Shown piece after piece: positions 1 to 64,000 of a stretch of 64,000 nucleotides of DNA. The translations under genes and the position numbers were made by a program. Positions within the stretch are counted from its first letter, which is position 1, and each line of letters opens with the position of its first letter. The notes under the pieces were generated by a model. That model was given only the letters and a program-made list of their open reading frames with translations. It ran no database searches and was not told where the DNA came from. The DNA lies in assembly GCF_030409805.1 (NCBI RefSeq), contig NZ_JAUFQP010000007.1, forward strand, positions 310,001 through 374,000, given 5' to 3'. The DNA is from Algibacter miyuki (GTDB taxonomy: Bacteria; Bacteroidota; Bacteroidia; Flavobacteriales; Flavobacteriaceae).

Positions 1-804
1 CAGTTTTTTAAAACCCATGATATTTTAAGCTCTGAAGCCGCAATAAAAACCACATTTACAAGTTCAGGAACTACAGGTAGCGCCACCAGCAAACACTTAG
101 TAACCGATTTGGAAGTTTACGAGCAAAGTTTCACCAAAGGTTTTGAGCATTTTTATGGTCCGATTGAAGATTATGTTATTTTAGGATTATTACCTTCTTA
201 TTTAGAACGCGAAGGTTCTTCCTTAATTTACATGGTTGATGCTATGGTTTCATCCTCTAAACACCCTGAAAGCGGCTTTTACTTAGATAACATATCCGAT
301 TTAAAAGACACCTTAATAAAACTAGATACTGAAGGTAAAAAAATATTACTTATTGGCGTTTCTTTTGCTTTATTAGATTTGGTTGAGGCGCATCAATTCA
401 ACCTGAACAACACCATTATTATGGAAACTGGCGGAATGAAAGGGCGCCGAAAAGAACTAATTAGAAACGAACTGCACCAACAACTAAAAGTTGGTTTTGG
501 AGTAGAACACATACATAGTGAATACGGTATGACAGAATTATTAAGTCAGGCCTATTCTCTTGGCAATGGCACATTCCAGACCCCAAATTGGATGCATATC
601 TTAACCCGTGATACTGAAGATGCCCTCACAATAAACCCCATTGGCAAAGCTGGTGGTATTAATGTGATTGATTTAGCAAATATAAATTCCTGCTCGTTTA
701 TTGCCACCCAAGACTTGGGACGCATTAACCCCGATGGCTCTTTTGAAGTTATAGGCCGCTTTGATAATTCGGATATTCGCGGTTGTAATTTAATGGTTTT
801 GTAA
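1..804 (+). CDS. LuxE-family acyl-protein synthetase, 5'-truncated
   Basis: The frame is open to the left edge, so the true start lies outside the window; the TTG at 109 is internal and is not the start. The visible 267 codons begin just before the phosphate-binding loop of adenylate-forming enzymes (TSSGTTGSATSKH, about residues 20-32). Later blocks (METGGMKGRR; SEYGMTELLSQAY) match the LuxE/acyl-CoA-synthetase fold, in which YGMTE helps bind the adenylate. Members of the family activate a fatty acid or other carboxylate as an acyl-AMP and pass it to a protein or thiol. No lux genes are visible nearby, so bioluminescence is not implied. The substrate is unknown. Confidence 0.85.
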   Translation, partial: QFFKTHDILSSEAAIKTTFTSSGTTGSATSKHLVTDLEVYEQSFTKGFEHFYGPIEDYVILGLLPSYLEREGSSLIYMVDAMVSSSKHPESGFYLDNISDLKDTLIKLDTEGKKILLIGVSFALLDLVEAHQFNLNNTIIMETGGMKGRRKELIRNELHQQLKVGFGVEHIHSEYGMTELLSQAYSLGNGTFQTPNWMHILTRDTEDALTINPIGKAGGINVIDLANINSCSFIATQDLGRINPDGSFEVIGRFDNSDIRGCNLMVL

Positions 805-986
805 CCTCATTTAAAAAAAATAATATCCAAAATAAGCCATAAGCCCGCTTTAATCCTCAAAACATGAAGACCAACTAAACCATAAAAAAATAAAAATATT
901 TTTTTATGTAAGAAACGAAACACTCCTACGTCTAAATAAGTGCTAAGAAAAAGAATGATTAGTAATAAATTTGGTTAATTTATTAG

Positions 987-1013
987 GCCCGATGTAAAAA
1001 ATCGGGCTTTTTT
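987..1013 (+). terminator. Intrinsic terminator
   Basis: Seven-base stem GCCCGAT/ATCGGGC with an 8-base A-rich loop, followed by six T. The T run is on the plus strand, so it ends transcripts coming from the left. It lies about 180 bases past the LuxE-family stop, and I see no gene in that spacer. Confidence 0.8.
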
Positions 1014-1018
1014 ATGGG

Positions 1019-1801
1019 CTATAAATCTATCTGAAATGTATCCTGATCGTTTAAAAACTTAAACTTGTTCCTGTAAGCTTCCACATGCCGCTTTTCTAAA
1101 GTTACTATTTGCGTAGCTATTTCGTTTGGCTGAAAACTCAAAATTTCGTTTCCTAAAACATCATAAACTGCCGAATGTCCGGGATACTCACTTCGCACAC
1201 CATCTACACCAACTCTATTTACACCAATACAATAAGTCATATTTTCTATGGCACGAGCCTTTAAAAGGGTATCCCAAGCCGAAATTCTTGGTTTTGGCCA
1301 GTTAGCCACATAAACCAACAACTCATAATCCTCAGTATTTCTTGACCAAACAGGGAAACGTAAATCGTAGCAAATTAAAGGGCAAATACGCCATCCTTTG
1401 TAATTAATAATGATTTTCTCATGACCAGCCGTATAGGTCTTTTCTTCACCAACTAAAGTGAATGCATGACGTTTATTATAAATAGTAATTTCCCCAGAAG
1501 GCTCTACAAATAGTAATCGATTGTAAAAGGTATTATTTTCTGATATCACCATGCTTCCCATAATAGCAGCATCTTTTTTGGCAGCCATAGTTCGCATCCA
1601 ACATACGGTTTCTCCTTGCATTGTTTCTGCTACCCTTTCAGCAGCCATGGTAAAACCGCTTGTAAACATTTCAGGCAGTATAATTAGATTTATACTGCCT
1701 GAAATTTGTTCTATTTTACCTGAAAACTGTTCACGGTTTTTTTGTGGATTTTCCCAAACTAAATCGGCTTGAATTAATGCTACTTTAAGTTCGTTCCCCA
1801 T
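1019..1801 (-). CDS. Omega-amidase / nitrilase-superfamily hydrolase (YafV/Nit2 type)
   Basis: A 260-residue carbon-nitrogen hydrolase with the expected Glu-Lys-Cys triad: E44 in PEMFTSGF, K110 in YNKRHAF and C144 in ICYDLRFPVWSR. The CYDLRFPVWSR block and the length match the YafV/Nit2 omega-amidases. Those enzymes hydrolyse 2-oxoglutaramate or 2-oxosuccinamate to the 2-oxo acid and ammonia, a repair step after glutamine transamination. There is no signal peptide, so it is cytosolic. The start is an ATG. The coiled-coil gene upstream ends 14 bases before this start, so the two may be co-transcribed. The family call is firm; the exact substrate comes from the family. Confidence 0.85.
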   Translation of the reverse strand: MGNELKVALIQADLVWENPQKNREQFSGKIEQISGSINLIILPEMFTSGFTMAAERVAETMQGETVCWMRTMAAKKDAAIMGSMVISENNTFYNRLLFVEPSGEITIYNKRHAFTLVGEEKTYTAGHEKIIINYKGWRICPLICYDLRFPVWSRNTEDYELLVYVANWPKPRISAWDTLLKARAIENMTYCIGVNRVGVDGVRSEYPGHSAVYDVLGNEILSFQPNEIATQIVTLEKRHVEAYRNKFKFLNDQDTFQIDL

Positions 1802-1815
1802 TCCGTGATTCTGTT

Positions 1816-2382
1816 TTATAATTTATCTTTTGCTTTGTCTAGCTTTTGTTGAAGCTTTTCAATTTTCTCAAGCGACTTCTCTTCGTCAACCGGAGACAAT
1901 TTACCTTTATTTTTTAACTTTTCATACTTAGCAATAGCATCTTTATGCTTTTTTTCTGCTTTTTCAAAATTAGATTTTGCTTTCTCTTTAGCTTTTAGGG
2001 CTTTTTCAGCTTTTTTTTGTTCTTTTTTAGCCTTTTTAAGTGCTTTTTCTTGGGCTTTTTGTTCTTTAGCTTGCTCCTTTAAAGCTTTCTCTTTGGCTTT
2101 GTATTCTTCTTGTTCCTTTTTTAAAGCTTGCTTCGCTTTTTCCTGCTCTTCTTTTTGCTTTTTAGCTTCGGCTTCTGCCTTTACTAGCTCCTCTTTCTTT
2201 ATATTAAATTCAGACCTAATGTGTTCTTGATCTTCAACAGATAATATTTTTGTCACATCAGTTCCATCTTTTAAAATTTTACTGCCTTTAACTTGGTATG
2301 TTACTTCTTTATATACGACCTCTTGCGCGTTAACAGCGAAACAGAACACAAATAAGACTAGGGTTACAATTATTTTTTTCAT
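1816..2382 (-). CDS. Secreted Lys/Glu-rich coiled-coil protein
   Basis: 188 residues with a signal peptide (hydrophobic stretch ending VNAQE, cleavage probably after Ala). A short N-terminal segment (YQVKGSKILKDGTDVTKIL, about residues 29-47) is followed by a continuous Lys/Glu/Ala heptad-like region (about 62-188) that should form a long alpha-helical coiled coil. The C-terminal motif GKLSPVDEEK is shared with the next gene upstream, as is the N-terminal DGxDxTxxLS pattern, so the two are tandem paralogues 7 bases apart. One is soluble periplasmic and the other a lipoprotein. I recognise no named domain; the function is unknown. Confidence 0.75.
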   Translation of the reverse strand: MKKIIVTLVLFVFCFAVNAQEVVYKEVTYQVKGSKILKDGTDVTKILSVEDQEHIRSEFNIKKEELVKAEAEAKKQKEEQEKAKQALKKEQEEYKAKEKALKEQAKEQKAQEKALKKAKKEQKKAEKALKAKEKAKSNFEKAEKKHKDAIAKYEKLKNKGKLSPVDEEKSLEKIEKLQQKLDKAKDKL

Positions 2383-2389
2383 GATTATT

Positions 2390-2914
2390 TTATTTTAATT
2401 TTTTATAAATGGTGTTGTACTCTGCTATTTCTGCTTCTAAATCTTCAAAACGACCTTGCCATTTCTCTTCATCTCTAGGTGATAGCTTACCTTTTTCCTT
2501 TAGTTTATTATACTTTTCTTTTTTACTCTGTAGTTTTTCTTTTGCTTTCAAAACATCTTCACGAGCCTCTTCTCTCGCTTCTTGCTTTTTTTCTAATTGT
2601 TTTTGACTTTCCTCTAAGGCCTTTTGTTTTTCCTTAGCTTTTTCAATAGTTTCTTCTATTTTATTTTGTTCTTTTTCTAGCTTTTCTTTTTTATCTTCAG
2701 CAAGACGCTCGGCTTCAAGACGCTTATTTAAAACGGCTTTAATCCCTTCTTTTTCGTTTGCGGATAACTGTTCTGTAATATCTTTACCGTCACTATAAAA
2801 GGTGTCATTTTTAACTTTATAAACAGCTCCGTCTTCCATAATAACGCGTTCTCCACTGCCACAAGACATGAAAACACCAATTAATGCTATGGGTATTATT
2901 TTTATCAACTTCAT
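2390..2914 (-). CDS. Coiled-coil lipoprotein, paralogue of the neighbouring gene
   Basis: 174 residues with a lipoprotein signal peptide (MKLIKIIPIALIGVFMSCGS, lipid Cys at 18). The segment YKVKNDTFYSDGKDITEQLS aligns with the neighbour's segment at residues 29-48, and GKLSPRDEEK near the C-terminus aligns with the neighbour's GKLSPVDEEK. Between them is a charged coiled coil rich in Glu, Lys and Gln. It is first in the minus-strand pair. It is probably anchored in the inner leaflet of the outer membrane with the helix projecting into the periplasm. The 268 bases upstream hold no gene and no clear promoter match. The function is unknown. Confidence 0.75.
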   Translation of the reverse strand: MKLIKIIPIALIGVFMSCGSGERVIMEDGAVYKVKNDTFYSDGKDITEQLSANEKEGIKAVLNKRLEAERLAEDKKEKLEKEQNKIEETIEKAKEKQKALEESQKQLEKKQEAREEAREDVLKAKEKLQSKKEKYNKLKEKGKLSPRDEEKWQGRFEDLEAEIAEYNTIYKKLK

Positions 2915-3182
2915 ATTCTATATTTTTTTAGGACTCTTTATAATTTAGACACGAATTTAGGTGTTAGTCACTGGCTTAACACGCTTTTAACATACTAATA
3001 GTCTTATTACTTTTTTTACGTAACATTAGCCGATGCTAAACACCACATTCCCGCTATTTATCATAAAAGCAGTATGTTAAAGTTAGAATAGGCAAGCATT
3101 ACCTAATAAGCAAAGCTTAGCACTTATATTTAAAAGCGCCTGCATTTACTTTTAATTCCTAAAGCCTATCTTATTGATTGTT

Positions 3183-4952
3183 TTAAACAATTTCCATTTT
3201 TTTCAATAAAAAGGAAGCATTCATGTTTTTACAAATACCGTTTTTCAGGGTGTAATCAAAGTGAAGTTCATCATTAATTATTTCAGCATCAAAATAATAG
3301 TTTTTTACTTGGGGAAGTTCTTTTTCAATGTCGCACAAACTTAAATCGTGTGTTGCGATGATGCCTGTAGCATGAGAGGCTACTAATTTCTCGACAAACT
3401 TACGAGAACCAATAGCTTTATCGGTACTGTTAGTACCTTTTAAAATTTCATCTAGAATAATAAAATACGGCTCTTTTTGAATGGCATCAACTATATATTT
3501 TAAACGTGTTAATTCTGAAAAGAAATACGAACTATCATCGGTTAACGAATCGGTGGTGCGCATGCTTGTAATGAGCTTTACAGGAGAATATTCACTCTGT
3601 TTTGCACAAATAGGCAAACCAACATTAGCCATAACAATATGTAGCGATATGGTTCTTAAAAACGTACTTTTCCCCGCCATATTTGCTCCGGTAACAATAA
3701 AAAACTGTTCGTTTTCTATAACCACATCACTATCTACACGTTTGTTTTTGTTTAGTAATGGATGCCCTAAATTCTCAGATTTGATGATGACGCCATTATC
3801 CACAATCTTCGGAAAAACAAATTCAGGGTGATTGAAATCGAAACCACTTAACGAGTTATATGCATCAAAAAAGGATACCACTTCGAACCAATCGGATACT
3901 TTATGTCCGTATTCCTTAATCCATTTTTCAACACGGTAACTATTTTTAATATCGGTTAGAAATAGCCCATTTCCAAAAATGGCTGAAATTAAATTATTCC
4001 GATTATCCAAAGCATCTAAATTTTTGGAAAGCGTTTTAAAGATCAGGGATGCTTTTTTATTTTCAGATTGAATTTTCTTTTGTTTTTCCTGAAGTAATTC
4101 CGAAGAAAAGGTTTCATTCTCTATTAAATCCAACAGCAAAGCATACTGTCGAAATGTGTCTTTTACTTTATCAGCTCCAGCTGAAAGTTTATTGATACGT
4201 TTCACATAAATACCTGTAAAACCTAAACCAATAAACAACCAATACCCCACCATTTCGGCACTAATAATTTTAAAAATAGCTAAACCAAATAAAACTAATG
4301 AAACTGCAGTAAAAGCTATAGGCAACCACGCTGCAACACTAGACAAAAAGGGTTTATAGTTTTTTAACCAACTTAAAATTTGTTTTGCTGAAGTTTCAAC
4401 CTCTACCAAACTCGAATTTGCGGCATAATGTTGACGCCATTCCGGTTTAGCACTTAATTCTTTTATTACCTGTTGCCGAGACACAATCTCGTCCGTAACA
4501 TTCGCTTTTAATAATTCAGCTAGTTTTTCTCGCCCTTCCGCAATGGTGGTACGGTTTATAAACTGAAAAAAGGAACCGCGCCCAAACAAATCGATATCTA
4601 AACTATAAAAATGATTAGGATCTTGAAATTCTAAACCTTGATCGCGATCATGAAACTGACCAGCTCCTATTTCAATTTCTTCTTCATTAATAGTTGCCAA
4701 CGCTTTATTAAATGCACGTTCACGTTTAATATCGTTATATTTTGTTAATAAAAACAGAAATGCAGCCAAACCACAAACTCCAATTAGCAAGGTAACTTGC
4801 CAGATTTCAACTGTAAAATAAACACCAAAACCGGCAGCAATAAACACTAACAACCTCAGCATACTCAAGGTTATCATTTGTTTATGCAATTTTTGGGCTT
4901 GTGCCGTGTACTTTACTTTATGTTCTTGGTAATAGGTTGTGTGTGCACTCAT
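3183..4952 (-). CDS. MutS-family ATPase with membrane segments
   Basis: I chose the ATG at 4952 (MSAHTTYYQEHK) over an upstream in-frame TTG at 4973; this gives 589 residues. The N-terminal part has two strongly hydrophobic hairpins (roughly residues 30-75 and 205-255). A MutS-type core and clamp helices follow, then the ATPase: Walker A TGANMAGKST near 421, the DSLTDDSSYFFSEL signature, Walker B YFIILDEILKGTNS near 500 and the ATHD switch. The mismatch-binding domain I of true MutS and the Smr domain of MutS2 are both absent. The ATPase is probably membrane-tethered and its role unknown; automatic labels of 'DNA mismatch repair protein MutS' would overstate what is seen. Confidence 0.8.
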   Translation of the reverse strand: MSAHTTYYQEHKVKYTAQAQKLHKQMITLSMLRLLVFIAAGFGVYFTVEIWQVTLLIGVCGLAAFLFLLTKYNDIKRERAFNKALATINEEEIEIGAGQFHDRDQGLEFQDPNHFYSLDIDLFGRGSFFQFINRTTIAEGREKLAELLKANVTDEIVSRQQVIKELSAKPEWRQHYAANSSLVEVETSAKQILSWLKNYKPFLSSVAAWLPIAFTAVSLVLFGLAIFKIISAEMVGYWLFIGLGFTGIYVKRINKLSAGADKVKDTFRQYALLLDLIENETFSSELLQEKQKKIQSENKKASLIFKTLSKNLDALDNRNNLISAIFGNGLFLTDIKNSYRVEKWIKEYGHKVSDWFEVVSFFDAYNSLSGFDFNHPEFVFPKIVDNGVIIKSENLGHPLLNKNKRVDSDVVIENEQFFIVTGANMAGKSTFLRTISLHIVMANVGLPICAKQSEYSPVKLITSMRTTDSLTDDSSYFFSELTRLKYIVDAIQKEPYFIILDEILKGTNSTDKAIGSRKFVEKLVASHATGIIATHDLSLCDIEKELPQVKNYYFDAEIINDELHFDYTLKNGICKNMNASFLLKKMEIV

Positions 4953-4980
4953 GATATAAGGTTGAAGTGGCAAAGAAACG

Positions 4981-5009
4981 AAAAAGCCCTGATTACTGAT
5001 TTCAGAGCT
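4981..5009 (-). terminator. Intrinsic terminator after the BI-1 gene
   Basis: On the minus strand, AGCTCTGA pairs with TCAGGGCT (one G-T pair) around a 9-base loop, followed by five T. It separates the BI-1/peptidase pair from the MutS-like gene. Confidence 0.8.
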
Positions 5010-5080
5010 TTCGTTTTAATTATACTTTTTTTGTTATTTGAATATGTTATTTAAAATGCTCAAAACGCAGTTTAGTCATT

Positions 5081-5785
5081 CTAATCTCTAGACATAAAAA
5101 TGCGCAATATATACCAAAACAGTAGCATTAATGACGCAAATAAACCTAAAGCAGCAGGAATATATTCGTCATTAGAATATTTATTCACCAAGTTGGAAGT
5201 TTGATATAAAATAGATCCGCCAGCTAAAAGGCACATACCTACAGAAAACCAAAGTCCTAAGTTGAAACCAAAAAGGCTACCCGCAATAATTAATCCGATA
5301 GCAATAAAAAAGCCAACCGTTAATCCCGCTTTTAAGAATGAAAAATCTTTTTTAGTTACTAAAACAATAGCCGATAATCCAGAAAATAAAGATAAGGTAA
5401 CAATGGCCGCTTGATTTAAAATCTCTAGCCCAGTTTCCATGGTGAAAGCAGCAATATAAATAAGTGGCACAAAAATAAAAGCTTCAGCCAAAATGTAAAG
5501 TCCGTAAGCTAAATATTGCTTGTTTTTATCTGGAGTTTTAAGCGCCATACCTTCGGCATAGTTTGTAATAAACATAAAACCACCAAGCATAATAAGCCAG
5601 CGCCATCCTTCGGTCATTGATAAAGCAAACTGAACAACAGTTTCACTTTGTAATAACAAGTATTCGAATAAAATAAACACTAAAACACCTCCAGCAACAT
5701 GTGCGTAGGTTTTCTTATAAAAAGCGACTTTATCCACTTCGGATAGTTCGCCTACCATAAGTTTATTATTAAATGTTTGATTCAT
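5081..5785 (-). CDS. Bax inhibitor-1/YccA family membrane protein
   Basis: 234 residues with about seven transmembrane helices starting near residue 30 and a short cytosolic N-terminus (MNQTFNNKLMVGELSEVDKV), typical of the BI-1 (TMBIM) family. Bacterial members such as YetJ are pH-dependent calcium leak channels, and YccA modulates the FtsH protease. It begins 29 bases after the zinc-peptidase gene and is probably co-transcribed with it. A strong terminator follows. The family assignment is good; the physiological role is not determined by the sequence. Confidence 0.85.
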   Translation of the reverse strand: MNQTFNNKLMVGELSEVDKVAFYKKTYAHVAGGVLVFILFEYLLLQSETVVQFALSMTEGWRWLIMLGGFMFITNYAEGMALKTPDKNKQYLAYGLYILAEAFIFVPLIYIAAFTMETGLEILNQAAIVTLSLFSGLSAIVLVTKKDFSFLKAGLTVGFFIAIGLIIAGSLFGFNLGLWFSVGMCLLAGGSILYQTSNLVNKYSNDEYIPAALGLFASLMLLFWYILRIFMSRD

Positions 5786-5814
5786 ATAAATAGTTTTTAT
5801 TTTTTTTATTTTAA

Positions 5815-6513
5815 TTAATCTCTAGAGCCACCAAAGACTTGAAAAGCCCAATAAACTAAAGATGCTAAAGAACCAATTGCCGCCACTAAATACGTACGTG
5901 CAGCCCATTTTAAGGCATCTTCCGATCCGGCATATTCTTCTTGAGATAACATGTTTTTATTCTTTAACCAAGCCAAAGCACGGTTACTCGCATCGTACTC
6001 TACCGGTAAAGTTACGAAACTGAATAATGTTGCAAAACCCATCATAACCAAGCCAGCAACAGCAATCCAATATCCAAGCCCTAAACCAGCTGCTGCACCC
6101 AACATGATTCCGCCAATAACAACCCATTGCGACATATTTGAAGTTACACTAACAATAGGCACTAATTTAGATCGTATTCCTAACCATTCATACGCTTGCG
6201 CATGTTGTACAGCATGACCACACTCGTGCGCTGCAACTGCAGCAGCCGCTGAATTTCGTTGATTATAAACCGATTCACTTAAGTTTACCGTTTTATTTTT
6301 CGGATTGTAATGGTCGGTTAATTGCCCCGGTGTAGAAATAACCTCAACATCGGTAATACCATGATCGGCCAACATTTTTTCAGCAATTTCGGCACCACTC
6401 ATGCCATTTCTTAATTGTATTTTAGAATATTTAGCAAACTTCTTTTTTAAAGTGCTACTCACTAGCCAACTCACTAAACCTATGGCTCCTAATAATATAT
6501 AATATCCAATCAT
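5815..6513 (-). CDS. Membrane zinc metallopeptidase, YugP-like
   Basis: 232 residues. An N-terminal transmembrane helix (about 1-20) precedes a soluble segment with the HECGH zinc motif near residue 96 (AAVAAHECGHAVQH). Two more helices (about 128-170) and a C-terminal one follow. This matches the neutral zinc metallopeptidase 2 family (B. subtilis YugP). The active site is expected at the membrane face; the substrate is unknown. It is the first gene of a two-gene unit with the BI-1 protein, which suggests a shared membrane-stress or quality-control role (inference). Confidence 0.85.
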   Translation of the reverse strand: MIGYYILLGAIGLVSWLVSSTLKKKFAKYSKIQLRNGMSGAEIAEKMLADHGITDVEVISTPGQLTDHYNPKNKTVNLSESVYNQRNSAAAAVAAHECGHAVQHAQAYEWLGIRSKLVPIVSVTSNMSQWVVIGGIMLGAAAGLGLGYWIAVAGLVMMGFATLFSFVTLPVEYDASNRALAWLKNKNMLSQEEYAGSEDALKWAARTYLVAAIGSLASLVYWAFQVFGGSRD

Positions 6514-6691
6514 TTTCTTTTAGTTTTAATTCTAATGTAAATATATCAAAAATAAAGCCAATTTTATGCTGTGCTAGTTTGTCAGTTAATATTTAAGTGG
6601 ATAACGCTTTATAAAAAAATGGTTAACTTCGTTTACCACCAAATTTTAATTAATGAAACGATTTGATATCGTGACATTCTGACTCATACTA

Positions 6692-8107
6692 ATGAAAATA
6701 CTACTAACAGGATCAACAGGTTATATTGGCAAACGTTTAATTCCGGTTTTAGTTGAAGCTGGACACGAAGTGATTTGCTGCGTACGAGACCCTAAACGAT
6801 TTAATCCGCCAGAATCTTTAGCAAAAAGTATTACGGTACTTCAATTAGACCTTTTAGATCAGGGCTCTTTAGAACATATTCCGAAAGATATTGATGGTGC
6901 TTATTATTTGGTCCATTCGATGTCTTCGGATGGCGATTATAAGTCTTTAGAAGAAACATCAGCTAAAAACTTTAGAAATGCTCTAAAAAACACCAGCGTA
7001 AATCATGTGGTTTATTTAAGTGGCATTGTTAACGAAACCGAACTTTCTAAACATTTAAGCTCAAGAAAAAACGTAGAAATAGAACTCGCAAAAGGAGACT
7101 ATAACTTTACAGCTTTACGCGCCGGAATTATTATTGGCTCCGGAAGTGCATCTTTTGAAATTATTAGGGATTTAGTTGAAAAACTCCCGATCATGATTAC
7201 TCCAAAATGGTTAAACACTAAATGTCAACCGATCGGCATTTCCGATGTTATGGCTTTCCTTTCTAAATCGATGTTTAATCCCGAAACTTATAATGAGAAT
7301 TTTGATATTGGAGGTCCTGATGTTTTAACCTATAAAGAGATGCTTTTAAATTTTGGTAAAGCCAGAAACTTAAAACGTAGAATTTATACGGTTCCGGTAA
7401 TGACGCCCAAACTATCATCATACTGGCTTTATTTTGTAACCTCAACATCGTACAAATTAGCATCGTCTTTAGTACATAGCATGAAGGTTGAAGTGGTTTG
7501 TCGCGATAACAGAATAAATACCATTTTAGGCATAACACCTTTAAGTTATAATGAAGCTTTAAAGCGCGCCTTTAGTAAAATTGAAAGCAATGAAATTCTT
7601 TCGAGTTGGAAAGATGCTTACTCTAGTAGTGGATTAAACTTTAATATATCGGAATTTATACAAGTCCCGTCTTTTGGTTGTTTTAAAGATAGTAGAACGA
7701 AAGCTATTGAAAACCGCGAAGCTTCTATAAACAAAATTTGGGCTATTGGCGGAAATACCGGTTGGTATTACGGCACATGGCTTTGGAAAATTAGAGGTTA
7801 TATGGACAAGCTCTTTGGCGGTGTTGGATTGCGACGCGGACGTACCAATCCGGCGACCATAAACGTTGGGGATTCTATTGATTTTTGGCGTGTTTTATAT
7901 GCTGATAAAAAAGAAGGACGCCTACTTTTATTTGCTGAAATGAAACTCCCGGGTGAAGCTTGGCTGGAATTTAAAGTGGTTAACAACAAACTGACCCAAA
8001 CAGCAACTTTTAGACCGCTTGGTTTAGCCGGCCGATTGTATTGGTATGCGGTATTGCCTTTTCATGGGTTTATTTTTAAAGGTATGCTGAAGGCTTTAGC
8101 TGAGTAA
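6692..8107 (+). CDS. SDR-family NAD(P)-binding protein with DUF2867 domain
   Basis: 471 residues. The N-terminus is an extended/atypical SDR Rossmann domain with the GSTGYIG dinucleotide motif at residues 7-13, resembling NmrA-like and complex-I-assembly SDRs. The C-terminal third (about 320-471, with WYYGTWLWKIRGYMDKLFGG and the conserved GLRRGR) matches DUF2867. The fusion is common in Bacteroidetes and is thought to be an oxidoreductase of unknown substrate. It is transcribed alone, divergent from the zinc-peptidase unit. A copy of the dispersed repeat lies just downstream. Confidence 0.85.
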   Translation: MKILLTGSTGYIGKRLIPVLVEAGHEVICCVRDPKRFNPPESLAKSITVLQLDLLDQGSLEHIPKDIDGAYYLVHSMSSDGDYKSLEETSAKNFRNALKNTSVNHVVYLSGIVNETELSKHLSSRKNVEIELAKGDYNFTALRAGIIIGSGSASFEIIRDLVEKLPIMITPKWLNTKCQPIGISDVMAFLSKSMFNPETYNENFDIGGPDVLTYKEMLLNFGKARNLKRRIYTVPVMTPKLSSYWLYFVTSTSYKLASSLVHSMKVEVVCRDNRINTILGITPLSYNEALKRAFSKIESNEILSSWKDAYSSSGLNFNISEFIQVPSFGCFKDSRTKAIENREASINKIWAIGGNTGWYYGTWLWKIRGYMDKLFGGVGLRRGRTNPATINVGDSIDFWRVLYADKKEGRLLLFAEMKLPGEAWLEFKVVNNKLTQTATFRPLGLAGRLYWYAVLPFHGFIFKGMLKALAE

Positions 8108-8157
8108 GAATTTCACCTTCATAAAAAAAAGACACAACTTACCAGTTACATCTTTTT

Positions 8158-8246
8158 GCGTTAGGGATAGAACGGCCTGTTTGAGCTCCCCGACCTTTTG
8201 GGAGGGAGCGAGTAGTGATAGCCCGACCCTTTTCGGGTAACGCCCA
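8158..8246 (+). repeat. Dispersed palindromic repeat, copy 1
   Basis: Begins GCGTTAGGGAT and ends GGGTAACGCCC, so the ends can pair (GCGTTA/TAACGC). It contains two smaller inverted repeats: GCTCCC...GGGAGC, and CCC-TTTTC-GGG before the right end. It shares AACGGCCTGTTTGAGCTCCC and AGCCCGACCCTTTT with copy 2 (57559-57681) and the overall plan with a diverged reverse copy at 51122-51302. It has no coding capacity and no transposase. It lies in the convergent space between the SDR gene and ald. Confidence 0.85.
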
Positions 8247-8261
8247 AATGATTATTTAAAA

Positions 8262-8306
8262 CAAAAAAAAAATCTGGTTCTAGACACGATGCCTAAAACC
8301 AGATTT
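8262..8306 (-). terminator. Intrinsic terminator of ald
   Basis: Ten-base perfect stem AAATCTGGTT/AACCAGATTT with a run of about nine T on the minus strand, 28 bases past the ald stop. Confidence 0.9.
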
Positions 8307-8333
8307 AACATATAGTTTGTGTGTTTTGAGAAA

Positions 8334-9434
8334 CTATGCAGTTTCTAAAGACATATCGAAAGCTTCGGCTATTTCTTTGTACACAATTTTTCCTTTTATA
8401 ATGTTTAAACCTCTTGCTAGTGGCGCGCTGTTTTGACAAGCTTGCTCCCAACCTTCGTTTGCTAATTTAATAACGTATGGTAAGGTTACGTTGGTTAAAC
8501 CCATTGTAGATGTGTATGGTACAGCACCTGGCATATTGGCTACGGTGTAATGTACAACCTCGTCTATAATGTATGTTGGATCTTGGTGCGTTGTTGGGTG
8601 TGTAGTTTCAAAACATCCGCCTTGATCTACGGCCACATCTACCATTACGGTACCTGGACGCATTTCTTTTAACATATCGCGTGTTATTAATTTTGGCGCT
8701 TTTGCTCCTTTTAATAATACACCTCCAATAATTAAATCGGCATCTACAATATGTTTACGTATGTTATATTCACTAGAAAATTCACTAATTACGTTGTTTG
8801 GCATAGAATCACTTACATAACGTAAAGCCTTCATATTAATATCCATAATAGTAACTTGTGCGCCTAAACCTGATGCCATTTTTGCAGCTTGGTAACCTAC
8901 AATACCTGCACCTAGAATAAGTACTTTTGCTGGAGGAACTCCTGGAATACCACCTAATAAAATACCACGACCTTTAATAGGTTTCTCTAAGAATTTTGCT
9001 CCTTGTTGTACAGACATACGACCGGCAACCTCAGACATTGGAATTAAAAGTGGTAAAGATCCGTCGTTATCTTCTACGGTTTCGTAAGCGATACAAATAG
9101 ATTTACTTTTAATCATAGCCATAGTTAATGGCTCGCTAGATGCAAAGTGGAAATAGGTAAATACCACTTGGTCTTCCCTAATTAACTCGTATTCGGCCTC
9201 GATAGGTTCTTTTACCTTCACTATCATTTCTGCTATTTCGTAAACAGCTTCTATACTGTCTAAAATAACGGCTCCAGCCTCTATATATTCTTCATCAAGA
9301 AAACCACTATTAAAACCTGCGTTTGTTTGTACGTAAACTTCATGGTTTCTTTTTGTTAATTCGAAAACTCCAGAAGGTATCATACCAACTCTATTCTCGC
9401 TGTTTTTTATCTCAATAGGAACTCCAATCTTCAT
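8334..9434 (-). CDS. ald: Alanine dehydrogenase
   Basis: 366 residues, near the usual 370 for Ald. The N-terminal catalytic domain shows the family start MKIGVPIEIKNSENRV, the substrate-binding KVKEPIEAEYELI (Lys near 74) and FTYFHFASS (catalytic His near 96). The NAD-binding domain carries GAGIVGYQAAKMASGLGA near 175. It catalyses NAD-dependent interconversion of L-alanine with pyruvate and ammonia in the cytosol. It is a single gene with its own terminator. The 285 bases upstream are AT-rich with no gene. The lysine-pathway saccharopine-type relatives are longer, so Ald is the better call. Confidence 0.92.
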   Translation of the reverse strand: MKIGVPIEIKNSENRVGMIPSGVFELTKRNHEVYVQTNAGFNSGFLDEEYIEAGAVILDSIEAVYEIAEMIVKVKEPIEAEYELIREDQVVFTYFHFASSEPLTMAMIKSKSICIAYETVEDNDGSLPLLIPMSEVAGRMSVQQGAKFLEKPIKGRGILLGGIPGVPPAKVLILGAGIVGYQAAKMASGLGAQVTIMDINMKALRYVSDSMPNNVISEFSSEYNIRKHIVDADLIIGGVLLKGAKAPKLITRDMLKEMRPGTVMVDVAVDQGGCFETTHPTTHQDPTYIIDEVVHYTVANMPGAVPYTSTMGLTNVTLPYVIKLANEGWEQACQNSAPLARGLNIIKGKIVYKEIAEAFDMSLETA

Positions 9435-9692
9435 TTATTAAGCTTTTTATGAATTTAAATCGGAGTAAAATTAGTTTAATTATTTTAAAATTATAATCAA
9501 AAGTTGATTTTTATTGAATTTTTAACATCACAAACTCGATAAAACTAAGTAATCTATAATCTACATCGGTTTAATAGGAAATTGAATTATAGTCGGTTTT
9601 TTACTCAAAAAAAGTATTTTTTTAGAGAAATTGATAAAAAAAAAGCTGTTTTTATCTGAAATTAAACAAAAACGAGCATTTTTGAACTGAGG

Positions 9693-9709
9693 GAAAACAG
9701 GCTGTTTTC
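9693..9709. other. Perfect 8+1+8 inverted repeat
   Basis: GAAAACAG-G-CTGTTTTC lies just after the SemiSWEET stop, in the 285-base gap before ald. The one-base spacer is too short for an RNA hairpin loop, and no T run follows on the minus strand. It may be a protein-binding site or chance. I see nothing else in this gap. Confidence 0.4.
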
Positions 9710-9719
9710 GACGTCTTTT

Positions 9720-9992
9720 TTACACTTTTTTTCTGTGTTTTATTTTTAACACTAAAATAGCCATGCATAATATAGAGGTTATAATGTTAGCAATAACCAT
9801 AGATAAACTATTAATGTAAAACCCGTAAACCAACCAAAGCAAGACACCAACAAACATGGCCAAAAACATGGTTAATGATACACCTTCGACATCTTTAGTT
9901 TTATAGGCTTTATACACCTGCGGAATAAAAGACGATGTGGTTAAAGTGGCCGCCACCAAACCAACGATTTCTATAGCTTGAATTTCAAACAT
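9720..9992 (-). CDS. SemiSWEET sugar transporter
   Basis: 90 residues with three transmembrane helices, the size of bacterial SemiSWEETs, which dimerise to form a sugar uniporter. The first helix carries the PQ-loop signature SFIPQVYKAYKTKDVEGVS (about residues 21-39) and the third has SMVIANIITSILC with the pocket-lining Asn. It follows leuS on the same strand after a terminator, so it is probably expressed separately. Glucose and sucrose are the best-known SemiSWEET substrates; this one is undetermined. Confidence 0.88.
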   Translation of the reverse strand: MFEIQAIEIVGLVAATLTTSSFIPQVYKAYKTKDVEGVSLTMFLAMFVGVLLWLVYGFYINSLSMVIANIITSILCMAILVLKIKHRKKV

Positions 9993-10021
9993 AATTTTTA
10001 TTTGAGAATAGAGGATTAAAA

Positions 10022-10050
10022 CAAAAAGCCACCTTATAAAATAAGATGGC
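10022..10050 (-). terminator. Intrinsic terminator of leuS
   Basis: On the minus strand GCCATCTTAT pairs with ATAAGGTGGC (one wobble) around a 3-base loop, followed by TTTTTG. It starts 24 bases after the leuS stop. Confidence 0.88.
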
Positions 10051-10073
10051 TTATTTCTATATGTTATTTGCCG

Positions 10074-13000
10074 TTAGCCAACAATGTTTACAATTTTACC
10101 TGGCACAACAATTACCTTTTTAGGGGTACGACCTGCAAGTTGCTCTTGTGTTTTTTCGTGAGCTAAAACGGTTTTTTCTATCTCGTCTTTGCTCATATCC
10201 ATTGGTAACTCTAAAGTAAAACGCATTTTTCCGTTAAAAGAAATTGGGTAATTTTTACTGCTTTCTACCAAGTGGCTCGCATCGAATTCTGGAAAAGCCG
10301 CTGTAGAAACACCTTTAAATTCTTTAGGTAAACCTTCAACTTCTTCTGGCTTAAGAATTTTATTAAATTGAATACTCGCAAATAAATGTTCAGCTACATG
10401 TGGCGCGTAAGGCGACAATAAAACCAATAACGGCTCTAAAACAGCTTTAGAAGTACATTTTTGAGTGGTTAACTCGTTTACAGCAATCATAAACGTTGAA
10501 ACCGATGTATTGAAAGAGAAATTCTCGATATCTTCTTGAACCTTTTTAATGGTTTTATGAAGGGTTTTTAAATTGTCTTTTGTTGCTGCTGCTTCTGAAA
10601 CTTTCAGTCCGTTATCATCCACATACAATTTCCAAAGTTTTTTAAGGAAGTTGTGTACCCCTGTAATTCCGGCTGTATTCCATGGCTTGTATTGTTCTAA
10701 TGGCCCAAGGAACATTTCGTATAAACGAAGACTGTCTGCACCGTAATCTGAAACAATGTTATCAGGGTTGACAACGTTGTATTTCGATTTGGACATTTTT
10801 TCGACTTCTCTGCCTACTTTGTAAACGTCATTATCTCCTTCAATTATTTCACCCTTATCTCCAATAAAAATAGCTTCTTTAAATTCAGACCTCCAATTTC
10901 TAAGACCATCTATATCTATTTCTTCAGATGAATTAACTAATGAAACATCGACATTCCTTCTTCCAAAAGAATCAATTCCAACCGATATTTCTGAAATATT
11001 CTCTGAAACAACTTCGAATAATTTTTCTCTTAACTTTTCTAAAATCTCGTTTTGAACATTTAAATTATCAAGCTCGACACCATTTCTTGTAAAAAACAAA
11101 GCTAAGTTATCATTACCTCTTTTATTATCAATAAAAAGTTGATTAAAAGCAGAAACATATTTTTCTGAAACAAAAACCTTAGATAATTTAGCACCACTAT
11201 CATCTTTTCCGACACCACTTGTTCCATAATTAACAAGCCCATACACAAAAGCACTAGTCCCCAAAATCATCCCTTGATTAATCAGTTTTTTAGCAAACTC
11301 ATCAACAGGCACAACACCTTTATCGAACAAGAATTTTTGCCAAAAACGAGAATACAGTAAATGTCCTGTAGCATGCTCGCTTCCGCCAATGTATAAATCG
11401 ACATCTTTCCAGTAATCCATCGCTTCTTTACTAGCGAATTTTTCGGTGTTTGTAGAATCCATGTAGCGGTTAAAATACCAAGAACTACCTGCCCAACCTG
11501 GCATGGTGTTTAGTTCTAACGGAAAGATATTTATATGATCAATTAAGTCATTTGATACTACTTCCGCCTTGAGGCGGTCCCAAGCCCAAACGGTTGCATT
11601 ACCCAATGGTGGCTCGCCGGTTTCGGTTGGTAAATATTTTTCTACTTCTGGTAATTTAATTGGTAAATGTGCAGCATCAATCATTTGCGGCATCCCTTTT
11701 ACATAATATACCGGGAATGGCTCTCCCCAATAACGTTGACGGCTAAATACAGCATCGCGCAAGCGGTAATTGGTTTTTCCTTCACCTTGCCCTATTTTTT
11801 CTAATTCGAAAATAGCACGTTTGGTGGCTTTTTTATAGTTCATGCCGTTAAGGAAATCACTGTTTCCTATCACGGTTTTTTCTTTATCTGTAAAGGCTGC
11901 TTCCGAAATATCGGCACTATCAAAAATATTAATAATTGGAATATTGAAATGCTTCGCGAAAGCATAATCTCTTTCATCTCCACAAGGTACAGACATTACA
12001 GCTCCTGTACCGTAACCTGCTAAAACGTAATCGCCAATCCAAACCGGAATAGGCTCTTTTGTAAATGGATGCTCGGCATAAGCCCCAGTAAATGCACCCG
12101 AAATGGTTTTTACATCGGCCATTCTATCGCGTTCGCTACGTTTAGCAGTTGCTAAAATATAAGCCTCTACCTCAGCTTTTTGCTCGGGTGTTGTTAATTT
12201 CGCTACTAATTCGTGCTCTGGAGCTAGCGTCATGAAGCTTACACCAAAAATAGTATCTGGTCTTGTTGTAAACACATCAATAACGGCATCGCTATCCTTC
12301 ACATTAAAAGTAACAGATGCTCCAACCGATTTTCCAATCCAGTTACGTTGACTTTCTTTAAGTGAATCGGTCCAATCAATAGTTTCTAACCCTTGAAGTA
12401 AACGTTCTGCATAAGCAGAAATTCGCATACTCCATTGGGTCATTTTTTTACGTAAAACCGGGTGACCACCACGTTCTGACACGCCGTTTACTATTTCATC
12501 ATTTGCTAAAACGGTTCCTAATGCAGGGCACCAGTTTACTTCCGTTTCGGCCAAATAGGTTAATCTATATTGAAGTAATACTTTTTGTTTGTCTTCCGAA
12601 GAAAATCCTTGCCAAGCTTCTGCTGTAAAAGGCGCAATGTTATCATCGCAAACGGCATTGACATTCGTATTACCTGCTGTTGCAAAAATGTTTTCTAAAG
12701 TAGAAATATCTTCAGCTTTATTAGTATCGTTATTATACCAAGAGTTGAATAATTGAATAAAAATCCACTGCGTCCACTTATAATATTGCGGATCTGACGT
12801 ACGTACCTCACGAGACCAATCGAAAGAAAATCCAATTTGATCCAATTGACGACGGTAGGTTTTTATATTCTCGGCCGTGGTAATTGCTGGATGCTGCCCG
12901 GTTTGGATCGCGTATTGCTCGGCAGGCAAACCAAAACTATCGTACCCTTGTGGATGCAATACATTAAAACCTTGGTGACGCTTGTAACGCGCATAAATAT

Positions 13001-13175
13001 CGGATGCGATATAACCTAACGGATGCCCAACGTGTAAGCCTGCTCCACTTGGGTAAGGAAACATGTCTAACACATAATATTTTGGTTTTTCGCTTTGGTT
13101 TTCGGCTTTAAAAGTTTGGTTTGTTGCCCAATATTTCTGCCACTTTTCTTCGATTTTATTGAAATCGTATATCAT
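10074..13175 (-). CDS. leuS: Leucine--tRNA ligase with enlarged insertion
   Basis: 1033 residues, a class I synthetase of the bacterial LeuRS type. The HIGH motif appears as HVGH in PYPSGAGLHVGHPLGY (about 48-51) and KMSKS as EKMSKSKYNVVN (about 795). The CP1 editing domain includes the threonine-rich FTTRPDTIFG and the conserved GYGTGAVM. Anticodon-binding and C-terminal domains end KVIVVPGKIVNIVG. Bacterial LeuRS is usually 800-950 residues; the excess is mainly a segment of about 145 residues (about 645-790) just before KMSKS, where the leucine-specific domain sits. It charges tRNA-Leu in the cytosol. Confidence 0.95.
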   Translation of the reverse strand: MIYDFNKIEEKWQKYWATNQTFKAENQSEKPKYYVLDMFPYPSGAGLHVGHPLGYIASDIYARYKRHQGFNVLHPQGYDSFGLPAEQYAIQTGQHPAITTAENIKTYRRQLDQIGFSFDWSREVRTSDPQYYKWTQWIFIQLFNSWYNNDTNKAEDISTLENIFATAGNTNVNAVCDDNIAPFTAEAWQGFSSEDKQKVLLQYRLTYLAETEVNWCPALGTVLANDEIVNGVSERGGHPVLRKKMTQWSMRISAYAERLLQGLETIDWTDSLKESQRNWIGKSVGASVTFNVKDSDAVIDVFTTRPDTIFGVSFMTLAPEHELVAKLTTPEQKAEVEAYILATAKRSERDRMADVKTISGAFTGAYAEHPFTKEPIPVWIGDYVLAGYGTGAVMSVPCGDERDYAFAKHFNIPIINIFDSADISEAAFTDKEKTVIGNSDFLNGMNYKKATKRAIFELEKIGQGEGKTNYRLRDAVFSRQRYWGEPFPVYYVKGMPQMIDAAHLPIKLPEVEKYLPTETGEPPLGNATVWAWDRLKAEVVSNDLIDHINIFPLELNTMPGWAGSSWYFNRYMDSTNTEKFASKEAMDYWKDVDLYIGGSEHATGHLLYSRFWQKFLFDKGVVPVDEFAKKLINQGMILGTSAFVYGLVNYGTSGVGKDDSGAKLSKVFVSEKYVSAFNQLFIDNKRGNDNLALFFTRNGVELDNLNVQNEILEKLREKLFEVVSENISEISVGIDSFGRRNVDVSLVNSSEEIDIDGLRNWRSEFKEAIFIGDKGEIIEGDNDVYKVGREVEKMSKSKYNVVNPDNIVSDYGADSLRLYEMFLGPLEQYKPWNTAGITGVHNFLKKLWKLYVDDNGLKVSEAAATKDNLKTLHKTIKKVQEDIENFSFNTSVSTFMIAVNELTTQKCTSKAVLEPLLVLLSPYAPHVAEHLFASIQFNKILKPEEVEGLPKEFKGVSTAAFPEFDASHLVESSKNYPISFNGKMRFTLELPMDMSKDEIEKTVLAHEKTQEQLAGRTPKKVIVVPGKIVNIVG

Positions 13176-13232
13176 CCTATATCTTGTTTTCGTATTACTA
13201 TAAGGTCGTTTTTAAAACGGCCATATTCGGCG

Positions 13233-13240
13233 CAAATTTA
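13233..13240 (-). promoter_or_regulatory. -7 box of leuS promoter
   Basis: TAAATTTG on the minus strand matches the Bacteroidetes consensus TAnnTTTG, about 58 bases before the leuS ATG. The leader it implies contains GGCCGTTTT...AAACGACC, a possible hairpin. No clear -33 TTTG is seen at ideal spacing. Confidence 0.5.
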
Positions 13241-13321
13241 CGTTTTATAAATCAACTTAAAAATCTTTTATTTTCATAAGTTAAAACCGTTAAAAAACAT
13301 GCTGTTTTAACTAGATACTTT

Positions 13322-13329
13322 TACTTTTG
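13322..13329 (+). promoter_or_regulatory. -7 box of EamA gene promoter
   Basis: TACTTTTG matches TAnnTTTG and ends 20 bases before the TTG start at 13350. It would give a short leader and supports that start. Confidence 0.5.
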
Positions 13330-13349
13330 CACGCTAAAAACAAGACTCC

Positions 13350-14264
13350 TTGAACGCGAACATCTACAAGGCCCATTTTGCACTTTTCGGCGCAAATGTT
13401 ATTTACGGGCTCAATTATATTATTGCCAAAGGCATTATGCCACATAAAATTAGCCCAACGGCTTTTGTATTTATCCGTTTGGCTTGCTGCGTTGTGCTAT
13501 TTTGGGCGCTTAAATTTATTTTTGTAAAAGAAAAAGTAGAACGTAAAGATTTATTACGTTTGGCGCTTTGTGGTTTACTTGGGGCAGCGGCCAATATGCT
13601 GTTTTTCTTCCATGGTATTAATAAAACCTCGCCGGTAGATGCCTCTATTATTATGACGGTTACGCCTGTTTTGGTTTTTATTTTCAGTTTTTTTATTCTG
13701 AAAGAGCGCATGACGAAGAACAAATTTATAGGTACCATAATCGCTGGTATTGCCGCCATTTTTCTTATTGCTTATGGTAATAAATCTGAAGGCACAAGCT
13801 CTCTACTCGGTAATTTCCTAGTGTTTTGCAATGCCACCTCTTACGGACTTTACTTAGTAGTTGCAAAAACTTTAATGAGAAAATATAATGCCCTTACCGT
13901 TATCTGTTGGATGTTTTTGTTTGGCTTACTCTTTGTTTTACCGTTTTCAATTAAACCCATTATGGAAACCGATTTTGCAGGTTTTACAACCAACACGTAT
14001 TTAGTTATTGGTTTTGTGGTACTATTTACCACATTCACTACCTACTTACTTAATTTGTATGCGCTAAACCACGTGATGCCATCGGTAACCAGTAGCTATA
14101 TTTATTTACAACCCGTAATTAGTTTTGCTATGGTAAGTATTTATGCTTTTGTATTAATGAAAGAGGAATATGCACAAGATATTAACCTGGTTAAAATACT
14201 AAGTTGCTTCATGGTTGTTGTTGGTGTTTACATTATTAGTAAACCGCCTAAAAAACTAGCATAA
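13350..14264 (+). CDS. EamA/DMT-family transporter (RhaT/YdcZ-like)
   Basis: 304 residues with ten predicted transmembrane helices in two EamA repeats (about 8-135 and 150-300). The motif SPVDASIIMTVTPVLVFIFS in the first repeat matches drug/metabolite exporters. The start is TTG: the next ATG (residue 30) would delete the first helix, and a -7 promoter box lies 20 bases upstream. It probably exports an amino acid or other small metabolite; the substrate cannot be read from sequence. It is transcribed away from leuS. Confidence 0.85.
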   Translation: MNANIYKAHFALFGANVIYGLNYIIAKGIMPHKISPTAFVFIRLACCVVLFWALKFIFVKEKVERKDLLRLALCGLLGAAANMLFFFHGINKTSPVDASIIMTVTPVLVFIFSFFILKERMTKNKFIGTIIAGIAAIFLIAYGNKSEGTSSLLGNFLVFCNATSYGLYLVVAKTLMRKYNALTVICWMFLFGLLFVLPFSIKPIMETDFAGFTTNTYLVIGFVVLFTTFTTYLLNLYALNHVMPSVTSSYIYLQPVISFAMVSIYAFVLMKEEYAQDINLVKILSCFMVVVGVYIISKPPKKLA

Positions 14265-14404
14265 CCGTAAAGTTTTACCAAGTTGCGACTTGCGTTATTT
14301 AAAATAATTTTAGGTTGAAAAATAACAATTTCAATATGTTTCTGTTTATATAAATGAAGATTGCTTATTCTTTATTATTTTTACAGCACTAATCGACACC
14401 TTTT

Positions 14405-15283
14405 ATGAGTTCATCTTTTGAAAAACATCAAAAACGCAGACTAATTTCATCGTACTTTTCTGTAGTTTTAAGTATTGCCCTAGTTTTATTTTTACTAGGC
14501 CTGTTGGGTATGTTGGTTTTAAATGCTAAAAAAGTATCCGATCATTTTAAAGAGCAAGTGGTACTTACTATTTATTTGAAAGATTCTGCTAAAGAGGTTG
14601 AAACCAAACAACTTGAAAAAAGTTTGGCCATGGCCGATTATGTAAAATCTACCGAATACGTTTCTAAAGAACAAGCTGCCGAATTTATGAAAGCAGAAAA
14701 TGGTGAAGATTTTATGGATTTCGTGGGCTATAACCCATTACAGAACTCGATTGATGTACACTTAAAAGCAGACTTTGTAACATCGGAACATCTTGAAAAA
14801 ATTTCCGCGGAAGCGTTAAACAAAAACTTTGTAGAAGAAGTTACCTACGATAACGACTTGGTAAACTTGATGAATGATAATGTTAAAAAAATCAGTTTTT
14901 GGGTTTTAGTTATCAGTGGTATTTTTACACTTATTGCAGTATTATTAATAAACAGTTCTATTCGCTTGGCGGTATATTCTAAACGATTTACAATAAAAAC
15001 CATGCAAATGGTTGGGGCTACAAAACGTTTTATTCGTCGTCCTTTTGTTTGGAAAAGTGTGCGTTTAGGCATTATTGGCGCTATACTAGCACTAATAGGC
15101 ATGACTGTTGTGCTCTATTATTTAGATAAAACTTTTGCAGAATTGGAACTGCTTAGCAACCCTATTTTAGTGGCTACTTTATTCAGCGTTATTTTTGCCT
15201 TAGGCATTTTAATCACTTGGATAAGCACCCATTTTGCAACTCAACGTTTCTTGAATTTAAAAACAGACGAACTTTACTATTAG
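14405..15283 (+). CDS. ftsX: Cell division protein FtsX
   Basis: 292 residues with the FtsX plan: a cytoplasmic N-terminus, TM1 (about 20-42), a periplasmic loop (about 45-160, including EYVSKEQAAEFMK), then three C-terminal helices of the FtsX/MacB permease domain (about 165-285). FtsX pairs with the ATPase FtsE and transmits its state to peptidoglycan hydrolases at the septum. ftsE is not in this window, as is usual in Bacteroidetes. It heads the ftsX-DUF3098-uppP-truB group known from Flavobacteria, here interrupted by trpB and by a sugar-type locus. Confidence 0.93.
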   Translation: MSSSFEKHQKRRLISSYFSVVLSIALVLFLLGLLGMLVLNAKKVSDHFKEQVVLTIYLKDSAKEVETKQLEKSLAMADYVKSTEYVSKEQAAEFMKAENGEDFMDFVGYNPLQNSIDVHLKADFVTSEHLEKISAEALNKNFVEEVTYDNDLVNLMNDNVKKISFWVLVISGIFTLIAVLLINSSIRLAVYSKRFTIKTMQMVGATKRFIRRPFVWKSVRLGIIGAILALIGMTVVLYYLDKTFAELELLSNPILVATLFSVIFALGILITWISTHFATQRFLNLKTDELYY

Positions 15284-15333
15284 ATTAAATCTAATAAAAA
15301 CATATATTTAGTATTTCAAAAAAAATCATACCA

Positions 15334-16485
15334 ATGTCTAAAAACTATTTCAAAAATAACCCTGATAAAGATGGGTTTTTCGGAACATACGGAGGCGCTT
15401 TTATTCCGCCTAATTTAGAAGAAGAAATGAAAAAAATTAATGATGCTTACTTCTCTATTAGTAAGTCTCATAAATTTATTAATGAACTACGACAAATAAG
15501 AAAACATTTTCAAGGCAGACCAACACCAGTATACCATTGCGGCAGATTATCTCAAAAATATGGCGGTCAAATCTACTTAAAACGAGAAGATTTAAATCAT
15601 ACAGGTGCTCATAAACTAAACCATTGTATGGGCGAAGCTTTACTCGCGAAACATATGGGTAAGAAAAAGCTAATTGCTGAAACTGGAGCAGGACAACACG
15701 GTGTAGCATTGGCTACTGCTGCGGCATATTTTGGTTTGGAATGCGAAATACATATGGGTGAAGTTGATATTTCCAAAGAATACCCAAATGTGCAACGCAT
15801 GAAAGTTTTAGGTACCACCGTAATACCTGTTACCCATGGTTTAAAAACGTTGAAAGAAGCTGTAGATAGCGCTTTTGAAGCTTATTTAAAAGACCCTATA
15901 AATTCCATTTACTGTATTGGATCGGTGGTTGGCCCTCATCCTTTCCCTATGATGGTAAGAGATTTTCAACGTGTTGTTGGTATTGAAGCTAAAGATCAAT
16001 TTCTTGAAATGACTGGAGAACTGCCAGATAACGTTGTGGCTTGCGTTGGTGGAGGAAGTAATGCCATGGGCATCTTTTCTGCATTTTTATTTGATGATGA
16101 ATGTGCACTTTACGGCATTGAACCCGGTGGAACATCATTAAAAATGGGAGAACACGCAGCAACCATGACTTTAGGAAAACCAGGTACTATACACGGCTTT
16201 AAATGCTACGTTTTACAAGATGAAAACGGCGAACCGGCACCAGTACACTCTATTGCTAGTGGATTAGATTATCCAGGAGTTGGTCCAGAACACAGTATGC
16301 TAAAAGATTTAGAAAAAGTAACCTACGATTCTATTACAGATAAAGAATGTATTGATGCCTTTTTTGAACTCAGCCGATTAGAAGGTATTATTCCTGCTTT
16401 AGAAAGCTCGCACGCTGTGGCTTACGCAATAAAACTTGCTCAAAAAAATCCGCAACAATCTATTTTAGTTAATTTAAGTGGCTGA
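15334..16485 (+). CDS. trpB: Stand-alone tryptophan synthase beta chain, ending at an in-frame TGA
   Basis: 383 residues ending ...LVNLSG, then TGA. Read through the TGA, the frame continues GDKDLDYIIDTYGIPE to a TAA at 16534-16536. Family members have S-G-R-G-D-K-D here, so TGA (16483-16485) stands where an Arg codon such as CGA is expected; a single C-to-T change explains it. The rest is intact: PLP lysine K94 in [20 protein letters not shown] and phosphate-binding GGGSNA near 240. The PLP-contacting Ser of SGRG is kept, but the Arg and about 16 C-terminal residues are lost. No trpA or other trp gene is nearby. It is either a fresh pseudogene, a sequencing error, or a tolerated truncation. 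Confidence 0.88.
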
Positions 16486-16621
16486 GGCGATAAAGATTTA
16501 GACTATATTATTGACACTTACGGGATACCAGAATAAAAAAAGTAAATGCCCTTAACAAAATTTAAGAAATAAAAACTGTTACTTTGCTTTTTAGTAAAAA
16601 ACTAAGGCACATATAATTACT

Positions 16622-16876
16622 ATGGAAAACAAAAAACAAAAAGACGCAGTAAAAGCCACATTTGTCTTCGGAAAAAAGAACTATAAATTTATGTTTATTG
16701 GTTTAGCCATTATTGCGCTTGGTTTTATACTAATGTCTGGTGGAGGTAGTGACGACCCTACGGTTTTTAACCCAGAAATTTTTAGCTGGAGACGTATACG
16801 TTTGGCTCCAATGCTTATTCTTATTGGGTTTGGTTTTCAGGTTTATGCTATTTTATTGAATCCGGATAAGAAGTAA
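16622..16876 (+). CDS. DUF3098 membrane protein
   Basis: 84 residues with two transmembrane helices (about 24-40 and 60-77) and the family pattern FxFGKKNYKFMFIGLAIIALGFILMSGGGSDDP...FSWRRIRLAP (internal part abbreviated). DUF3098 proteins in Bacteroidetes usually sit between ftsX and uppP, suggesting a link to envelope biogenesis or division; no function has been shown. Here trpB lies between it and ftsX, and uppP is 8.3 kb away. A near-consensus promoter box (TACTTTG) lies about 35 bases upstream. Confidence 0.85.
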   Translation: MENKKQKDAVKATFVFGKKNYKFMFIGLAIIALGFILMSGGGSDDPTVFNPEIFSWRRIRLAPMLILIGFGFQVYAILLNPDKK

Positions 16877-16918
16877 GATGTTTTAAAGGAACTCACATTT
16901 ATATGATTTATCCTATCG

Positions 16919-16949
16919 TAGAAATCACTAGTTTTGAAGTAGATTTCTA
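16919..16949 (-). other. Hairpin at the end of the glycerate kinase gene
   Basis: TAGAAATC and GATTTCTA are perfect inverted copies 15 bases apart, overlapping the glycerate-kinase stop codon. There is no T run, so it is a weak terminator or an mRNA 3'-end hairpin at the convergence with the DUF3098 gene. Confidence 0.4.
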
Positions 16950-18068
16950 TAATTGTTCGGCAAACTGTTTAGCCATTTTTTCTACGTAATTTTTAGAGTT
17001 CTCCATGGAATCCTCTAGGTTTTTAGCGTAATTTATAACAGCATCGGTGTATTGTATTCCGAAGTTTTGCGCATGCTTTCCATCTAAATCAATAGCACCG
17101 CAAAAGGCAGCAACCTTTATTTGTTTCGCTTTCGCTGAAGTTAATACGCCTTGAATGGTTTTCCCAGACATGGTTTGTGTATCAAGCTTACCTTCTCCTG
17201 TAATAATCCAATCGGTATGCTCCAACTGTTCGTCAAAATTTGCTAAGTCCTTAATAAGCTGAATACCCCGTTCTAAACTCCCTTTTAAAAACACTTTTGA
17301 TGCGGCACCCATACCACCAGCAGCACCTGCGCCTTGAATGCTTTGCACATCGATACCGAAGACTGCATTTAATATTTCAGAAAAAGACTTTAAACCTGCA
17401 TCTAACATTTTAATATCGTCCGCGGTTGCTCCTTTTTGAGCAGCGTAAACCTCTGCAGCTCCATTTTTACCGTATAACGGATTGGTAACATCACATGCCA
17501 CTTTAAAACTCACTTCACTAATGTTAGGATGCACATTCGTTGCATCAATCGATTTTATTTTTGATAAATTAGCTCCTATAGGTTTGACTTCCTTTTCATT
17601 TTTATCTAAAAAACGATAACCTAAAGCCGTTGCCATTCCAATACCACAATCGTTAGTGGCACTCCCGCCAATACCTAAAATAATAGTTTTAGCCCCTTTA
17701 TTTAAAGCATCCATAATCATTTCACCTGTGCCCAGCGTGGTAGCATTTACACAATCAAATTGTTCGGATTGTAATAATTTTAAACCTGAAGCTTCAGCCA
17801 TTTCAATAAAGGCGGTTTTTGAAGCTTCAGCATATAAATACCGTGCGGTTATTTTTTCAAAAAAAGGATTATTAACTTCAACAGAAATCATGTCGCCTTT
17901 CAAATAAAAATCAACCACTTCAATAGTGCCGTCTCCCCCATCGGCCAATGGTAATTTTAAAATATCGATGTTTGGATCTACAGCGTGAATACCAGCTTCA
18001 ACAGCATCGCAAAAAGCCAAACCTGTTAAGGAATTTTTAAATTTATCGGGTGCGAGAACAATTTTCAT
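16947..18068 (-). CDS. Glycerate kinase (GarK/GlxK family)
   Basis: 373 residues. The start MKIVLAPDKFKNSLTG, ADGGDGTIEVV near 43-53, LGIGGSATNDCGIGMATALGY near 125-145 and TGEGKLDTQTMSGKT near 285-300 are hallmarks of the type I family. These enzymes phosphorylate D-glycerate with ATP to 2-phosphoglycerate, feeding lower glycolysis. It is the last gene of the minus-strand unit, 13 bases after the symporter. Next to a GH63 glycosylglycerate hydrolase, its likely job is to use the glycerate released from mannosyl- or glucosylglycerate (inference). Confidence 0.92.
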   Translation of the reverse strand: MKIVLAPDKFKNSLTGLAFCDAVEAGIHAVDPNIDILKLPLADGGDGTIEVVDFYLKGDMISVEVNNPFFEKITARYLYAEASKTAFIEMAEASGLKLLQSEQFDCVNATTLGTGEMIMDALNKGAKTIILGIGGSATNDCGIGMATALGYRFLDKNEKEVKPIGANLSKIKSIDATNVHPNISEVSFKVACDVTNPLYGKNGAAEVYAAQKGATADDIKMLDAGLKSFSEILNAVFGIDVQSIQGAGAAGGMGAASKVFLKGSLERGIQLIKDLANFDEQLEHTDWIITGEGKLDTQTMSGKTIQGVLTSAKAKQIKVAAFCGAIDLDGKHAQNFGIQYTDAVINYAKNLEDSMENSKNYVEKMAKQFAEQL

Positions 18069-18081
18069 GGTCTAAAATATT

Positions 18082-19728
18082 TTAGCTTAAAATAGAAGGA
18101 AGAAACAAACTGAAAATTAGTATAAAAACAAAAAAGACTAAAAGAATATACACTTCTTTTATCATAAAATCTTCTTTTTTGATGCTTACATTAAAGTTAG
18201 AAATACGTTTTACTTTAGTTTTACTCGTTAAAGCAGAAACTAAATAAGCCACCACTAAGGCTATAATGACTCCTGTAAAGTTGAGCCAAATCCAAAAAAT
18301 ATTGAATCCTAAATCGATATGAAATAACTCTTGAATTGTTTTTGAAAACATCAAATTAATTAATACTGCTGAAATAATACCAGCATTCATTCCGATATGG
18401 TTTACCTTTTTTGAAAAGAAAGCCAGAAAAAAAGTCACTAAAACAGGACCATAAAATACGGAACCTATGGCATTAATTATTTCTATAACAGCATTTTTAC
18501 TACCACCGAAAAGAAAGGCACTTGCAATACAAACTACACCCCAAAATACGACTGACCCTTTTGAAATCATCATGTATTTTTTGGTGCTTAACTTTTTTTC
18601 GCCACGATTAAAAAAATCTTCAACCGTTACTGCCGAAAGCGAATTAACGGTAGAACTTAAAGACGACATGGCTGCAGATAATATGCCGACCATTAATATA
18701 CCAATTAAACCGTGTGGTAGATATTTCATTATAAAAACGGGTACCATTAAATCGGCTTTAATGCCATGTTTGGCAAACTCACCAGGAAAATGTTTTTGGG
18801 TTGTATCGGCTATTTCAGTGAGAAAATCGGGCGCCAATGTAATTAGGCCTCCTAATACTAACCCCATAATACAATACACTAAAACTACGGGAAACCTCAA
18901 CAAGCCGTTAGCGAGTAAAAGTGTTCTAATGGTTTTCTCGTCTTTGGCCGACAGCATACGTTGCGCTTGCGTTTGGTCGCATCCATAATAAGAAGTATAT
19001 AGAAAAAACCCTCCAATTATCATTGGTAATAAACCATACTCGTTGCCTTCGCCAACACCTAAATTATAGTCGATAACTTTTAATCTTTCCGGATCAAACC
19101 CTGCGGCTAAACCGCCATGCTCTTGCAAAAGCGTCCATCCAAAATACAGGCAAATTATTAAACCTGCGAACAAAATAATCATTTGAATGGCATCGCCCCA
19201 AACCACAGCTTTCATGCCGCCTTGCCATGAATAAATAATGGTAATAACACTTATAATTAAAATGGTATACACAAAATCGATATCTAAAACAGCTTGTAAA
19301 ATAATAGCGATGGTGTAAACCATAACACCGGTTCCGAGCGCTCGACTTATTTGAAAAACAATACTTAAAATTAATCGTGTTGATGTGCTAAAGCGTTTTT
19401 CTACAAACTCATAAATACTAACAACACCAGATCTAAATAAGGGTGGAATAATAACAATCATTATAAAAATCATGGCCAATGGCACAGCAAACTCAAAGGT
19501 TAGCCATTTCATTCCTCCATTTAATTTAAGTCCAACAAATGCTGGTGCCGAAATAAAACTAATAGCTGAAAGTTGTGTTGCCATGGTTGATAAACTCAAC
19601 GGAAACCAGCCCATACTTTTTCCGCCTAAAAAATAATCTTTAGAGTCTTTATTGTCTTTAAAAAAGAACCCCATTCCTAAAAAGAATATGATATAAAATA
19701 TTATGATACTATAATCTAGCCAATTCAT
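18082..19728 (-). CDS. Sodium:solute symporter (SSS family)
   Basis: 548 residues with about 13-14 transmembrane helices. The first helix motif FFKDNKDSKDYFLGGKSMGWFP and TMATQLSAISFISAPAFVG (about 30-65) are typical of SSS sugar/solute symporters, and CDQTQAQRMLSAK near 255 matches the glucose/iodide-type branch. It probably imports a solute across the inner membrane with sodium. It lies between the GH63 hydrolase and glycerate kinase, so the cargo is likely the intact glycosylglycerate if hydrolysis is cytoplasmic (the hydrolase has no signal peptide). The substrate is inferred from context only. Confidence 0.88.
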   Translation of the reverse strand: MNWLDYSIIIFYIIFFLGMGFFFKDNKDSKDYFLGGKSMGWFPLSLSTMATQLSAISFISAPAFVGLKLNGGMKWLTFEFAVPLAMIFIMIVIIPPLFRSGVVSIYEFVEKRFSTSTRLILSIVFQISRALGTGVMVYTIAIILQAVLDIDFVYTILIISVITIIYSWQGGMKAVVWGDAIQMIILFAGLIICLYFGWTLLQEHGGLAAGFDPERLKVIDYNLGVGEGNEYGLLPMIIGGFFLYTSYYGCDQTQAQRMLSAKDEKTIRTLLLANGLLRFPVVLVYCIMGLVLGGLITLAPDFLTEIADTTQKHFPGEFAKHGIKADLMVPVFIMKYLPHGLIGILMVGILSAAMSSLSSTVNSLSAVTVEDFFNRGEKKLSTKKYMMISKGSVVFWGVVCIASAFLFGGSKNAVIEIINAIGSVFYGPVLVTFFLAFFSKKVNHIGMNAGIISAVLINLMFSKTIQELFHIDLGFNIFWIWLNFTGVIIALVVAYLVSALTSKTKVKRISNFNVSIKKEDFMIKEVYILLVFFVFILIFSLFLPSILS

Positions 19729-19770
19729 AATGTTAAGTTTTGTTGTTAGTTGGTTTAGTTAGTTAGTTAG

Positions 19771-19810
19771 AATATAAAAGGTTTTAATAAAAACTAAAAC
19801 CTTTTATATT
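19771..19810 (-). other. Perfect 16-bp hairpin between hydrolase and symporter genes
   Basis: AATATAAAAGGTTTTA and TAAAACCTTTTATATT are exact inverted copies around an 8-base loop, in the 153-base gap. On the minus strand it is followed by TTAG-type tandem repeats (CTAACTAACTAAC), not a T run, so it is more like an mRNA-processing or stabilising hairpin than a terminator. Confidence 0.75.
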
Positions 19811-19881
19811 AAGCTCCTGTTTAATTAGTTCTATAATATAGACTCAGGAATTGGATTTGCTATTAATCCTTGTTTTTTTAA

Positions 19882-21183
19882 TTAGTCATTTAACATATCT
19901 ATTAGCAACGCTGCAGTCCACGAAAAATCGTTTCCACCATAACCTGCTGTTCCATCTTTATGCATTTCTTTTCTCGAGTCGAAATACTCATAAAAGCCAT
20001 TTTTATCAATCATATCAACCGAATCTTGTTTAACACGTTCGGCAATTTCAGTAAACCCATATTGTTTCAATCCTTTAAACAACATCCAGTTTAAATTAAT
20101 CCAAACCGGGCCTCTCCAATATTTTTTAGGGTTGAAGCGCTCACTCGTTGGATCGAAAGAAGCACATAAATACTGTTCTTCTCCACCAAACTTTTCCATC
20201 ATAACCTCAACCATTTTTTTGGCACGGGCTTCACTTGGAATGCTAGCGCATAAAGGCGCGAAAGATGATGATGATAAATAACGCAACGGTTTTTCGTTTC
20301 TTAAATCATAATGAATATAAGCTCCTAATTCTTCATCATATAATTTCTCATTAAAAGCTTTTATACTTTTATTTTGCCATTGCTGAAGTTGCTCAATTTT
20401 AGTATGATCTCCTAATAATTCATACAAATTAATTAAACTTTGGTTCGATTTAATAAGCATGGCATTAAACAAAGGATCTTGTACTAAAAACGGTGATAAC
20501 TCGGCAATTTTCTCATCGCTGTAATTATGTTCTTTAGCAATTTCAATAATATGTAAATAATGATCGTATTCTCTTTTCGATGGTCTTTGTGCAGCATCTA
20601 CATGAGTGGTATCTCGTCTTTCAAAATTGTATTCTGGCGGATTCATGGTATCCCAAATATCATCCCAAATTGGTGAATTATCGGTACCCGACTCCCAGTT
20701 GTGATAAATATAAACTAAACCTTCCTTTTGCGGATCGCGTTGTGTAAAAAAGTAATTATGGTTATCGTAAACCTTATCTATAACGGTTTTAATAAACTTT
20801 AGCGTTGCTGGTTTATCTTTACTAATTCTATACATTTCCTCTAAAACAAAACCTGTAACGGGTGGCTGCGTCATCCCGGTCGATTTATATTTTTTTGAAG
20901 ATTCTGGATGTAAGTCCGATCGATGAAAATCGGCTCCTGGAAAATAAGTATCGGTATCCGTATGGAAAATAATGTGCGGTATAAAACCATTTCCCCATTG
21001 GGCATCTAGTAAAGTTTTAATTTCCAACTCGGCTTTTTCCATTTCAAAATGGGCAAAACCTATGGCAATTAAGCCAGAATCCCAAAACCACTGAAACGGA
21101 TATAATTTGGCACATGGTATACTAAAACCATCTTTAAAATTGTTAATTAGAACTGTTTGAGCTCTGTCTTTTAATGCTTTCAT
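19882..21183 (-). CDS. GH63-type glycosidase, probable mannosyl-/glucosylglycerate hydrolase
   Basis: 433 residues without a signal peptide: an (alpha/alpha)6-barrel glycosidase of the MGH1-like type. Family-like blocks are PFQWFWDSGLIAIGF (30-44), HNWESGTDNSPIWD (161-174, with D168 the likely general acid) and NGFYEYFD (395-402, with E399 the likely base), then GGNDFSWTAA. The length and these blocks fit the GH63 mannosylglycerate/glucosylglycerate hydrolases of Thermus and Mycolicibacterium better than long trehalases. Products would be a hexose and D-glycerate. The adjacent glycerate kinase supports this substrate; mannose versus glucose is undecided. Confidence 0.78.
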   Translation of the reverse strand: MKALKDRAQTVLINNFKDGFSIPCAKLYPFQWFWDSGLIAIGFAHFEMEKAELEIKTLLDAQWGNGFIPHIIFHTDTDTYFPGADFHRSDLHPESSKKYKSTGMTQPPVTGFVLEEMYRISKDKPATLKFIKTVIDKVYDNHNYFFTQRDPQKEGLVYIYHNWESGTDNSPIWDDIWDTMNPPEYNFERRDTTHVDAAQRPSKREYDHYLHIIEIAKEHNYSDEKIAELSPFLVQDPLFNAMLIKSNQSLINLYELLGDHTKIEQLQQWQNKSIKAFNEKLYDEELGAYIHYDLRNEKPLRYLSSSSFAPLCASIPSEARAKKMVEVMMEKFGGEEQYLCASFDPTSERFNPKKYWRGPVWINLNWMLFKGLKQYGFTEIAERVKQDSVDMIDKNGFYEYFDSRKEMHKDGTAGYGGNDFSWTAALLIDMLND

Positions 21184-21200
21184 ATTTTATATTTTTTTTT

Positions 21201-21238
21201 AAAAAACTCACCACTTACACTTAACCTTAAGTGGTGAG
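21201..21238 (-). terminator. Terminator between TonB receptor and hydrolase genes
   Basis: Perfect 11-bp stem CTCACCACTTA/TAAGTGGTGAG, 10-base loop, then six T on the minus strand, 47 bases past the receptor stop. It probably lowers or stops read-through into the downstream genes. Confidence 0.88.
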
Positions 21239-21284
21239 CTACTTATATAACCTATAATTACACAGGTTAAAACAAACGAAATGT

Positions 21285-23987
21285 TTAGAAGGTTAATGTG
21301 GCATTGAAAAATGCACGTCTTGGTAAAATTGGGCGACCAACAAAATAATCTTGACTTGTTGATTGTGAAAAAGCTCTTGGATCGCCTTCTGATAAACCTT
21401 GACTATCGGCTAAGTTATACACTGAAAACCCAAGTCTTAATTTCTTATCATCTTCAAAACCTATAGTATATCCAGCTCCTATTCTTAATACTGTGAATCC
21501 GTCTAATTCTACAAGATTGGCATCATCATTAAATTGACTACCTCTAATATTTGCAGATGCAAAAGCATCTAATTTTCTGTTATCATAATCTAAACGTAAG
21601 GTTGATAATGTCGTTGGCTGTCTTCTTAATTTTTTTCCAACATTTGCACCATTTGTAACATCGCCTTCAACTAAAACCACGCCATCTACAGTACCAGATT
21701 GCAATACCGTTCTTTCATCTGTTTTAAGCTCATGACCTTGGTAAGTGAAGTTTCCGTTAAAAGACAGATTCTCAGCAAATTTCCATAACCAAGATACTTC
21801 CATACCTAGTGTTTTTGTATCCTGAATGGTTTTTATTCCATCTACAGTTCCTATAGTGCCACCATAATTCAACCTTTGGATAGCAACTCGATCAACAAGT
21901 GTTGTATAATAGGCCGCAACGGTTCCAGAGAATTTACTGCTTCCATATTTTAAACCTGTTTCAACTTGATAGATATTTTCAGGCTTATACTCACCTGCAA
22001 TAACATCATTACTTACCACATTAATACTTCTAGTTAATGGGAAGAAATATCCTTTAGACATGTTGGCGTAGGCATTTAAATTGTCGTTAATTTTATAAAG
22101 TGCAGCCAAAGAAGCAGCAAAACCAGTAGTACTAACCTCTGCTCTTTTATATTCTCCCGTTGCGTAACCTACGTTTTGTAATGCAGATGTTAAACCTACA
22201 TCAGTATATACTTGTTTTGTATCTGTACTTCCAATTTCTCTACTGGCTTTTTGGTTTTCTACACGGAAACCAACATCAATACGCCATCTATCTAAAACCA
22301 TCTCATCGGTTAAATAAAACGCTGTTCTATCTTGAGTAAGAAAGGTTGCAGCTGTGCGGCCTATTCTAGCAGTTAGTCCATTTTGTGCCAAAATAACATC
22401 GTTACCATTAACATCTGTAAATGAAAGATTCACTAATTCCGGAGCATCGTTAAAAGCTGATAATGTTCTGTATTGCCAGTTATTATCTTCTCCTTGAGAC
22501 GATGTTAAATACGTACCTAAAGTAATATTGTGCTCAACTTTATCTCCTTCTAATTTTTTAGTGATGCTAAACTCCCCTGTTAAATCTGTAATAGGTCTAT
22601 TTCTATCGATATTTAAGTTATCAATAACTCTGTCATTTGCAGCAAGCGCTGTTCCTCCAACATACGACGCATTGATATTAGTAGCGCCGGCATACCCATA
22701 GGCATCTAAATAATCGCTTAAATTAGCGGGTGTATTCACGGTACCACTAGCGGCAACGTATAGTCCAAAATCATTTACATAATCGGATACTTTTACTTTT
22801 GAATTAATTTTCCAATCGTTACCTAAATCGTAATCAAAAACTCCCATAGCATAGAAACCTTTAGTATGCACACCATCGCCTATCGGACTTTTATATTCTC
22901 CGGCAGGAGTTAAAAAACTAATATTTCTAACGTGTGAAGAATTTAATTGATAAACCGTTTCACCATCATTACCCGTAATTCTTTCTCGAGAATCTCCATC
23001 TAAAGGCAGACCTAATAGAAATTGTGCTTTATCATCAATAAACTGCGTGTAGAAAGTAAAAGATCCGTTTTCGAATTTCTTTTTTAAGTTTCCTCTAAAC
23101 TGATATCCTTTTGTTGGCAATCCAAAATCTAAAGGCCCATCATCCTTACGTACAAACCCAGACACAGCGTAGTAAGTATTAGAATCTTCTCCTCCTACTT
23201 TACCACCAGAATAAAACTCTCCTTTTATTCTTCCTTTGGTTGCTACTTCAAAATTTATAATGTTTTCATCGTTGGTATCACCTGTTTTCGAAATGTAGTT
23301 CATAACACCTGCAGTAGAACCTGCGCCATATAAAATAGACGAACCTCCACGTACAAACTCTACACCTTTTACACCTTGATCTACTTTAGCATAAACATCT
23401 CCGGCCGTGGAACTTAATCCGTAACCAGCCAAGGTTAACCCATCATATTGTATAGGAGAAAAATCGTTTTGACCTCCAGACGGTAAACCTCTAACAAATA
23501 TATTTGTTGCCGCTTCGCCACCACCACCATCGGCAACAATACCAGGGATAGAAGCCACAATATCGGCTTGGCTATTCGCATTTAGGCGGGTTAATTCTTG
23601 AGTCTTTAATGATGAAATTGAATTTGGTGTTTCTTTTTGAGATCTAAACGTAGAAGATGCCGTTAGCACCACCTCATCTAAAGTGTTTCCGCCTTCTATT
23701 AAAACGAAATTCAAAGTCATCGAACTTCCATTTAATGAGACTACTTTATTTAAAGTTTCATAACCCAAAAAAGAAACTTTAATGGTTTGTTCACCAGTAG
23801 CACTTGTTGTGAAACTGTAATTACCGTCAAAATCGGTTGTGGCTCCAGAAGAGCTCGCCGCAATAACTACATTGGCTCCCGTAACGGGAACTCCAGAATT
23901 GTCTTTTACAGTACCTGAAATTTCCGTTTGTGCAAACGTTGTAGAAATACTAAAAACACATAGTAGTGTGTAAATTAATTTGGTCAT
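21285..23987 (-). CDS. TonB-dependent receptor with N-terminal carboxypeptidase-like domain
   Basis: 900 residues. Signal peptide (ending TTFAQ) followed by a CarboxypepD_reg-like domain (about 22-105, ISGTVKDNSGVPVTGANV), a plug domain (about 115-240, SIPGIVADGGGGEAATNIFVRG) and a 22-strand barrel ending in an aromatic residue (RRAFFNATLTF). It imports a ligand across the outer membrane using TonB energy. No SusD partner gene is adjacent, so it is not a classical SusC/SusD polysaccharide pair, which fits a small ligand. It shares a divergent regulatory region with a LacI-family gene and probably imports the locus substrate. Confidence 0.9.
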   Translation of the reverse strand: MTKLIYTLLCVFSISTTFAQTEISGTVKDNSGVPVTGANVVIAASSSGATTDFDGNYSFTTSATGEQTIKVSFLGYETLNKVVSLNGSSMTLNFVLIEGGNTLDEVVLTASSTFRSQKETPNSISSLKTQELTRLNANSQADIVASIPGIVADGGGGEAATNIFVRGLPSGGQNDFSPIQYDGLTLAGYGLSSTAGDVYAKVDQGVKGVEFVRGGSSILYGAGSTAGVMNYISKTGDTNDENIINFEVATKGRIKGEFYSGGKVGGEDSNTYYAVSGFVRKDDGPLDFGLPTKGYQFRGNLKKKFENGSFTFYTQFIDDKAQFLLGLPLDGDSRERITGNDGETVYQLNSSHVRNISFLTPAGEYKSPIGDGVHTKGFYAMGVFDYDLGNDWKINSKVKVSDYVNDFGLYVAASGTVNTPANLSDYLDAYGYAGATNINASYVGGTALAANDRVIDNLNIDRNRPITDLTGEFSITKKLEGDKVEHNITLGTYLTSSQGEDNNWQYRTLSAFNDAPELVNLSFTDVNGNDVILAQNGLTARIGRTAATFLTQDRTAFYLTDEMVLDRWRIDVGFRVENQKASREIGSTDTKQVYTDVGLTSALQNVGYATGEYKRAEVSTTGFAASLAALYKINDNLNAYANMSKGYFFPLTRSINVVSNDVIAGEYKPENIYQVETGLKYGSSKFSGTVAAYYTTLVDRVAIQRLNYGGTIGTVDGIKTIQDTKTLGMEVSWLWKFAENLSFNGNFTYQGHELKTDERTVLQSGTVDGVVLVEGDVTNGANVGKKLRRQPTTLSTLRLDYDNRKLDAFASANIRGSQFNDDANLVELDGFTVLRIGAGYTIGFEDDKKLRLGFSVYNLADSQGLSEGDPRAFSQSTSQDYFVGRPILPRRAFFNATLTF

Positions 23988-24013
23988 AATATTTAGTTTT
24001 AGTTGATATTAGT

Positions 24014-24021
24014 CCAAATTT
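24014..24021 (-). promoter_or_regulatory. -7 box of the TonB receptor promoter
   Basis: TAAATTTG on the minus strand matches TAnnTTTG, 26 bases before the receptor ATG. The LacI-type operators lie about 50-70 bases upstream of it. Confidence 0.55.
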
Positions 24022-24068
24022 ATAACGACATACATAAAAAAAGTTCTAAAAAATTGCCATATATTTAT

Positions 24069-24092
24069 GCAAACGGTTGCGGGAACGTTTGT
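24069..24092. promoter_or_regulatory. Tandem LacI-family operators
   Basis: Two adjacent 12-mers with the central CG expected of LacI-family sites: GCAAACGGTTGC (10 of 12 positions palindromic) and GGGAACGTTTGT (core AACGTT). They lie in the 140-base divergent gap between the TonB receptor and the LacI-family gene, 36 bases before the latter's ATG. Autoregulation and control of the receptor operon are likely (inference). Confidence 0.65.
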
Positions 24093-24127
24093 TTTTTACA
24101 ATATTCTAATAAAACACCTCTAAAAAG

Positions 24128-25150
24128 ATGAAAAAAGAAGTAGTAACACTGAAAAAATTATCTCAAATACTTGATTTATCGACCTCTACAGTCTCTAGAG
24201 CATTGAACGATCATCCAGATATTAGCGCGGCTACAAAAGAAAAAGTAAAAAACCTCGCAAAAAAAATGCACTATGTACCTAACATTTTCGCAAAAGGATT
24301 CCGCCAACACAAAACCAATATTATAGGAGTTATTGTCCCGAATATTACCCATTACTTTACAACCACTATGGTTAGAGGTATTCTAGAAGAAGCTGCCATA
24401 AAAGGTTACCGGGTTATAATTTCTGAATCGAATAATGATATCGCCAAACAAACCGAAATGCTTAATACCATGTTACAATTTGGAGTTGATGGCATGTTAG
24501 TATCCTTAACAAAAATGACACGCGAGATTGATGATGTATTAGAAACATTAAACAAACTCCCTTTAATATTGTTCGACAAGGTCTCTAGTAAAATTCCGTG
24601 TACGCAAGTCACTATCAATGATGAGCAAGCTGCTTTTGACGCTGTGGAGCACCTTATAAATATAGGAAAAAAGCGTATTGCAATTATAAAAGAACAAGAC
24701 TTCTCATACACTTCTCAAAAACGATTTGCTGGCTATTTACGCGCTTTAAAAGAAAACAACATTGAAGTTGATGAAAAATTAATTATGAGTGTAGATGATA
24801 TTACTTTGGAAAACGGAAAACAAATGACCAGCCATTTATTAAGTATAAAACACCCGCCCGATGCTATTTTTGCCATAACTGATAGCGCTGCAGTTGGCGT
24901 GATACAAACGTTAAAAAAATTCAACATAAAAATCCCTGAAACTATTGCAGTTGTTGGGTTTAGTAATTCCAGACTATCCACCGTTATCGAGCCAAATTTA
25001 ACCACTATAGATCAGCCCGGGGAAACTATTGGTAAGAATGCCGTAAAACATTTAATTGAAGAAATTGAAACCAAATCCGTTACAATTTCTAATAAAATGA
25101 TTGAAATTAAAGGAGCCTTAATTATTAGAGATTCTACTTTTAAAGCTTAA
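24128..25150 (+). CDS. LacI-family transcriptional regulator
   Basis: 340 residues. The N-terminal helix-turn-helix (about 7-52) shows the LacI pattern VTLKKLSQILDLSTSTVSRALND with the hinge-helix region following. A periplasmic-binding-protein-like effector domain spans about 62-335 (IIGVIVPNITHYFTTTMVRG; FAITDSAAVGVIQ; TTIDQPGETIGKNAV). It is divergent from the TonB receptor/hydrolase/symporter/kinase genes and is the obvious local regulator. The inducer is unknown; the glycosylglycerate or a breakdown product is the natural guess. Confidence 0.92.
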   Translation: MKKEVVTLKKLSQILDLSTSTVSRALNDHPDISAATKEKVKNLAKKMHYVPNIFAKGFRQHKTNIIGVIVPNITHYFTTTMVRGILEEAAIKGYRVIISESNNDIAKQTEMLNTMLQFGVDGMLVSLTKMTREIDDVLETLNKLPLILFDKVSSKIPCTQVTINDEQAAFDAVEHLINIGKKRIAIIKEQDFSYTSQKRFAGYLRALKENNIEVDEKLIMSVDDITLENGKQMTSHLLSIKHPPDAIFAITDSAAVGVIQTLKKFNIKIPETIAVVGFSNSRLSTVIEPNLTTIDQPGETIGKNAVKHLIEEIETKSVTISNKMIEIKGALIIRDSTFKA

Positions 25151-25188
25151 AATATTAAAAAGGTTATCGCTAACAACTTCTATTTTAA

Positions 25189-25196
25189 TATTTTTG
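25189..25196 (+). promoter_or_regulatory. -7 box directly before uppP
   Basis: TATTTTTG matches TAnnTTTG and ends only 4 bases before the uppP ATG, so an mRNA from it would be leaderless or nearly so. Confidence 0.45.
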
Positions 25197-25200
25197 CGCC

Positions 25201-25995
25201 ATGGAAATTATAGACGCAATTATTCTCGGTATTATTCAAGGACTTACCGAATTTTTACCCGTATCATCTAGCGGACATTTAGAGTTAGGAAAAGCGATTT
25301 TAGGAGACCATTCGGTTCCTGAAGAAAGTTTACTTTTTACAGTAGTACTGCACTTTGCAACCGCTTTAAGCACCATTGTTGTTTTCAGAAAAGACATTTT
25401 GAGCTTAATAAAAGGTGCTTTAAAATTTGAATGGAACGAGGATTTACAGTTTATTACAAAAATTGCAGTATCTATGATTCCTGCTGTTATTGTCGGTTTA
25501 TTTTTTGAAAAGCAATTAGAGTCCCTTTTTGGCGGCAATATTTTACTCGTTGGCTGCATGCTTATTGTAACTGCTATTTTATTATACTTAGCCGATAAAG
25601 CCAAAGACACCGATAAAAACGTGACTTTTAAAAATGCTTTTATCATTGGTATATCGCAAGCTATTGCTATGTTACCAGGTATTTCGCGTTCTGGAGCAAC
25701 CATTTCAACTTCTGTTTTATTAGGAAATGATAAAACAAAAGCCGCTCGTTTTTCATTTTTAATGGTGGTACCATTAATCTTCGGAAAAATAGCAAAAGAT
25801 CTTTTAAGTGGTGATTTAACCTATGATAGCGGAAATTTCACCGCCCTTTCCATTGGTTTTGTAGCGGCCTTTATTGCGGGACTATTCGCTTGTACTTGGA
25901 TGATTTCACTAGTGAAGAAAAGTAAACTATCCTACTTTGCTATTTACTGCTTAATTGTTGGTGTTATTGCCATAACTTTTACTTTATTAAACTAA
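25201..25995 (+). CDS. uppP: Undecaprenyl-diphosphatase UppP (BacA)
   Basis: 264 residues, a polytopic membrane phosphatase. Two signature motifs are intact: GLTEFLPVSSSGHLELG (about 14-30) and LPGISRSGATISTSV (about 152-166), whose Glu, His, Ser and Arg form the active site. It converts undecaprenyl diphosphate to the monophosphate to recycle the peptidoglycan lipid carrier, and over-expression in other bacteria gives bacitracin resistance. truB starts one base after its stop, so they are co-translated. Confidence 0.95.
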   Translation: MEIIDAIILGIIQGLTEFLPVSSSGHLELGKAILGDHSVPEESLLFTVVLHFATALSTIVVFRKDILSLIKGALKFEWNEDLQFITKIAVSMIPAVIVGLFFEKQLESLFGGNILLVGCMLIVTAILLYLADKAKDTDKNVTFKNAFIIGISQAIAMLPGISRSGATISTSVLLGNDKTKAARFSFLMVVPLIFGKIAKDLLSGDLTYDSGNFTALSIGFVAAFIAGLFACTWMISLVKKSKLSYFAIYCLIVGVIAITFTLLN

Positions 25996-25996
25996 G

Positions 25997-26689
25997 ATGA
26001 AAACGTTAGAAGACTACCAAGCAGGCGAAGTTTTATTAATTGATAAACCTTTGAATTGGACATCCTTTCAGGTGGTTAACAAACTGCGTTGGGAAATTCG
26101 TCAAGCTTTCAACATTAAAAAAATTAAAGTAGGTCATGCCGGAACTTTAGATCCTTTAGCCACAGGTTTATTGGTGATTTGTACCGGGAAAATGACGAAA
26201 CAAATAGACACCTTCCAAGGACAAATAAAAGAATACACAGGTACTATCGTTTTAGGAAGCACGACCCCATCTTTCGATTTAGAAACCGAAATTAACGAAA
26301 CCTTCGAAACGGCACATATTACCAATGCTTTAATCCACAAAACAACTGAGCAATTTATTGGAGATATTGAACAATTTCCACCTGTTTTTTCAGCATTAAA
26401 AAAAGACGGAAAACGATTATACGAATATGCTCGTGCTGGTGAAGCCGTTGAAATTAAACCGAGAACCGTTCATGTTTCAGAATTTGAAATTACGAACATC
26501 GATGGTTTAAATATTGATTTCAGAATTGTTTGTAGTAAAGGCACCTATATTCGATCATTAGCTAACGATTTTGGTAAGGCTGTGCAATCTGGCGGCCATT
26601 TATCAGCCTTACGCCGTACAAAAATTGGGGACTTTAAGGTAGATAACGGCCTTTCTGTTGAAGCGTTTATAGCGGCATTAAAAGTCTAA
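25997..26689 (+). CDS. truB: tRNA pseudouridine(55) synthase
   Basis: 230 residues. The catalytic motif GHAGTLDPLATGLL holds nucleophile D52, and later family blocks are PPVFSALKKDGKRLYEYAR and CSKGTYIRSLANDFG. It makes pseudouridine-55 in the T-loop of tRNAs. It lacks the C-terminal PUA-like extension of E. coli TruB, as is usual for short Bacteroidetes forms. The coupling to uppP (one-base gap) is conserved in this lineage. Confidence 0.95.
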   Translation: MKTLEDYQAGEVLLIDKPLNWTSFQVVNKLRWEIRQAFNIKKIKVGHAGTLDPLATGLLVICTGKMTKQIDTFQGQIKEYTGTIVLGSTTPSFDLETEINETFETAHITNALIHKTTEQFIGDIEQFPPVFSALKKDGKRLYEYARAGEAVEIKPRTVHVSEFEITNIDGLNIDFRIVCSKGTYIRSLANDFGKAVQSGGHLSALRRTKIGDFKVDNGLSVEAFIAALKV

Positions 26690-26741
26690 ACCCCTTATTT
26701 TTCCGTATATTTATTAAATAATTGCTAGTAATTCTATCGAT

Positions 26742-27461
26742 TTGAACCTAACAGATCAACATAAAGCCCTACTTATAACGCTCCTTATTTCAGGAACGGT
26801 TATACTTACTGTGTTTAATTTGGGCCTCACCCAACATAGAGAATTGGCTGCTGAAAGTTATTACGAACTCGAACCTGAAAAGGAACTTACCAAGGAAGAA
26901 ATTAAAATTCTAGAAACCTTAAAAAAACTTAATAGCGCTAAAGCGGAAACCAATTCGGCTTTTAACGAAACACAAAAAAGCACGCGTGCTTCCCAAGCCT
27001 ACAAAACCATTGCACCGCCAGAAGATTACGTGCCAAAACAACGAAGTGATGCTGCAGTAATAGCTTCCAATACTTATGCTGATAAATACGGCGCCATAGA
27101 ATCAAAATTAGATAAAGACGCTTTATCATCTTTCAATAAAGTTAACGACTTATTGAAAAAACAAAATGAAGAGGCTAATAATTCAAAAAGTACTATTGGG
27201 TTTTCTTTAGTTAATAGGACAAAAATCTATATTCCAATACCAGTTTACCTTTGTGAAGTTGACGGAAAAATTGTAATAAACATCACCGTAAACGCGCGTG
27301 GAGATGTTACCGATACTTATGTTAACACCTCATCAAACTCCTCAAACGACTGCTTAATTAAACACGCTTTGGAGTATGCTAAAAAATCTAGATTTAGCAG
27401 CGATGCATCGAAAGCATCGCAAATAGGTAGTATTACGTTTAACTTTATTGGTAAAGGTTAA
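26742..27461 (+). CDS. Membrane-anchored protein with TonB-like C-terminal domain
   Basis: 239 residues from a TTG start (NLTDQHKALLITLL), the only start that keeps the N-terminal helix (about 8-28). A charged, helical linker follows (about 40-145). The last ~80 residues (VYLCEVDGKIVINITVNARG...ALEYAKKSRFSS...QIGSITFNFIGKG) resemble the beta-alpha-beta C-terminal domain of TonB/TolA-like energy transducers. There is no proline-rich stretch and no ExbBD genes nearby, so its partner is unknown. Its stop overlaps the convergent thioredoxin-like gene by 4 bases. Confidence 0.7.
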   Translation: MNLTDQHKALLITLLISGTVILTVFNLGLTQHRELAAESYYELEPEKELTKEEIKILETLKKLNSAKAETNSAFNETQKSTRASQAYKTIAPPEDYVPKQRSDAAVIASNTYADKYGAIESKLDKDALSSFNKVNDLLKKQNEEANNSKSTIGFSLVNRTKIYIPIPVYLCEVDGKIVINITVNARGDVTDTYVNTSSNSSNDCLIKHALEYAKKSRFSSDASKASQIGSITFNFIGKG

Positions 27462-28075
27462 TTTTCAGCTACTGCTTTTAATTCCGCCACCTTATTAACA
27501 ACATCATTTATAATATTTTGCCCTTTATCTTTATTATACCAGTGTTGTAAATCTTCTTTAAATTCAGGTGTTAAACCCCCATTTTCAGCTTTAAAACGGT
27601 TCACTAAATTCGTGGCTTCACTAGGTCGTGGGCCAAACGTATTTATAACCTCTCCCGATGCATCATCAATCATAATAACCTTCGGAATAGCTCTGTTGCC
27701 ATTCGTTAAAAAATCATCCATAAGTCCGATATTTTCATCACGAAGCACCACCTTCATTTTGATATTATCGTTTAACTCTGCGAGCTTATTAATGGCGGGC
27801 AGCACATGCGCAGCATCGCCACACCAACTTTCGGTAATAACTAACCATGTTGTTTTTTGCTCCACATTTTTAATACGATTTTGAACATTTTCTGAAACTT
27901 TTATGGTTTTATCCCAACGCTTCATACGACGATTGTTCAACTTGGTATAATTGGCCAAATCGGCATTTTGTTCTGGTCCTGTCGACAAGCCATCTTCGGT
28001 TAATTGTTTAACTAACGTTCTATACTCCTGATAGGTTGTGGCGTTCTCTAATCCTGATTTTAAATTTGGGCTCAT
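27458..28075 (-). CDS. Thioredoxin-like protein with single active-site Cys
   Basis: 205 residues. A thioredoxin fold spans about 70-180 with the active-site segment TESWCGDAAH near 93-102, where the second Cys of CxxC is replaced by Ala, and the cis-Pro loop AIPKVIM. This matches the Thioredoxin_9 family. The helical N-terminus contains LTEDGLSTGPEQ. No signal peptide is seen, so it is cytosolic. With one Cys it cannot run the usual dithiol cycle; a peroxiredoxin-like or binding role is possible. Function is unknown. Confidence 0.8.
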   Translation of the reverse strand: MSPNLKSGLENATTYQEYRTLVKQLTEDGLSTGPEQNADLANYTKLNNRRMKRWDKTIKVSENVQNRIKNVEQKTTWLVITESWCGDAAHVLPAINKLAELNDNIKMKVVLRDENIGLMDDFLTNGNRAIPKVIMIDDASGEVINTFGPRPSEATNLVNRFKAENGGLTPEFKEDLQHWYNKDKGQNIINDVVNKVAELKAVAEN

Positions 28076-28356
28076 CTTTTTAATTTTAGTAACTTATACA
28101 AAATTAACATCTTGTATTCATATTTATAATGACATTTGTCATGTTTAACTTCTAAAACTTACAACACTGTAAATTGAATAAAAACTTTGAAGCCTTAAGT
28201 CCTAATTTCATAATACGTTGTGCTGTTTCTTTAGTATCGAAAAAACATTTATCCGTCCGACTTTTCATGTGTAAGCAATTTTCTCTATTTTGCCTATTCA
28301 TTTTAAAGTGGACTAAAAAAACCAGATTTTATAATTCATTTAAAAACTCAAAAATC

Positions 28357-28920
28357 ATGACAAAACACCGATGTGGCTGGTGCCAAGGCGATGCTTTATA
28401 CGAAGCCTATCACGATGAAGAATGGGGTGTTCCTGTTTTTGATGACGCTACTATTTTTGAATTTTTGATTCTAGAAACCTTTCAGGCTGGTTTAAGCTGG
28501 ATTACGATTTTACGAAAACGAGATAATTTCAGAAAAGCATTTGATCATTTCGATTATAAAAAAATTGCAACATACGACCAAAATAAAGAAGATAGCTTGT
28601 TGCAAGATGCCGGAATTGTTCGGAATAAACTAAAAGTAAAAGCTACGATTACCAATGCTCAAGCTTTTATAAAAATTCAGAAAGAATTTGGAAGTTTCAG
28701 TAAATATATTTGGGCTTTTGTAGATGGGAAACCTATTAAAAACAGCGTTGAGCTCTATAAAAATGCGCCACCAAATACCGCCATTAGCGATGCCTTGAGT
28801 AAAGATTTAAAAAAACGCGGATTTAAATTTGTGGGCAGTACTGTAGTTTATGCGCACATGCAAGCCACAGGTATGGTAAACGACCATGAAATAAATTGTT
28901 TTAGATATTCTGAAGTTTGA
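28357..28920 (+). CDS. tag: DNA-3-methyladenine glycosylase I
   Basis: 187 residues from the ATG at 28357 (MTKHRCGWCQGD). The open frame extends to a TTG at 28174, but those 61 codons do not resemble the family. Tag features are CGWC and the C-terminal HMQATGMVNDHEINCF, which supply the zinc-binding Cys/His residues, plus YHDEEWGVP and AGLSWITILRKRDNFRKAF of the helix-hairpin-helix glycosylase core. It excises 3-methyladenine from alkylated DNA. A near-consensus promoter box (TATTTTG, about 28286) supports the later start. Confidence 0.93.
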   Translation: MTKHRCGWCQGDALYEAYHDEEWGVPVFDDATIFEFLILETFQAGLSWITILRKRDNFRKAFDHFDYKKIATYDQNKEDSLLQDAGIVRNKLKVKATITNAQAFIKIQKEFGSFSKYIWAFVDGKPIKNSVELYKNAPPNTAISDALSKDLKKRGFKFVGSTVVYAHMQATGMVNDHEINCFRYSEV

Positions 28921-28974
28921 TTTTTAGCGACGTTTTATCATTATTTCAAAAAAAATAATCACCAAATATTAAGC

Positions 28975-29637
28975 ATGCCTTGTATTAAAAAATTCATCTT
29001 TCTAATCTTTGTTTTTATAAATGTAGAAGCTTTTTCTCAAGAACATTTTAGTGCTTTAGGCGAAACTACATTTGCTCTAAATAAAAAGGTTTCCAATACC
29101 TACGGAACCAACTTTACGTTACGATCTCGATATTTTCTATACAACAATCATCAATTAAAATACAACCAACAACAAATAGACCTCTATCATTTTTCAAAAT
29201 TAAAACTGGATAAACGTCACAACGTAAGTTTAGGCATTTATTACAGAACGCGAGACCCGTTTGATAGTGGCAGCAATGAATTGCGCTTTACCCAACAGTT
29301 TACCTACAACAAGCGAAAATTAAACATGCGTTTTAGCCATAGATTCCGGGCTGAACAACGCGTTTTGAAAAATAAAACCATTTTTAGAGAACGCTATCGT
29401 TTTTCATTAAACCTTCCTATAAATTCGGACACCTATTTTATTGGAGCACTCGAAGGATTATTAAGTTTAAGCAAGCAAACAACTTTTGAACTAGACGAAC
29501 GTTCTACCGCACAATTTGGCTGGCTATTGAGTGATACATTAAAACTACAAGCCGGTTTAGAGCATCGGTTAGAAGCTTTTAACATAGAACCTCAACATTA
29601 TGTATTTGTTCTAACAAAAGCAGTTATAAGTATTTAA
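28975..29637 (+). CDS. DUF2490 outer-membrane protein
   Basis: 220 residues with a signal peptide (cleavage after AFSQ, about residue 22). The rest is alternating amphipathic strands with many Arg/Tyr/Phe (TLRSRYFLY, NVSLGIYYRTRD, RFSHRFRAEQRVL), matching DUF2490, predicted small outer-membrane beta-barrels common in Bacteroidetes. It is transcribed alone between tag and the histidine kinase. The function is unknown. Confidence 0.8.
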   Translation: MPCIKKFIFLIFVFINVEAFSQEHFSALGETTFALNKKVSNTYGTNFTLRSRYFLYNNHQLKYNQQQIDLYHFSKLKLDKRHNVSLGIYYRTRDPFDSGSNELRFTQQFTYNKRKLNMRFSHRFRAEQRVLKNKTIFRERYRFSLNLPINSDTYFIGALEGLLSLSKQTTFELDERSTAQFGWLLSDTLKLQAGLEHRLEAFNIEPQHYVFVLTKAVISI

Positions 29638-29694
29638 AAATGCAACATATCGAGATTGAACGGCCATATGTTAAAATGCAAAACATAATGCTAA

Positions 29695-31608
29695 ATGTCT
29701 TCATTAAACATTGATGATTGCTTATTTTTACCTTTCCAAATAACATCCCTTTTTGCTTTTATGATTGTAAAAAACAAAAGCCTTTGGCAACTTGGCTTTG
29801 TCATTTCTTTTTTAATACTTTTTTCTACCTGTTCTAGGCAAGATACCGTTCGCCCTAATATAAAAACACGTCTAGCAGCATTAGATTCGTTAACGCTAAC
29901 ACAGGCGGAGCAATCTATTTTAGAACTAGACAGCCTATTGCTAAGCGACAATTTAACCACTTTAGAGCACGCCATGTTATTGTTTAACAAAGGGGAAGCC
30001 TTATACCTAAACGATAAATTTCACGAAGCATTTAACGTCCACTTAAAATCGTATGCATTATTTTCTGAATTAAAAGATAAATACAACGAAAGCCGCTCAT
30101 TAATCACATTAAGTGGCGCCGCACTGCACATGGGCGATATAGAAACCGCCCAAGTTTATGCCTTGAAAGCATTGCATTTAGCACAATTAATAGACGATAA
30201 ACGCATAGAAGGAAAAGCTTATAATCAACTTTTTAGTTTACATTTTAAATTAAAAGATTACGACAAAGCTTTAACTTATATACAAGCTACAGACAGCTTA
30301 TATTCTAAAACCACAGACACAGCCTCCATTATTGCGATAAAAAGTAATACCGCTAGTGTTTACTTACAGCTTAAGCAATATAATAAAGCGTTATCAAGCT
30401 ACTCAGAAGCGATGTCGTTAAGTCAATCTAAAGGCGACCCAAAAGCATTGGTTAGCATTTTGAATAATATTGGTTACACGTATATAGAAGCCGGAGAATA
30501 TAGCATGGCCGAACAATTTTTAAGAGGTGCCATACAGTTAAATAAAAACATAAACGTCATTAACGCGGCACCTTATAAGGGTCTGGGTTCTATGTTTTTA
30601 TTGACCACTAAAAATGATTCGGCTCAGGTTAATTACATAAAAGCCTTAGACATCTATGTGGCTAACAACAACATAAAAGAAGAAATAGAAGTACGCGATA
30701 AACTTATTGCAATAGCCATTATGGCTGGCGATTACGTAAAAGCACTAAACAATCAAATAGTTAGAGATAGCTTACAATTAAACGTAAGTCGCATTGAAAA
30801 AACCAGACTTTTAGATTTTGCTAATGTTAATTATGAAGTCAAGCAAAAGGAAACAGAAATTAATCATCAAAAAGAAATCAACTCTAGAAATCAATGGCTT
30901 TTAATTAGCACAGTACTGTTGGCAGTAATGCTGCTTATAGCAACCGCATTTTATATTTACAACACCAAGTTACGCGCCGCTAACAAAGCCTCTAAATTAG
31001 AGCAAAGCTTGTTGCGTGTGCAAATGAATCCGCATTTTATATTCAACACCTTAGCGGCCATTCAAAATGTAACTTTAGAAGGAAACCCTATAAAATCGTC
31101 TAATTATATTGCGAAATTCTCTAAACTTATTCGTCAGAATTTCGACTATGTTAGAAAAGAATCTATTACACTAGATAAAGAAATCGCCATGATTTCCAAC
31201 TATATAGAAACCCAACAATTACGCTTTAACAACATATTTACCTATACCATCGACATTGAAGATTCCATTGCTGTTTCTGAAATAAAAGTCCCTCCAATGT
31301 TATTACAGCCTTTTGTTGAAAACGCCATAGAATACGGCTTAAAAGAGAAAAAAGAAGGAGGCAATCTACTTTTAAGGATTGAAAAAGAACAGCAAGGTTT
31401 ATTGTTTATAATTCAAGACAATGGCATAGGCCGATCAGCAAAAGCTAAACAAGAAAAAATAACCGAAGAGTTACACGCCACATCCATTTTTATAGAACGC
31501 TTAAAAATGAGAAAAAAGGGTGAAGAGAAAACATTTACTATCGAAGATTTATTTGACGATAACAATAATCCAATTGGCACAAAAGTGTTTTTTAAATTAA
31601 AATTCTAA
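29695..31608 (+). CDS. TPR-containing LytS-type sensor histidine kinase
   Basis: 637 residues from the ATG at 29695. An ATG at 29761 would leave a clean lipoprotein-like signal (MIVKNKSLWQLGF...LFSTC) and may be the real start. The periplasmic part (about 75-370) holds several TPR-like helical pairs. A transmembrane helix lies near 400-425. The His_kinase domain has QMNPHFIFNTL with phospho-His near 446, and the HATPase has LLQPFVENAIEYGLKEK and DNGIGR. The stop overlaps the LytTR regulator start by one base: a coupled two-component pair. The signal sensed by the TPR domain is unknown. Confidence 0.88.
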   Translation: MSSLNIDDCLFLPFQITSLFAFMIVKNKSLWQLGFVISFLILFSTCSRQDTVRPNIKTRLAALDSLTLTQAEQSILELDSLLLSDNLTTLEHAMLLFNKGEALYLNDKFHEAFNVHLKSYALFSELKDKYNESRSLITLSGAALHMGDIETAQVYALKALHLAQLIDDKRIEGKAYNQLFSLHFKLKDYDKALTYIQATDSLYSKTTDTASIIAIKSNTASVYLQLKQYNKALSSYSEAMSLSQSKGDPKALVSILNNIGYTYIEAGEYSMAEQFLRGAIQLNKNINVINAAPYKGLGSMFLLTTKNDSAQVNYIKALDIYVANNNIKEEIEVRDKLIAIAIMAGDYVKALNNQIVRDSLQLNVSRIEKTRLLDFANVNYEVKQKETEINHQKEINSRNQWLLISTVLLAVMLLIATAFYIYNTKLRAANKASKLEQSLLRVQMNPHFIFNTLAAIQNVTLEGNPIKSSNYIAKFSKLIRQNFDYVRKESITLDKEIAMISNYIETQQLRFNNIFTYTIDIEDSIAVSEIKVPPMLLQPFVENAIEYGLKEKKEGGNLLLRIEKEQQGLLFIIQDNGIGRSAKAKQEKITEELHATSIFIERLKMRKKGEEKTFTIEDLFDDNNNPIGTKVFFKLKF

Positions 31609-32345
31609 TGATAAAAGCCGTTATAATAGAAGATGAGTTTAACGCTCTAAACACCTTAGACAAACTAATTAAATACACTCAAAAAGATATTGAGGTTATT
31701 GCTAAAATAGATAATATTATAGAAGCAACCGCCTTTTTAAAAAGCCAAACTCCAGACTTGGTTTTTATGGATATTGAGCTTATTGGTGGTAATGCGTTTC
31801 AAATTTTAGAAGCTTTAGATAGTATTGCTTTCAAAATAATTTTCACAACAGCTTATGATGAATTTGCTATAAAAGCCATTAAATTCGACACTATTGATTA
31901 CTTGTTAAAACCTATAGATTCTGAGGAATTATCAGAATGTATAGACCGTTTTAGAGTCGCCTTTAAAAAAGAACAAGTCTATAAAAGTGCCATCGATAAG
32001 GTTTCAGAAATTAACGAAAAAGAAAACCAAAAAACATTATTAATTAAAACGGCAGACGCACAATATTTTCTTCAAATAAAAGATATTATCCGTTGCCAGT
32101 CCGATGGTAGTTACACCATTTTCCATACAGTCGATAAAAAAATAATGAGTGCGCGCAATCTAAAATACTACGAAAACATTTTAAGCGAACACACTTTTGT
32201 TAGAGTACACCAATCGCATTTAGTTAACATTAAATACATAAAAACGATTAGCGCGAATAACACAGTATCCCTAACAAACGATGAAAAAATACCAGTGGCA
32301 ACTCGAAAAAAATCGTACCTAAAACAACTTTTAGACACTTTATAA
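31608..32345 (+). CDS. LytTR-family response regulator
   Basis: 245 residues. The receiver domain (1-120) has the acidic pair EDE near 9-11, phospho-acceptor D54 in LVFMDIEL, and Lys in YLLKPID. A LytTR DNA-binding domain spans about 142-245 (KDIIRCQSDGSYTIF; FVRVHQSHLVNIKYIK). It is translationally coupled to the TPR kinase (one-base overlap). The 106 bases downstream contain a candidate promoter and then the uncharacterised cluster, which may be a target (inference). Confidence 0.92.
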   Translation: MIKAVIIEDEFNALNTLDKLIKYTQKDIEVIAKIDNIIEATAFLKSQTPDLVFMDIELIGGNAFQILEALDSIAFKIIFTTAYDEFAIKAIKFDTIDYLLKPIDSEELSECIDRFRVAFKKEQVYKSAIDKVSEINEKENQKTLLIKTADAQYFLQIKDIIRCQSDGSYTIFHTVDKKIMSARNLKYYENILSEHTFVRVHQSHLVNIKYIKTISANNTVSLTNDEKIPVATRKKSYLKQLLDTL

Positions 32346-32408
32346 GCGCAAATACAAAACGAAAAGTGGCACATGTGAAACGGTTTTAAAATCATCCTAT
32401 CCAAGTCT

Positions 32409-32416
32409 TAGTTTTG
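32409..32416 (+). promoter_or_regulatory. -7 box upstream of the uncharacterised cluster
   Basis: TAGTTTTG matches TAnnTTTG and ends 35 bases before the first gene. The five genes that follow are spaced 7-45 bases apart with no terminator, so this could drive all of them. Confidence 0.45.
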
Positions 32417-32451
32417 AGGTAAATAAACAAATAACCTTAAAATTTAAAATC

Positions 32452-32862
32452 ATGGGATTAAAAGAAAACCGATTTACTAAAACTTTTCAAGAGGAACAAT
32501 TTCCACAATTAAAAGCTCAAATAATTGAAGCGGCAGGTTTCGATGTACCTTTAAATATTGAGTGGACAAACTTATTCGAAGATCGTTTTTTACACCTTTA
32601 CAACGACTCTTACCCAAAAATTTATTTCTTACCATTTATTGAAGCTTTCACATCTATTACAGCAGACGATATGGGCAAAGAAGCGCTTGCTGAAAGTTTA
32701 AAAGAAATACACATAACAAATACTCAAGATCACCACAATCCTAGCAATGCCTTTAGTTTTTCTAACGGAATTTTAACTCTAGATCATAGCCCGATTCTTA
32801 ACGCGGAAGATGTTGATAGACGCACCAAAGTGCTCGTTGATTTATTAGAAAACAATTTATAA
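32452..32862 (+). CDS. Uncharacterised small cytosolic protein, paralogue of the N-terminus of the 34594 gene product
   Basis: 136 residues, no signal peptide or membrane helix. It begins MGLKENRFTKTFQEEQFP and aligns over its whole length with the first ~135 residues of the product of 34594-35766 (shared YPKIYFLPFIEAF-type block, EDRF, LxHSPxxNAxxVxxRT). I recognise no named domain. It is the first gene of a five-gene plus-strand cluster after the LytTR pair; 43 bases separate it from the lipoprotein ATG. Duplication within one operon suggests two subunits of one assembly (inference). Confidence 0.7.
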   Translation: MGLKENRFTKTFQEEQFPQLKAQIIEAAGFDVPLNIEWTNLFEDRFLHLYNDSYPKIYFLPFIEAFTSITADDMGKEALAESLKEIHITNTQDHHNPSNAFSFSNGILTLDHSPILNAEDVDRRTKVLVDLLENNL

Positions 32863-32905
32863 GTAAGCGTTTTAATCTGTTGTTTAATTGGTAATAGTTA
32901 TTGAT

Positions 32906-33877
32906 ATGTATAGATCTATTTTTTATATTTTTTTAATCGGATTGTTTTTATCGCTTGTTAGTTGCGGTGTTTCTGGAATGGAAGCAAAAAGGGGGCTCAT
33001 AGCTTATTTAAAAATGCATCATAAAGATAAGTATGAGGTGCTTACTTTTAAAAGAGACTTTAATACCGCTAGTATGAATCCTGATTTATTTTGGGTAGAA
33101 TTAAAACTTATTGAAAACCCCGACATCATTATAAATTTTGACTGGAATGCAAAAAATAATGCGCTATACATATCGTCTCATAACAGACAAGACTTAAGCA
33201 TTGAATCGTTAACACGGTACCAACAACAAGAAATTGTATTAAGAAAAGAAATTCATGAAACCTTAGACAACGATGTTTTGGATATGGAAGTCAATGTGTT
33301 TAACCACACCATTAGCATCACTTTAGAGAAAGAGCCAACGCAAAAAGATTTTGAAACTTTTTCCAGAAAAATTGATTACGTTTTACAAGATTACCCAGAC
33401 ACTTGGACTCAAGAAGCTCATGTCGATTTTAAATTGAAAGACGAAAAGAAAGGTTTTTACGAACTTATAGTAAAGCCTAACACCTATAACGACAGCAAGC
33501 TTACGTTTAGATATTACCCAAACGCTATTGTTGCAAATAATTCGGGATCTAAAAAAGCAGAACATATTGACCATGTGATACAACAGGAATTCTCGAAACC
33601 CGAATCTCCTATTTATTTAAAGCACATTTGGGTAAATCAATCTAAATTAAACAGCTTTTATATTGCTTTTGAAAATCATGAACCTTTAAAAAGACCCGAA
33701 AAAAACAAACATTTAACGGAAGCTGTGGGCGTGTATATGGTAGAAATGAACTACCCCAACCTAGACATGAAAACTTTAACCTATTATGACTACAAAACCA
33801 CACCTAGAGACGGCATCTTTCTTTATCTCATAGATCAGTTACCAGAAGATTACCAATACCTCATAGAGCACCCTTAA
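32906..33877 (+). CDS. Uncharacterised lipoprotein
   Basis: I use the ATG at 32906 (MYRSIFYIFLIGLF) rather than an in-frame TTG 18 bases earlier. The 323-residue product has a lipoprotein signal with lipid Cys near residue 20 (LSLVSCGVSG). The mature part is mixed alpha/beta with many aromatic and acidic residues (FDWNAKNNALYISSHN, DYPDTWTQEAHVDF) and no family I recognise. It ends 14 bases before the next gene. It is the only cluster member with a clear export signal, so it may give the system an envelope component. Confidence 0.7.
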   Translation: MYRSIFYIFLIGLFLSLVSCGVSGMEAKRGLIAYLKMHHKDKYEVLTFKRDFNTASMNPDLFWVELKLIENPDIIINFDWNAKNNALYISSHNRQDLSIESLTRYQQQEIVLRKEIHETLDNDVLDMEVNVFNHTISITLEKEPTQKDFETFSRKIDYVLQDYPDTWTQEAHVDFKLKDEKKGFYELIVKPNTYNDSKLTFRYYPNAIVANNSGSKKAEHIDHVIQQEFSKPESPIYLKHIWVNQSKLNSFYIAFENHEPLKRPEKNKHLTEAVGVYMVEMNYPNLDMKTLTYYDYKTTPRDGIFLYLIDQLPEDYQYLIEHP

Positions 33878-33891
33878 CACCCGCTTACATC

Positions 33892-34548
33892 ATGGAAAAA
33901 ACATCATATTATAAAGCGTTTGTAGCCCAAACGCCAGAGGATATCCTACAATCTATTTTAAAAAAAGAAGAACCTATTTTAATAGCTATTTCTTTAACCA
34001 ACGGCAGTTACATGGAAGGTACTCTCCTAGATATTTCAGCAGAAAACAAGCATCACAAATCGGTTTGTATGCTTTCAGAAAACGAGAACGTATCATTTTT
34101 CAATATACACGACATTACACTTGTAACGGTAAAACAACCTAAAAAAATGGTTGTAGAATTATCTAAAGGCGCTATCAGTAGGCCTTTATCATCTGCCAAT
34201 CAAGAACTGACGGCTTTACAACTAAAACGCTGGATAAACAATGAAAAATTGCTATTAGGCAGTCATATAAACGATTTCAAAATAGACACACTCGATTTAA
34301 AAGTATTGAATAATAGATTGAATATTCAAGACGTGTTTGCTGCATTACAAACCGCTAAAAATAACATCATTATAGATGCCTTGGGTCAGGAAGCTTATCA
34401 AACCATTGACACCATTGTCTTGGAACAAGCCGAAACACTTCAACTTAAAATTCAATCTAAAACATTAACCATATCTCTAGCTATAGATAAGGCGCTGCCT
34501 GAAAATCTAGCGCACACTTTAGAAGAAAAACTTCTTCAAATATTATAA
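33892..34548 (+). CDS. Uncharacterised protein with possible LSm-like N-terminal segment
   Basis: 218 residues, cytosolic. Residues about 28-80 (PILIAISLTNGSYMEGTLLD, then VSFFNIHDITLVTV) have the strand pattern of an Sm/LSm fold: a hydrophobic strand, NG turn, EGxLxD, and a final I..I.LVTV strand. This is my reading by eye, not a profile match. The C-terminal half (about 100-218) is helical/mixed and unrecognised. It sits 14 bases after the lipoprotein and 45 bases before the DUF6882-like gene. Confidence 0.6.
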   Translation: MEKTSYYKAFVAQTPEDILQSILKKEEPILIAISLTNGSYMEGTLLDISAENKHHKSVCMLSENENVSFFNIHDITLVTVKQPKKMVVELSKGAISRPLSSANQELTALQLKRWINNEKLLLGSHINDFKIDTLDLKVLNNRLNIQDVFAALQTAKNNIIIDALGQEAYQTIDTIVLEQAETLQLKIQSKTLTISLAIDKALPENLAHTLEEKLLQIL

Positions 34549-34593
34549 AAAATTCACTCAAAAAAATAAATACAATCTTAAAAAAACAATATT

Positions 34594-35766
34594 ATGGGAC
34601 TTAAAGAAAAAAGAATTATCCAAGCCTTTCAAAACGACCTATTTCCAGCATTAGAAACTGAAATTAACACCGCTGCAGGTTACACTGTACCTTTAAATAT
34701 TTCATGGAATACCCTTATGGAAGATCGCTTTTCTCACATTTACAACGATACGTTTCCAAAAATATATTTTCTGCCATTAATAGAAGCTTTTAAAGCTATT
34801 TGTGTAGATTCTATGGGTGTTGAACTTTTACAAACCGGATTAAAAGAAGTGGTTATTGTAAACGAAAAAAACGAGCATAATATAGAACGTGCCATTACTT
34901 TTGAATCTGGTGTACTAAAAATAAACCACAGCCCAGTTATTAATGCCGATAAGGTTGAAGATAGAACTGCACGTATCATTTCTTTATTAGAAGACAAATT
35001 AGAAGAATTTGCTGAAGGCACTCCTGAAACAACAAGTACAGAAACTTCTGCTCCTACAACCGAAAAGAAACAAGAAGCAACAGAAACTCCCAACAAAATG
35101 ACAATACAAGAATTGTATAATCAATCGCTTGTGCTTTCTCTAGAAAAGCAAGAGATTTTTAGCGAAATGGTAGAAGGTTTAGGCTGGAGTTGTGATATGC
35201 TAGAAGGTAAATTAACTTATGGTGACGATCAAGTTTTTGACATTCAAGTGTTAGGAACTTACGCGGAAAATGAAAAAAGCTGGTTATGGGCATGGGCAAA
35301 TACCCAAAGTGGCATTCCTGAAAAATTTACACAAACCGCTTTAGCCATGAAAGCTATTGGTGAAGCTTACCAAATAAACGATTTAACAAACCCTAAAACA
35401 GAATTAAACTCCGATCCTGGCGCTTATTTTTCAACCATAGCATCTTCTATGCTAAAAGAGAGTTGCTACGTACCATTAACTTTTAAAGGCTTAACCGTTT
35501 ATGTTACCGTTACTTCTCAAGAAGCAGACAGCAAAGCCCGAACTATTCCGGCTTTAATTTGCTCTCACTTTACCCAAGCTGCTGCAAATTATAAATTTCC
35601 ACATAAATACAGCTTATACTTTTACTTAAAAGCAAAAGGTTACCAAGTAGAACTTCCTGGCAACAATATTATCGCTAAAAAGGATGACGATCAAATTCTA
35701 GGCATTTTCGATTTAAAAGGAAGACTTATGAAAATTTCTAATTCAAAACTAACAGTTCAAGCTTAA
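34594..35766 (+). CDS. Two-domain protein: paralogous N-terminal domain plus DUF6882-like domain
   Basis: 390 residues. Residues 1-135 are a diverged copy of the product of 32452-32862. A Thr/Glu-rich linker (about 140-165, with ETTSTETSAPTTEKK) follows. The C-terminal domain (about 170-390) has SWLWAWANTQSGIPEKF, the Trp-rich pattern I associate with DUF6882. There is no signal peptide. The gene starts 45 bases after its neighbour and ends 7 bases before the M48 gene. The fusion ties the paralogous domain to a larger cytosolic module. Function is unknown. Confidence 0.7.
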   Translation: MGLKEKRIIQAFQNDLFPALETEINTAAGYTVPLNISWNTLMEDRFSHIYNDTFPKIYFLPLIEAFKAICVDSMGVELLQTGLKEVVIVNEKNEHNIERAITFESGVLKINHSPVINADKVEDRTARIISLLEDKLEEFAEGTPETTSTETSAPTTEKKQEATETPNKMTIQELYNQSLVLSLEKQEIFSEMVEGLGWSCDMLEGKLTYGDDQVFDIQVLGTYAENEKSWLWAWANTQSGIPEKFTQTALAMKAIGEAYQINDLTNPKTELNSDPGAYFSTIASSMLKESCYVPLTFKGLTVYVTVTSQEADSKARTIPALICSHFTQAAANYKFPHKYSLYFYLKAKGYQVELPGNNIIAKKDDDQILGIFDLKGRLMKISNSKLTVQA

Positions 35767-35773
35767 AAATATT

Positions 35774-37267
35774 ATGGCATATACATCAGAAACTATTTCA
35801 GACTTAGAAAAAGAACATCAAGCAGCTTTAAACACAGCTCAAGAAAAAATGATGGCAGATTTAAATGAAGCACAAACTTCAGGAAACCACATCAAAATAC
35901 AAGTAGCAAGTATTGATTTTCAAAATATAACTACAGAGTTAGCTATAGATTACACCAAACGTATTGAAGAAATTAACGCTTTAAATCATAAAGCTGTAGC
36001 CGATAATGAACCCCAAATCTACACTAACAATCGTGCAAATATCGATTTAAACCTTTTGGTTTATGATGGTGATAGAGACTTTGTTATTGAATTTCAAAAA
36101 GACGAATTAATACAAGACACCTTAAAGCGTGTAAACGAAAACAGCGGTAAGTTTAAGTCTAGAAAACACTTGTTAAAATCAAGCTTAAGACTTACAAAAA
36201 CCCTAGCACCAATGCTTCATGAAATAGGGGAGCATTGCAAAAACACACTAAAATTAAAAGCTGATATTGAGTTTTTTGTATACCAAAGTGACATCTTTAA
36301 CGCATCGTGCTATCCGCCAGACGACAATAAATTATACATTATTTTATCTTCAGGAATTTTAGAACGTTTTTCTAAGGAAGAATTAATTTTTGTTGTTGGT
36401 CATGAAATCGGACATGTACTTTTCGAACATTTTGATTATCCAGTTCGTCAAATTTTAGATGAAGGAGAGAACCATCTTGCACCTATACACGCCATGAAAT
36501 TATATGCATGGAATAGAAATGCTGAAATAAGCGCAGATAGAGCCGGCTTATTATGCTGTCAAGATTTTGAAGCTGTAGGCCGTACATTCTTCAAACTGTC
36601 TTCGGGAGTTACTACAGATTCTTTAGATTTTCAACTTAATGCTTACATCGAACAATTTGTAGATTTAGAAGAAGTTTTAAACGATGCCAACCACGATCCT
36701 TCCGATTGGTATAGCAGTCATCCATTTAGCCCGCTAAGAATTAAAGCTTTAGAACTTTTTAATAAAAGTGAGACCTATGCTGAATTTAACACAAATATTA
36801 CCGGTGAAATTACGGAAGAAGCTATGGAGGTTGAAATTAAGCGCATTATGTCGTTAATGGAACCAGAAAACCTAGATGATGAAAGTGAACATTCTGAAAA
36901 AATTCAACGATTAATGTTCTTAGGTGGATACCTTATTTCGAATGCAGATGGCGTTGTTGACGATTCTGAAATACAAGCATTAAGTAGTATTGTTGCTCCT
37001 AAAATTTTCGCCAATTGTATGATGACTATCAAAGGTCTTACAGAAAATGAAATGATAGACGAAGTACAGCAACTAACCAAAGATTTGGATATTGTATTAT
37101 CGGTGATGCAAAAACTAAATATCCTTAGAGATTTATCTATTATATCCTATGCCGATGGTGAAATAGATGATAGCGAAATTAACGTTTTACACAATTTGGC
37201 AAGGCTATTATATATTAACACCGATTTTATAGATCGTGTTATTAGCGATGCTCAAGGTGTGAATTAA
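35774..37267 (+). CDS. M48-family metallopeptidase fused to TerB-like domain
   Basis: 497 residues without transmembrane helices, unlike HtpX/Ste24 M48 enzymes. The peptidase core has HEIGHVLFEH near 211 (zinc ligands and catalytic Glu) and the third ligand in NAEISADRAG near 251. Residues about 375-495 resemble a TerB-like helical domain with two DG(V/E)(V/I)DDSEI repeats (ADGVVDDSEIQAL; ADGEIDDSEINVL), acidic loops that could bind metal. The first ~130 residues are a charged coiled region. It is the last gene of the cluster, with a terminator directly after. It could process a partner from the same operon. Confidence 0.85.
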   Translation: MAYTSETISDLEKEHQAALNTAQEKMMADLNEAQTSGNHIKIQVASIDFQNITTELAIDYTKRIEEINALNHKAVADNEPQIYTNNRANIDLNLLVYDGDRDFVIEFQKDELIQDTLKRVNENSGKFKSRKHLLKSSLRLTKTLAPMLHEIGEHCKNTLKLKADIEFFVYQSDIFNASCYPPDDNKLYIILSSGILERFSKEELIFVVGHEIGHVLFEHFDYPVRQILDEGENHLAPIHAMKLYAWNRNAEISADRAGLLCCQDFEAVGRTFFKLSSGVTTDSLDFQLNAYIEQFVDLEEVLNDANHDPSDWYSSHPFSPLRIKALELFNKSETYAEFNTNITGEITEEAMEVEIKRIMSLMEPENLDDESEHSEKIQRLMFLGGYLISNADGVVDDSEIQALSSIVAPKIFANCMMTIKGLTENEMIDEVQQLTKDLDIVLSVMQKLNILRDLSIISYADGEIDDSEINVLHNLARLLYINTDFIDRVISDAQGVN

Positions 37268-37291
37268 TATACTTTTTCAATAAAAAAATTT

Positions 37292-37330
37292 AAAGCTCAG
37301 GGTGGATTCAATCTTGAGCTTTTCTTTTTT
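37292..37330 (+). terminator. Terminator of the uncharacterised cluster
   Basis: Stem AAAGCTCA/TGAGCTTT with a 15-base loop, followed by TTCTTTTTT on the plus strand, 25 bases past the M48-TerB stop. Confidence 0.8.
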
Positions 37331-37340
37331 AATTTAATCA

Positions 37341-37964
37341 TTACAGATAACTTAAAAACACCTCTCGATCAACCTCTTCGGCACCCAAACTTTCTAAATG
37401 ATTGGTATACACCTGGCAATCAATTAATCTATAATTTGTATTCTGAATAAACGTAATAAATCCCACTTTACTCGCGTTACTTTCTTTAGTAAACATACTT
37501 TCTCCACAAAACACGCCGTTATTTAAATCTACGCCGTAAAGTCCGGCAACTAAAACATCATTTCGCCACACCTCTACAGATTTTGCATAACCTAATTCAT
37601 GTAATTTTACATAAGCATCTATCATCCCTTCCGTAATCCAAGTTCCGGCTTGTCCTTGACGTTTCATTTTTGAGCACTCGGTAATAACGCTTCTAAAATC
37701 TTTGTTTATGGTGACTTCAAAATCAGTATTCCTTAAAACTTGACGCATACTTTTTGAAACTTTCAATTGCTTCGGAAATAAAACAAATCGTGGATCGGGA
37801 GACCACCATACAATAGGTTCATCATCATCAAACCAAGGAAAAATACCGGATTGATATGCGAGCAACAAGCGTTCGGTCTCCAAACCACCTCCAATGGCCA
37901 ATACACCTTCGGGGGATGCTTCCGAGACATCGGGAAATACGATTTCGTTTGTTAAATATTGCAT
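37341..37964 (-). CDS. aat: Leucyl/phenylalanyl-tRNA--protein transferase
   Basis: 207 residues matching Aat throughout: FPDVSEASPEGVLAIGGGL, YQSGIFPWF, WWSPDPRFVLFP and GVFCGESMFTKESNASKV. It transfers Leu or Phe from aminoacyl-tRNA to N-terminal Arg/Lys, marking proteins for ClpS-ClpAP degradation in the N-degron pathway. Cytosolic. It converges on the M48-TerB gene and shares the short gap with that gene's terminator. Confidence 0.95.
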   Translation of the reverse strand: MQYLTNEIVFPDVSEASPEGVLAIGGGLETERLLLAYQSGIFPWFDDDEPIVWWSPDPRFVLFPKQLKVSKSMRQVLRNTDFEVTINKDFRSVITECSKMKRQGQAGTWITEGMIDAYVKLHELGYAKSVEVWRNDVLVAGLYGVDLNNGVFCGESMFTKESNASKVGFITFIQNTNYRLIDCQVYTNHLESLGAEEVDREVFLSYL

Positions 37965-38001
37965 CTATTAAACCTTCATTTTAAATTGATATTTCATAAA
38001 T

Positions 38002-38036
38002 AAAAAAACCTCAACATTTATTAAAATATTGAGGTT
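38002..38036 (-). terminator. Terminator of the DUF3127 gene
   Basis: On the minus strand AACCTCAA...TTGAGGTT forms a stem extended by AT pairs, followed by seven T. It lies about 45 bases past the DUF3127 stop. Confidence 0.85.
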
Positions 38037-38081
38037 AAATTTAAAAAGAATTCCACCAAGTGGTTTTCTATTTCTTATTTA

Positions 38082-38459
38082 TTAGAAAGGTAAATCGTCG
38101 TGATCTTCTTCTTTTAAATCTCCTGCAGGCTCAAAAGCATCTGCTGGTGGCACAGCTGGCATGCCTGCTCCAGAACCTTCTGCTTGTACTGCTTCAATTC
38201 TCCAACCTTGAATAGAGTTGAAATATTTAGTTTCTCCTTGTGGATTAACCCATTCTCTACCACGTAAGTTAATGCTAATTTTTACTTGTTGACCTACTTT
38301 ATAACTATTTAATAAATCTGTTTTATCTTGTACAAATTCTACCATAATATGTTGTGGATACTGCTCCTCTGTTGTCACAACAATTTCTCTTTTTCTAAAC
38401 CCATTACCACCAAAAGTTTGAGTTTCTCCAATCATTTTTACTTTTCCTTGAACTTCCAT
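38082..38459 (-). CDS. DUF3127 OB-fold protein with SSB-like acidic tail
   Basis: 125 residues. The first ~95 match DUF3127 (MEVQGKVKMIGETQTFGGNGFRKRE...REWVNPQGETKYFNSIQGW, middle omitted), predicted to be an OB-like beta-barrel. A Gly/Ala/Pro-rich linker leads to EEDHDDLPF at the C-terminus, strikingly like the DDDIPF tip with which SSB recruits DNA-repair proteins. This suggests a single-strand nucleic-acid-binding role (inference). It lies 47 bases after the flavin reductase gene on the same strand and has its own terminator. Confidence 0.85.
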   Translation of the reverse strand: MEVQGKVKMIGETQTFGGNGFRKREIVVTTEEQYPQHIMVEFVQDKTDLLNSYKVGQQVKISINLRGREWVNPQGETKYFNSIQGWRIEAVQAEGSGAGMPAVPPADAFEPAGDLKEEDHDDLPF

Positions 38460-38506
38460 TATCTATATATTTATTTGTATTCGTAACTTCAAAATGCCTT
38501 ATTTTA

Positions 38507-39376
38507 TTAAGACAGCAATATTTTCCATGCGTTATTAACGTCGCCAAAACTTAAATAGTTCTGAGCTAGTTTATGTTTCTCCCGACGCGTTTCCAAACTA
38601 AACTCAGGATTCTTCTTCCTTAACGTATCAATAAAGTCATTAACAGATTCAATAGTTGGCAACATTTCAACATTACCCAACATGCCTAAATCGTTTCCTG
38701 TTAAAATCATGCTGTTTTTAACATCCTCCGGGAAATTATCAACTCCAATACCTAAGCTGCTAATTGGCTTCGGAATTTCAAAAAAACCTTCTTTTGCTCG
38801 GCTATAAAAACTACCGCCGGCTCGCGCAACCAAATCTAATTTTTCTTGATTTAGCGTTTCATCTTCATTTAAAACAGCTTCATCAATATGAAGTTTCACA
38901 ACCTCACAAATCACTAAATTCCCAGCACCACCATTGTCTCCAAGCTTAATAATATCGTTCACCTTACATTCAAATTGCACTGGCGATTCTGCTACTCGAA
39001 AAGGCTTAACTACATCCGATTTCAGCATAGTTAATCCTGCTTTATCAAACTCATTTACACCATCTGCATACTCTGTACTTGCCAACGACATTTGATGCAC
39101 CAAATCAAAATTAACCACATTAATAACCACTTCTTTTGTGGCTTCAACATTCATTAACGTGTGCTTTATCGTGTTATCACGAACACGCCTTGCTGGTGAA
39201 AAAATCAATATCGGGGGGTCGGCACTAAACACATTAAAAAAACTAAACGGCGATAAATTAGGCTTCCCTTCAGCATCGACAGTACTTGCAAAAGCTATTG
39301 GTCTCGGTGCTACTGCACCTAACAAATAACCATGTAATTTACTTGTTGAAATACTTTTGGGGTCTATAGATACCAT
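38507..39376 (-). CDS. Flavin reductase-like FMN-binding protein
   Basis: 289 residues. The N-terminal ~200 form the split-barrel FMN-binding domain of the flavin reductase family (GAVAPRPIAFASTVDAEG; NLSPFSFFNVFSADPP), with a C-terminal extension of about 90 residues common in Bacteroidetes members. Such proteins reduce flavin or act as FMN-dependent oxidoreductases; the substrate here is unknown. Cytosolic. It is possibly co-transcribed with the DUF3127 gene. Confidence 0.85.
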   Translation of the reverse strand: MVSIDPKSISTSKLHGYLLGAVAPRPIAFASTVDAEGKPNLSPFSFFNVFSADPPILIFSPARRVRDNTIKHTLMNVEATKEVVINVVNFDLVHQMSLASTEYADGVNEFDKAGLTMLKSDVVKPFRVAESPVQFECKVNDIIKLGDNGGAGNLVICEVVKLHIDEAVLNEDETLNQEKLDLVARAGGSFYSRAKEGFFEIPKPISSLGIGVDNFPEDVKNSMILTGNDLGMLGNVEMLPTIESVNDFIDTLRKKNPEFSLETRREKHKLAQNYLSFGDVNNAWKILLS

Positions 39377-39495
39377 AAAGTTTTTAATTTCTGCAAATGT
39401 AACTATTCTCTTGGGGAACTAAAAACAGATTTACTAACAAGTTGAACAATAATATTAACAGATTTCCGTAATATTACCTGTTAATTAACCGAAAC

Positions 39496-40659
39496 ATGAT
39501 TTTCACCAAATATAATACGGCCTTCCGTTGGGTCATGATAGTGGCTTCTTTCATAATTGTCTCCTTAATTTTATGGAACACTTATGAATTTTTTCAGCAT
39601 TTTAAACGCGAAGAAGACATAAAAATGGAAAATTGGTCGTTTGCTCAAACCGATTTTATAAACGATGAAAGTAATGGTGATTTAGAGCTCACCCTTAAAA
39701 TTTTAAGTAGTAACAAAACCACGCCAATGCTTGTAATTAATGAAGACGGCAGCCTAGGTGACTATAATAATATTGACGAAACTAAAATTAACGACTCCCT
39801 TTATGTCCAAAAACTAATTGCAAAATTTAAGGAAGAAAACACCCCAAAACATGTAAAAATGGGCAACACCATAGTAAGCACTATTTACTACGGAAACTCA
39901 CCGCTACTTAACAAATTAAAATATTATCCATTAGCATTACTCCTCATTATTTTTCTGTTTGCTGCCGTTATTTACTTTTTTTATAGTAGTAATAAAATTG
40001 CAACACAGAATAAGTTATGGTCGGGAATGGCTAAAGAAACCGCCCACCAAATTGGCACGCCACTCTCCTCTTTAATTGGATGGACCGAAATATTAAAAAC
40101 CGAAAATGTAGATCCCGAATATATTCTAGAAATTGAAAAAGACATCGACAGACTGCAAACTATTACGGAGCGTTTTAGTAAAATTGGCTCCTTACCCACT
40201 CTTGAAATCGTCGATATTACTAAAGAAACCCGTGATTCTTTTGAGTATTTAAAATCGCGTTCTTCAAAGTTAATAGAGTTTGAAATAAACATCCCAGACG
40301 ACGTTATTCCAGTGAATTTAAATAAACAACTTTACAGTTGGACTATTGAAAACTTAGTTAAAAATGCCATTGATGCCATGAAAGGACGCGGAAAGCTCAA
40401 CATTGAAATTTCGCAACTTGAACAACAGGTGTTTATTAGAATTTCCGATACAGGGAAAGGCATTGCAAAAAAGGATTTTAATAAAATTTTCGAACCCGGT
40501 TACACCACAAAAAAACGAGGTTGGGGCTTGGGTTTATCATTAACAAAACGTATTATTGAAGATTTTCATAACGGAAACATAAAAGTATTACAATCAGAAA
40601 AAGGCGTCGGCACAACGTTTTTAATTACTCTAAAATGTGCACCTCATGAAGCAAGATAA
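39496..40659 (+). CDS. Orphan sensor histidine kinase
   Basis: 387 residues. TM1 (about 12-32), an extracytoplasmic segment (about 33-140), TM2 (about 141-162), then HisKA with the phospho-His in AKETAHQIGTPLSSLIGW (near 186) and a HATPase with N box NLVKNAIDAM, DTGKGI and GWGLGLSLTKRII. The extracytoplasmic sensor is short and unrecognised. No response regulator gene is adjacent. It overlaps the next gene by 14 bases, so the zinc-ribbon protein may be functionally tied to it. Confidence 0.9.
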   Translation: MIFTKYNTAFRWVMIVASFIIVSLILWNTYEFFQHFKREEDIKMENWSFAQTDFINDESNGDLELTLKILSSNKTTPMLVINEDGSLGDYNNIDETKINDSLYVQKLIAKFKEENTPKHVKMGNTIVSTIYYGNSPLLNKLKYYPLALLLIIFLFAAVIYFFYSSNKIATQNKLWSGMAKETAHQIGTPLSSLIGWTEILKTENVDPEYILEIEKDIDRLQTITERFSKIGSLPTLEIVDITKETRDSFEYLKSRSSKLIEFEINIPDDVIPVNLNKQLYSWTIENLVKNAIDAMKGRGKLNIEISQLEQQVFIRISDTGKGIAKKDFNKIFEPGYTTKKRGWGLGLSLTKRIIEDFHNGNIKVLQSEKGVGTTFLITLKCAPHEAR

Positions 40660-41011
40660 GCTCATTACAGTAAAAGAAGTTGTTTTAAAAAACTACTGCC
40701 CCGAATGCTATAGCAACGAAGGCATGCAACTCACATTTAAACAACGTTTTATTGAAACTACTTTTTACAGACGTATTACAAATGATATTAAACATATTAT
40801 TTCGTGTAAAACTTGCGATTCGGTAATTTATCCTGTTCAATGGGACGAACATATCGAACGTGTTTTTGAGTATCAGAAAAAGGCTTTCACCCCTAAAAAA
40901 GCATCACGTCAGTTCAAAAAACCAGCTTATATTATTTTTGCTTTGGTAGCTGTAGCTCTCATCGGTATAGCCGCTATTTTAATTTATAACGGTACTACAA
41001 CTGAGCCTTAA
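40646..41011 (+). CDS. Zinc-ribbon protein with C-terminal membrane anchor
   Basis: 121 residues from the ATG at 40646; an in-frame GTG 9 bases earlier is less likely. CPEC (near 18-21) and CKTC (near 54-57) form a probable zinc ribbon. A basic linker is followed by one transmembrane helix (about 93-114), so this would be a tail-anchored type with the zinc domain in the cytosol. It starts inside the histidine kinase gene (14-base overlap) and its 3' end overlaps the convergent HIT gene by 17 bases. Function is unknown. Confidence 0.75.
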   Translation: MKQDKLITVKEVVLKNYCPECYSNEGMQLTFKQRFIETTFYRRITNDIKHIISCKTCDSVIYPVQWDEHIERVFEYQKKAFTPKKASRQFKKPAYIIFALVAVALIGIAAILIYNGTTTEP

Positions 41012-41384
41012 TAGCTTCGGCAAGCGCCTGGAACTCTTCCGTAGATAATTTTTGTTTTTGAATAAACCGTGCATCTTCCATAGATTGCAAGGGTATTAAA
41101 TGCACATGTGTATGTGGCACCTCTAAACCAATAACCGAAACACCAATACGTTTACAAGGTACCGCCTTTTCCAGTGCTATAGCAACCGTTCTAGAAAAAG
41201 ACATTAAACCGTTATAGGTAGCTTCATCTAAATCAAAAATTTTATCAACTTCCTGCTTCGGAATACAAAGCGTATGGCCTTTTGCATTTGGATTAACATC
41301 TAAAAAAGCTAAAAAACCGTCCGTTTCTGCTACTTTGTAACAAGGTATTTCGCCGTTTATTATTTTAGTAAAAATAGATGCCAT
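40995..41384 (-). CDS. HIT-family nucleotide hydrolase
   Basis: 129 residues with the histidine triad VPHTHVHLIPL near 98-108 and the N-terminal FTKIINGEIPCYKV pattern of the Hint branch. Hint proteins hydrolyse AMP-lysine-type phosphoramidates and bind nucleotides. Cytosolic. It is downstream of greA on the same strand with a terminator-like hairpin between them. Confidence 0.92.
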   Translation of the reverse strand: MASIFTKIINGEIPCYKVAETDGFLAFLDVNPNAKGHTLCIPKQEVDKIFDLDEATYNGLMSFSRTVAIALEKAVPCKRIGVSVIGLEVPHTHVHLIPLQSMEDARFIQKQKLSTEEFQALAEAIKAQL

Positions 41385-41395
41385 AATATAGTTTT

Positions 41396-41439
41396 TTAAA
41401 AGCCTGTTTCATTTTTAAAATCAAACAGGCTGGTTTTTT
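41396..41439 (-). terminator. Bidirectional terminator between greA and HIT genes
   Basis: Perfect 9-bp stem AGCCTGTTT/AAACAGGCT. On the plus strand eight T follow; on the minus strand TTTTA follows. It ends greA transcripts and probably also plus-strand read-through from the zinc-ribbon gene. Confidence 0.8.
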
Positions 41440-41455
41440 TTAATTTAAAGTTTTT

Positions 41456-41469
41456 CGCTTTCGCGGAAA
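41456..41469 (+). repeat. 14-mer dispersed motif CGCTTTCGCGGAAA, copy A
   Basis: Identical in reverse complement at 52787-52800. A 12-base match also occurs inside glyS at 55700-55711. The core is near-palindromic (CGCTTTCGCG/CGCGAAAGCG). Both full copies lie just beyond a terminator. Confidence 0.6.
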
Positions 41470-41484
41470 TAGAACAACACGTGC

Positions 41485-41958
41485 CTATCTAGAAATTTCA
41501 ACAATATCGAATTTCATAACGCCATTTGGCACCTGAATTTCGGCTACATCACCAACCGATTTCCCCAATAAACCTTTCCCGATAGGAGAGTTTACTGATA
41601 TTTTTCCCGTTGCTAAATCGGCTTCACCATCGGCTACCAAGGTATAATTCATTTCCATACCATTGGTTTGATTTTTTATTTTCACCTTAGATAACACCAA
41701 AATTTTAGTATTATCCATTTGCGATTCATCAATAACACGTGCTCCCGCTAAAGCATCTTCAAGCTTAGAAATTCGCATTTCTAACATCCCTTGAGCTTCT
41801 TTCGCTGCATCATATTCGGCATTTTCACTTAAATCGCCTTTATCTCTAGCTTCAGCAATAGCGCGTGAAGCCTTCACTCGTTCTACATCTTTAAGCTGCT
41901 TAAGCTCGCTTCTTAATCTTTTTAGCCCTTCAGGTGTATAGTATGATACTTTACTCAT
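41485..41958 (-). CDS. greA: Transcription elongation factor GreA
   Basis: 157 residues. The N-terminal coiled coil (about 1-75) carries the tip motif with acidic residues (RDKGDLSENAEYDAAKEAQ), and the C-terminal FKBP-like domain includes NSPIGKGLLGKSVGD. GreA enters the RNA polymerase secondary channel and stimulates transcript cleavage in backtracked complexes. The leader upstream has two terminator-like hairpins (41986-42053), suggesting transcriptional autoregulation. Confidence 0.95.
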   Translation of the reverse strand: MSKVSYYTPEGLKRLRSELKQLKDVERVKASRAIAEARDKGDLSENAEYDAAKEAQGMLEMRISKLEDALAGARVIDESQMDNTKILVLSKVKIKNQTNGMEMNYTLVADGEADLATGKISVNSPIGKGLLGKSVGDVAEIQVPNGVMKFDIVEISR

Positions 41959-41985
41959 AACTTCATCGTTTACTTAATAAAAAAG

Positions 41986-42053
41986 ATTCCGAAATACCTT
42001 TTAATAACAGTTATTAAAGCTTTCGGAATAAAAAAATCTCGCTTGCACGAGAT
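41986..42053 (-). promoter_or_regulatory. Two terminator-like hairpins in the greA leader
   Basis: Reading the minus strand from the greA promoter, the first hairpin is ATCTCG-TGCAAG-CGAGAT followed by seven T. The second has outer stem ATTCCGAAA/TTTCGGAAT with a nested TTTAATAAC/GTTATTAAA and is followed by CTTTTTT. The second ends about 27 bases before the greA ATG. No other minus-strand gene lies directly upstream for these to terminate. Confidence 0.7.
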
Positions 42054-42060
42054 CTGATAA

Positions 42061-42068
42061 CAAATATA
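42061..42068 (-). promoter_or_regulatory. -7 box of greA promoter
   Basis: TATATTTG on the minus strand matches TAnnTTTG. The start site would be about 42055, so both leader hairpins would be within the transcript. Confidence 0.55.
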
Positions 42069-42129
42069 CAAAATAATTAACTCAATTTGCTTTTTGTTGT
42101 AAATTGCAAATCAATTTTCACAATAAATT

Positions 42130-42567
42130 ATGAAATCTATATTATACCTCTTTTGCTTTGTTTTCTTGGCTGCCTGCAGTAGTGATAGTGTTGAAAAAAA
42201 CCCATATTTACCAAACTACAGTTTTAATACCGGAAGTCTAATAAACACCAACTTACCAGAATACAGCCAACTAAAATTTGCTGCAAACTCTATTATTTTG
42301 AATAGCCCTTATGGCATAAATGGCGTGGTGGTTTATTATGCAGGAGGCGATAATTACAATGCTTTTGAACTTACCGATCCCAACCATCAAATAAGTGCCT
42401 GCTCGACGATGAGTGTTAATGGTCTTATTGCGACTTGCGATTGCGACGACGGAAATTCATACGACCTTTTAAACGGTATTAGAAGAGAAGGCACCACGGG
42501 CACTTATCCTCTAATTCGTTACCGTGTTGAAGTTTCAGGCTCATTAATTAGAGTATATAACAACTAA
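42130..42567 (+). CDS. Lipoprotein with degenerate Rieske-like fold
   Basis: 145 residues with a lipoprotein signal (FVFLAACSSDS, Cys near 16). Residues about 60-145 resemble the Rieske fold: YYAGGDNYNAFELTDPNH, then CDCDDGNSYDLLNG and the closing strands YRVEVSGSLIRVYNN. The ligand pattern CxH...CxxH of a [2Fe-2S] cluster is not intact: there is NHQ and CDC with no second His at the expected place. It may be a redox-dead structural relative. It is a single gene with a strong shared terminator. Confidence 0.75.
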   Translation: MKSILYLFCFVFLAACSSDSVEKNPYLPNYSFNTGSLINTNLPEYSQLKFAANSIILNSPYGINGVVVYYAGGDNYNAFELTDPNHQISACSTMSVNGLIATCDCDDGNSYDLLNGIRREGTTGTYPLIRYRVEVSGSLIRVYNN

Positions 42568-42597
42568 AAAAAGCGACTCTTTTGAGTCGCTTTTTTT
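42566..42597. terminator. Bidirectional terminator
   Basis: AAAAAAGCGACTC-TTTT-GAGTCGCTTTTTTT: perfect stem with A and T runs on both sides, between convergent genes ending at 42567 (plus) and 42619 (minus). Confidence 0.95.
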
Positions 42598-42618
42598 ATG
42601 AAAATTTTCAAATAATAA

Positions 42619-44754
42619 TTAGAACTTAAAGGTAGCGCCTACTAGAAAATTGGCTGTGGCTTGCGGGTAATACCCAGCAAAATAACCAGTAGTTGTTCCT
42701 GTTTGGCTTCCTGAATCGTCATAATCATAAGATCCAAAATAACCATTAGACACATATTTCTTATTAAAAATATTGTTAGCTAACGCCGATAATGTAATCG
42801 ATTTGAATATTTTTTCGGTTTTAATAAGGTAATTAATACTAAAATCGTTTACAAAATAAGCATCTAAAACAGAATCTTCGTTATCAGTATTCCCCATATA
42901 TTGTTTCCCTACATACTTACTTAAAAGTGCGAGATTTAAATTTTCTATAGGAGAAAAATTAATAGAATTTCCGATAACCAATTCTGGTGAAAACGAGATA
43001 TTTGTATTTCCTAATTCGGCAACTTCACCATTTATAGATGAACTAAAGTTTTTATTCTTATTAGTACTCAATGCCGCATTAGCCGCGATACCGAATTTTT
43101 CAGTAAACTGAATATTCGCATCTACCTCTAAACCTAAACGGTAACTTTTTCCGCTGGTAGCTCTAACAGGACTTCCAACATCATCCAACTCACCAGTTAA
43201 CACCAATTGATTATGATAAAACATATAGTATAAATTGGAGTTTACACGGACTTTATTTTTATGAAAACGCCATCCTAATTCAATATCATTTAAACTTTCG
43301 TTTTCGGTAACACCAGCTTCAAAATCATCTCGATTTGGTTCGCGATTCGCAACAGCAAACGACGTATAGAAACTATTAAAAGGCGAATGTTTATAAGTTA
43401 AACCCACTTTTGGATTGAAGAAACTAAAATCAGCATCGGTAACAAATGGTGTTCTATCAGAATTTAACCCATTGGTTTTATACCCCACTAAACGGACTTG
43501 CAAATCAGAAAAACCAGTCCACTTTTCACCAAATTTAATAGTCACTTTTGAAAATGCACTAAAATCATGTTTAGAAGCATCGCCGAAATAATAATGATCT
43601 CTAATACCTGTGTTTTCGGCTAGGTCGCTTCCCCAAACAATTTCTCCAAAGTGGTCGCCATCATACGAACTGTATGATATTCCGCTGATAATCTCTAGTC
43701 CAGTTTTCTTATAAGTGACGTTTGCATTTACCACATAAAAATTATTATCCAACCAACGACGTACGATAACATCAGAATCTTCTTCAATTAAATTCCCGAA
43801 ATCTTCCGCAGATTCTTCCGATTTATATTGCTCGAAATACCCCTTTCCTTTAGTGTAATTTAGACCAATATTTGTAGACCAATGATTATTAATACGCTCA
43901 TTCCAGTGTAATTGGTAATGATCTTGCCAATAATTATCGGTTTCATTCTCATAAGTATATGGATTTTGACGACGATTTTCCTTCAACTCATCAGCCGTTA
44001 AACCGTACCAAGCTTGATACGTGCGTTCTTCATTTCCGAAAGTTAAAGCTTTAATTAAAGTGTTACCATCTTTATAAATCCCTTGTAGGAAATAAGATTT
44101 TAAATCGGTAAAAGCCCGATCTACATAACCATCCGAATACAACTTTGAAAAACGTCCTGAGACTTCAAAATGATCATTTAATAAACCTGTACTTAATTTT
44201 ACGGTATGTTTTCGCGTACTGAAACTACCAAAACTGTTTGATATTTCTGCTGAAGCCTCTTCCGAAAACGCATCTGTTAAAAGATTTAAACTTGCACCAA
44301 AAGCACCAGAGCCATTTGTTGAAGTACCTACACCACGCTGCAATTGTAAACTTTCTGTTGAAGACGCAAAATCGCCCAAATTTACAAAAAATGAACCTTG
44401 ACTTTCAGGGTCATTATACGGCATACCATTAATAGTTACATTAACACGCGTTCCATCGGTACCACGCACACGAATACTACTGTAACCTATACCAGCACCG
44501 GCATCACTAGTGGTAACTACAGAAGGTAAAAAATTAATAAGGGTAGGAATATCTTGCCCTAAATTACGTTTTGCTAGTTGTTCTTTAGAAAGATTAGAAT
44601 GTGTAATTGGCGAATCGGCATTTACACGAACGGCTTTCACCAAAACTTCATCGAGTGTTTCTGTTTTAGTAGAATCTTGTTGTACTGGATTTTGTTGCGC
44701 ATTTACACGAACGGTTAACACCAAGAGTGTTAATAAAAGAAAAATGTTTTTCAT
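42619..44754 (-). CDS. TonB-dependent receptor under a TPP riboswitch
   Basis: 711 residues. Signal peptide (ending VNAQQ), a TonB-box-like region (ETLDEVLVKAVRV, about 32-44), a plug domain (about 50-170, IRVRGTDGTRVNVTINGMPYND) and a barrel with terminal Phe (LVGATFKF). It has no carboxypeptidase-like N-terminal domain. A thiamine-pyrophosphate riboswitch and promoter lie just upstream, so it most likely imports thiamine or a precursor across the outer membrane, as proposed for TPP-regulated TonB receptors in Bacteroidetes. No thi biosynthesis gene is in the window. Confidence 0.88.
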   Translation of the reverse strand: MKNIFLLLTLLVLTVRVNAQQNPVQQDSTKTETLDEVLVKAVRVNADSPITHSNLSKEQLAKRNLGQDIPTLINFLPSVVTTSDAGAGIGYSSIRVRGTDGTRVNVTINGMPYNDPESQGSFFVNLGDFASSTESLQLQRGVGTSTNGSGAFGASLNLLTDAFSEEASAEISNSFGSFSTRKHTVKLSTGLLNDHFEVSGRFSKLYSDGYVDRAFTDLKSYFLQGIYKDGNTLIKALTFGNEERTYQAWYGLTADELKENRRQNPYTYENETDNYWQDHYQLHWNERINNHWSTNIGLNYTKGKGYFEQYKSEESAEDFGNLIEEDSDVIVRRWLDNNFYVVNANVTYKKTGLEIISGISYSSYDGDHFGEIVWGSDLAENTGIRDHYYFGDASKHDFSAFSKVTIKFGEKWTGFSDLQVRLVGYKTNGLNSDRTPFVTDADFSFFNPKVGLTYKHSPFNSFYTSFAVANREPNRDDFEAGVTENESLNDIELGWRFHKNKVRVNSNLYYMFYHNQLVLTGELDDVGSPVRATSGKSYRLGLEVDANIQFTEKFGIAANAALSTNKNKNFSSSINGEVAELGNTNISFSPELVIGNSINFSPIENLNLALLSKYVGKQYMGNTDNEDSVLDAYFVNDFSINYLIKTEKIFKSITLSALANNIFNKKYVSNGYFGSYDYDDSGSQTGTTTGYFAGYYPQATANFLVGATFKF

Positions 44755-44848
44755 TACGATTATATTTATAACCGAATAAAAAGAGGTAATTATTCTTTAA
44801 AAATTAATTAGTTTTCGAAATGCTTAGCCCAGCTTAGCATAACTATTC

Positions 44849-44866
44849 ACACCATTTTCATGATGT
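44849..44866 (-). other. GAAA-tetraloop hairpin downstream of riboswitch
   Basis: Minus strand ACATCAT-GAAA-ATGGTGT: seven pairs (one G-U) closed by a GNRA tetraloop. It may be part of the expression platform. There is no T run, so control may not be by simple termination. Confidence 0.5.
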
Positions 44867-44869
44867 AAC

Positions 44870-44936
44870 ATTTCCTAAACAGCATTACCTGTTCTAGGTT
44901 CAATGGGTATGATCTCAGCCGATATTAGGCACCCCT
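44870..44936 (-). promoter_or_regulatory. TPP (thiamine pyrophosphate) riboswitch
   Basis: On the minus strand, the THI-box elements occur in order: GGGGTGCC, GGCTGAGAT, ACCC, TTGAACCT, AACAGGTAATGCTG and TAGGAAA. These match the conserved pyrimidine- and pyrophosphate-binding helices of the class. It lies between a promoter box at 44952-44959 and the TonB receptor start at 44754. Confidence 0.92.
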
Positions 44937-44951
44937 TTTTTGAGAACGCTG

Positions 44952-44959
44952 CAAAAGTA
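44952..44959 (-). promoter_or_regulatory. -7 box of the riboswitch-TonB receptor transcript
   Basis: TACTTTTG on the minus strand matches TAnnTTTG, 16 bases before the riboswitch begins, the expected distance for a promoter driving it. Confidence 0.6.
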
Positions 44960-45002
44960 GTTAACAATTTAGAATTAACCCTACAGAATGCATGAATTAT
45001 TT

Positions 45003-45410
45003 CTAATCCAAATCGGGTTTACGCCTATTTACTTTTTTATCAGAAAGGTTCTTTTTATTTTTTAATCGTTTTCGAATAACAGATTTTGGAATTTTTGTAG
45101 GAATTCGTTTTTTCGGGACCACCAACGACGCTTTTACTAAAGCCAAAAACCGTTTAATAATAAGGTCTTTATTTTTATGCTGACTTCTACTTTCCCCGCA
45201 TTGCATTAAAAGCACGCCATCTTTAGTTAAACGGTGGTTCAACTTTGCCAACAATCGTTCTTTTTGCCTTTCGGAAAACGCCGCCGAATTTCTTAAATCG
45301 AAACTCAACTCTATTTTAGAGGACACCTTATTAACGTGCTGCCCGCCCGCTCCCGAACTTCGAACGGCTTTAAATTGTAATTCCTGAACAAGCACTTCAC
45401 TATTAAGCAT
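45003..45410 (-). CDS. arfB: Alternative ribosome-rescue factor ArfB (YaeJ)
   Basis: 135 residues. The release-factor domain carries the GGQ motif in RSSGAGGQHVNKVSSKIEL (near 22-24) and the basic C-terminal tail (PKSVIRKRLKNKKNLSDKK) that inserts into the empty mRNA channel. It lacks a codon-recognition domain. It hydrolyses peptidyl-tRNA on stalled ribosomes. It starts 2 bases after DUF4301 ends, so the two are translated together. No ssrA RNA is visible here. Confidence 0.93.
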   Translation of the reverse strand: MLNSEVLVQELQFKAVRSSGAGGQHVNKVSSKIELSFDLRNSAAFSERQKERLLAKLNHRLTKDGVLLMQCGESRSQHKNKDLIIKRFLALVKASLVVPKKRIPTKIPKSVIRKRLKNKKNLSDKKVNRRKPDLD

Positions 45411-45412
45411 AA

Positions 45413-46960
45413 TTACCCTTGATGTTCTGGTTTCAAAAGATCGTTTACAGTTTTCACAGGGCTAAATGTATGCAATGGTACTTCAACAAAAATAGAAATC
45501 CAATCGGCCATACTTCCATTCCATAAACCCGGAAGTTCTAAAGCTTGAATATCAGTCCCGTTTTGTGTTTTCATAGTAATGAAAGCCGCTTCTGGATCAA
45601 CATAATCTAGTAAATTAAACTTTTCGCCTTTGTAGTTTTTAACCGCACAAACCAAATCTGTTGGGTTAAAATGCGTGGCATTATTAACAATTTCTGCCTG
45701 TGCTTTATTTGCAATATCAATTTGAGCAAACTCCACAATTTGCAATGATACATCTCCATTTTCAGCTTTTACCCAAAACGGGCCACCGCCAGGCTCTCCA
45801 ACATTTTTTACCATACCGCAAACACGCATGGGTCTATTCAACTTATTTTTTAAATAATTTTTCTTTTCTTCGGAAGTAAAATCATCAAACTCATCAACCA
45901 AAGCCACATTCATTTTTTTAGTGATATACAAAGCTATCGCGAGTAAATCTTCTTCGGAAACATGCTCTTGATCAAGCTGATTTAAGAATTCAAAAGCCTT
46001 TTCTTGTGCTTCAACTAAAACACCTGCAAGCATTTTTTTATATTCTGAAACGTCTTTGTTCTTTTCAAAAACAACAATATTATCAATGTTTTTAATAAAT
46101 AAAAGGTCGGCATCTAAATCATTTAAATTCTCCAACAATGCACCATGACCAGCAGGTCTGAATAAGATAGAACCATCATCTTTTCTATAAACCTCATTCG
46201 CTGTTGTTAATGCCAACGTTTCGGTTTCTTCCTTTTGATATGAAAACGTAACGTGAAAATTTGTGTTTGTTTTGTTCTCTAAGATACTTTTTATTTTAGC
46301 AAATTCAGCATTAAAATATTTATGATGCTTTTCAGAAACCGTAAAATGAAGATGCGCTTCATTATTAGAAGATGCATATAATGTTGATTCTAGCAAATGC
46401 TCTTGAAATGCTGTAACAACACCAGTTTTATACGTATGAAAAGGCAATAAACCTTTCGGAAAAAAGCTATAATTCAAGCCTTCTTCGTTCAACATAGTTC
46501 TCACAAACTCAAAACATGCTTCGCCTTTGTTTAAACTGTTGAAGTCTGAATTTTCAGATTCAATTTTCGCTAAAACCTCATCATAAAAAGGAAGATTTTT
46601 CAATTCTGAAACAAAAGTTTCAATTAAACCATCGTTTGATTTTTCAATGTACGATTCAATAGATTCCTTTTGAGCATCAAAATCCTTCAAAAAAGTGAAC
46701 AAAAACTTAAACATTCGCGTTGCCGCACCAGAAGCAGGCACAAACTTTACAATATTTAAGCTGTTTTGTCTAGCTTCAAAAAGTGCGATATAATTTTTAT
46801 GTTCTGCTTCGGAATAACCCTCAATACCCGTACCAATATTGGCAGCAGCTATTAAATTAGAATACGCCATGCCGTTTTTAATTCGCGACACTTGTGCTTC
46901 TACTTCTTTTATCGTTATTCCTTTATTATCAAACTGTTGAACGTCTTGTTTAGAAAACAT
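45413..46960 (-). CDS. DUF4301 family protein
   Basis: 515 residues matching DUF4301, a Bacteroidetes family; the FVPASGAATRMFKFL block near 73-87 and FRPAGHGALLENLNDLDADLLFIKNID (part) near 270 are characteristic. The second block recalls nucleotidyltransferase-like folds, but I would not assign an activity. There is no signal peptide. Its start codon overlaps the stop of the NadR-like kinase gene by one base, and arfB begins 2 bases after its stop: a tightly packed operon. Confidence 0.85.
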   Translation of the reverse strand: MFSKQDVQQFDNKGITIKEVEAQVSRIKNGMAYSNLIAAANIGTGIEGYSEAEHKNYIALFEARQNSLNIVKFVPASGAATRMFKFLFTFLKDFDAQKESIESYIEKSNDGLIETFVSELKNLPFYDEVLAKIESENSDFNSLNKGEACFEFVRTMLNEEGLNYSFFPKGLLPFHTYKTGVVTAFQEHLLESTLYASSNNEAHLHFTVSEKHHKYFNAEFAKIKSILENKTNTNFHVTFSYQKEETETLALTTANEVYRKDDGSILFRPAGHGALLENLNDLDADLLFIKNIDNIVVFEKNKDVSEYKKMLAGVLVEAQEKAFEFLNQLDQEHVSEEDLLAIALYITKKMNVALVDEFDDFTSEEKKNYLKNKLNRPMRVCGMVKNVGEPGGGPFWVKAENGDVSLQIVEFAQIDIANKAQAEIVNNATHFNPTDLVCAVKNYKGEKFNLLDYVDPEAAFITMKTQNGTDIQALELPGLWNGSMADWISIFVEVPLHTFSPVKTVNDLLKPEHQG

Positions 46961-47526
46961 TATTTTTTATTTAAAAGTTGATCTATATGTTTAATGGCTG
47001 TTGCCAAGCGCGTTTTTTTATCGCCTTTTAACAACACATAAGGTCTGTTATATTTAATTAATTCATCTTGAAAAGCGTTAAACATCGCTAATCGTTCCTC
47101 GGGTTTATCACGTAAATCGTCTGCTTCCCAAGGCGTATCAATATAAGTTAAAAAATACAAATCGTAAGTGTTTTTTACAGCATATTTTTCAAGCAATGGG
47201 TCGCAAGTCTTTAAGTAACAGGTTTCTGAATACACTTTAGTTTCCAGTAAATCAGTATCACATATCAATACCGAATCTGTTTTTTTAGACAATGCATTTT
47301 CCAATTTCATTTGTCCTCTAGCAATAGGCAACAAATCGTTAGCTTCGCATGTTTTTCGCTCATTATTCCATTTTTCTTGGAGATAATCGCGTGCAAATTC
47401 GGGTACCCATACAGAATGATAATACCGTGCTAATTGTCGAGAAAGTGTTGTTTTTCCAGAAGATTCCGGGCCGAACAAAACCACTTTTATACAGTCTGCG
47501 GGGTCTTGTTGATAATCTTTTTCCAT
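46960..47526 (-). CDS. NadR-like nicotinamide riboside kinase (AAA/P-loop)
   Basis: 188 residues. The P-loop GPESSGKTT (about 14-22) is followed by EFARDYL, the ICDTDLLETKVYSE Walker B-like block and TYIDTPWEADDLRDKPEER. These match the ribosylnicotinamide kinase domain of NadR. It starts 40 bases inside the 3' end of pnuC and overlaps DUF4301 by one base. With PnuC it would import and phosphorylate nicotinamide riboside, trapping it as NMN. A thiamine kinase role is an alternative, given the nearby TPP-regulated receptor. Confidence 0.82.
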   Translation of the reverse strand: MEKDYQQDPADCIKVVLFGPESSGKTTLSRQLARYYHSVWVPEFARDYLQEKWNNERKTCEANDLLPIARGQMKLENALSKKTDSVLICDTDLLETKVYSETCYLKTCDPLLEKYAVKNTYDLYFLTYIDTPWEADDLRDKPEERLAMFNAFQDELIKYNRPYVLLKGDKKTRLATAIKHIDQLLNKK

Positions 47527-48110
47527 GCTAAATAGCCAAAAATGGCAATAAATGTAAATCCTAAATATTGAAAACTTGTAAACGTAAATCCTTTATGAAA
47601 ATATAATGGTATTGAAATAATATCGCCAACAATCCAAAATATCCAATTTTCTATTTTTCGTCGTGCCATAAGCCACATACCAACAAAAAATATAGCTGTA
47701 GTTAAGGTATCTACATAAGCCACCCAACTGGTCCATTTACCGAATACCTGATAAATTATATAAACAAAAACTAAAGTGGCAATAAATATGAGTACACTTA
47801 ATTTTTTCTCTTTTAAAGTGGTTCTAGAAATGGGATTCATATCGGCATCATCAACTTTTCTAGTCCAAACATACCAGCCATAAATACTCATAACAAAATA
47901 GTAAACATTGATCATCATGTCTCCCAAAAGTTCCCATTTCACCAGTAAATACACAAAAATAAGCGTGCTTACCATACCTGTTGGAAATACCCAAATTTTG
48001 TTTTGCTTAGAATACCATACCGAGAGAAATCCGAAAATTACAGCTACAATTTCGAGGATAACATCCATGGTGTCGTAATCGGCATATTGTTTGAAAAAAA
48101 AATCGATCAT
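47487..48110 (-). CDS. pnuC: PnuC-family vitamin transporter (nicotinamide riboside)
   Basis: 207 residues with about seven transmembrane helices. The C-terminal block ENWIFWIVGDIISIPLYFHK contains the WxxW pattern reported for nicotinamide-riboside-type PnuC. The family also includes PnuT thiamine transporters, so substrate is not certain. It facilitates diffusion across the inner membrane, with trapping by a kinase; the NadR-like kinase gene overlaps its 3' end by 40 bases, which implies translational coupling. Confidence 0.85.
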   Translation of the reverse strand: MIDFFFKQYADYDTMDVILEIVAVIFGFLSVWYSKQNKIWVFPTGMVSTLIFVYLLVKWELLGDMMINVYYFVMSIYGWYVWTRKVDDADMNPISRTTLKEKKLSVLIFIATLVFVYIIYQVFGKWTSWVAYVDTLTTAIFFVGMWLMARRKIENWIFWIVGDIISIPLYFHKGFTFTSFQYLGFTFIAIFGYLAWKKIINKTPQTV

Positions 48111-48157
48111 GGGACTATTTAACTTACTTATATCAATACTAAAAACATATTCAAAAT

Positions 48158-48868
48158 TTATTTCTGCAATGCATCAAAAAACAATTCGTCATCTTCAAAA
48201 GCTGTGCCAATAACCACTAAATCGGCTCCGGCACTGTAGGCTTTTTCTAATTGTTCTAAATTTCTAATACCACCACCAACGATTAGAGGCACTTGTAAAA
48301 CCGCTTTTACTTTGGCAATAATAGTTTCTAAAACAGGAACTTTCGCACCGCTTCCAGCCTCCAAATATATAAGTTTCATTCCTAATAAGCTTCCTGCTTT
48401 TGCAGTATCTGCAATATCTTGAATATTTTCAGTAGCCATTGGCATTGTTTTAGTAACCTGCTCAACAGCAGTTTCTTTTCCGCTTTCAACTAAAATATAC
48501 CCTGTAGGAATCACCTCTAATTTCGTATTCTTTAATTTAGAAACCGCCTTAACATGCTTCCCTATTAAATATTCTGAATTTCTACCAGAAATTAAGGACA
48601 GGAATAAAAGAGCATCAGCACTTTCGGTTATTTGTGAAACATCGCCAGGAAATAAAACGATAGGTAATTGAGTATATTTTTTAATTTCAATCACTAAAAC
48701 CTCAGTAGCATGCTTGTCCACAATACTACCACCAACAAAAATATGAGTGGCTATAGATCGATTTACTTTTTCAATAAAACTTGCAGTGTTTTCAACCAAA
48801 AACTTATCCGGATCTATTAAAACCGCCAACTGCTTTTCGTTATTTTTTATTGAATTTAATATGTTCAT
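48158..48868 (-). CDS. Geranylgeranylglyceryl/heptaprenylglyceryl phosphate synthase
   Basis: 236 residues, a TIM-barrel with family motifs QLAVLIDPDK (14-23), VGGSIVD, LFPGDVSQI, YLEAGSGAKVP (phosphate/glycerophosphate site) and VGGGIRN. It joins a polyprenyl diphosphate to glycerol-1-phosphate, the first step of archaeal-type ether lipids; Bacteroidetes carry a bacterial group of this family. Cytosolic. It is 47 bases upstream of pnuC on the same strand. Confidence 0.9.
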   Translation of the reverse strand: MNILNSIKNNEKQLAVLIDPDKFLVENTASFIEKVNRSIATHIFVGGSIVDKHATEVLVIEIKKYTQLPIVLFPGDVSQITESADALLFLSLISGRNSEYLIGKHVKAVSKLKNTKLEVIPTGYILVESGKETAVEQVTKTMPMATENIQDIADTAKAGSLLGMKLIYLEAGSGAKVPVLETIIAKVKAVLQVPLIVGGGIRNLEQLEKAYSAGADLVVIGTAFEDDELFFDALQK

Positions 48869-48951
48869 TTTGTTTTATTTCCCCGTAAGGGAAAACTTTT
48901 TTATTGAATCGTCTTGAATTCAAAAAAGACAATGCTTCATTAAAATTTTAA

Positions 48952-49584
48952 TTATTCTTCACCTAAAGCAAAAGCACAAGTAAAGCCTTCGAACTCGAAA
49001 AAGTGTACCAAATAGCGGTATTTCACATCTTCATAATCTATCCAAGCCACGGTTTCTTCATCTTTCAATTCAAAAGGAATTACTAAAAAGCAATTTTTAA
49101 AACTAGCTCCAGGCGTAGCAAAAAGTTTATATAAAGATTCTTTTACGCACCAAACAGCAGTGAGTTTTTTAATATAATCAGCAGCGTTCTTATCTAAATA
49201 ATCAGCTTCGTATCCCACAAATTTATGTGCAATTACAGTAATTTTATCACGTTGCTTTTCAATATCAACACCTACAATCCCATTACTAATAATGACAGCC
49301 GAAAACTGAAAAGAATGTGTTATCGAAATCTGTTTCCCATCTTTTAAATGGGGTTTTCCATTTTTATCATAAAATAAATCGGCATCTTCATACCCAAATT
49401 CGGCCAACAAATGTCTCACGCTTAAAAACCCACGTTGGTGTAGTTCACTTTTCATTCCTAAAACCCGTTTTAAGGTTTCTGGTTTCAAAGTTAGTGGCGC
49501 CATTAAATCGTCGAAAGACTCCGTGATCTTCCACAATTTAACAACAGTTTGTGAATTTGGCGTTATGGTTTTATAAAGCGGCAT
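48952..49584 (-). CDS. 4'-phosphopantetheinyl transferase (Sfp type)
   Basis: 210 residues. Motifs are GVDIEKQRDK near 100-109 (Mg-binding Asp and Glu) and AVWCVKESLYKLF near 143-155, defining the Sfp superfamily. It transfers phosphopantetheine from CoA to a Ser of a carrier protein. The N-terminal part is diverged. No PKS/NRPS or acp gene is nearby. It is divergent from ahcY, sharing a 131-base promoter region. Confidence 0.88.
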   Translation of the reverse strand: MPLYKTITPNSQTVVKLWKITESFDDLMAPLTLKPETLKRVLGMKSELHQRGFLSVRHLLAEFGYEDADLFYDKNGKPHLKDGKQISITHSFQFSAVIISNGIVGVDIEKQRDKITVIAHKFVGYEADYLDKNAADYIKKLTAVWCVKESLYKLFATPGASFKNCFLVIPFELKDEETVAWIDYEDVKYRYLVHFFEFEGFTCAFALGEE

Positions 49585-49607
49585 TTAATATTCTGAATGT
49601 TATTGAT

Positions 49608-49615
49608 TATCTTTG
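49608..49615 (+). promoter_or_regulatory. -7 box of ahcY promoter
   Basis: TATCTTTG matches TAnnTTTG, 100 bases before the ahcY ATG. The resulting ~95-base leader holds possible pairing between CGATTTCG and CGAATCG segments but no recognised riboswitch. Confidence 0.55.
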
Positions 49616-49715
49616 CACAATCTTAGGCAAATTATACGATTTCGACGAGCGAATTTAACCATTTTAACACGAATCGCAATCCTGTTTAAGTTATTAAATA
49701 AAAAAGAATATTGAT

Positions 49716-51032
49716 ATGAGCACAAAAACAATTCCTTACGTAGCTAGCAAAGTTAAAGATATTTCTCTTGCAGCATGGGGACGAAAAGAAATAGAATTAG
49801 CCGAAGCCGAAATGCCAGGTTTAATGAGTCTTCGTGAAGAATACGGCAACTCGCAACCTTTAAAAGGCGCGCGTATTGCAGGATGTTTACACATGACGAT
49901 ACAAACAGCCGTTTTAATTGAAACGCTACAAGCTTTAGGTGCAGAAGTAACTTGGAGTTCTTGTAACATATTTTCTACGCAAGATCAAGCAGCAGCAGCC
50001 ATTGCAGCAGAAGGAACAGCAGTTTACGCTTGGAAAGGATTAACGGAAGAAGAATTTGATTGGTGTATCGAACAAACACTTTTCTTTGGTGAAGATAGAA
50101 AACCATTAAACATGATTCTTGATGATGGTGGTGATTTAACCAACATGGTTTTAGACAAATACCCAGAATTAGCAGCCGGAATTAACGGACTTTCAGAAGA
50201 AACTACAACAGGAGTTCACCGTCTTTACGAGCGTGTAAAAAACGGAACATTACCAATGCCTGCAATCAACGTAAACGATTCTGTAACAAAATCTAAATTC
50301 GATAACAAATACGGTTGTAAAGAATCTGCAGTAGATGCTATTCGTCGTGCAACAGACCTTATGCTTGCTGGTAAACGTGTAACTGTTTGTGGTTATGGTG
50401 ATGTTGGTAAAGGTACAGCTGCCTCTTTTAAAGGTGCAGGATCTATTGTAACAGTAACAGAAATCGATCCAATTTGTGCGCTTCAAGCAGCAATGGACGG
50501 TTTTGAAGTTAAAAGACTAGAGACTGTAGTAGGGAATTCAGATATTATTATCACAACAACAGGAAATAAAGACATTATCCAAGGGCGTCATTTCGAAGCC
50601 ATGAAAGATAAAGTTATCGTGTGTAACATTGGGCATTTCGACAACGAAATCGATATGGCGTGGTTAAACAAAAACCACGGTAACACTAAAAACACAATTA
50701 AACCACAAGTTGATAAATATACTATCGACGGTAAAGATATCATTATCCTTGCAGAAGGTCGTTTAGTAAACTTAGGTTGTGCTACAGGTCACCCAAGTTT
50801 CGTAATGTCTAACTCATTTACAAACCAAACTTTAGCTCAAATTGAACTTTGGACAAACGCAGAAGCATACGGAAACGATGTGTACATGTTACCAAAAGCT
50901 TTAGACGAAAAAGTAGCCAAATTACACCTTGCAAAAATTGGTGTAGAGCTTACTGAACTTCGCGAAGACCAAGCAAGCTATATTGGTGTAACTGTAGAAG
51001 GACCATACAAACCAGAACATTACAGATACTAA
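49716..51032 (+). CDS. ahcY: Adenosylhomocysteinase
   Basis: 438 residues, full length. SahH blocks are [34 protein letters not shown], the NAD site [17 protein letters not shown] (near 223) and C-terminal [19 protein letters not shown]...KPEHYRY. It hydrolyses S-adenosylhomocysteine to adenosine and homocysteine in the methyl cycle. It is a single gene with its own promoter and terminator. Good codon adaptation suggests high expression. Confidence 0.96.
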
Positions 51033-51051
51033 AAAAACGATAGTTTTTTTC

Positions 51052-51070
51052 TACTGAACTTGTTTCAGTA
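51052..51070. repeat. CTGAA-CTTGT-TTCAG palindrome, copy 1
   Basis: TACTGAA-CTTGT-TTCAGTA. The same loop occurs in ATCCTGAA-CTTGT-TTCAGGAT at 51191-51211, with the second base pair changed on both arms. Confidence 0.7.
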
Positions 51071-51085
51071 TCTCAATAATAAATT

Positions 51086-51118
51086 AAATCCCAAGCAGCA
51101 ATGTTTGGGATTTTTTTT
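51086..51118 (+). terminator. Terminator of ahcY
   Basis: Stem AAATCCCAA/TTGGGATTT, 10-base loop, then at least five further T. Confidence 0.9.
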
Positions 51119-51121
51119 ATT

Positions 51122-51302
51122 TGGGCAATTTTGTTTTGGGAGAAAAACCCAAAACAAACCGCGCTTTCCGCTATATCTTTTTACAAAGCAATCCTGAACT
51201 TGTTTCAGGATCTGTTCAATTCCATAGAAATTTCAGCTAAAAATTAAAGCATAGTCTATTTAAAAGCTTTACAAAAAGGATGCCGCTGCAATCCCTATCG
51301 CA
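51122..51302 (-). repeat. Dispersed palindromic repeat, copy 3 (diverged, reverse)
   Basis: Reverse-complement order: GCGATAGGGATTGCAGCGGC at the right, then AGATATAGCGGAAAGC and a perfect 11-bp stem TTTGTTTTGGG/CCCAAAACAAA at the left, ending in TTGCCC. It has the plan of copies 1 and 2 but a longer centre, which includes the CTGAA palindrome at 51191-51211. Confidence 0.7.
51191..51211. repeat. CTGAA-CTTGT-TTCAG palindrome, copy 2
   Basis: ATCCTGAA-CTTGT-TTCAGGAT, perfect 8-bp arms, 120 bases from copy 1 and nested inside dispersed repeat copy 3. Confidence 0.7.
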
Positions 51303-51378
51303 AAAGTTACCATCCCACAACGGCAAATCTATTCGCAAAGAATTTCATTTAAAACATAACAAATTCTACACGTATTTT

Positions 51379-51386
51379 TATATTTG
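51379..51386 (+). promoter_or_regulatory. -7 box of tyrS promoter
   Basis: TATATTTG matches TAnnTTTG, ending 26 bases before the tyrS ATG. Confidence 0.55.
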
Positions 51387-51412
51387 CCTAAGATTACTAA
51401 ATACACCTAAAA

Positions 51413-52708
51413 ATGATAAAGAATTTTGTTGAAGAATTAACGTGGAGAGGCATGATACAAGATAGTATGCCAGGAACGGAAGAACACTTATTAGAAGCCA
51501 TGCGTAAGGCGTATGTAGGTATTGATCCTACGGCCGATTCTTTACATATTGGTCATCTTGTTGGTGTTATGGGTTTAAAACATTTTCAATTATCAGGACA
51601 TAAACCAGTGGCATTAGTAGGTGGAGCAACGGGAATGATTGGTGATCCTTCTGGAAAATCTGCTGAACGTAATTTACTTACCGAAGACATTCTTTTGCAT
51701 AACCAAAATGCCATAAAAGAACAACTATCTCGCTTTTTAGATTTTGATAGCGATGCAGAAAACGCAGCTATTATCGTAAATAATTACGATTGGATGAAAG
51801 AGTTTTCATTCTTAGAATTTATTAGAGACGTGGGTAAACACATTACCGTGAACTATATGATGGCGAAAGATTCTGTAAAGAAACGTTTGTCCTCTGAGTC
51901 TTCTGTAGGAATGAGCTTTACCGAATTCACCTACCAATTGGTTCAAGGTTACGATTTTTTACATTTATATAGAGAAAAGCAATGTACCCTTCAAATGGGC
52001 GGAAGCGACCAGTGGGGAAACATTACTACGGGAACAGAATTAATTCGTCGTGTTGATGCCGGAAAAGGTTATGCCTTAACTTGGCCATTAATTACAAAGG
52101 CCGATGGCACTAAATTTGGTAAAACCGAAGGCGGAAATATTTGGTTAGATAGCGAAAGAACATCTCCTTATAAATTCTACCAATATTGGTTAAACACCAG
52201 TGATATTGATGCTGAAAAATATATCAAGATTTTCACATTTTTATCCAAAGCAGAGATTGAAGCTTTGATAGAAGAACATCAAGAAGCACCACATTTACGT
52301 GTTTTACAAAAGCGTTTAGCTGAAGAAATAACCACTATGGTACATTCTAAAGAAGATTTAGAGAATGCCATAAAGGCGAGTAATATTCTTTTTGGAAAAT
52401 CTACAGGAGACGATTTAAAAGCTTTAAACGAGCAAACCTTTTTAGACATTTTTGATGGTGTTCCATTAACTGAAATATCTCAAGCCGATATTGATAATGG
52501 TTTGGATATTATAGCTGCGTTAGCAGAAAAAGGAGGCTTTTTAAAATCGAACGGTGAAGCGCGTCGTGCATTAAAAGAAAACTCTATTGCTGTAAACAAA
52601 GAGAAAGTAAAAGACGATTACAGCATTACTAAAGATGATTTAATAAACAATAAGTTTGTACTACTTCAACGTGGCAAAAAGAACTATTTTGTATTGCGTG
52701 TGGTGTAA
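51413..52708 (+). CDS. tyrS: Tyrosine--tRNA ligase
   Basis: 431 residues, bacterial Tyr[20 protein letters not shown] includes HIGH (near 46), GGSDQWGN, and the KMSKS equivalent [12 protein letters not shown] (near 235). The S4 RNA-binding domain is at the C-terminus (about 365-431, [20 protein letters not shown]). It charges tRNA-Tyr in the cytosol. It is a single gene with its own promoter and a shared bidirectional terminator. Confidence 0.96.
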
Positions 52709-52734
52709 CACCAAAGGCAATCACTTTATAAAAT

Positions 52735-52769
52735 AAAAAACTCAGGTTAAATTAACCTGAGTTTTTTTT
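52735..52769. terminator. Bidirectional terminator
   Basis: ACTCAGGTTAA/TTAACCTGAGT near-perfect stem flanked by A6 on the left and T8 on the right. It ends tyrS and the convergent Ig-like lipoprotein gene. Confidence 0.92.
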
Positions 52770-52786
52770 ATGCTCTATTTTTATTT

Positions 52787-52800
52787 TTTCCGCGAAAGCG
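52787..52800 (-). repeat. 14-mer dispersed motif CGCTTTCGCGGAAA, copy B
   Basis: Exact reverse complement of 41456-41469, again immediately outside a terminator. Confidence 0.6.
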
Positions 52801-52827
52801 TTATTGTCTTTTAAACAATTAAAAACC

Positions 52828-54432
52828 CTATTTCTTAAACGTCAATGTTTCAGGATAACCCCAATCGGCACGAATTTCTACCGCATTAAAATGACTCACC
52901 TTTTCGGGTTGTATCTTTTTCAAATAACTTCCCGCATCGTACTTTTCGTTACCATTAGCATCATGTATTACCCGAATTTTATAAGTAGCAGGTGCTACAT
53001 TTAAAAAATTGACAACCCCATCTGTTTTGGCATACTGCTCATATTTAACTTCGCCTTTATCCGTTGTTAATTGAATAATTAACGGAAAAGTAGCATTAAC
53101 CAAAGTAAACCTAGCGTAACCAAATTCCGATTCTTTTTTTGTACTAAACGAATAGTTTAACGTATCGTTTTTATCATTATAAAAATCGGTGAACCCTTCT
53201 GGCAATACTTGTATTTGATACTTATTATTAGCTGTTTTAACAAAATCAAATTCATATATATTGTTAATCGTATCAAACTTGGTAGTAAAAGCCACCTTAG
53301 TCGAATCCTTATCTAAAACCGTCATTTTTTCAGCATTAAAATTTACCAAAGGCGTACTTCCTGAAATATAAAACGGCGTATTATATGCCACTGAACCCGA
53401 TGGTGTTGATTGCATCACCAAACTATCGCGATCTAGTTTTCGTATTCTAACAGAATATTTCTTTTCATAATCCTGATTAGTAACCGTAAATAATAACGAA
53501 TCAACTTCTAGCTTTGGTTTATACCAAAAGTTAAGCGTGTCGGTTTTTACATCTTTCACAATGCGATATTCAAAATCTTCTGGAACTTCTGAATCTACCT
53601 GTATTTTCATTCCTTCATAATCACCTTCAAAACCAAAAGCAATTTTTTCACCTCCAATAATCATGGGCCTTGTGGCTTTATAATCTAGGGTTTCTTTAAA
53701 TAATTTCAGGGTATAAAGCGAATCTGTAGGTACCGTTATAAAGTCTTTATAAAATCCAATTTCATCAGTTTTTTGTTGAAATATATTATCAGAATTCCCA
53801 TCCTTTAAAGCTACAAGTAAATATTTCCCTGCCTTAATGTTATCCACAGAAAACGTAGTAACACTATCTAAGGTATTGGTAATATATTTTGGTTTTTTCT
53901 GATAAAAAACAGAATCTGTAAAAGTAGAATCTACCTCATACAACATGACTGAAATAAAAGTATCTGGCTTTGCTTTTAAAGCATCTACAACATTCCCTTT
54001 TACACTTAACGAGTCGATATAATCCCCAGTAGAAAACACATAACGATAATACGGATAAGCGTTGCCTTCGTTATTATCCTGAATACTGTTTCCAAAATTA
54101 AACGCATAAGTTGTGTTTGGCGCAAGCGTATCGTGAATTTTAATAGTAATGTATTTACTTCCCGTACCAAGCGGCGTAATCTCTGGTTGATTTTCCATCG
54201 GAGGTGAAATAATAAGCTGTTTATTTAAGTCTTTTATTTTAACGTATTCATCAAAATAAATTTTTATTTCATTACCCTTAAAATTGGTGGTTAAATTCGC
54301 CGGCACTGTTTTAACAATAACTGGAGGTGTCACATCTTTTGGACCACCATCTGGCGTACCTCTATTGGCACAATTAACAAAAATGAGACCAATAACCGCA
54401 GCTAAAATAAAATTTGAAAGTGTTTTATTCAT
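52828..54432 (-). CDS. Lipoprotein with SbsA-type Ig-like domain
   Basis: I start at the ATG at 54432 (MNKTLSNFIL), not the TTG 6 bases earlier; 534 residues. Lipoprotein signal with LIFVNCANRG (Cys near 21). After GTPDGGPKDVTPPVIVKTVP, an Ig-like domain (about 35-140: GNEIKIYFDEYVKIKD...APNTTYAFNFG) matches SbsA-type Ig-like families. The middle is beta-rich, and the last ~90 residues (YAKTDGVVNFLNVAPATYKIRVIHDANGN) resemble a carnA/carboxypeptidase-regulatory fold. It is a surface or periplasmic lipoprotein of unknown function, 56 bases downstream of the ComF gene. Confidence 0.85.
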   Translation of the reverse strand: MNKTLSNFILAAVIGLIFVNCANRGTPDGGPKDVTPPVIVKTVPANLTTNFKGNEIKIYFDEYVKIKDLNKQLIISPPMENQPEITPLGTGSKYITIKIHDTLAPNTTYAFNFGNSIQDNNEGNAYPYYRYVFSTGDYIDSLSVKGNVVDALKAKPDTFISVMLYEVDSTFTDSVFYQKKPKYITNTLDSVTTFSVDNIKAGKYLLVALKDGNSDNIFQQKTDEIGFYKDFITVPTDSLYTLKLFKETLDYKATRPMIIGGEKIAFGFEGDYEGMKIQVDSEVPEDFEYRIVKDVKTDTLNFWYKPKLEVDSLLFTVTNQDYEKKYSVRIRKLDRDSLVMQSTPSGSVAYNTPFYISGSTPLVNFNAEKMTVLDKDSTKVAFTTKFDTINNIYEFDFVKTANNKYQIQVLPEGFTDFYNDKNDTLNYSFSTKKESEFGYARFTLVNATFPLIIQLTTDKGEVKYEQYAKTDGVVNFLNVAPATYKIRVIHDANGNEKYDAGSYLKKIQPEKVSHFNAVEIRADWGYPETLTFKK

Positions 54433-54488
54433 TACCAATTAAAATTTTCACAAACCTACATAATTTTAAACATATAACGTTTAAAAGC

Positions 54489-55166
54489 CTAAGCAATTGC
54501 CATGGTTGCTATACTTATTTTTACGTTTTCGGCTTCGTTTAAAACCGAAATACAAGCTTCCAAAGTAGCTCCTGTAGTAATAATATCGTCCACAATTAAA
54601 ATATGCTTCCCTTCAATGGCTTTTTTATTTTTAAGTGTAAACAAGTCGTCACTATTTACCCAACGGGCAATTCGACCTTTATTAGTTTGCGATTTATTAT
54701 TTGAAATTTTTATGAGAACATCCTCCAAATAATCAGCTCCTAAAGCCTCGGCTATTTGTTCGCCAAATTTAGTAACCTGATTAAATCCGCGCGATTTCAG
54801 TTTCTTTTTATGTAATGGTACGCCAATAACCACATCAATATCCTTATAAGCCTCCACATCGGCCAACTCATTCCCCAACCAATTACCAAGCACAAAACCA
54901 ATATTTTCGTAACCTTTATATTTTAAGCCGTGAATAAGCTGTTGCACCAAACTCTTTTTTTCGAACCTAAAAAGCGCCGTACCATGTTCCACTTTGCATC
55001 GTCCATAAAGTACGTTTTGAATGGCATCGGCATCATCAAAATGAAAATTAGTAACCGGTAAATCATGCCTGCAATCTGTACAAATAGTATCTTCATTATC
55101 ATGCAATACACCCAAACAGGCATAGCAAACTTTAGGGAAAAATATATTTAATACCGATTTAATCAT
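54489..55166 (-). CDS. ComF-family phosphoribosyltransferase-like protein
   Basis: 225 residues. An N-terminal zinc finger (CYACLGVL...CTDC, about 14-34) is followed by a type I phosphoribosyltransferase fold with GVPLHKKKLKSRGFNQV and the PRPP loop ILIVDDIITTGAT near 190-202. ComF proteins are needed for DNA uptake in naturally competent bacteria; in other lineages the role is open. The start is an ATG. It is divergent from glyS with a 73-base gap. Confidence 0.9.
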   Translation of the reverse strand: MIKSVLNIFFPKVCYACLGVLHDNEDTICTDCRHDLPVTNFHFDDADAIQNVLYGRCKVEHGTALFRFEKKSLVQQLIHGLKYKGYENIGFVLGNWLGNELADVEAYKDIDVVIGVPLHKKKLKSRGFNQVTKFGEQIAEALGADYLEDVLIKISNNKSQTNKGRIARWVNSDDLFTLKNKKAIEGKHILIVDDIITTGATLEACISVLNEAENVKISIATMAIA

Positions 55167-55227
55167 TTAAAATAAAAGTAGTTCTGTAAATTTAGTTAAT
55201 TATAACGAATAGTTTCAAACGCTTTTT

Positions 55228-55235
55228 TATTTTTG
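55228..55235 (+). promoter_or_regulatory. -7 box directly before glyS
   Basis: TATTTTTG matches TAnnTTTG and ends 4 bases before the glyS ATG, the same spacing as at uppP. It predicts a leaderless or near-leaderless mRNA. Confidence 0.5.
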
Positions 55236-55239
55236 CATT

Positions 55240-56781
55240 ATGGCAAATCAAGATGATAAATTTAAAAAGGTAATATCGCATGCAAAGGAATACGGATATG
55301 TATTTCAAAGTAGCGAAATATACGACGGTTTAAGCGCCGTTTACGACTATGCACAAAATGGTGCTGAATTAAAGAAAAACATACGTGACTACTGGTGGAA
55401 AGCCATGGTACAGATGAACGAAAATATTGTAGGTATCGATGCCGCAATATTTATGCATCCTACAACTTGGAAAGCATCGGGACACGTTGATGCCTTTAAC
55501 GATCCATTAATTGACAATAAAGACTCTAAAAAGCGTTACCGCGCCGATGTTTTAATTGAAGATTATTGTGCTAAAATTGAAGCTAAAATTGATAAAGAAG
55601 TTGCTAAAGCTGAAAAACGTTTTGGTGAAGCATTTAATAAAGAAGAATTTTTAGCCACAAACGGACGTGTTGTTGGGTATCAAGAAAAAATAAATGCTAC
55701 GCTTTCGCGGATGGGTCAATCTTTGGAAAAAGAAGATTTAGCTGATGTAAAAGCCCTAATTGAAGAATTAGAAATTGCAGATCCTTTAACAGGAAGTAGA
55801 AACTGGACAGATGTTAAGCAATTTAACTTGATGTTTGGAACCAAACTTGGTGCTTCTGCAGAGTCTGCTATGGATTTATACTTACGTCCAGAAACAGCGC
55901 AAGGTATTTTTGTTAACTTTTTAAATGTTCAGAAAACGGGACGAATGAAAATTCCTTTTGGAATTGCACAAACCGGAAAAGCCTTTAGAAATGAAATTGT
56001 TGCAAGACAGTTTATTTTTAGAATGCGTGAGTTTGAACAAATGGAAATGCAATTTTTTATTAAACCAGGCACACAAAAAGAATGGTACGAGCACTGGAAA
56101 GAAACTCGTATGAAATGGCACTTATCTTTAGGCATGGGCGCGGACAATTACCGTTTTCACGACCATGATAAATTAGCGCATTATGCTGATGCTGCTGCTG
56201 ATATTGAATTTAAATTCCCATTCGGGTTTAAAGAATTAGAAGGAATTCACTCTAGAACTGATTTTGATTTAAAAGCTCATGAAGAATTCTCTGGAAAGAA
56301 ATTACAATATTTCGATCATGAAGAAAACAAGAGCTATGTACCTTACGTTTTAGAAACCTCTATTGGTTTAGATCGTATGTTCTTAGCTGTATTCTCTAAT
56401 GCTTTACAAGAAGAAGAATTAGAAAACGGAACAACGAGGACGGTTTTAAAATTACCAAGTGTTTTAGCTCCTGTAAAAGCTGCTATTTTACCATTGGTTA
56501 AAAAAGATGGCTTACCTGAAGTTGCTCGTAAAATTGTAGAAGAATTGAAATGGGATTTCAACGTAATTTACGATGAAAAAGATGCTGTAGGGCGCCGTTA
56601 CAGAAGACAAGATGCTAACGGAACACCATTTTGTATTACTGTAGATCATGACACCTTAAACGATAACACAGTTACTATTAGACATAGAGATTCTATGGAA
56701 CAAGAACGTGTTAATATTGCCGATTTACAAAAAATTATTAAACAAGAAGTTGATGTACGTACTTGGTTAATGAAGATGTAA
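55240..56781 (+). CDS. glyS: Glycine--tRNA ligase (alpha2 type)
   Basis: 513 residues, class II GlyRS of the single-chain homodimeric type. Motif blocks are LRPETAQGIFVNF, GIAQTGKAFRNEI (motif 2), MREFEQMEMQFF, and ETSIGLDRMFLA (motif 3). The anticodon-binding domain is at the C-terminus (about 410-513, FCITVDHDTLNDNTVTIR). It charges tRNA-Gly in the cytosol. It is a single gene with a strong terminator. Confidence 0.95.
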   Translation: MANQDDKFKKVISHAKEYGYVFQSSEIYDGLSAVYDYAQNGAELKKNIRDYWWKAMVQMNENIVGIDAAIFMHPTTWKASGHVDAFNDPLIDNKDSKKRYRADVLIEDYCAKIEAKIDKEVAKAEKRFGEAFNKEEFLATNGRVVGYQEKINATLSRMGQSLEKEDLADVKALIEELEIADPLTGSRNWTDVKQFNLMFGTKLGASAESAMDLYLRPETAQGIFVNFLNVQKTGRMKIPFGIAQTGKAFRNEIVARQFIFRMREFEQMEMQFFIKPGTQKEWYEHWKETRMKWHLSLGMGADNYRFHDHDKLAHYADAAADIEFKFPFGFKELEGIHSRTDFDLKAHEEFSGKKLQYFDHEENKSYVPYVLETSIGLDRMFLAVFSNALQEEELENGTTRTVLKLPSVLAPVKAAILPLVKKDGLPEVARKIVEELKWDFNVIYDEKDAVGRRYRRQDANGTPFCITVDHDTLNDNTVTIRHRDSMEQERVNIADLQKIIKQEVDVRTWLMKM

Positions 56782-56803
56782 TATTGGGTTAATTGATATT
56801 TAT

Positions 56804-56841
56804 AAAAAAATCCCGAACTATTAAATAGTTCGGGATTTTTT
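56804..56841. terminator. Bidirectional terminator of glyS
   Basis: Perfect stem TCCCGAACTA/TAGTTCGGGA with a 5-base loop, flanked by A7 and T6. Confidence 0.93.
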
Positions 56842-56955
56842 ATGACTTATTTTCTTGAGAACACGCAACAGGTTTTAACACCCGAAAAGTGTACAATCAG
56901 AATAATGATATTATTAGTTAGTTACAATTTAGGCTATACGCCAAAGACACTTAAA

Positions 56956-57426
56956 TTAAATAGTAATTTGTCTATCTATTTGCTGATCTAAAGAAATGAA
57001 AGTTTCAGTGCGAGAAACTCCTGAAATGGTCTGTATTTCATTGTTAAGTAAGTGCATTAAATCGGCATTATCTTTACATAAAATTTTAATTAACACGTTC
57101 CAATTCCCTGTGGTGTAATGACACTCTAATACTTCGGGTACTTTTTTAAGCTGTTTTATGGCTTCTGGATTTTGTATGGCTTTATCTAAATACACACCAA
57201 TAAAGGCCACGGTTTCGTAACCTAACATTTTTGGATTGATTACAAATTTTGACCCTGAAATAATTCCAGACTTTTCGAGTTTACGCAAACGTTGATGAAT
57301 GGCAGCCCCGGAAATATCTACATTTCTAGCGATTTCTAGAATTGGTATTCTAGCATCTTCCATTAAAGTACGTAGTATTTTTTTGTCTATTCCGTCTATC
57401 GTGAGGTTTTTGTTTTTTGGTTTCAT
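56956..57426 (-). CDS. Lrp/AsnC-family transcriptional regulator
   Basis: 156 residues. An N-terminal winged helix-turn-helix (about 8-60: LTIDGIDKKILRTLMEDARI, VDISGAAIHQRLRKLEKSGII) and a C-terminal RAM effector domain (about 70-150: GVYLDKAIQNPEAIKQL, YHTTGNWN-like CHYTTGNWN). It senses an amino acid and regulates metabolism genes; the target is unknown. It is a single gene; upstream lies the dispersed repeat copy 2. Confidence 0.92.
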   Translation of the reverse strand: MKPKNKNLTIDGIDKKILRTLMEDARIPILEIARNVDISGAAIHQRLRKLEKSGIISGSKFVINPKMLGYETVAFIGVYLDKAIQNPEAIKQLKKVPEVLECHYTTGNWNVLIKILCKDNADLMHLLNNEIQTISGVSRTETFISLDQQIDRQITI

Positions 57427-57558
57427 TCGCTTTTATTTCGATTTAAAAGTTAAAAATAACAATTTCCTTGTCAAATGAAAGCCTTTTATCTGTTTTTGAT
57501 TACAGTAACGGCAAAATAATAAAAACTGAATAGTTTAAAACGGACCTTAGCGGCTGTT

Positions 57559-57681
57559 GCGTTAGGGATTGAACGGCCTGTTTGAGCTCCCCGACTTTTT
57601 AGGCGGGAGCGAGTAGAGAAAGCCCGACCCTTTTGTTTTTATACGCCTAAAAAGCGTAGAAATACAAAAGGGTAACGCCCC
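57559..57681 (+). repeat. Dispersed palindromic repeat, copy 2
   Basis: GCGTTAGGGATT...GGGTAACGCCCC. The left part is nearly identical to copy 1 (AACGGCCTGTTTGAGCTCCC, GGGAGCGAGTAG). The right arm has a long stem CCCTTTTGT...ACAAAAGGG with inner CGC/GCG, an insertion compared with copy 1, where the stem is only CCC/GGG. It lies between an Lrp gene and an OmpA gene. Confidence 0.85.
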
Positions 57682-57688
57682 AATAATT

Positions 57689-58648
57689 TTAGTTATCGTT
57701 TAATAACTTTGATAATTCGTCTAATTTTGGTGTTAAAATCACCTCAATACGACGGTTTTTCGCTTTACCTTCTGCAGTTTCATTGGTTGCAACGGGTGCA
57801 AACTCGCCACGACCGGCTGCGGTTAAGTTTTCGGCATTAATATTTTCGTTTTCACGAAGAATAGTTACAATTGCCGTAGCACGTTTTGTAGACAAATCCC
57901 AGTTGCTGGTTAAAACTCCGTTACCTTTATAAGGCACGTTATCGGTGTGACCTTCGATTAACACAGCGATGTCTGGATTATCACCCAATACGCTACCCAA
58001 TTGTTTTACGGCACGTGTACCTTCGGCTCCAACAGCCCAACTTCCTGAACCAAATAAAAGTTTATTTTCCATAGATACGTAGACTTTTCCGTCGTGTTGC
58101 TCTACGGTTAGCCCTTTACCTTCAAAATCGGTTAAGGCTTTTGAAATCGCCTCTTTAAGCGCTGTCATAGCCGCGTCTTTGGTCGCGATAACATTTTCTA
58201 ACTCGGCCACACGATTTGAACGATCTTCAAGTTCTTTTTTAAGCTTATTCAGTCGATCGTTTTCATCGGCTAAGGCTTGTTCTTTAGCTTCCAATTGCGC
58301 TAATAATTCACGGTTTTTTTGAGAATTAGAAGCAATAGCTGCCGAACTATTTTTTTCTAAAGCATCGTACGAATTTTTTAAATTATCGTAGTTAGCCTTG
58401 GTTGTACTGTAATCTGACTGTAATTTATCGCGTTGTGCTACAGCCTCATTATAAGCCGTGTGTAATTGCTTTAACTCGCTTTCGGCTGTATTTTTTTCAC
58501 TAGACAAGAGCTCGTTAGCATCGGATAGCTTTCGATTTTGTTGTTTTAATTTAGCGTATTTACTTTCTAAATCTTTATAAACTTTTGGAGAAACGCAGCT
58601 TGTTAAAAAAGCAACGGTTAATAGTGTGAGTGCGGTTTTTTTAATCAT
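57689..58648 (-). CDS. OmpA-family peptidoglycan-binding lipoprotein
   Basis: 319 residues. Lipoprotein signal (AFLTSCVSPKVY, Cys near 18), a long coiled coil (about 20-170, Gln/Lys/Glu rich), then an OmpA/MotB C-terminal domain (about 190-312: LFGSGSWAVGAEG; VLIEGHTDNVPYKGNGVLTSN; LSTKRATAIVTIL; GRGEFAPVATN; KNRRIEVILTPK). The conserved Asp and Arg that bind diaminopimelate are present. It tethers the outer membrane to peptidoglycan. Confidence 0.92.
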   Translation of the reverse strand: MIKKTALTLLTVAFLTSCVSPKVYKDLESKYAKLKQQNRKLSDANELLSSEKNTAESELKQLHTAYNEAVAQRDKLQSDYSTTKANYDNLKNSYDALEKNSSAAIASNSQKNRELLAQLEAKEQALADENDRLNKLKKELEDRSNRVAELENVIATKDAAMTALKEAISKALTDFEGKGLTVEQHDGKVYVSMENKLLFGSGSWAVGAEGTRAVKQLGSVLGDNPDIAVLIEGHTDNVPYKGNGVLTSNWDLSTKRATAIVTILRENENINAENLTAAGRGEFAPVATNETAEGKAKNRRIEVILTPKLDELSKLLNDN

Positions 58649-58675
58649 TTTTAATGCGAATAAATATTGGTTGTT

Positions 58676-59437
58676 TTAATTTTCTATTTCTACTAAAATT
58701 GGGCAGTGGTCGCTATGCACGGCTTCAGTAAGTATAACGGCTCTTTTGATGTTTTCTTGTAAAGGCTTTGAAACTAAAGCATAATCTAAACGCCAGCCTT
58801 TATTATTGGCGCGTGAATTAGCACGGTAACTCCACCAGCTAAACGTTTGGGTTTCTGGATGAATGAAACGAAAAGAATCGGTAAAACCGTTATCGATAAA
58901 TTTACCTAACCACTCGCGTTCTTCGGGTAAAAAACCTGAAACACCTTTCATCTTAGGGTTATGAATATCAATTTCTTCATGACAAATATTATAATCGCCA
59001 CAAATAACCAAGTTCGGAATGTCCTTTTTTAAACTGTTTATATACTCTTGAAACATATCCATGTATTCAAATTTATGGCTTAATCTGGCCGCGTTGGTTC
59101 CGGATGGCAAATACAGGCTCATTACCGAAACGCCGTCGAAATCTGCTCGAATATTTCTACCTTCGAAGTCCATTGATTCAATTCCCGTGCCAAACTCGAC
59201 GTGATTTGGTTCAATTTTACTTAAAATAGCCACACCGCTGTACCCTTTTTTTTGTGCGCTATACCAATAGTTATAAATGTACCCCGCTTCTTCAAAAATC
59301 GCCATATCCAACTGGTCTTTCATGGCCTTGATCTCCTGTAAACAAATCACATCTGGATTCGCACTTTTTAACCAACCAATAAAATCTTTTTTTAGTGCCG
59401 CACGAATGCCATTAACGTTATATGATATAATTTTCAT
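58676..59437 (-). CDS. xth: Exodeoxyribonuclease III
   Basis: 253 residues. EEP fold motifs are YNVNGIRAALKK, CLQEIKA (metal-binding Glu), GDYNICHEEID, WWSYRANSRANNKGWRLDY and the terminal SDHCPI (catalytic His). It is an AP endonuclease and 3'-exonuclease in base-excision repair. It begins the minus-strand pair with the OmpA gene (27-base gap). Confidence 0.94.
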   Translation of the reverse strand: MKIISYNVNGIRAALKKDFIGWLKSANPDVICLQEIKAMKDQLDMAIFEEAGYIYNYWYSAQKKGYSGVAILSKIEPNHVEFGTGIESMDFEGRNIRADFDGVSVMSLYLPSGTNAARLSHKFEYMDMFQEYINSLKKDIPNLVICGDYNICHEEIDIHNPKMKGVSGFLPEEREWLGKFIDNGFTDSFRFIHPETQTFSWWSYRANSRANNKGWRLDYALVSKPLQENIKRAVILTEAVHSDHCPILVEIEN

Positions 59438-59611
59438 GTTGTCTTATTTTTTTAAAACCCTATTAATCAAGGTTAATTATGATTTTACTTACCTGTAAAA
59501 TGAAATTTTAGCTAAAATAAATAATACCCTACTTTTACACTAAAATAAGCGAAGGAGTTTTAACGAAGGTATCAATAAAATATTTCAATTTTTTTTCAGT
59601 TTAAGAGTTTA

Positions 59612-62600
59612 ATGAAGTTTTTTACAAGCATAATAATGGTTTTAATTGGTTTTTGTGGCATGGCGCAGAACCAAACTTCCATTTATAAAACGAAAAAAGT
59701 TGCAGTAAAACCCATTATCCAAATTGATAGTGTTAGCATTAATTCGAGTAGGTTTTCTGTACAAAAAACGGATAGTACTTTAATTGATTCTAGCTTTTAC
59801 ACTGTCAATTTTCCAAAAGCTGTATTGATGTTCAAAGAACCGATTGAAATAGATTCGATAATTATAAATTATTTAAAATTCCCGGAGTTTCTAACCAAAA
59901 CTTATCGTCAATTAGACGAACATATTATTGTTAAAAATACGCGTAACCTCAATAATTTATATAAACTATCACAGCCTAACACCTCTAAAACCTTTATTCC
60001 TTTTGATGGTTTGACGACTTCCGGAAGTATTTCTCGTGGGGTGACTATTGGTAATAATCAAAATTCAGTTTTAAACAGCGAACTCGATCTTCAAATTACA
60101 GGAAAGCTCAACGATAAAGTTTCGCTTCGCGCTTCCATTCAAGATGCTAATATTCCGTTACAGGAAAGCGGATACAGCCAGCGTTTAGATGAGTTTGATC
60201 AAGTTTTTATTGAATTATTTACCAATGAGTGGCAAATTAGAGCAGGCGATATCGATTTGGTTAATACCGATTCCTATTTTGCTAATTTCTCCAAACGTGT
60301 ACAAGGTTTAAACTTTAATTTAAAATTGGGAGAGGATAACTCTAAAACCGATTTATTTGCCGCCGGTGCATTAGTTAGAGGCCAATTTACAACCAGTCAA
60401 TTTACAGCTCAAGAAGGCAACCAAGGCCCTTATAAATTACAAGGCACCAATGGCGAATTGTTTGTCCTTATTGTTTCGGGCAGCGAAACCGTTTATGTTA
60501 ACGGCGTTGCAGTGAGTCGCGGTGAAGGCGAAGATTACATTATTGATTATAACGCTGGCGAAATTATATTTAACTCCACGTTCCCAATAACTTCGGAAAT
60601 GCGTATTACCGTCGATTATCAATTTAGCGATAGAAATTATTCGCGATTTGTAGCCTATGGTGGAGGTGGTTTTGAGAGTGATAAACTAAAACTTGGAGTT
60701 TCGATTTATTCTGAAAACGATGCCAAAAACCAACCTTTACAGCAAAACCTTTCCGAAGAACAAGTCAACATTTTAGCTAATGCTGGTGATGATAAATCGT
60801 TAATGGTCGCACCTTCTGCCGTTCAAGAAGCTTTAAATGACAATCGGATTTTATACAAAAAAGAATTTATTGATGGCGCTGAAGCTTTCGTGTTTTCTAA
60901 TAACGAAGCTGATGAATTATACAGGGTTACCTTCTCTTTCGTTGGAACTGGTTTGGGCGATTATAATTTAGGCAGCACCAACGCTATCAATAACATTTAT
61001 GAATATGTTGGAGTTTCTCAGGGAAACTACGCCCCTGTTGTGCAACTTATAGCGCCTACAAAATTACAAATTGCTGTGGTTAACGGAAGTTATCATCCTT
61101 CGGAAAAAACAATGATTAATTTTGAAGCTTCGGGAAGTAAAAATGATTTAAACTTATTTTCGAAAACTGACGACACCAACAACGACGGTTTTGCAGGAAA
61201 ATTAAATATCGAACAGCAACTTATAAAAACGGATAGTCTTTGGAATGTAAATGCGCTTTTTGATAGTGATTATATCAGTTCGAATTTCAGAAATATTGAA
61301 GGCCTTTACAACCCCGAATTTAATAGAGATTGGAATTTAGACCTCACCAACCTCAATGGTATTGGCACAAACCTTGGCAACCAATTACTTGTAAATTCAG
61401 GGTTTCGGGTGTTTCATCCTACTAAAGGAACGGCTAATTATCAATTTGAACATTTAAATTTTTCTGATGGTTTCAACGGGAATCGTCATATAGCACAAGC
61501 TAATTTATTTTTTGATAAATTTCAGATTACGTCCAATTCCAGTTTTCTAAACGCAAATTCAAACCAAAATACTTCAACGTTTTTACGCTCGTATAATCGT
61601 TTTTCTTATAGTTTGAAATCGAGTTGGGTTGGCGCTATTTTGGCCATTGAGGATAATCAGCAAACTGATATTAGCACCAGACAACTAACAGCATTAAGTC
61701 AGAAATATAAATCGTACGAGGCATTTTTTGGTGTTGGTGATAGCACTAAAGTCTTTGCCGAAATAGGTTATAAAAATCGTGTAAACGATAGTTTAAGAAA
61801 CAACATACTGCAAAAAGTAAACACATCGAACACGTTTTACTTAGATTCAAAATTAGTTCAGAATAAAAATACCAACCTCGCTTTATTTGCCAATTACAGA
61901 ACGCTGAAAAGTGAAGACAACACGGTAGAAAACGAGCAATCGTTAAATTCTCGATTGCAATTCAATCAAAAGTTATTTAAGCAAGTGGTACAATGGAATA
62001 CTATTTTCGAAACCAATTCGGGCACTTTACCGCAACAAGATTTCACTTACGTGGAAGTTGAAGCTGGGCAAGGCACCTACGCTTGGATAGATTATAACGA
62101 AAACGGCATTCAGGAACTAGACGAATTTGAAATTGCAGCATTTCAAGATCAAGGAAAATATGTACGTGTATTGCTACCCAATCAAGTCTATATTAAAACG
62201 CACCAGAACAGGTTGAGCCAAACGTTAACTATAAACCCATCGAAATGGACGGTTTCAAAAAAGAAATTTGAGCAGTTTTGGTCGCACTTCTACACACAAA
62301 CCGCTTATTTAATTGATCGGAAAATAAAGCGTGAAGGTGCACAATTCAACCTGAATCCTTTTGAAAAAAACTCCAAAGACCAACTGGGGCTGCAGCTAAA
62401 TTTTAGAAACGTATTGTTTTTTAATAGAGGTAAACAACATTACACTACGTCGTACACTTATTTAGACAATACCACGCGCAGTGTGCTTTCCATAGGGTTT
62501 ATTGAAAACAGTGTTCAAAGCCATCAACTGCATTTCAATCATAAAATATCAGGAAATTGGCTCGTTAATTTACTATCAACTTTTGAAAATAACGAGAGTA

Positions 62601-63034
62601 TTAGTGAAAATTATTCAAGTCGGAATTACAACTTTGATGAAACCAGACTGAACCCAAAATTATCATATTTATTTAATGATAGTTCTAGTTTTGATATCTT
62701 CTATCAGTTTGAAGATAAAACCAATACTATCGGTGATTTAGAATCATTACAACAACAAAAATATGGCGCATCTTTCACGTTAAACAATAAAGATAAAGGA
62801 GCGATAAATGGTGAGTTTAACTTTCTTTCCAATCAGTTTGAAGGTTCCGCAAGCACACCTGTAGCCTACCAAATGCTTGAAGGTTTACAGCCTGGAAAAA
62901 ACTATACTTGGACGCTTTTAGCTCAAAAAAAACTGACTCGTTTTTTAGATTTAAACTTTAGCTACTTCGGAAGAAAAACAGAAACGAGTAAAACCATACA
63001 TACAGGATCGTTTCAACTGAAAGCGTATTTCTAA
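59612..63034 (+). CDS. Very large envelope protein with predicted outer-membrane barrel
   Basis: 1140 residues with a signal peptide (ending GMAQN). The N-terminal third contains DGLTTSGSISRGVTIGNNQN and LDLQITGKLNDKVSLRASIQD. A beta-rich segment (about 285-340) includes YVNGVAVSRGEGEDYIIDYN. The last ~700 residues are alternating amphipathic strands with many Tyr, Phe and Asn, ending in FQLKAYF, typical of a terminal barrel strand. I recognise no named family and would call it an outer-membrane barrel of unknown function. It is a single gene; its stop overlaps the convergent M28 gene by 4 bases. Confidence 0.75.
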   Translation: MKFFTSIIMVLIGFCGMAQNQTSIYKTKKVAVKPIIQIDSVSINSSRFSVQKTDSTLIDSSFYTVNFPKAVLMFKEPIEIDSIIINYLKFPEFLTKTYRQLDEHIIVKNTRNLNNLYKLSQPNTSKTFIPFDGLTTSGSISRGVTIGNNQNSVLNSELDLQITGKLNDKVSLRASIQDANIPLQESGYSQRLDEFDQVFIELFTNEWQIRAGDIDLVNTDSYFANFSKRVQGLNFNLKLGEDNSKTDLFAAGALVRGQFTTSQFTAQEGNQGPYKLQGTNGELFVLIVSGSETVYVNGVAVSRGEGEDYIIDYNAGEIIFNSTFPITSEMRITVDYQFSDRNYSRFVAYGGGGFESDKLKLGVSIYSENDAKNQPLQQNLSEEQVNILANAGDDKSLMVAPSAVQEALNDNRILYKKEFIDGAEAFVFSNNEADELYRVTFSFVGTGLGDYNLGSTNAINNIYEYVGVSQGNYAPVVQLIAPTKLQIAVVNGSYHPSEKTMINFEASGSKNDLNLFSKTDDTNNDGFAGKLNIEQQLIKTDSLWNVNALFDSDYISSNFRNIEGLYNPEFNRDWNLDLTNLNGIGTNLGNQLLVNSGFRVFHPTKGTANYQFEHLNFSDGFNGNRHIAQANLFFDKFQITSNSSFLNANSNQNTSTFLRSYNRFSYSLKSSWVGAILAIEDNQQTDISTRQLTALSQKYKSYEAFFGVGDSTKVFAEIGYKNRVNDSLRNNILQKVNTSNTFYLDSKLVQNKNTNLALFANYRTLKSEDNTVENEQSLNSRLQFNQKLFKQVVQWNTIFETNSGTLPQQDFTYVEVEAGQGTYAWIDYNENGIQELDEFEIAAFQDQGKYVRVLLPNQVYIKTHQNRLSQTLTINPSKWTVSKKKFEQFWSHFYTQTAYLIDRKIKREGAQFNLNPFEKNSKDQLGLQLNFRNVLFFNRGKQHYTTSYTYLDNTTRSVLSIGFIENSVQSHQLHFNHKISGNWLVNLLSTFENNESISENYSSRNYNFDETRLNPKLSYLFNDSSSFDIFYQFEDKTNTIGDLESLQQQKYGASFTLNNKDKGAINGEFNFLSNQFEGSASTPVAYQMLEGLQPGKNYTWTLLAQKKLTRFLDLNFSYFGRKTETSKTIHTGSFQLKAYF

Positions 63035-63948
63035 AACCCAGATTGGTCTATTTTTTCGAATACCTTCATAATAGTTTCCACAGCATGGATATAGAATTCA
63101 GGTTGAATATTCTCAAAATCGTCTGTTGGTTCGTGGTAGTCTTCATGATCGGCCACTCCAAAATACAAAAAAGGCACTTTCTTTTTATGAAAATTGGCAT
63201 GATCGGAAGAGTAAGTCCAATTTTCTAAGCCATCGAAACCATCATGCCCTTTGACAAGCTTGATCTTTTTGCTGATTTCAACTTCAGAAACCATGTTTTT
63301 TAAAATTTCATTATAAGCTGTTCCTACAACGAATAATTCATTTTGATGGCTACGCCCAATCATATCCATATTCATGTTTAAAACCACGTTATTGTTTGTC
63401 ATTATAGCAGTTTTCACAAAATACTCAGAACCTTTTAAACCTAATTCTTCAGCATCAAAAGCAGCTAAAATTACACTGTGCTTAGGCGGGTACTTTTTTA
63501 AATATTCAGCAAAACTAAATAAAGCTGATACTCCCGAAGCATTATCATCTGCGCCATTATATATCTTACCGCGCTTTACCCCTTCATGATCGTAATGCGC
63601 ACTTATAACGATGTATTTCTTCTCAAAACCTGAACCTTTAATTAAACCTAAAACATTAACACCATCATAATCCTTATTACTTCTAGAAAACTGAAATGCT
63701 TGCTCGTAATTTTGAACTAATGGTAAAACATCTAAACTATAAAACTGGTTTACAATATACTTTCTAGCTTTTATTCCTCCATCTGTACCGGTTCGTCGCC
63801 CTTCAAAAGCATCAGATGATAAGGATTTTAAGTGTTTCAACAAGGCTGTTTTACTAAATAAAGCATCGGCATTAGTACAAATTTGTGAATTTCCTTCAAT
63901 CGAAAACAAGAGGCAAATCGATATAATAATTGTTAAAAATTTGGGCAT
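63031..63948 (-). CDS. Secreted M28-family zinc aminopeptidase
   Basis: I start at the ATG at 63948 (MPKFLTIIIS), not the TTG 9 bases earlier; 305 residues. Signal peptide ends GNSQI. Zinc-peptidase residues are in order: His in VISAHYDHEG, bridging Asp in NGADDNASG, Glu in DAEELGL, Asp in NMNMDMIG and His in DYHEPTDDF, so both metals can be bound. M28 aminopeptidases remove N-terminal residues from peptides in the periplasm or outside. The upstream region runs off the right edge. Confidence 0.92.
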   Translation of the reverse strand: MPKFLTIIISICLLFSIEGNSQICTNADALFSKTALLKHLKSLSSDAFEGRRTGTDGGIKARKYIVNQFYSLDVLPLVQNYEQAFQFSRSNKDYDGVNVLGLIKGSGFEKKYIVISAHYDHEGVKRGKIYNGADDNASGVSALFSFAEYLKKYPPKHSVILAAFDAEELGLKGSEYFVKTAIMTNNNVVLNMNMDMIGRSHQNELFVVGTAYNEILKNMVSEVEISKKIKLVKGHDGFDGLENWTYSSDHANFHKKKVPFLYFGVADHEDYHEPTDDFENIQPEFYIHAVETIMKVFEKIDQSGF

Positions 63949-64000
63949 AAAAAGCAATGATATTTAATTTTTCATCTGAATGAATATACTCATATTTGGT

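Follow-up and report, generated by a model that had tools for sequence, protein, structure and literature searches.

The window, by which we mean the whole stretch of 64,000 nucleotides of DNA from the marine bacterium Algibacter miyuki that was analyzed, contains on its plus strand a compact cluster of five genes (32452-37267), which we refer to as A to E. Gene A (32452..32862) encodes a predicted cytosolic protein that consists of a single copy of a domain belonging to no Pfam family (hereafter the A domain), and gene B (32906..33877) encodes a lipoprotein of an unnamed family, an optional member of the cluster. Gene C (33892..34548) combines a predicted Sm/Hfq-like barrel (residues ~13-90) with a C-terminal A domain (~108-218); gene D (34594..35766) joins an A domain (1-136) through a low-confidence linker to a DUF6882 domain (172-307); and gene E (35774..37267) encodes a predicted soluble M48 zinc protease (146-327) followed by a TerB domain (387-484). 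The intergenic gaps are 43 (25 if B starts at an alternative TTG at 32888), 14, 45 and 7 bases, in full agreement with an earlier note on this DNA, which had described five plus-strand genes spaced 7-45 bases apart. Immediately upstream on the same strand lie a TPR sensor histidine kinase (HK; 29695..31608, with a likely start at 29761) and a response regulator with a receiver and a LytTR DNA-binding domain (RR; 31608..32345), followed by a pair of 13-base repeats that may be the site of the regulator (32348-32360 and 32369-32381, with a period of 21 bp) and by a promoter -7 box, TAGTTTTG (32409..32416), both on the plus strand. The closest named relative among the genomes fetched is Algibacter lectus, the E protein of which is 98% identical.

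The five genes are conserved as a cluster, as the earlier note implied, but that boundary was drawn too narrowly: clustering of the genes surrounding E in 26 loci brought out HK and RR, orthologues of which adjoin the cluster in 28 of 31 E-encoding loci, and the pair (29695-32345) is therefore counted in the unit. Judged by this conserved adjacency, the unit comprises seven genes in the order HK-RR-A-B-C-D-E. The single terminator of the earlier note corresponds to a plus-strand terminator-like hairpin (37292..37322), but 7 kb of sequence yielded five hairpins of this type against 4.2 expected, so that by itself it is not beyond chance.

Gene E scores over the Pfam cut-offs for both of its domains (M48, 65.0 bits against 20.3; TerB, 44.3 bits against 24.4), which bears out its earlier description as an M48 peptidase fused to a TerB-like domain. 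The HExxH motif and third ligand (H210, E211, H214 and E251), together with both acidic motifs of TerB, are invariant in 15 of 15 aligned sequences, and hydropathy reveals no membrane segment, in keeping with the cytosolic location proposed before. E is thus predicted to be a soluble zinc protease with an intact HExxH...E motif. It shares this core with the M48 peptidases HtpX and LoiP (PF01435) and gives weak NCBIfam matches to both; however, it falls far short of their equivalog cut-offs (best score 20.8 bits against 245), and it differs from them in having no membrane segment and in its fusion to TerB. Comparison of the M48 part encoded in the window with that of five Maribacter-type loci (L022-L024, L026 and L027) gives 93-96% identity. 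Between A. lectus and M. thermophilus whole E is 83.9% identical and RpoB 88.1%, so that E comes close to RpoB in conservation and does not surpass it overall. Two sets of more distant matches were rejected as copies of E or of the module: eight plasmid records, which match the M48 region only, at 34.1% identity or less, and the third E match in a search of the phylum (genome G283), which has 29% identity confined to the M48 part.

Profile comparison points to one unnamed domain occurring three times in the unit: as the whole of A, at the start of D and at the end of C. A and residues 1-136 of D are 51% identical, as expected from the earlier description of D as a longer paralogue of A; the third copy, in C, had been missed. 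A profile of A and the D start reaches 84.7% in hhalign against the end of C and 96.3% against six distant C-like proteins, whereas six controls (the C start, two parts of B, DUF6882, TerB and the E start) give at most 0.4%, and it is on this difference that we assign a single domain to A, C and D. For A, B and C there was no convincing Pfam match. B was rightly called a lipoprotein as far as its lipobox goes (LVSC, residues 17-20; motif only). The DUF6882 domain previously proposed for D is well matched (PF21813, 97.6 bits against a cut-off of 23.9, residues 172-307), which in D is fused to an A domain; DUF6882 was found elsewhere in nine of 149 relatives, and we found no literature naming it.

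AlphaFold gave a fair model of C (pLDDT 76.4), in which residues ~13-90 take the form of an Sm/Hfq-like barrel: the top Foldseek matches are Hfq (probability 1.00, best E value 1.1e-3), and VIA aligns the barrel with Hfq at Z 9.5 over 68 residues (rmsd 2.5). The earlier suggestion of a possible LSm-like protein is thus plausible at the level of the predicted fold, whereas the sequence of C has no significant match to Sm proteins (only Sm D1, at E values of 0.83-1.5). C also differs from Sm, LSm and Hfq proteins in being larger and in carrying the added A domain. Its fold alone does not imply an RNA binder, because a designed small barrel (Z 8.9) and a PafBC chain (Z 8.7) score close to Hfq in the same VIA list. 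The model of D is a good one (pLDDT 84.8) but has no PDB match at an E value of 0.001 or better; its best VIA match, 4l7a (Z 7.0, 128 residues, rmsd 3.9), spans both domains, and 1pwq, a metalloprotease domain, aligns with residues 4-147 of the model (Z 5.9, 126 residues, rmsd 4.4). Both are too weak to name the fold. At an E value of 0.001 or better D also matches thirteen giant-virus proteins of unknown function, through what may be either of its domains.

In HK the Pfam families TPR_12 and His_kinase both score 70.4 bits, and in RR LytTR scores 71.6 and Response_reg 55.9 bits, all over cut-off, as in a LytTR two-component system. The pair resembles LytS/LytTR systems (His_kinase PF06580 with LytTR PF04397) in having both partners side by side and, upstream of A, candidate repeats with LytTR-like spacing; it differs in the TPR sensor part of HK and in its presumed targets, A to E. 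By hydropathy and motif, HK has a lipobox-like N-terminus followed by the TPRs, one strong membrane segment and the kinase; given this arrangement, with the single segment after the TPRs, the TPRs probably face the periplasm.

The promoter box proposed in the earlier note fared better by conservation than by scanning. A sigma-70 scan found 20 sites when 28 were expected, at or below chance and no support for a promoter, but a -7 box of the form TAnnTTTG, the flavobacterial consensus given in PMC9723704, stands 26-38 bases ahead of A in 24 of the 26 regions surveyed (L076 and L077 were left out). The two regions from which it is absent are L041 and L042, for which the gap surveyed was that ahead of C rather than A. 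Upstream of the -7 box, paired AAAC-like cores 20-21 bp apart occur in 14 of the 26 loci; this period is that of LytTR sites as described in PMC6193735, which consist of direct repeats of 9 bp separated by 11-13 bp. In the window alone the repeat pair is not beyond chance, being equalled by 1106 of 5000 simple letter shuffles, so that the candidate site rests on its conservation among related species. The combined promoter pattern has two matches in the genome, one of them at this locus, and a reversed control pattern has one. We infer that the HK/RR pair very likely controls the expression of A to E.

The earlier note had proposed neighbourhood conservation as a check on the cluster, and we ran it on 31 E-bearing loci tabulated by tblastn (26 from one scan of a genome collection with E, plus the window, L075, L076, L077 and L090). 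These loci were picked by similarity to E, and the counts accordingly describe the company that E keeps and not the abundance of the other genes. The full set of HK, RR, A, C, D and E occurs in 27 of the 31, a conservation of the gene cluster that is far beyond chance; taken singly, A is kept at 29 loci, C at 27, the DUF6882 part of D at 28 and B at 14 (four of these being a match of 92-104 residues only). There are four exceptions. L032 and L045 carry E with no other module gene, so that E does not strictly require A, C and D; L040 (Zhouia) lacks C and D; and L039 (Aquimarina), from which C is missing, is the sole E locus that keeps A and D but has no orthologous kinase, a different TPR-kinase/LytTR pair lying directly downstream. 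BspA-type leucine-rich repeats (LRRs) are added to the unit in L041 and L042 and inserted into D in L038 and L046; these LRRs, the lipoprotein and a DUF7691 gene vary by lineage and look like adapters. E itself is sparsely distributed, occurring in six of 299 Flavobacteriaceae and three of 395 Bacteroidota (own genome included in both, and the third of the three being the weak M48 match mentioned above).

Comparison of genomes shows that the seven genes behave as a transferable cassette. In a congener (G003) exactly the stretch from HK to E is missing, and the two genes found on either side of the unit in the window (28975-29637 and 37341-37964, the latter aat) adjoin one another, 8 bases separating their ORFs; as a single genome, this empty site may reflect either loss or gain. 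Within the genus, window positions 28339-37266 are 88.8% identical to G002 and G004, against 79.5-81.6% for the flanks, and 79.7% identical to G001, no better than the flanks. Over longer distances, Flammeovirga pacifica (L041) and Saccharicrinis aurantiacus (L042) share one block in the 17 kb compared, containing HK-RR-C-D-A-E with a BspA-LRR gene and the DUF7691 gene, in two pieces of 84.0% and 81.4% DNA identity. No other similar DNA was found in those 17 kb, and E is 92.6% identical between the two when RpoB is 66.6%, which shows that the unit was transferred.

The A domain also reaches well beyond the module. It was detected in nine of 60 relatives and in nine of 296 genomes of the phylum (own included), and a tblastn search of plasmid records with D returned nine records, one (Deinococcus) matching the DUF6882 part and eight the A domain (three from haloarchaea, four from alphaproteobacteria and one from Bacteroidota). 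The domain stands alone in haloarchaea and bears a signal peptide in alphaproteobacteria; by eye, the A proteins of L052 and L053 have one. For the five non-Bacteroidota loci (L050-L054), a search with C gave, among the matches listed to an E value of 0.001, only A itself. Eleven further Bacteroidota loci have a distant A gene (L055, L066-L074 and L082), and in seven of them (L066, L067, L069, L071, L072, L073 and L074) a C-like gene lies within ~1.2 kb. The C profile was trained on six of these seven, the scores of which are therefore not independent; independent support comes from an hhalign comparison of the two C sets (98.9%, E value 1.3e-17) and from the C-like gene of L073, outside the training set, at 1.8e-25. 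Three of these loci have a TPR regulator no more than 5 kb away, a TPR-LuxR protein in L067 and kinases in L072 and L073. In L073 a gene for an Hcp-like TssD protein adjoins C.

These A-C pairs bear on one alternative to a proteolysis system, a post-transcriptional regulator in which C binds RNA with A and D as partners and E is merely co-induced. The Hfq-like barrel of C, the occurrence of the A-C pair without E in the seven loci above and the two of 31 loci with E alone all agree with it, but C has no significant Sm/Hfq match in sequence and a barrel by itself is no proof of RNA binding, and we consider this explanation unlikely.

We weighed as equally unlikely an anti-phage or biological-conflict module in which an attack on the envelope is sensed, the protease is the effector, and the LRRs and the lipoprotein serve in recognition. 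The patchy distribution (six of 299 Flavobacteriaceae), the movement of the block as a cassette in L041/L042, the BspA-type LRRs, the Hcp-like TssD of L073 and a candidate defence protein, PDC-S06, ~4 kb past the unit in L041 could all be read in its favour. However, none of the five proteins A to E matched a known defence family at an E value of 1 or below (PADLOC 2.0.0, 2023). We also scanned 119 representatives of the flanking genes (obtained by clustering 220 flank ORFs no shorter than 100 amino acids, over-long ones dropped) and found 16 PADLOC families, each in one representative; since the clustering had already collapsed near-identical neighbours, this count leaves room for families common to several loci. 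When 20 of the 119 were scanned singly, 12 of the 16 families were located, among them PycTM/2TM (L035), DpdF (L045), PDC-S06 (L041), and mad3, mad8 and AriA (L040), but not DEDDh or PDC-S48. Three of the located matches look generic (an HD/membrane protein in L035, a topoisomerase-like protein in L045 and an ABC ATPase in L040), and a single candidate, PDC-S06, in the vicinity of one locus in 26 is too little for a defence island. A phage origin found no support either: D had no match in phage records, and patterns for A and E recovered no relatives in viral contigs. Finally, the M48 domain is conserved about like RpoB, unlike typical diversifying defence genes. The defence-like role suggested in the earlier note is, on this evidence, unsupported.

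A response to metal or tellurite akin to that of Ter systems, in which TerB would sense metal for the protease, seems to us slightly less probable again: the TerB domain (PF05099) of E, over cut-off and with both acidic motifs invariant, is its likeness to Ter stress systems, and the difference is that no other Ter domain occurs in any of the seven proteins of the module. A toxin-antitoxin or addiction unit, raised earlier and suggested by small genes adjoining a hydrolase, is highly improbable, because E occurs without any other module gene in two of 31 loci (L032 and L045) and so is not always with a partner, the entire unit is missing from G003, and an in-frame stop interrupts A at codon 5 in L021, to which may be added the interruption of D in G002.

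The reading we prefer, tentatively and at somewhat short of an even chance, is that the unit is a horizontally moving, signal-inducible module for cytosolic proteolysis. The TPR kinase would sense an extracytoplasmic cue and phosphorylate the LytTR regulator, which would activate the conserved promoter ahead of A and thereby raise the levels of A, C, D and the soluble zinc protease E, together with B where present. That the protease is the output of the system is probable. A, C and D, with their common domain, would probably assemble together, the Sm-like barrel of C serving as a ring-like or RNA-binding scaffold; this assembly might guide substrates to E or restrain it, and TerB might gate E through the binding of metal or of a partner. 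In favour of this reading are the company of six genes kept in 27 of 31 loci, the second kinase/regulator pair of L039, the empty site in G003, the transferred block, the conserved -7 box and repeats, the domain common to three proteins, the barrel of C, the intact motifs of E and the A-C pairs outside the module; against it are the lone E of L032 and L045, the missing -7 box of L041 and L042, the chance level of the repeats in the window and the lack of an Sm match in the sequence of C. A bolder proposal, which we regard as possible but doubtful, is that the unit represents a new class of regulated cytosolic protease, in which a TerB-gated M48 enzyme is combined with a scaffold of three A-domain proteins (one with an Sm/Hfq-like barrel) and its own envelope sensor and spreads as a cassette, the A-C pair being the older core to which protease and sensor were joined later.

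As the earlier note anticipated, nothing of this kind was found in the profile libraries searched or, as judged from search listings, in the literature searched; within that scope the cassette is an undescribed combination of known parts and one unnamed domain. Five genes of 'unknown' function thereby become a defined and testable unit with a sensor, a regulator, a promoter, a protease and a trio of proteins with a domain in common. Because the A domain also occurs in haloarchaea and alphaproteobacteria, its solution here would help annotation across bacteria and archaea; and, if the proposed partnership is true, an Hfq-like barrel would be tied to regulated proteolysis.

Over window positions 28339-37266, the sequence is 88.8% identical to two congeners, G002 and G004, against about 80% in the flanks, a difference that hints at a recent exchange of the cassette (the kinase and regulator genes and genes A to E) together with two neighbouring genes; in the comparison with a third congener, G001, this segment had no such excess identity over its flanks. 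Two unit genes are interrupted within the genus: gene A of locus L021 (4692-5102) has an in-frame stop at codon 5, and gene D of G002 (C1:1862746-1863099) has one inside its A domain (the domain of protein A, with which D begins). Given these stops, A may be dispensable in L021 and D in G002.

In Flammeovirga pacifica, a PDC-S06 candidate defence protein (L041:14684-17137; strong match, E 6.4e-286) is encoded downstream of the transferred block, the cassette-bearing DNA shared with Saccharicrinis. A TonB-like gene beginning MEAKKNP adjoins a lone E (the M48-TerB protease gene) in loci L032 and L045 and an A-C pair in L074, and is possibly a common insertion spot. At L073:5606-7212, another A-C pair has an Hcp-like TssD gene, of the type VI secretion tube family, directly 3' of C.

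The model of whole D (34594-35766; A domain plus DUF6882) matches 13 uncharacterised giant-virus proteins (E <= 0.001). Stand-alone A-domain proteins occur in two alphaproteobacteria (L052:6923-7426 and L053:6920-7423), where a signal peptide is recognizable by eye, and on haloarchaeal plasmids (L050:7001-7405 and L051:7001-7405), where they lack one; judged from these sequences, the A domain would have to work in more than one compartment.
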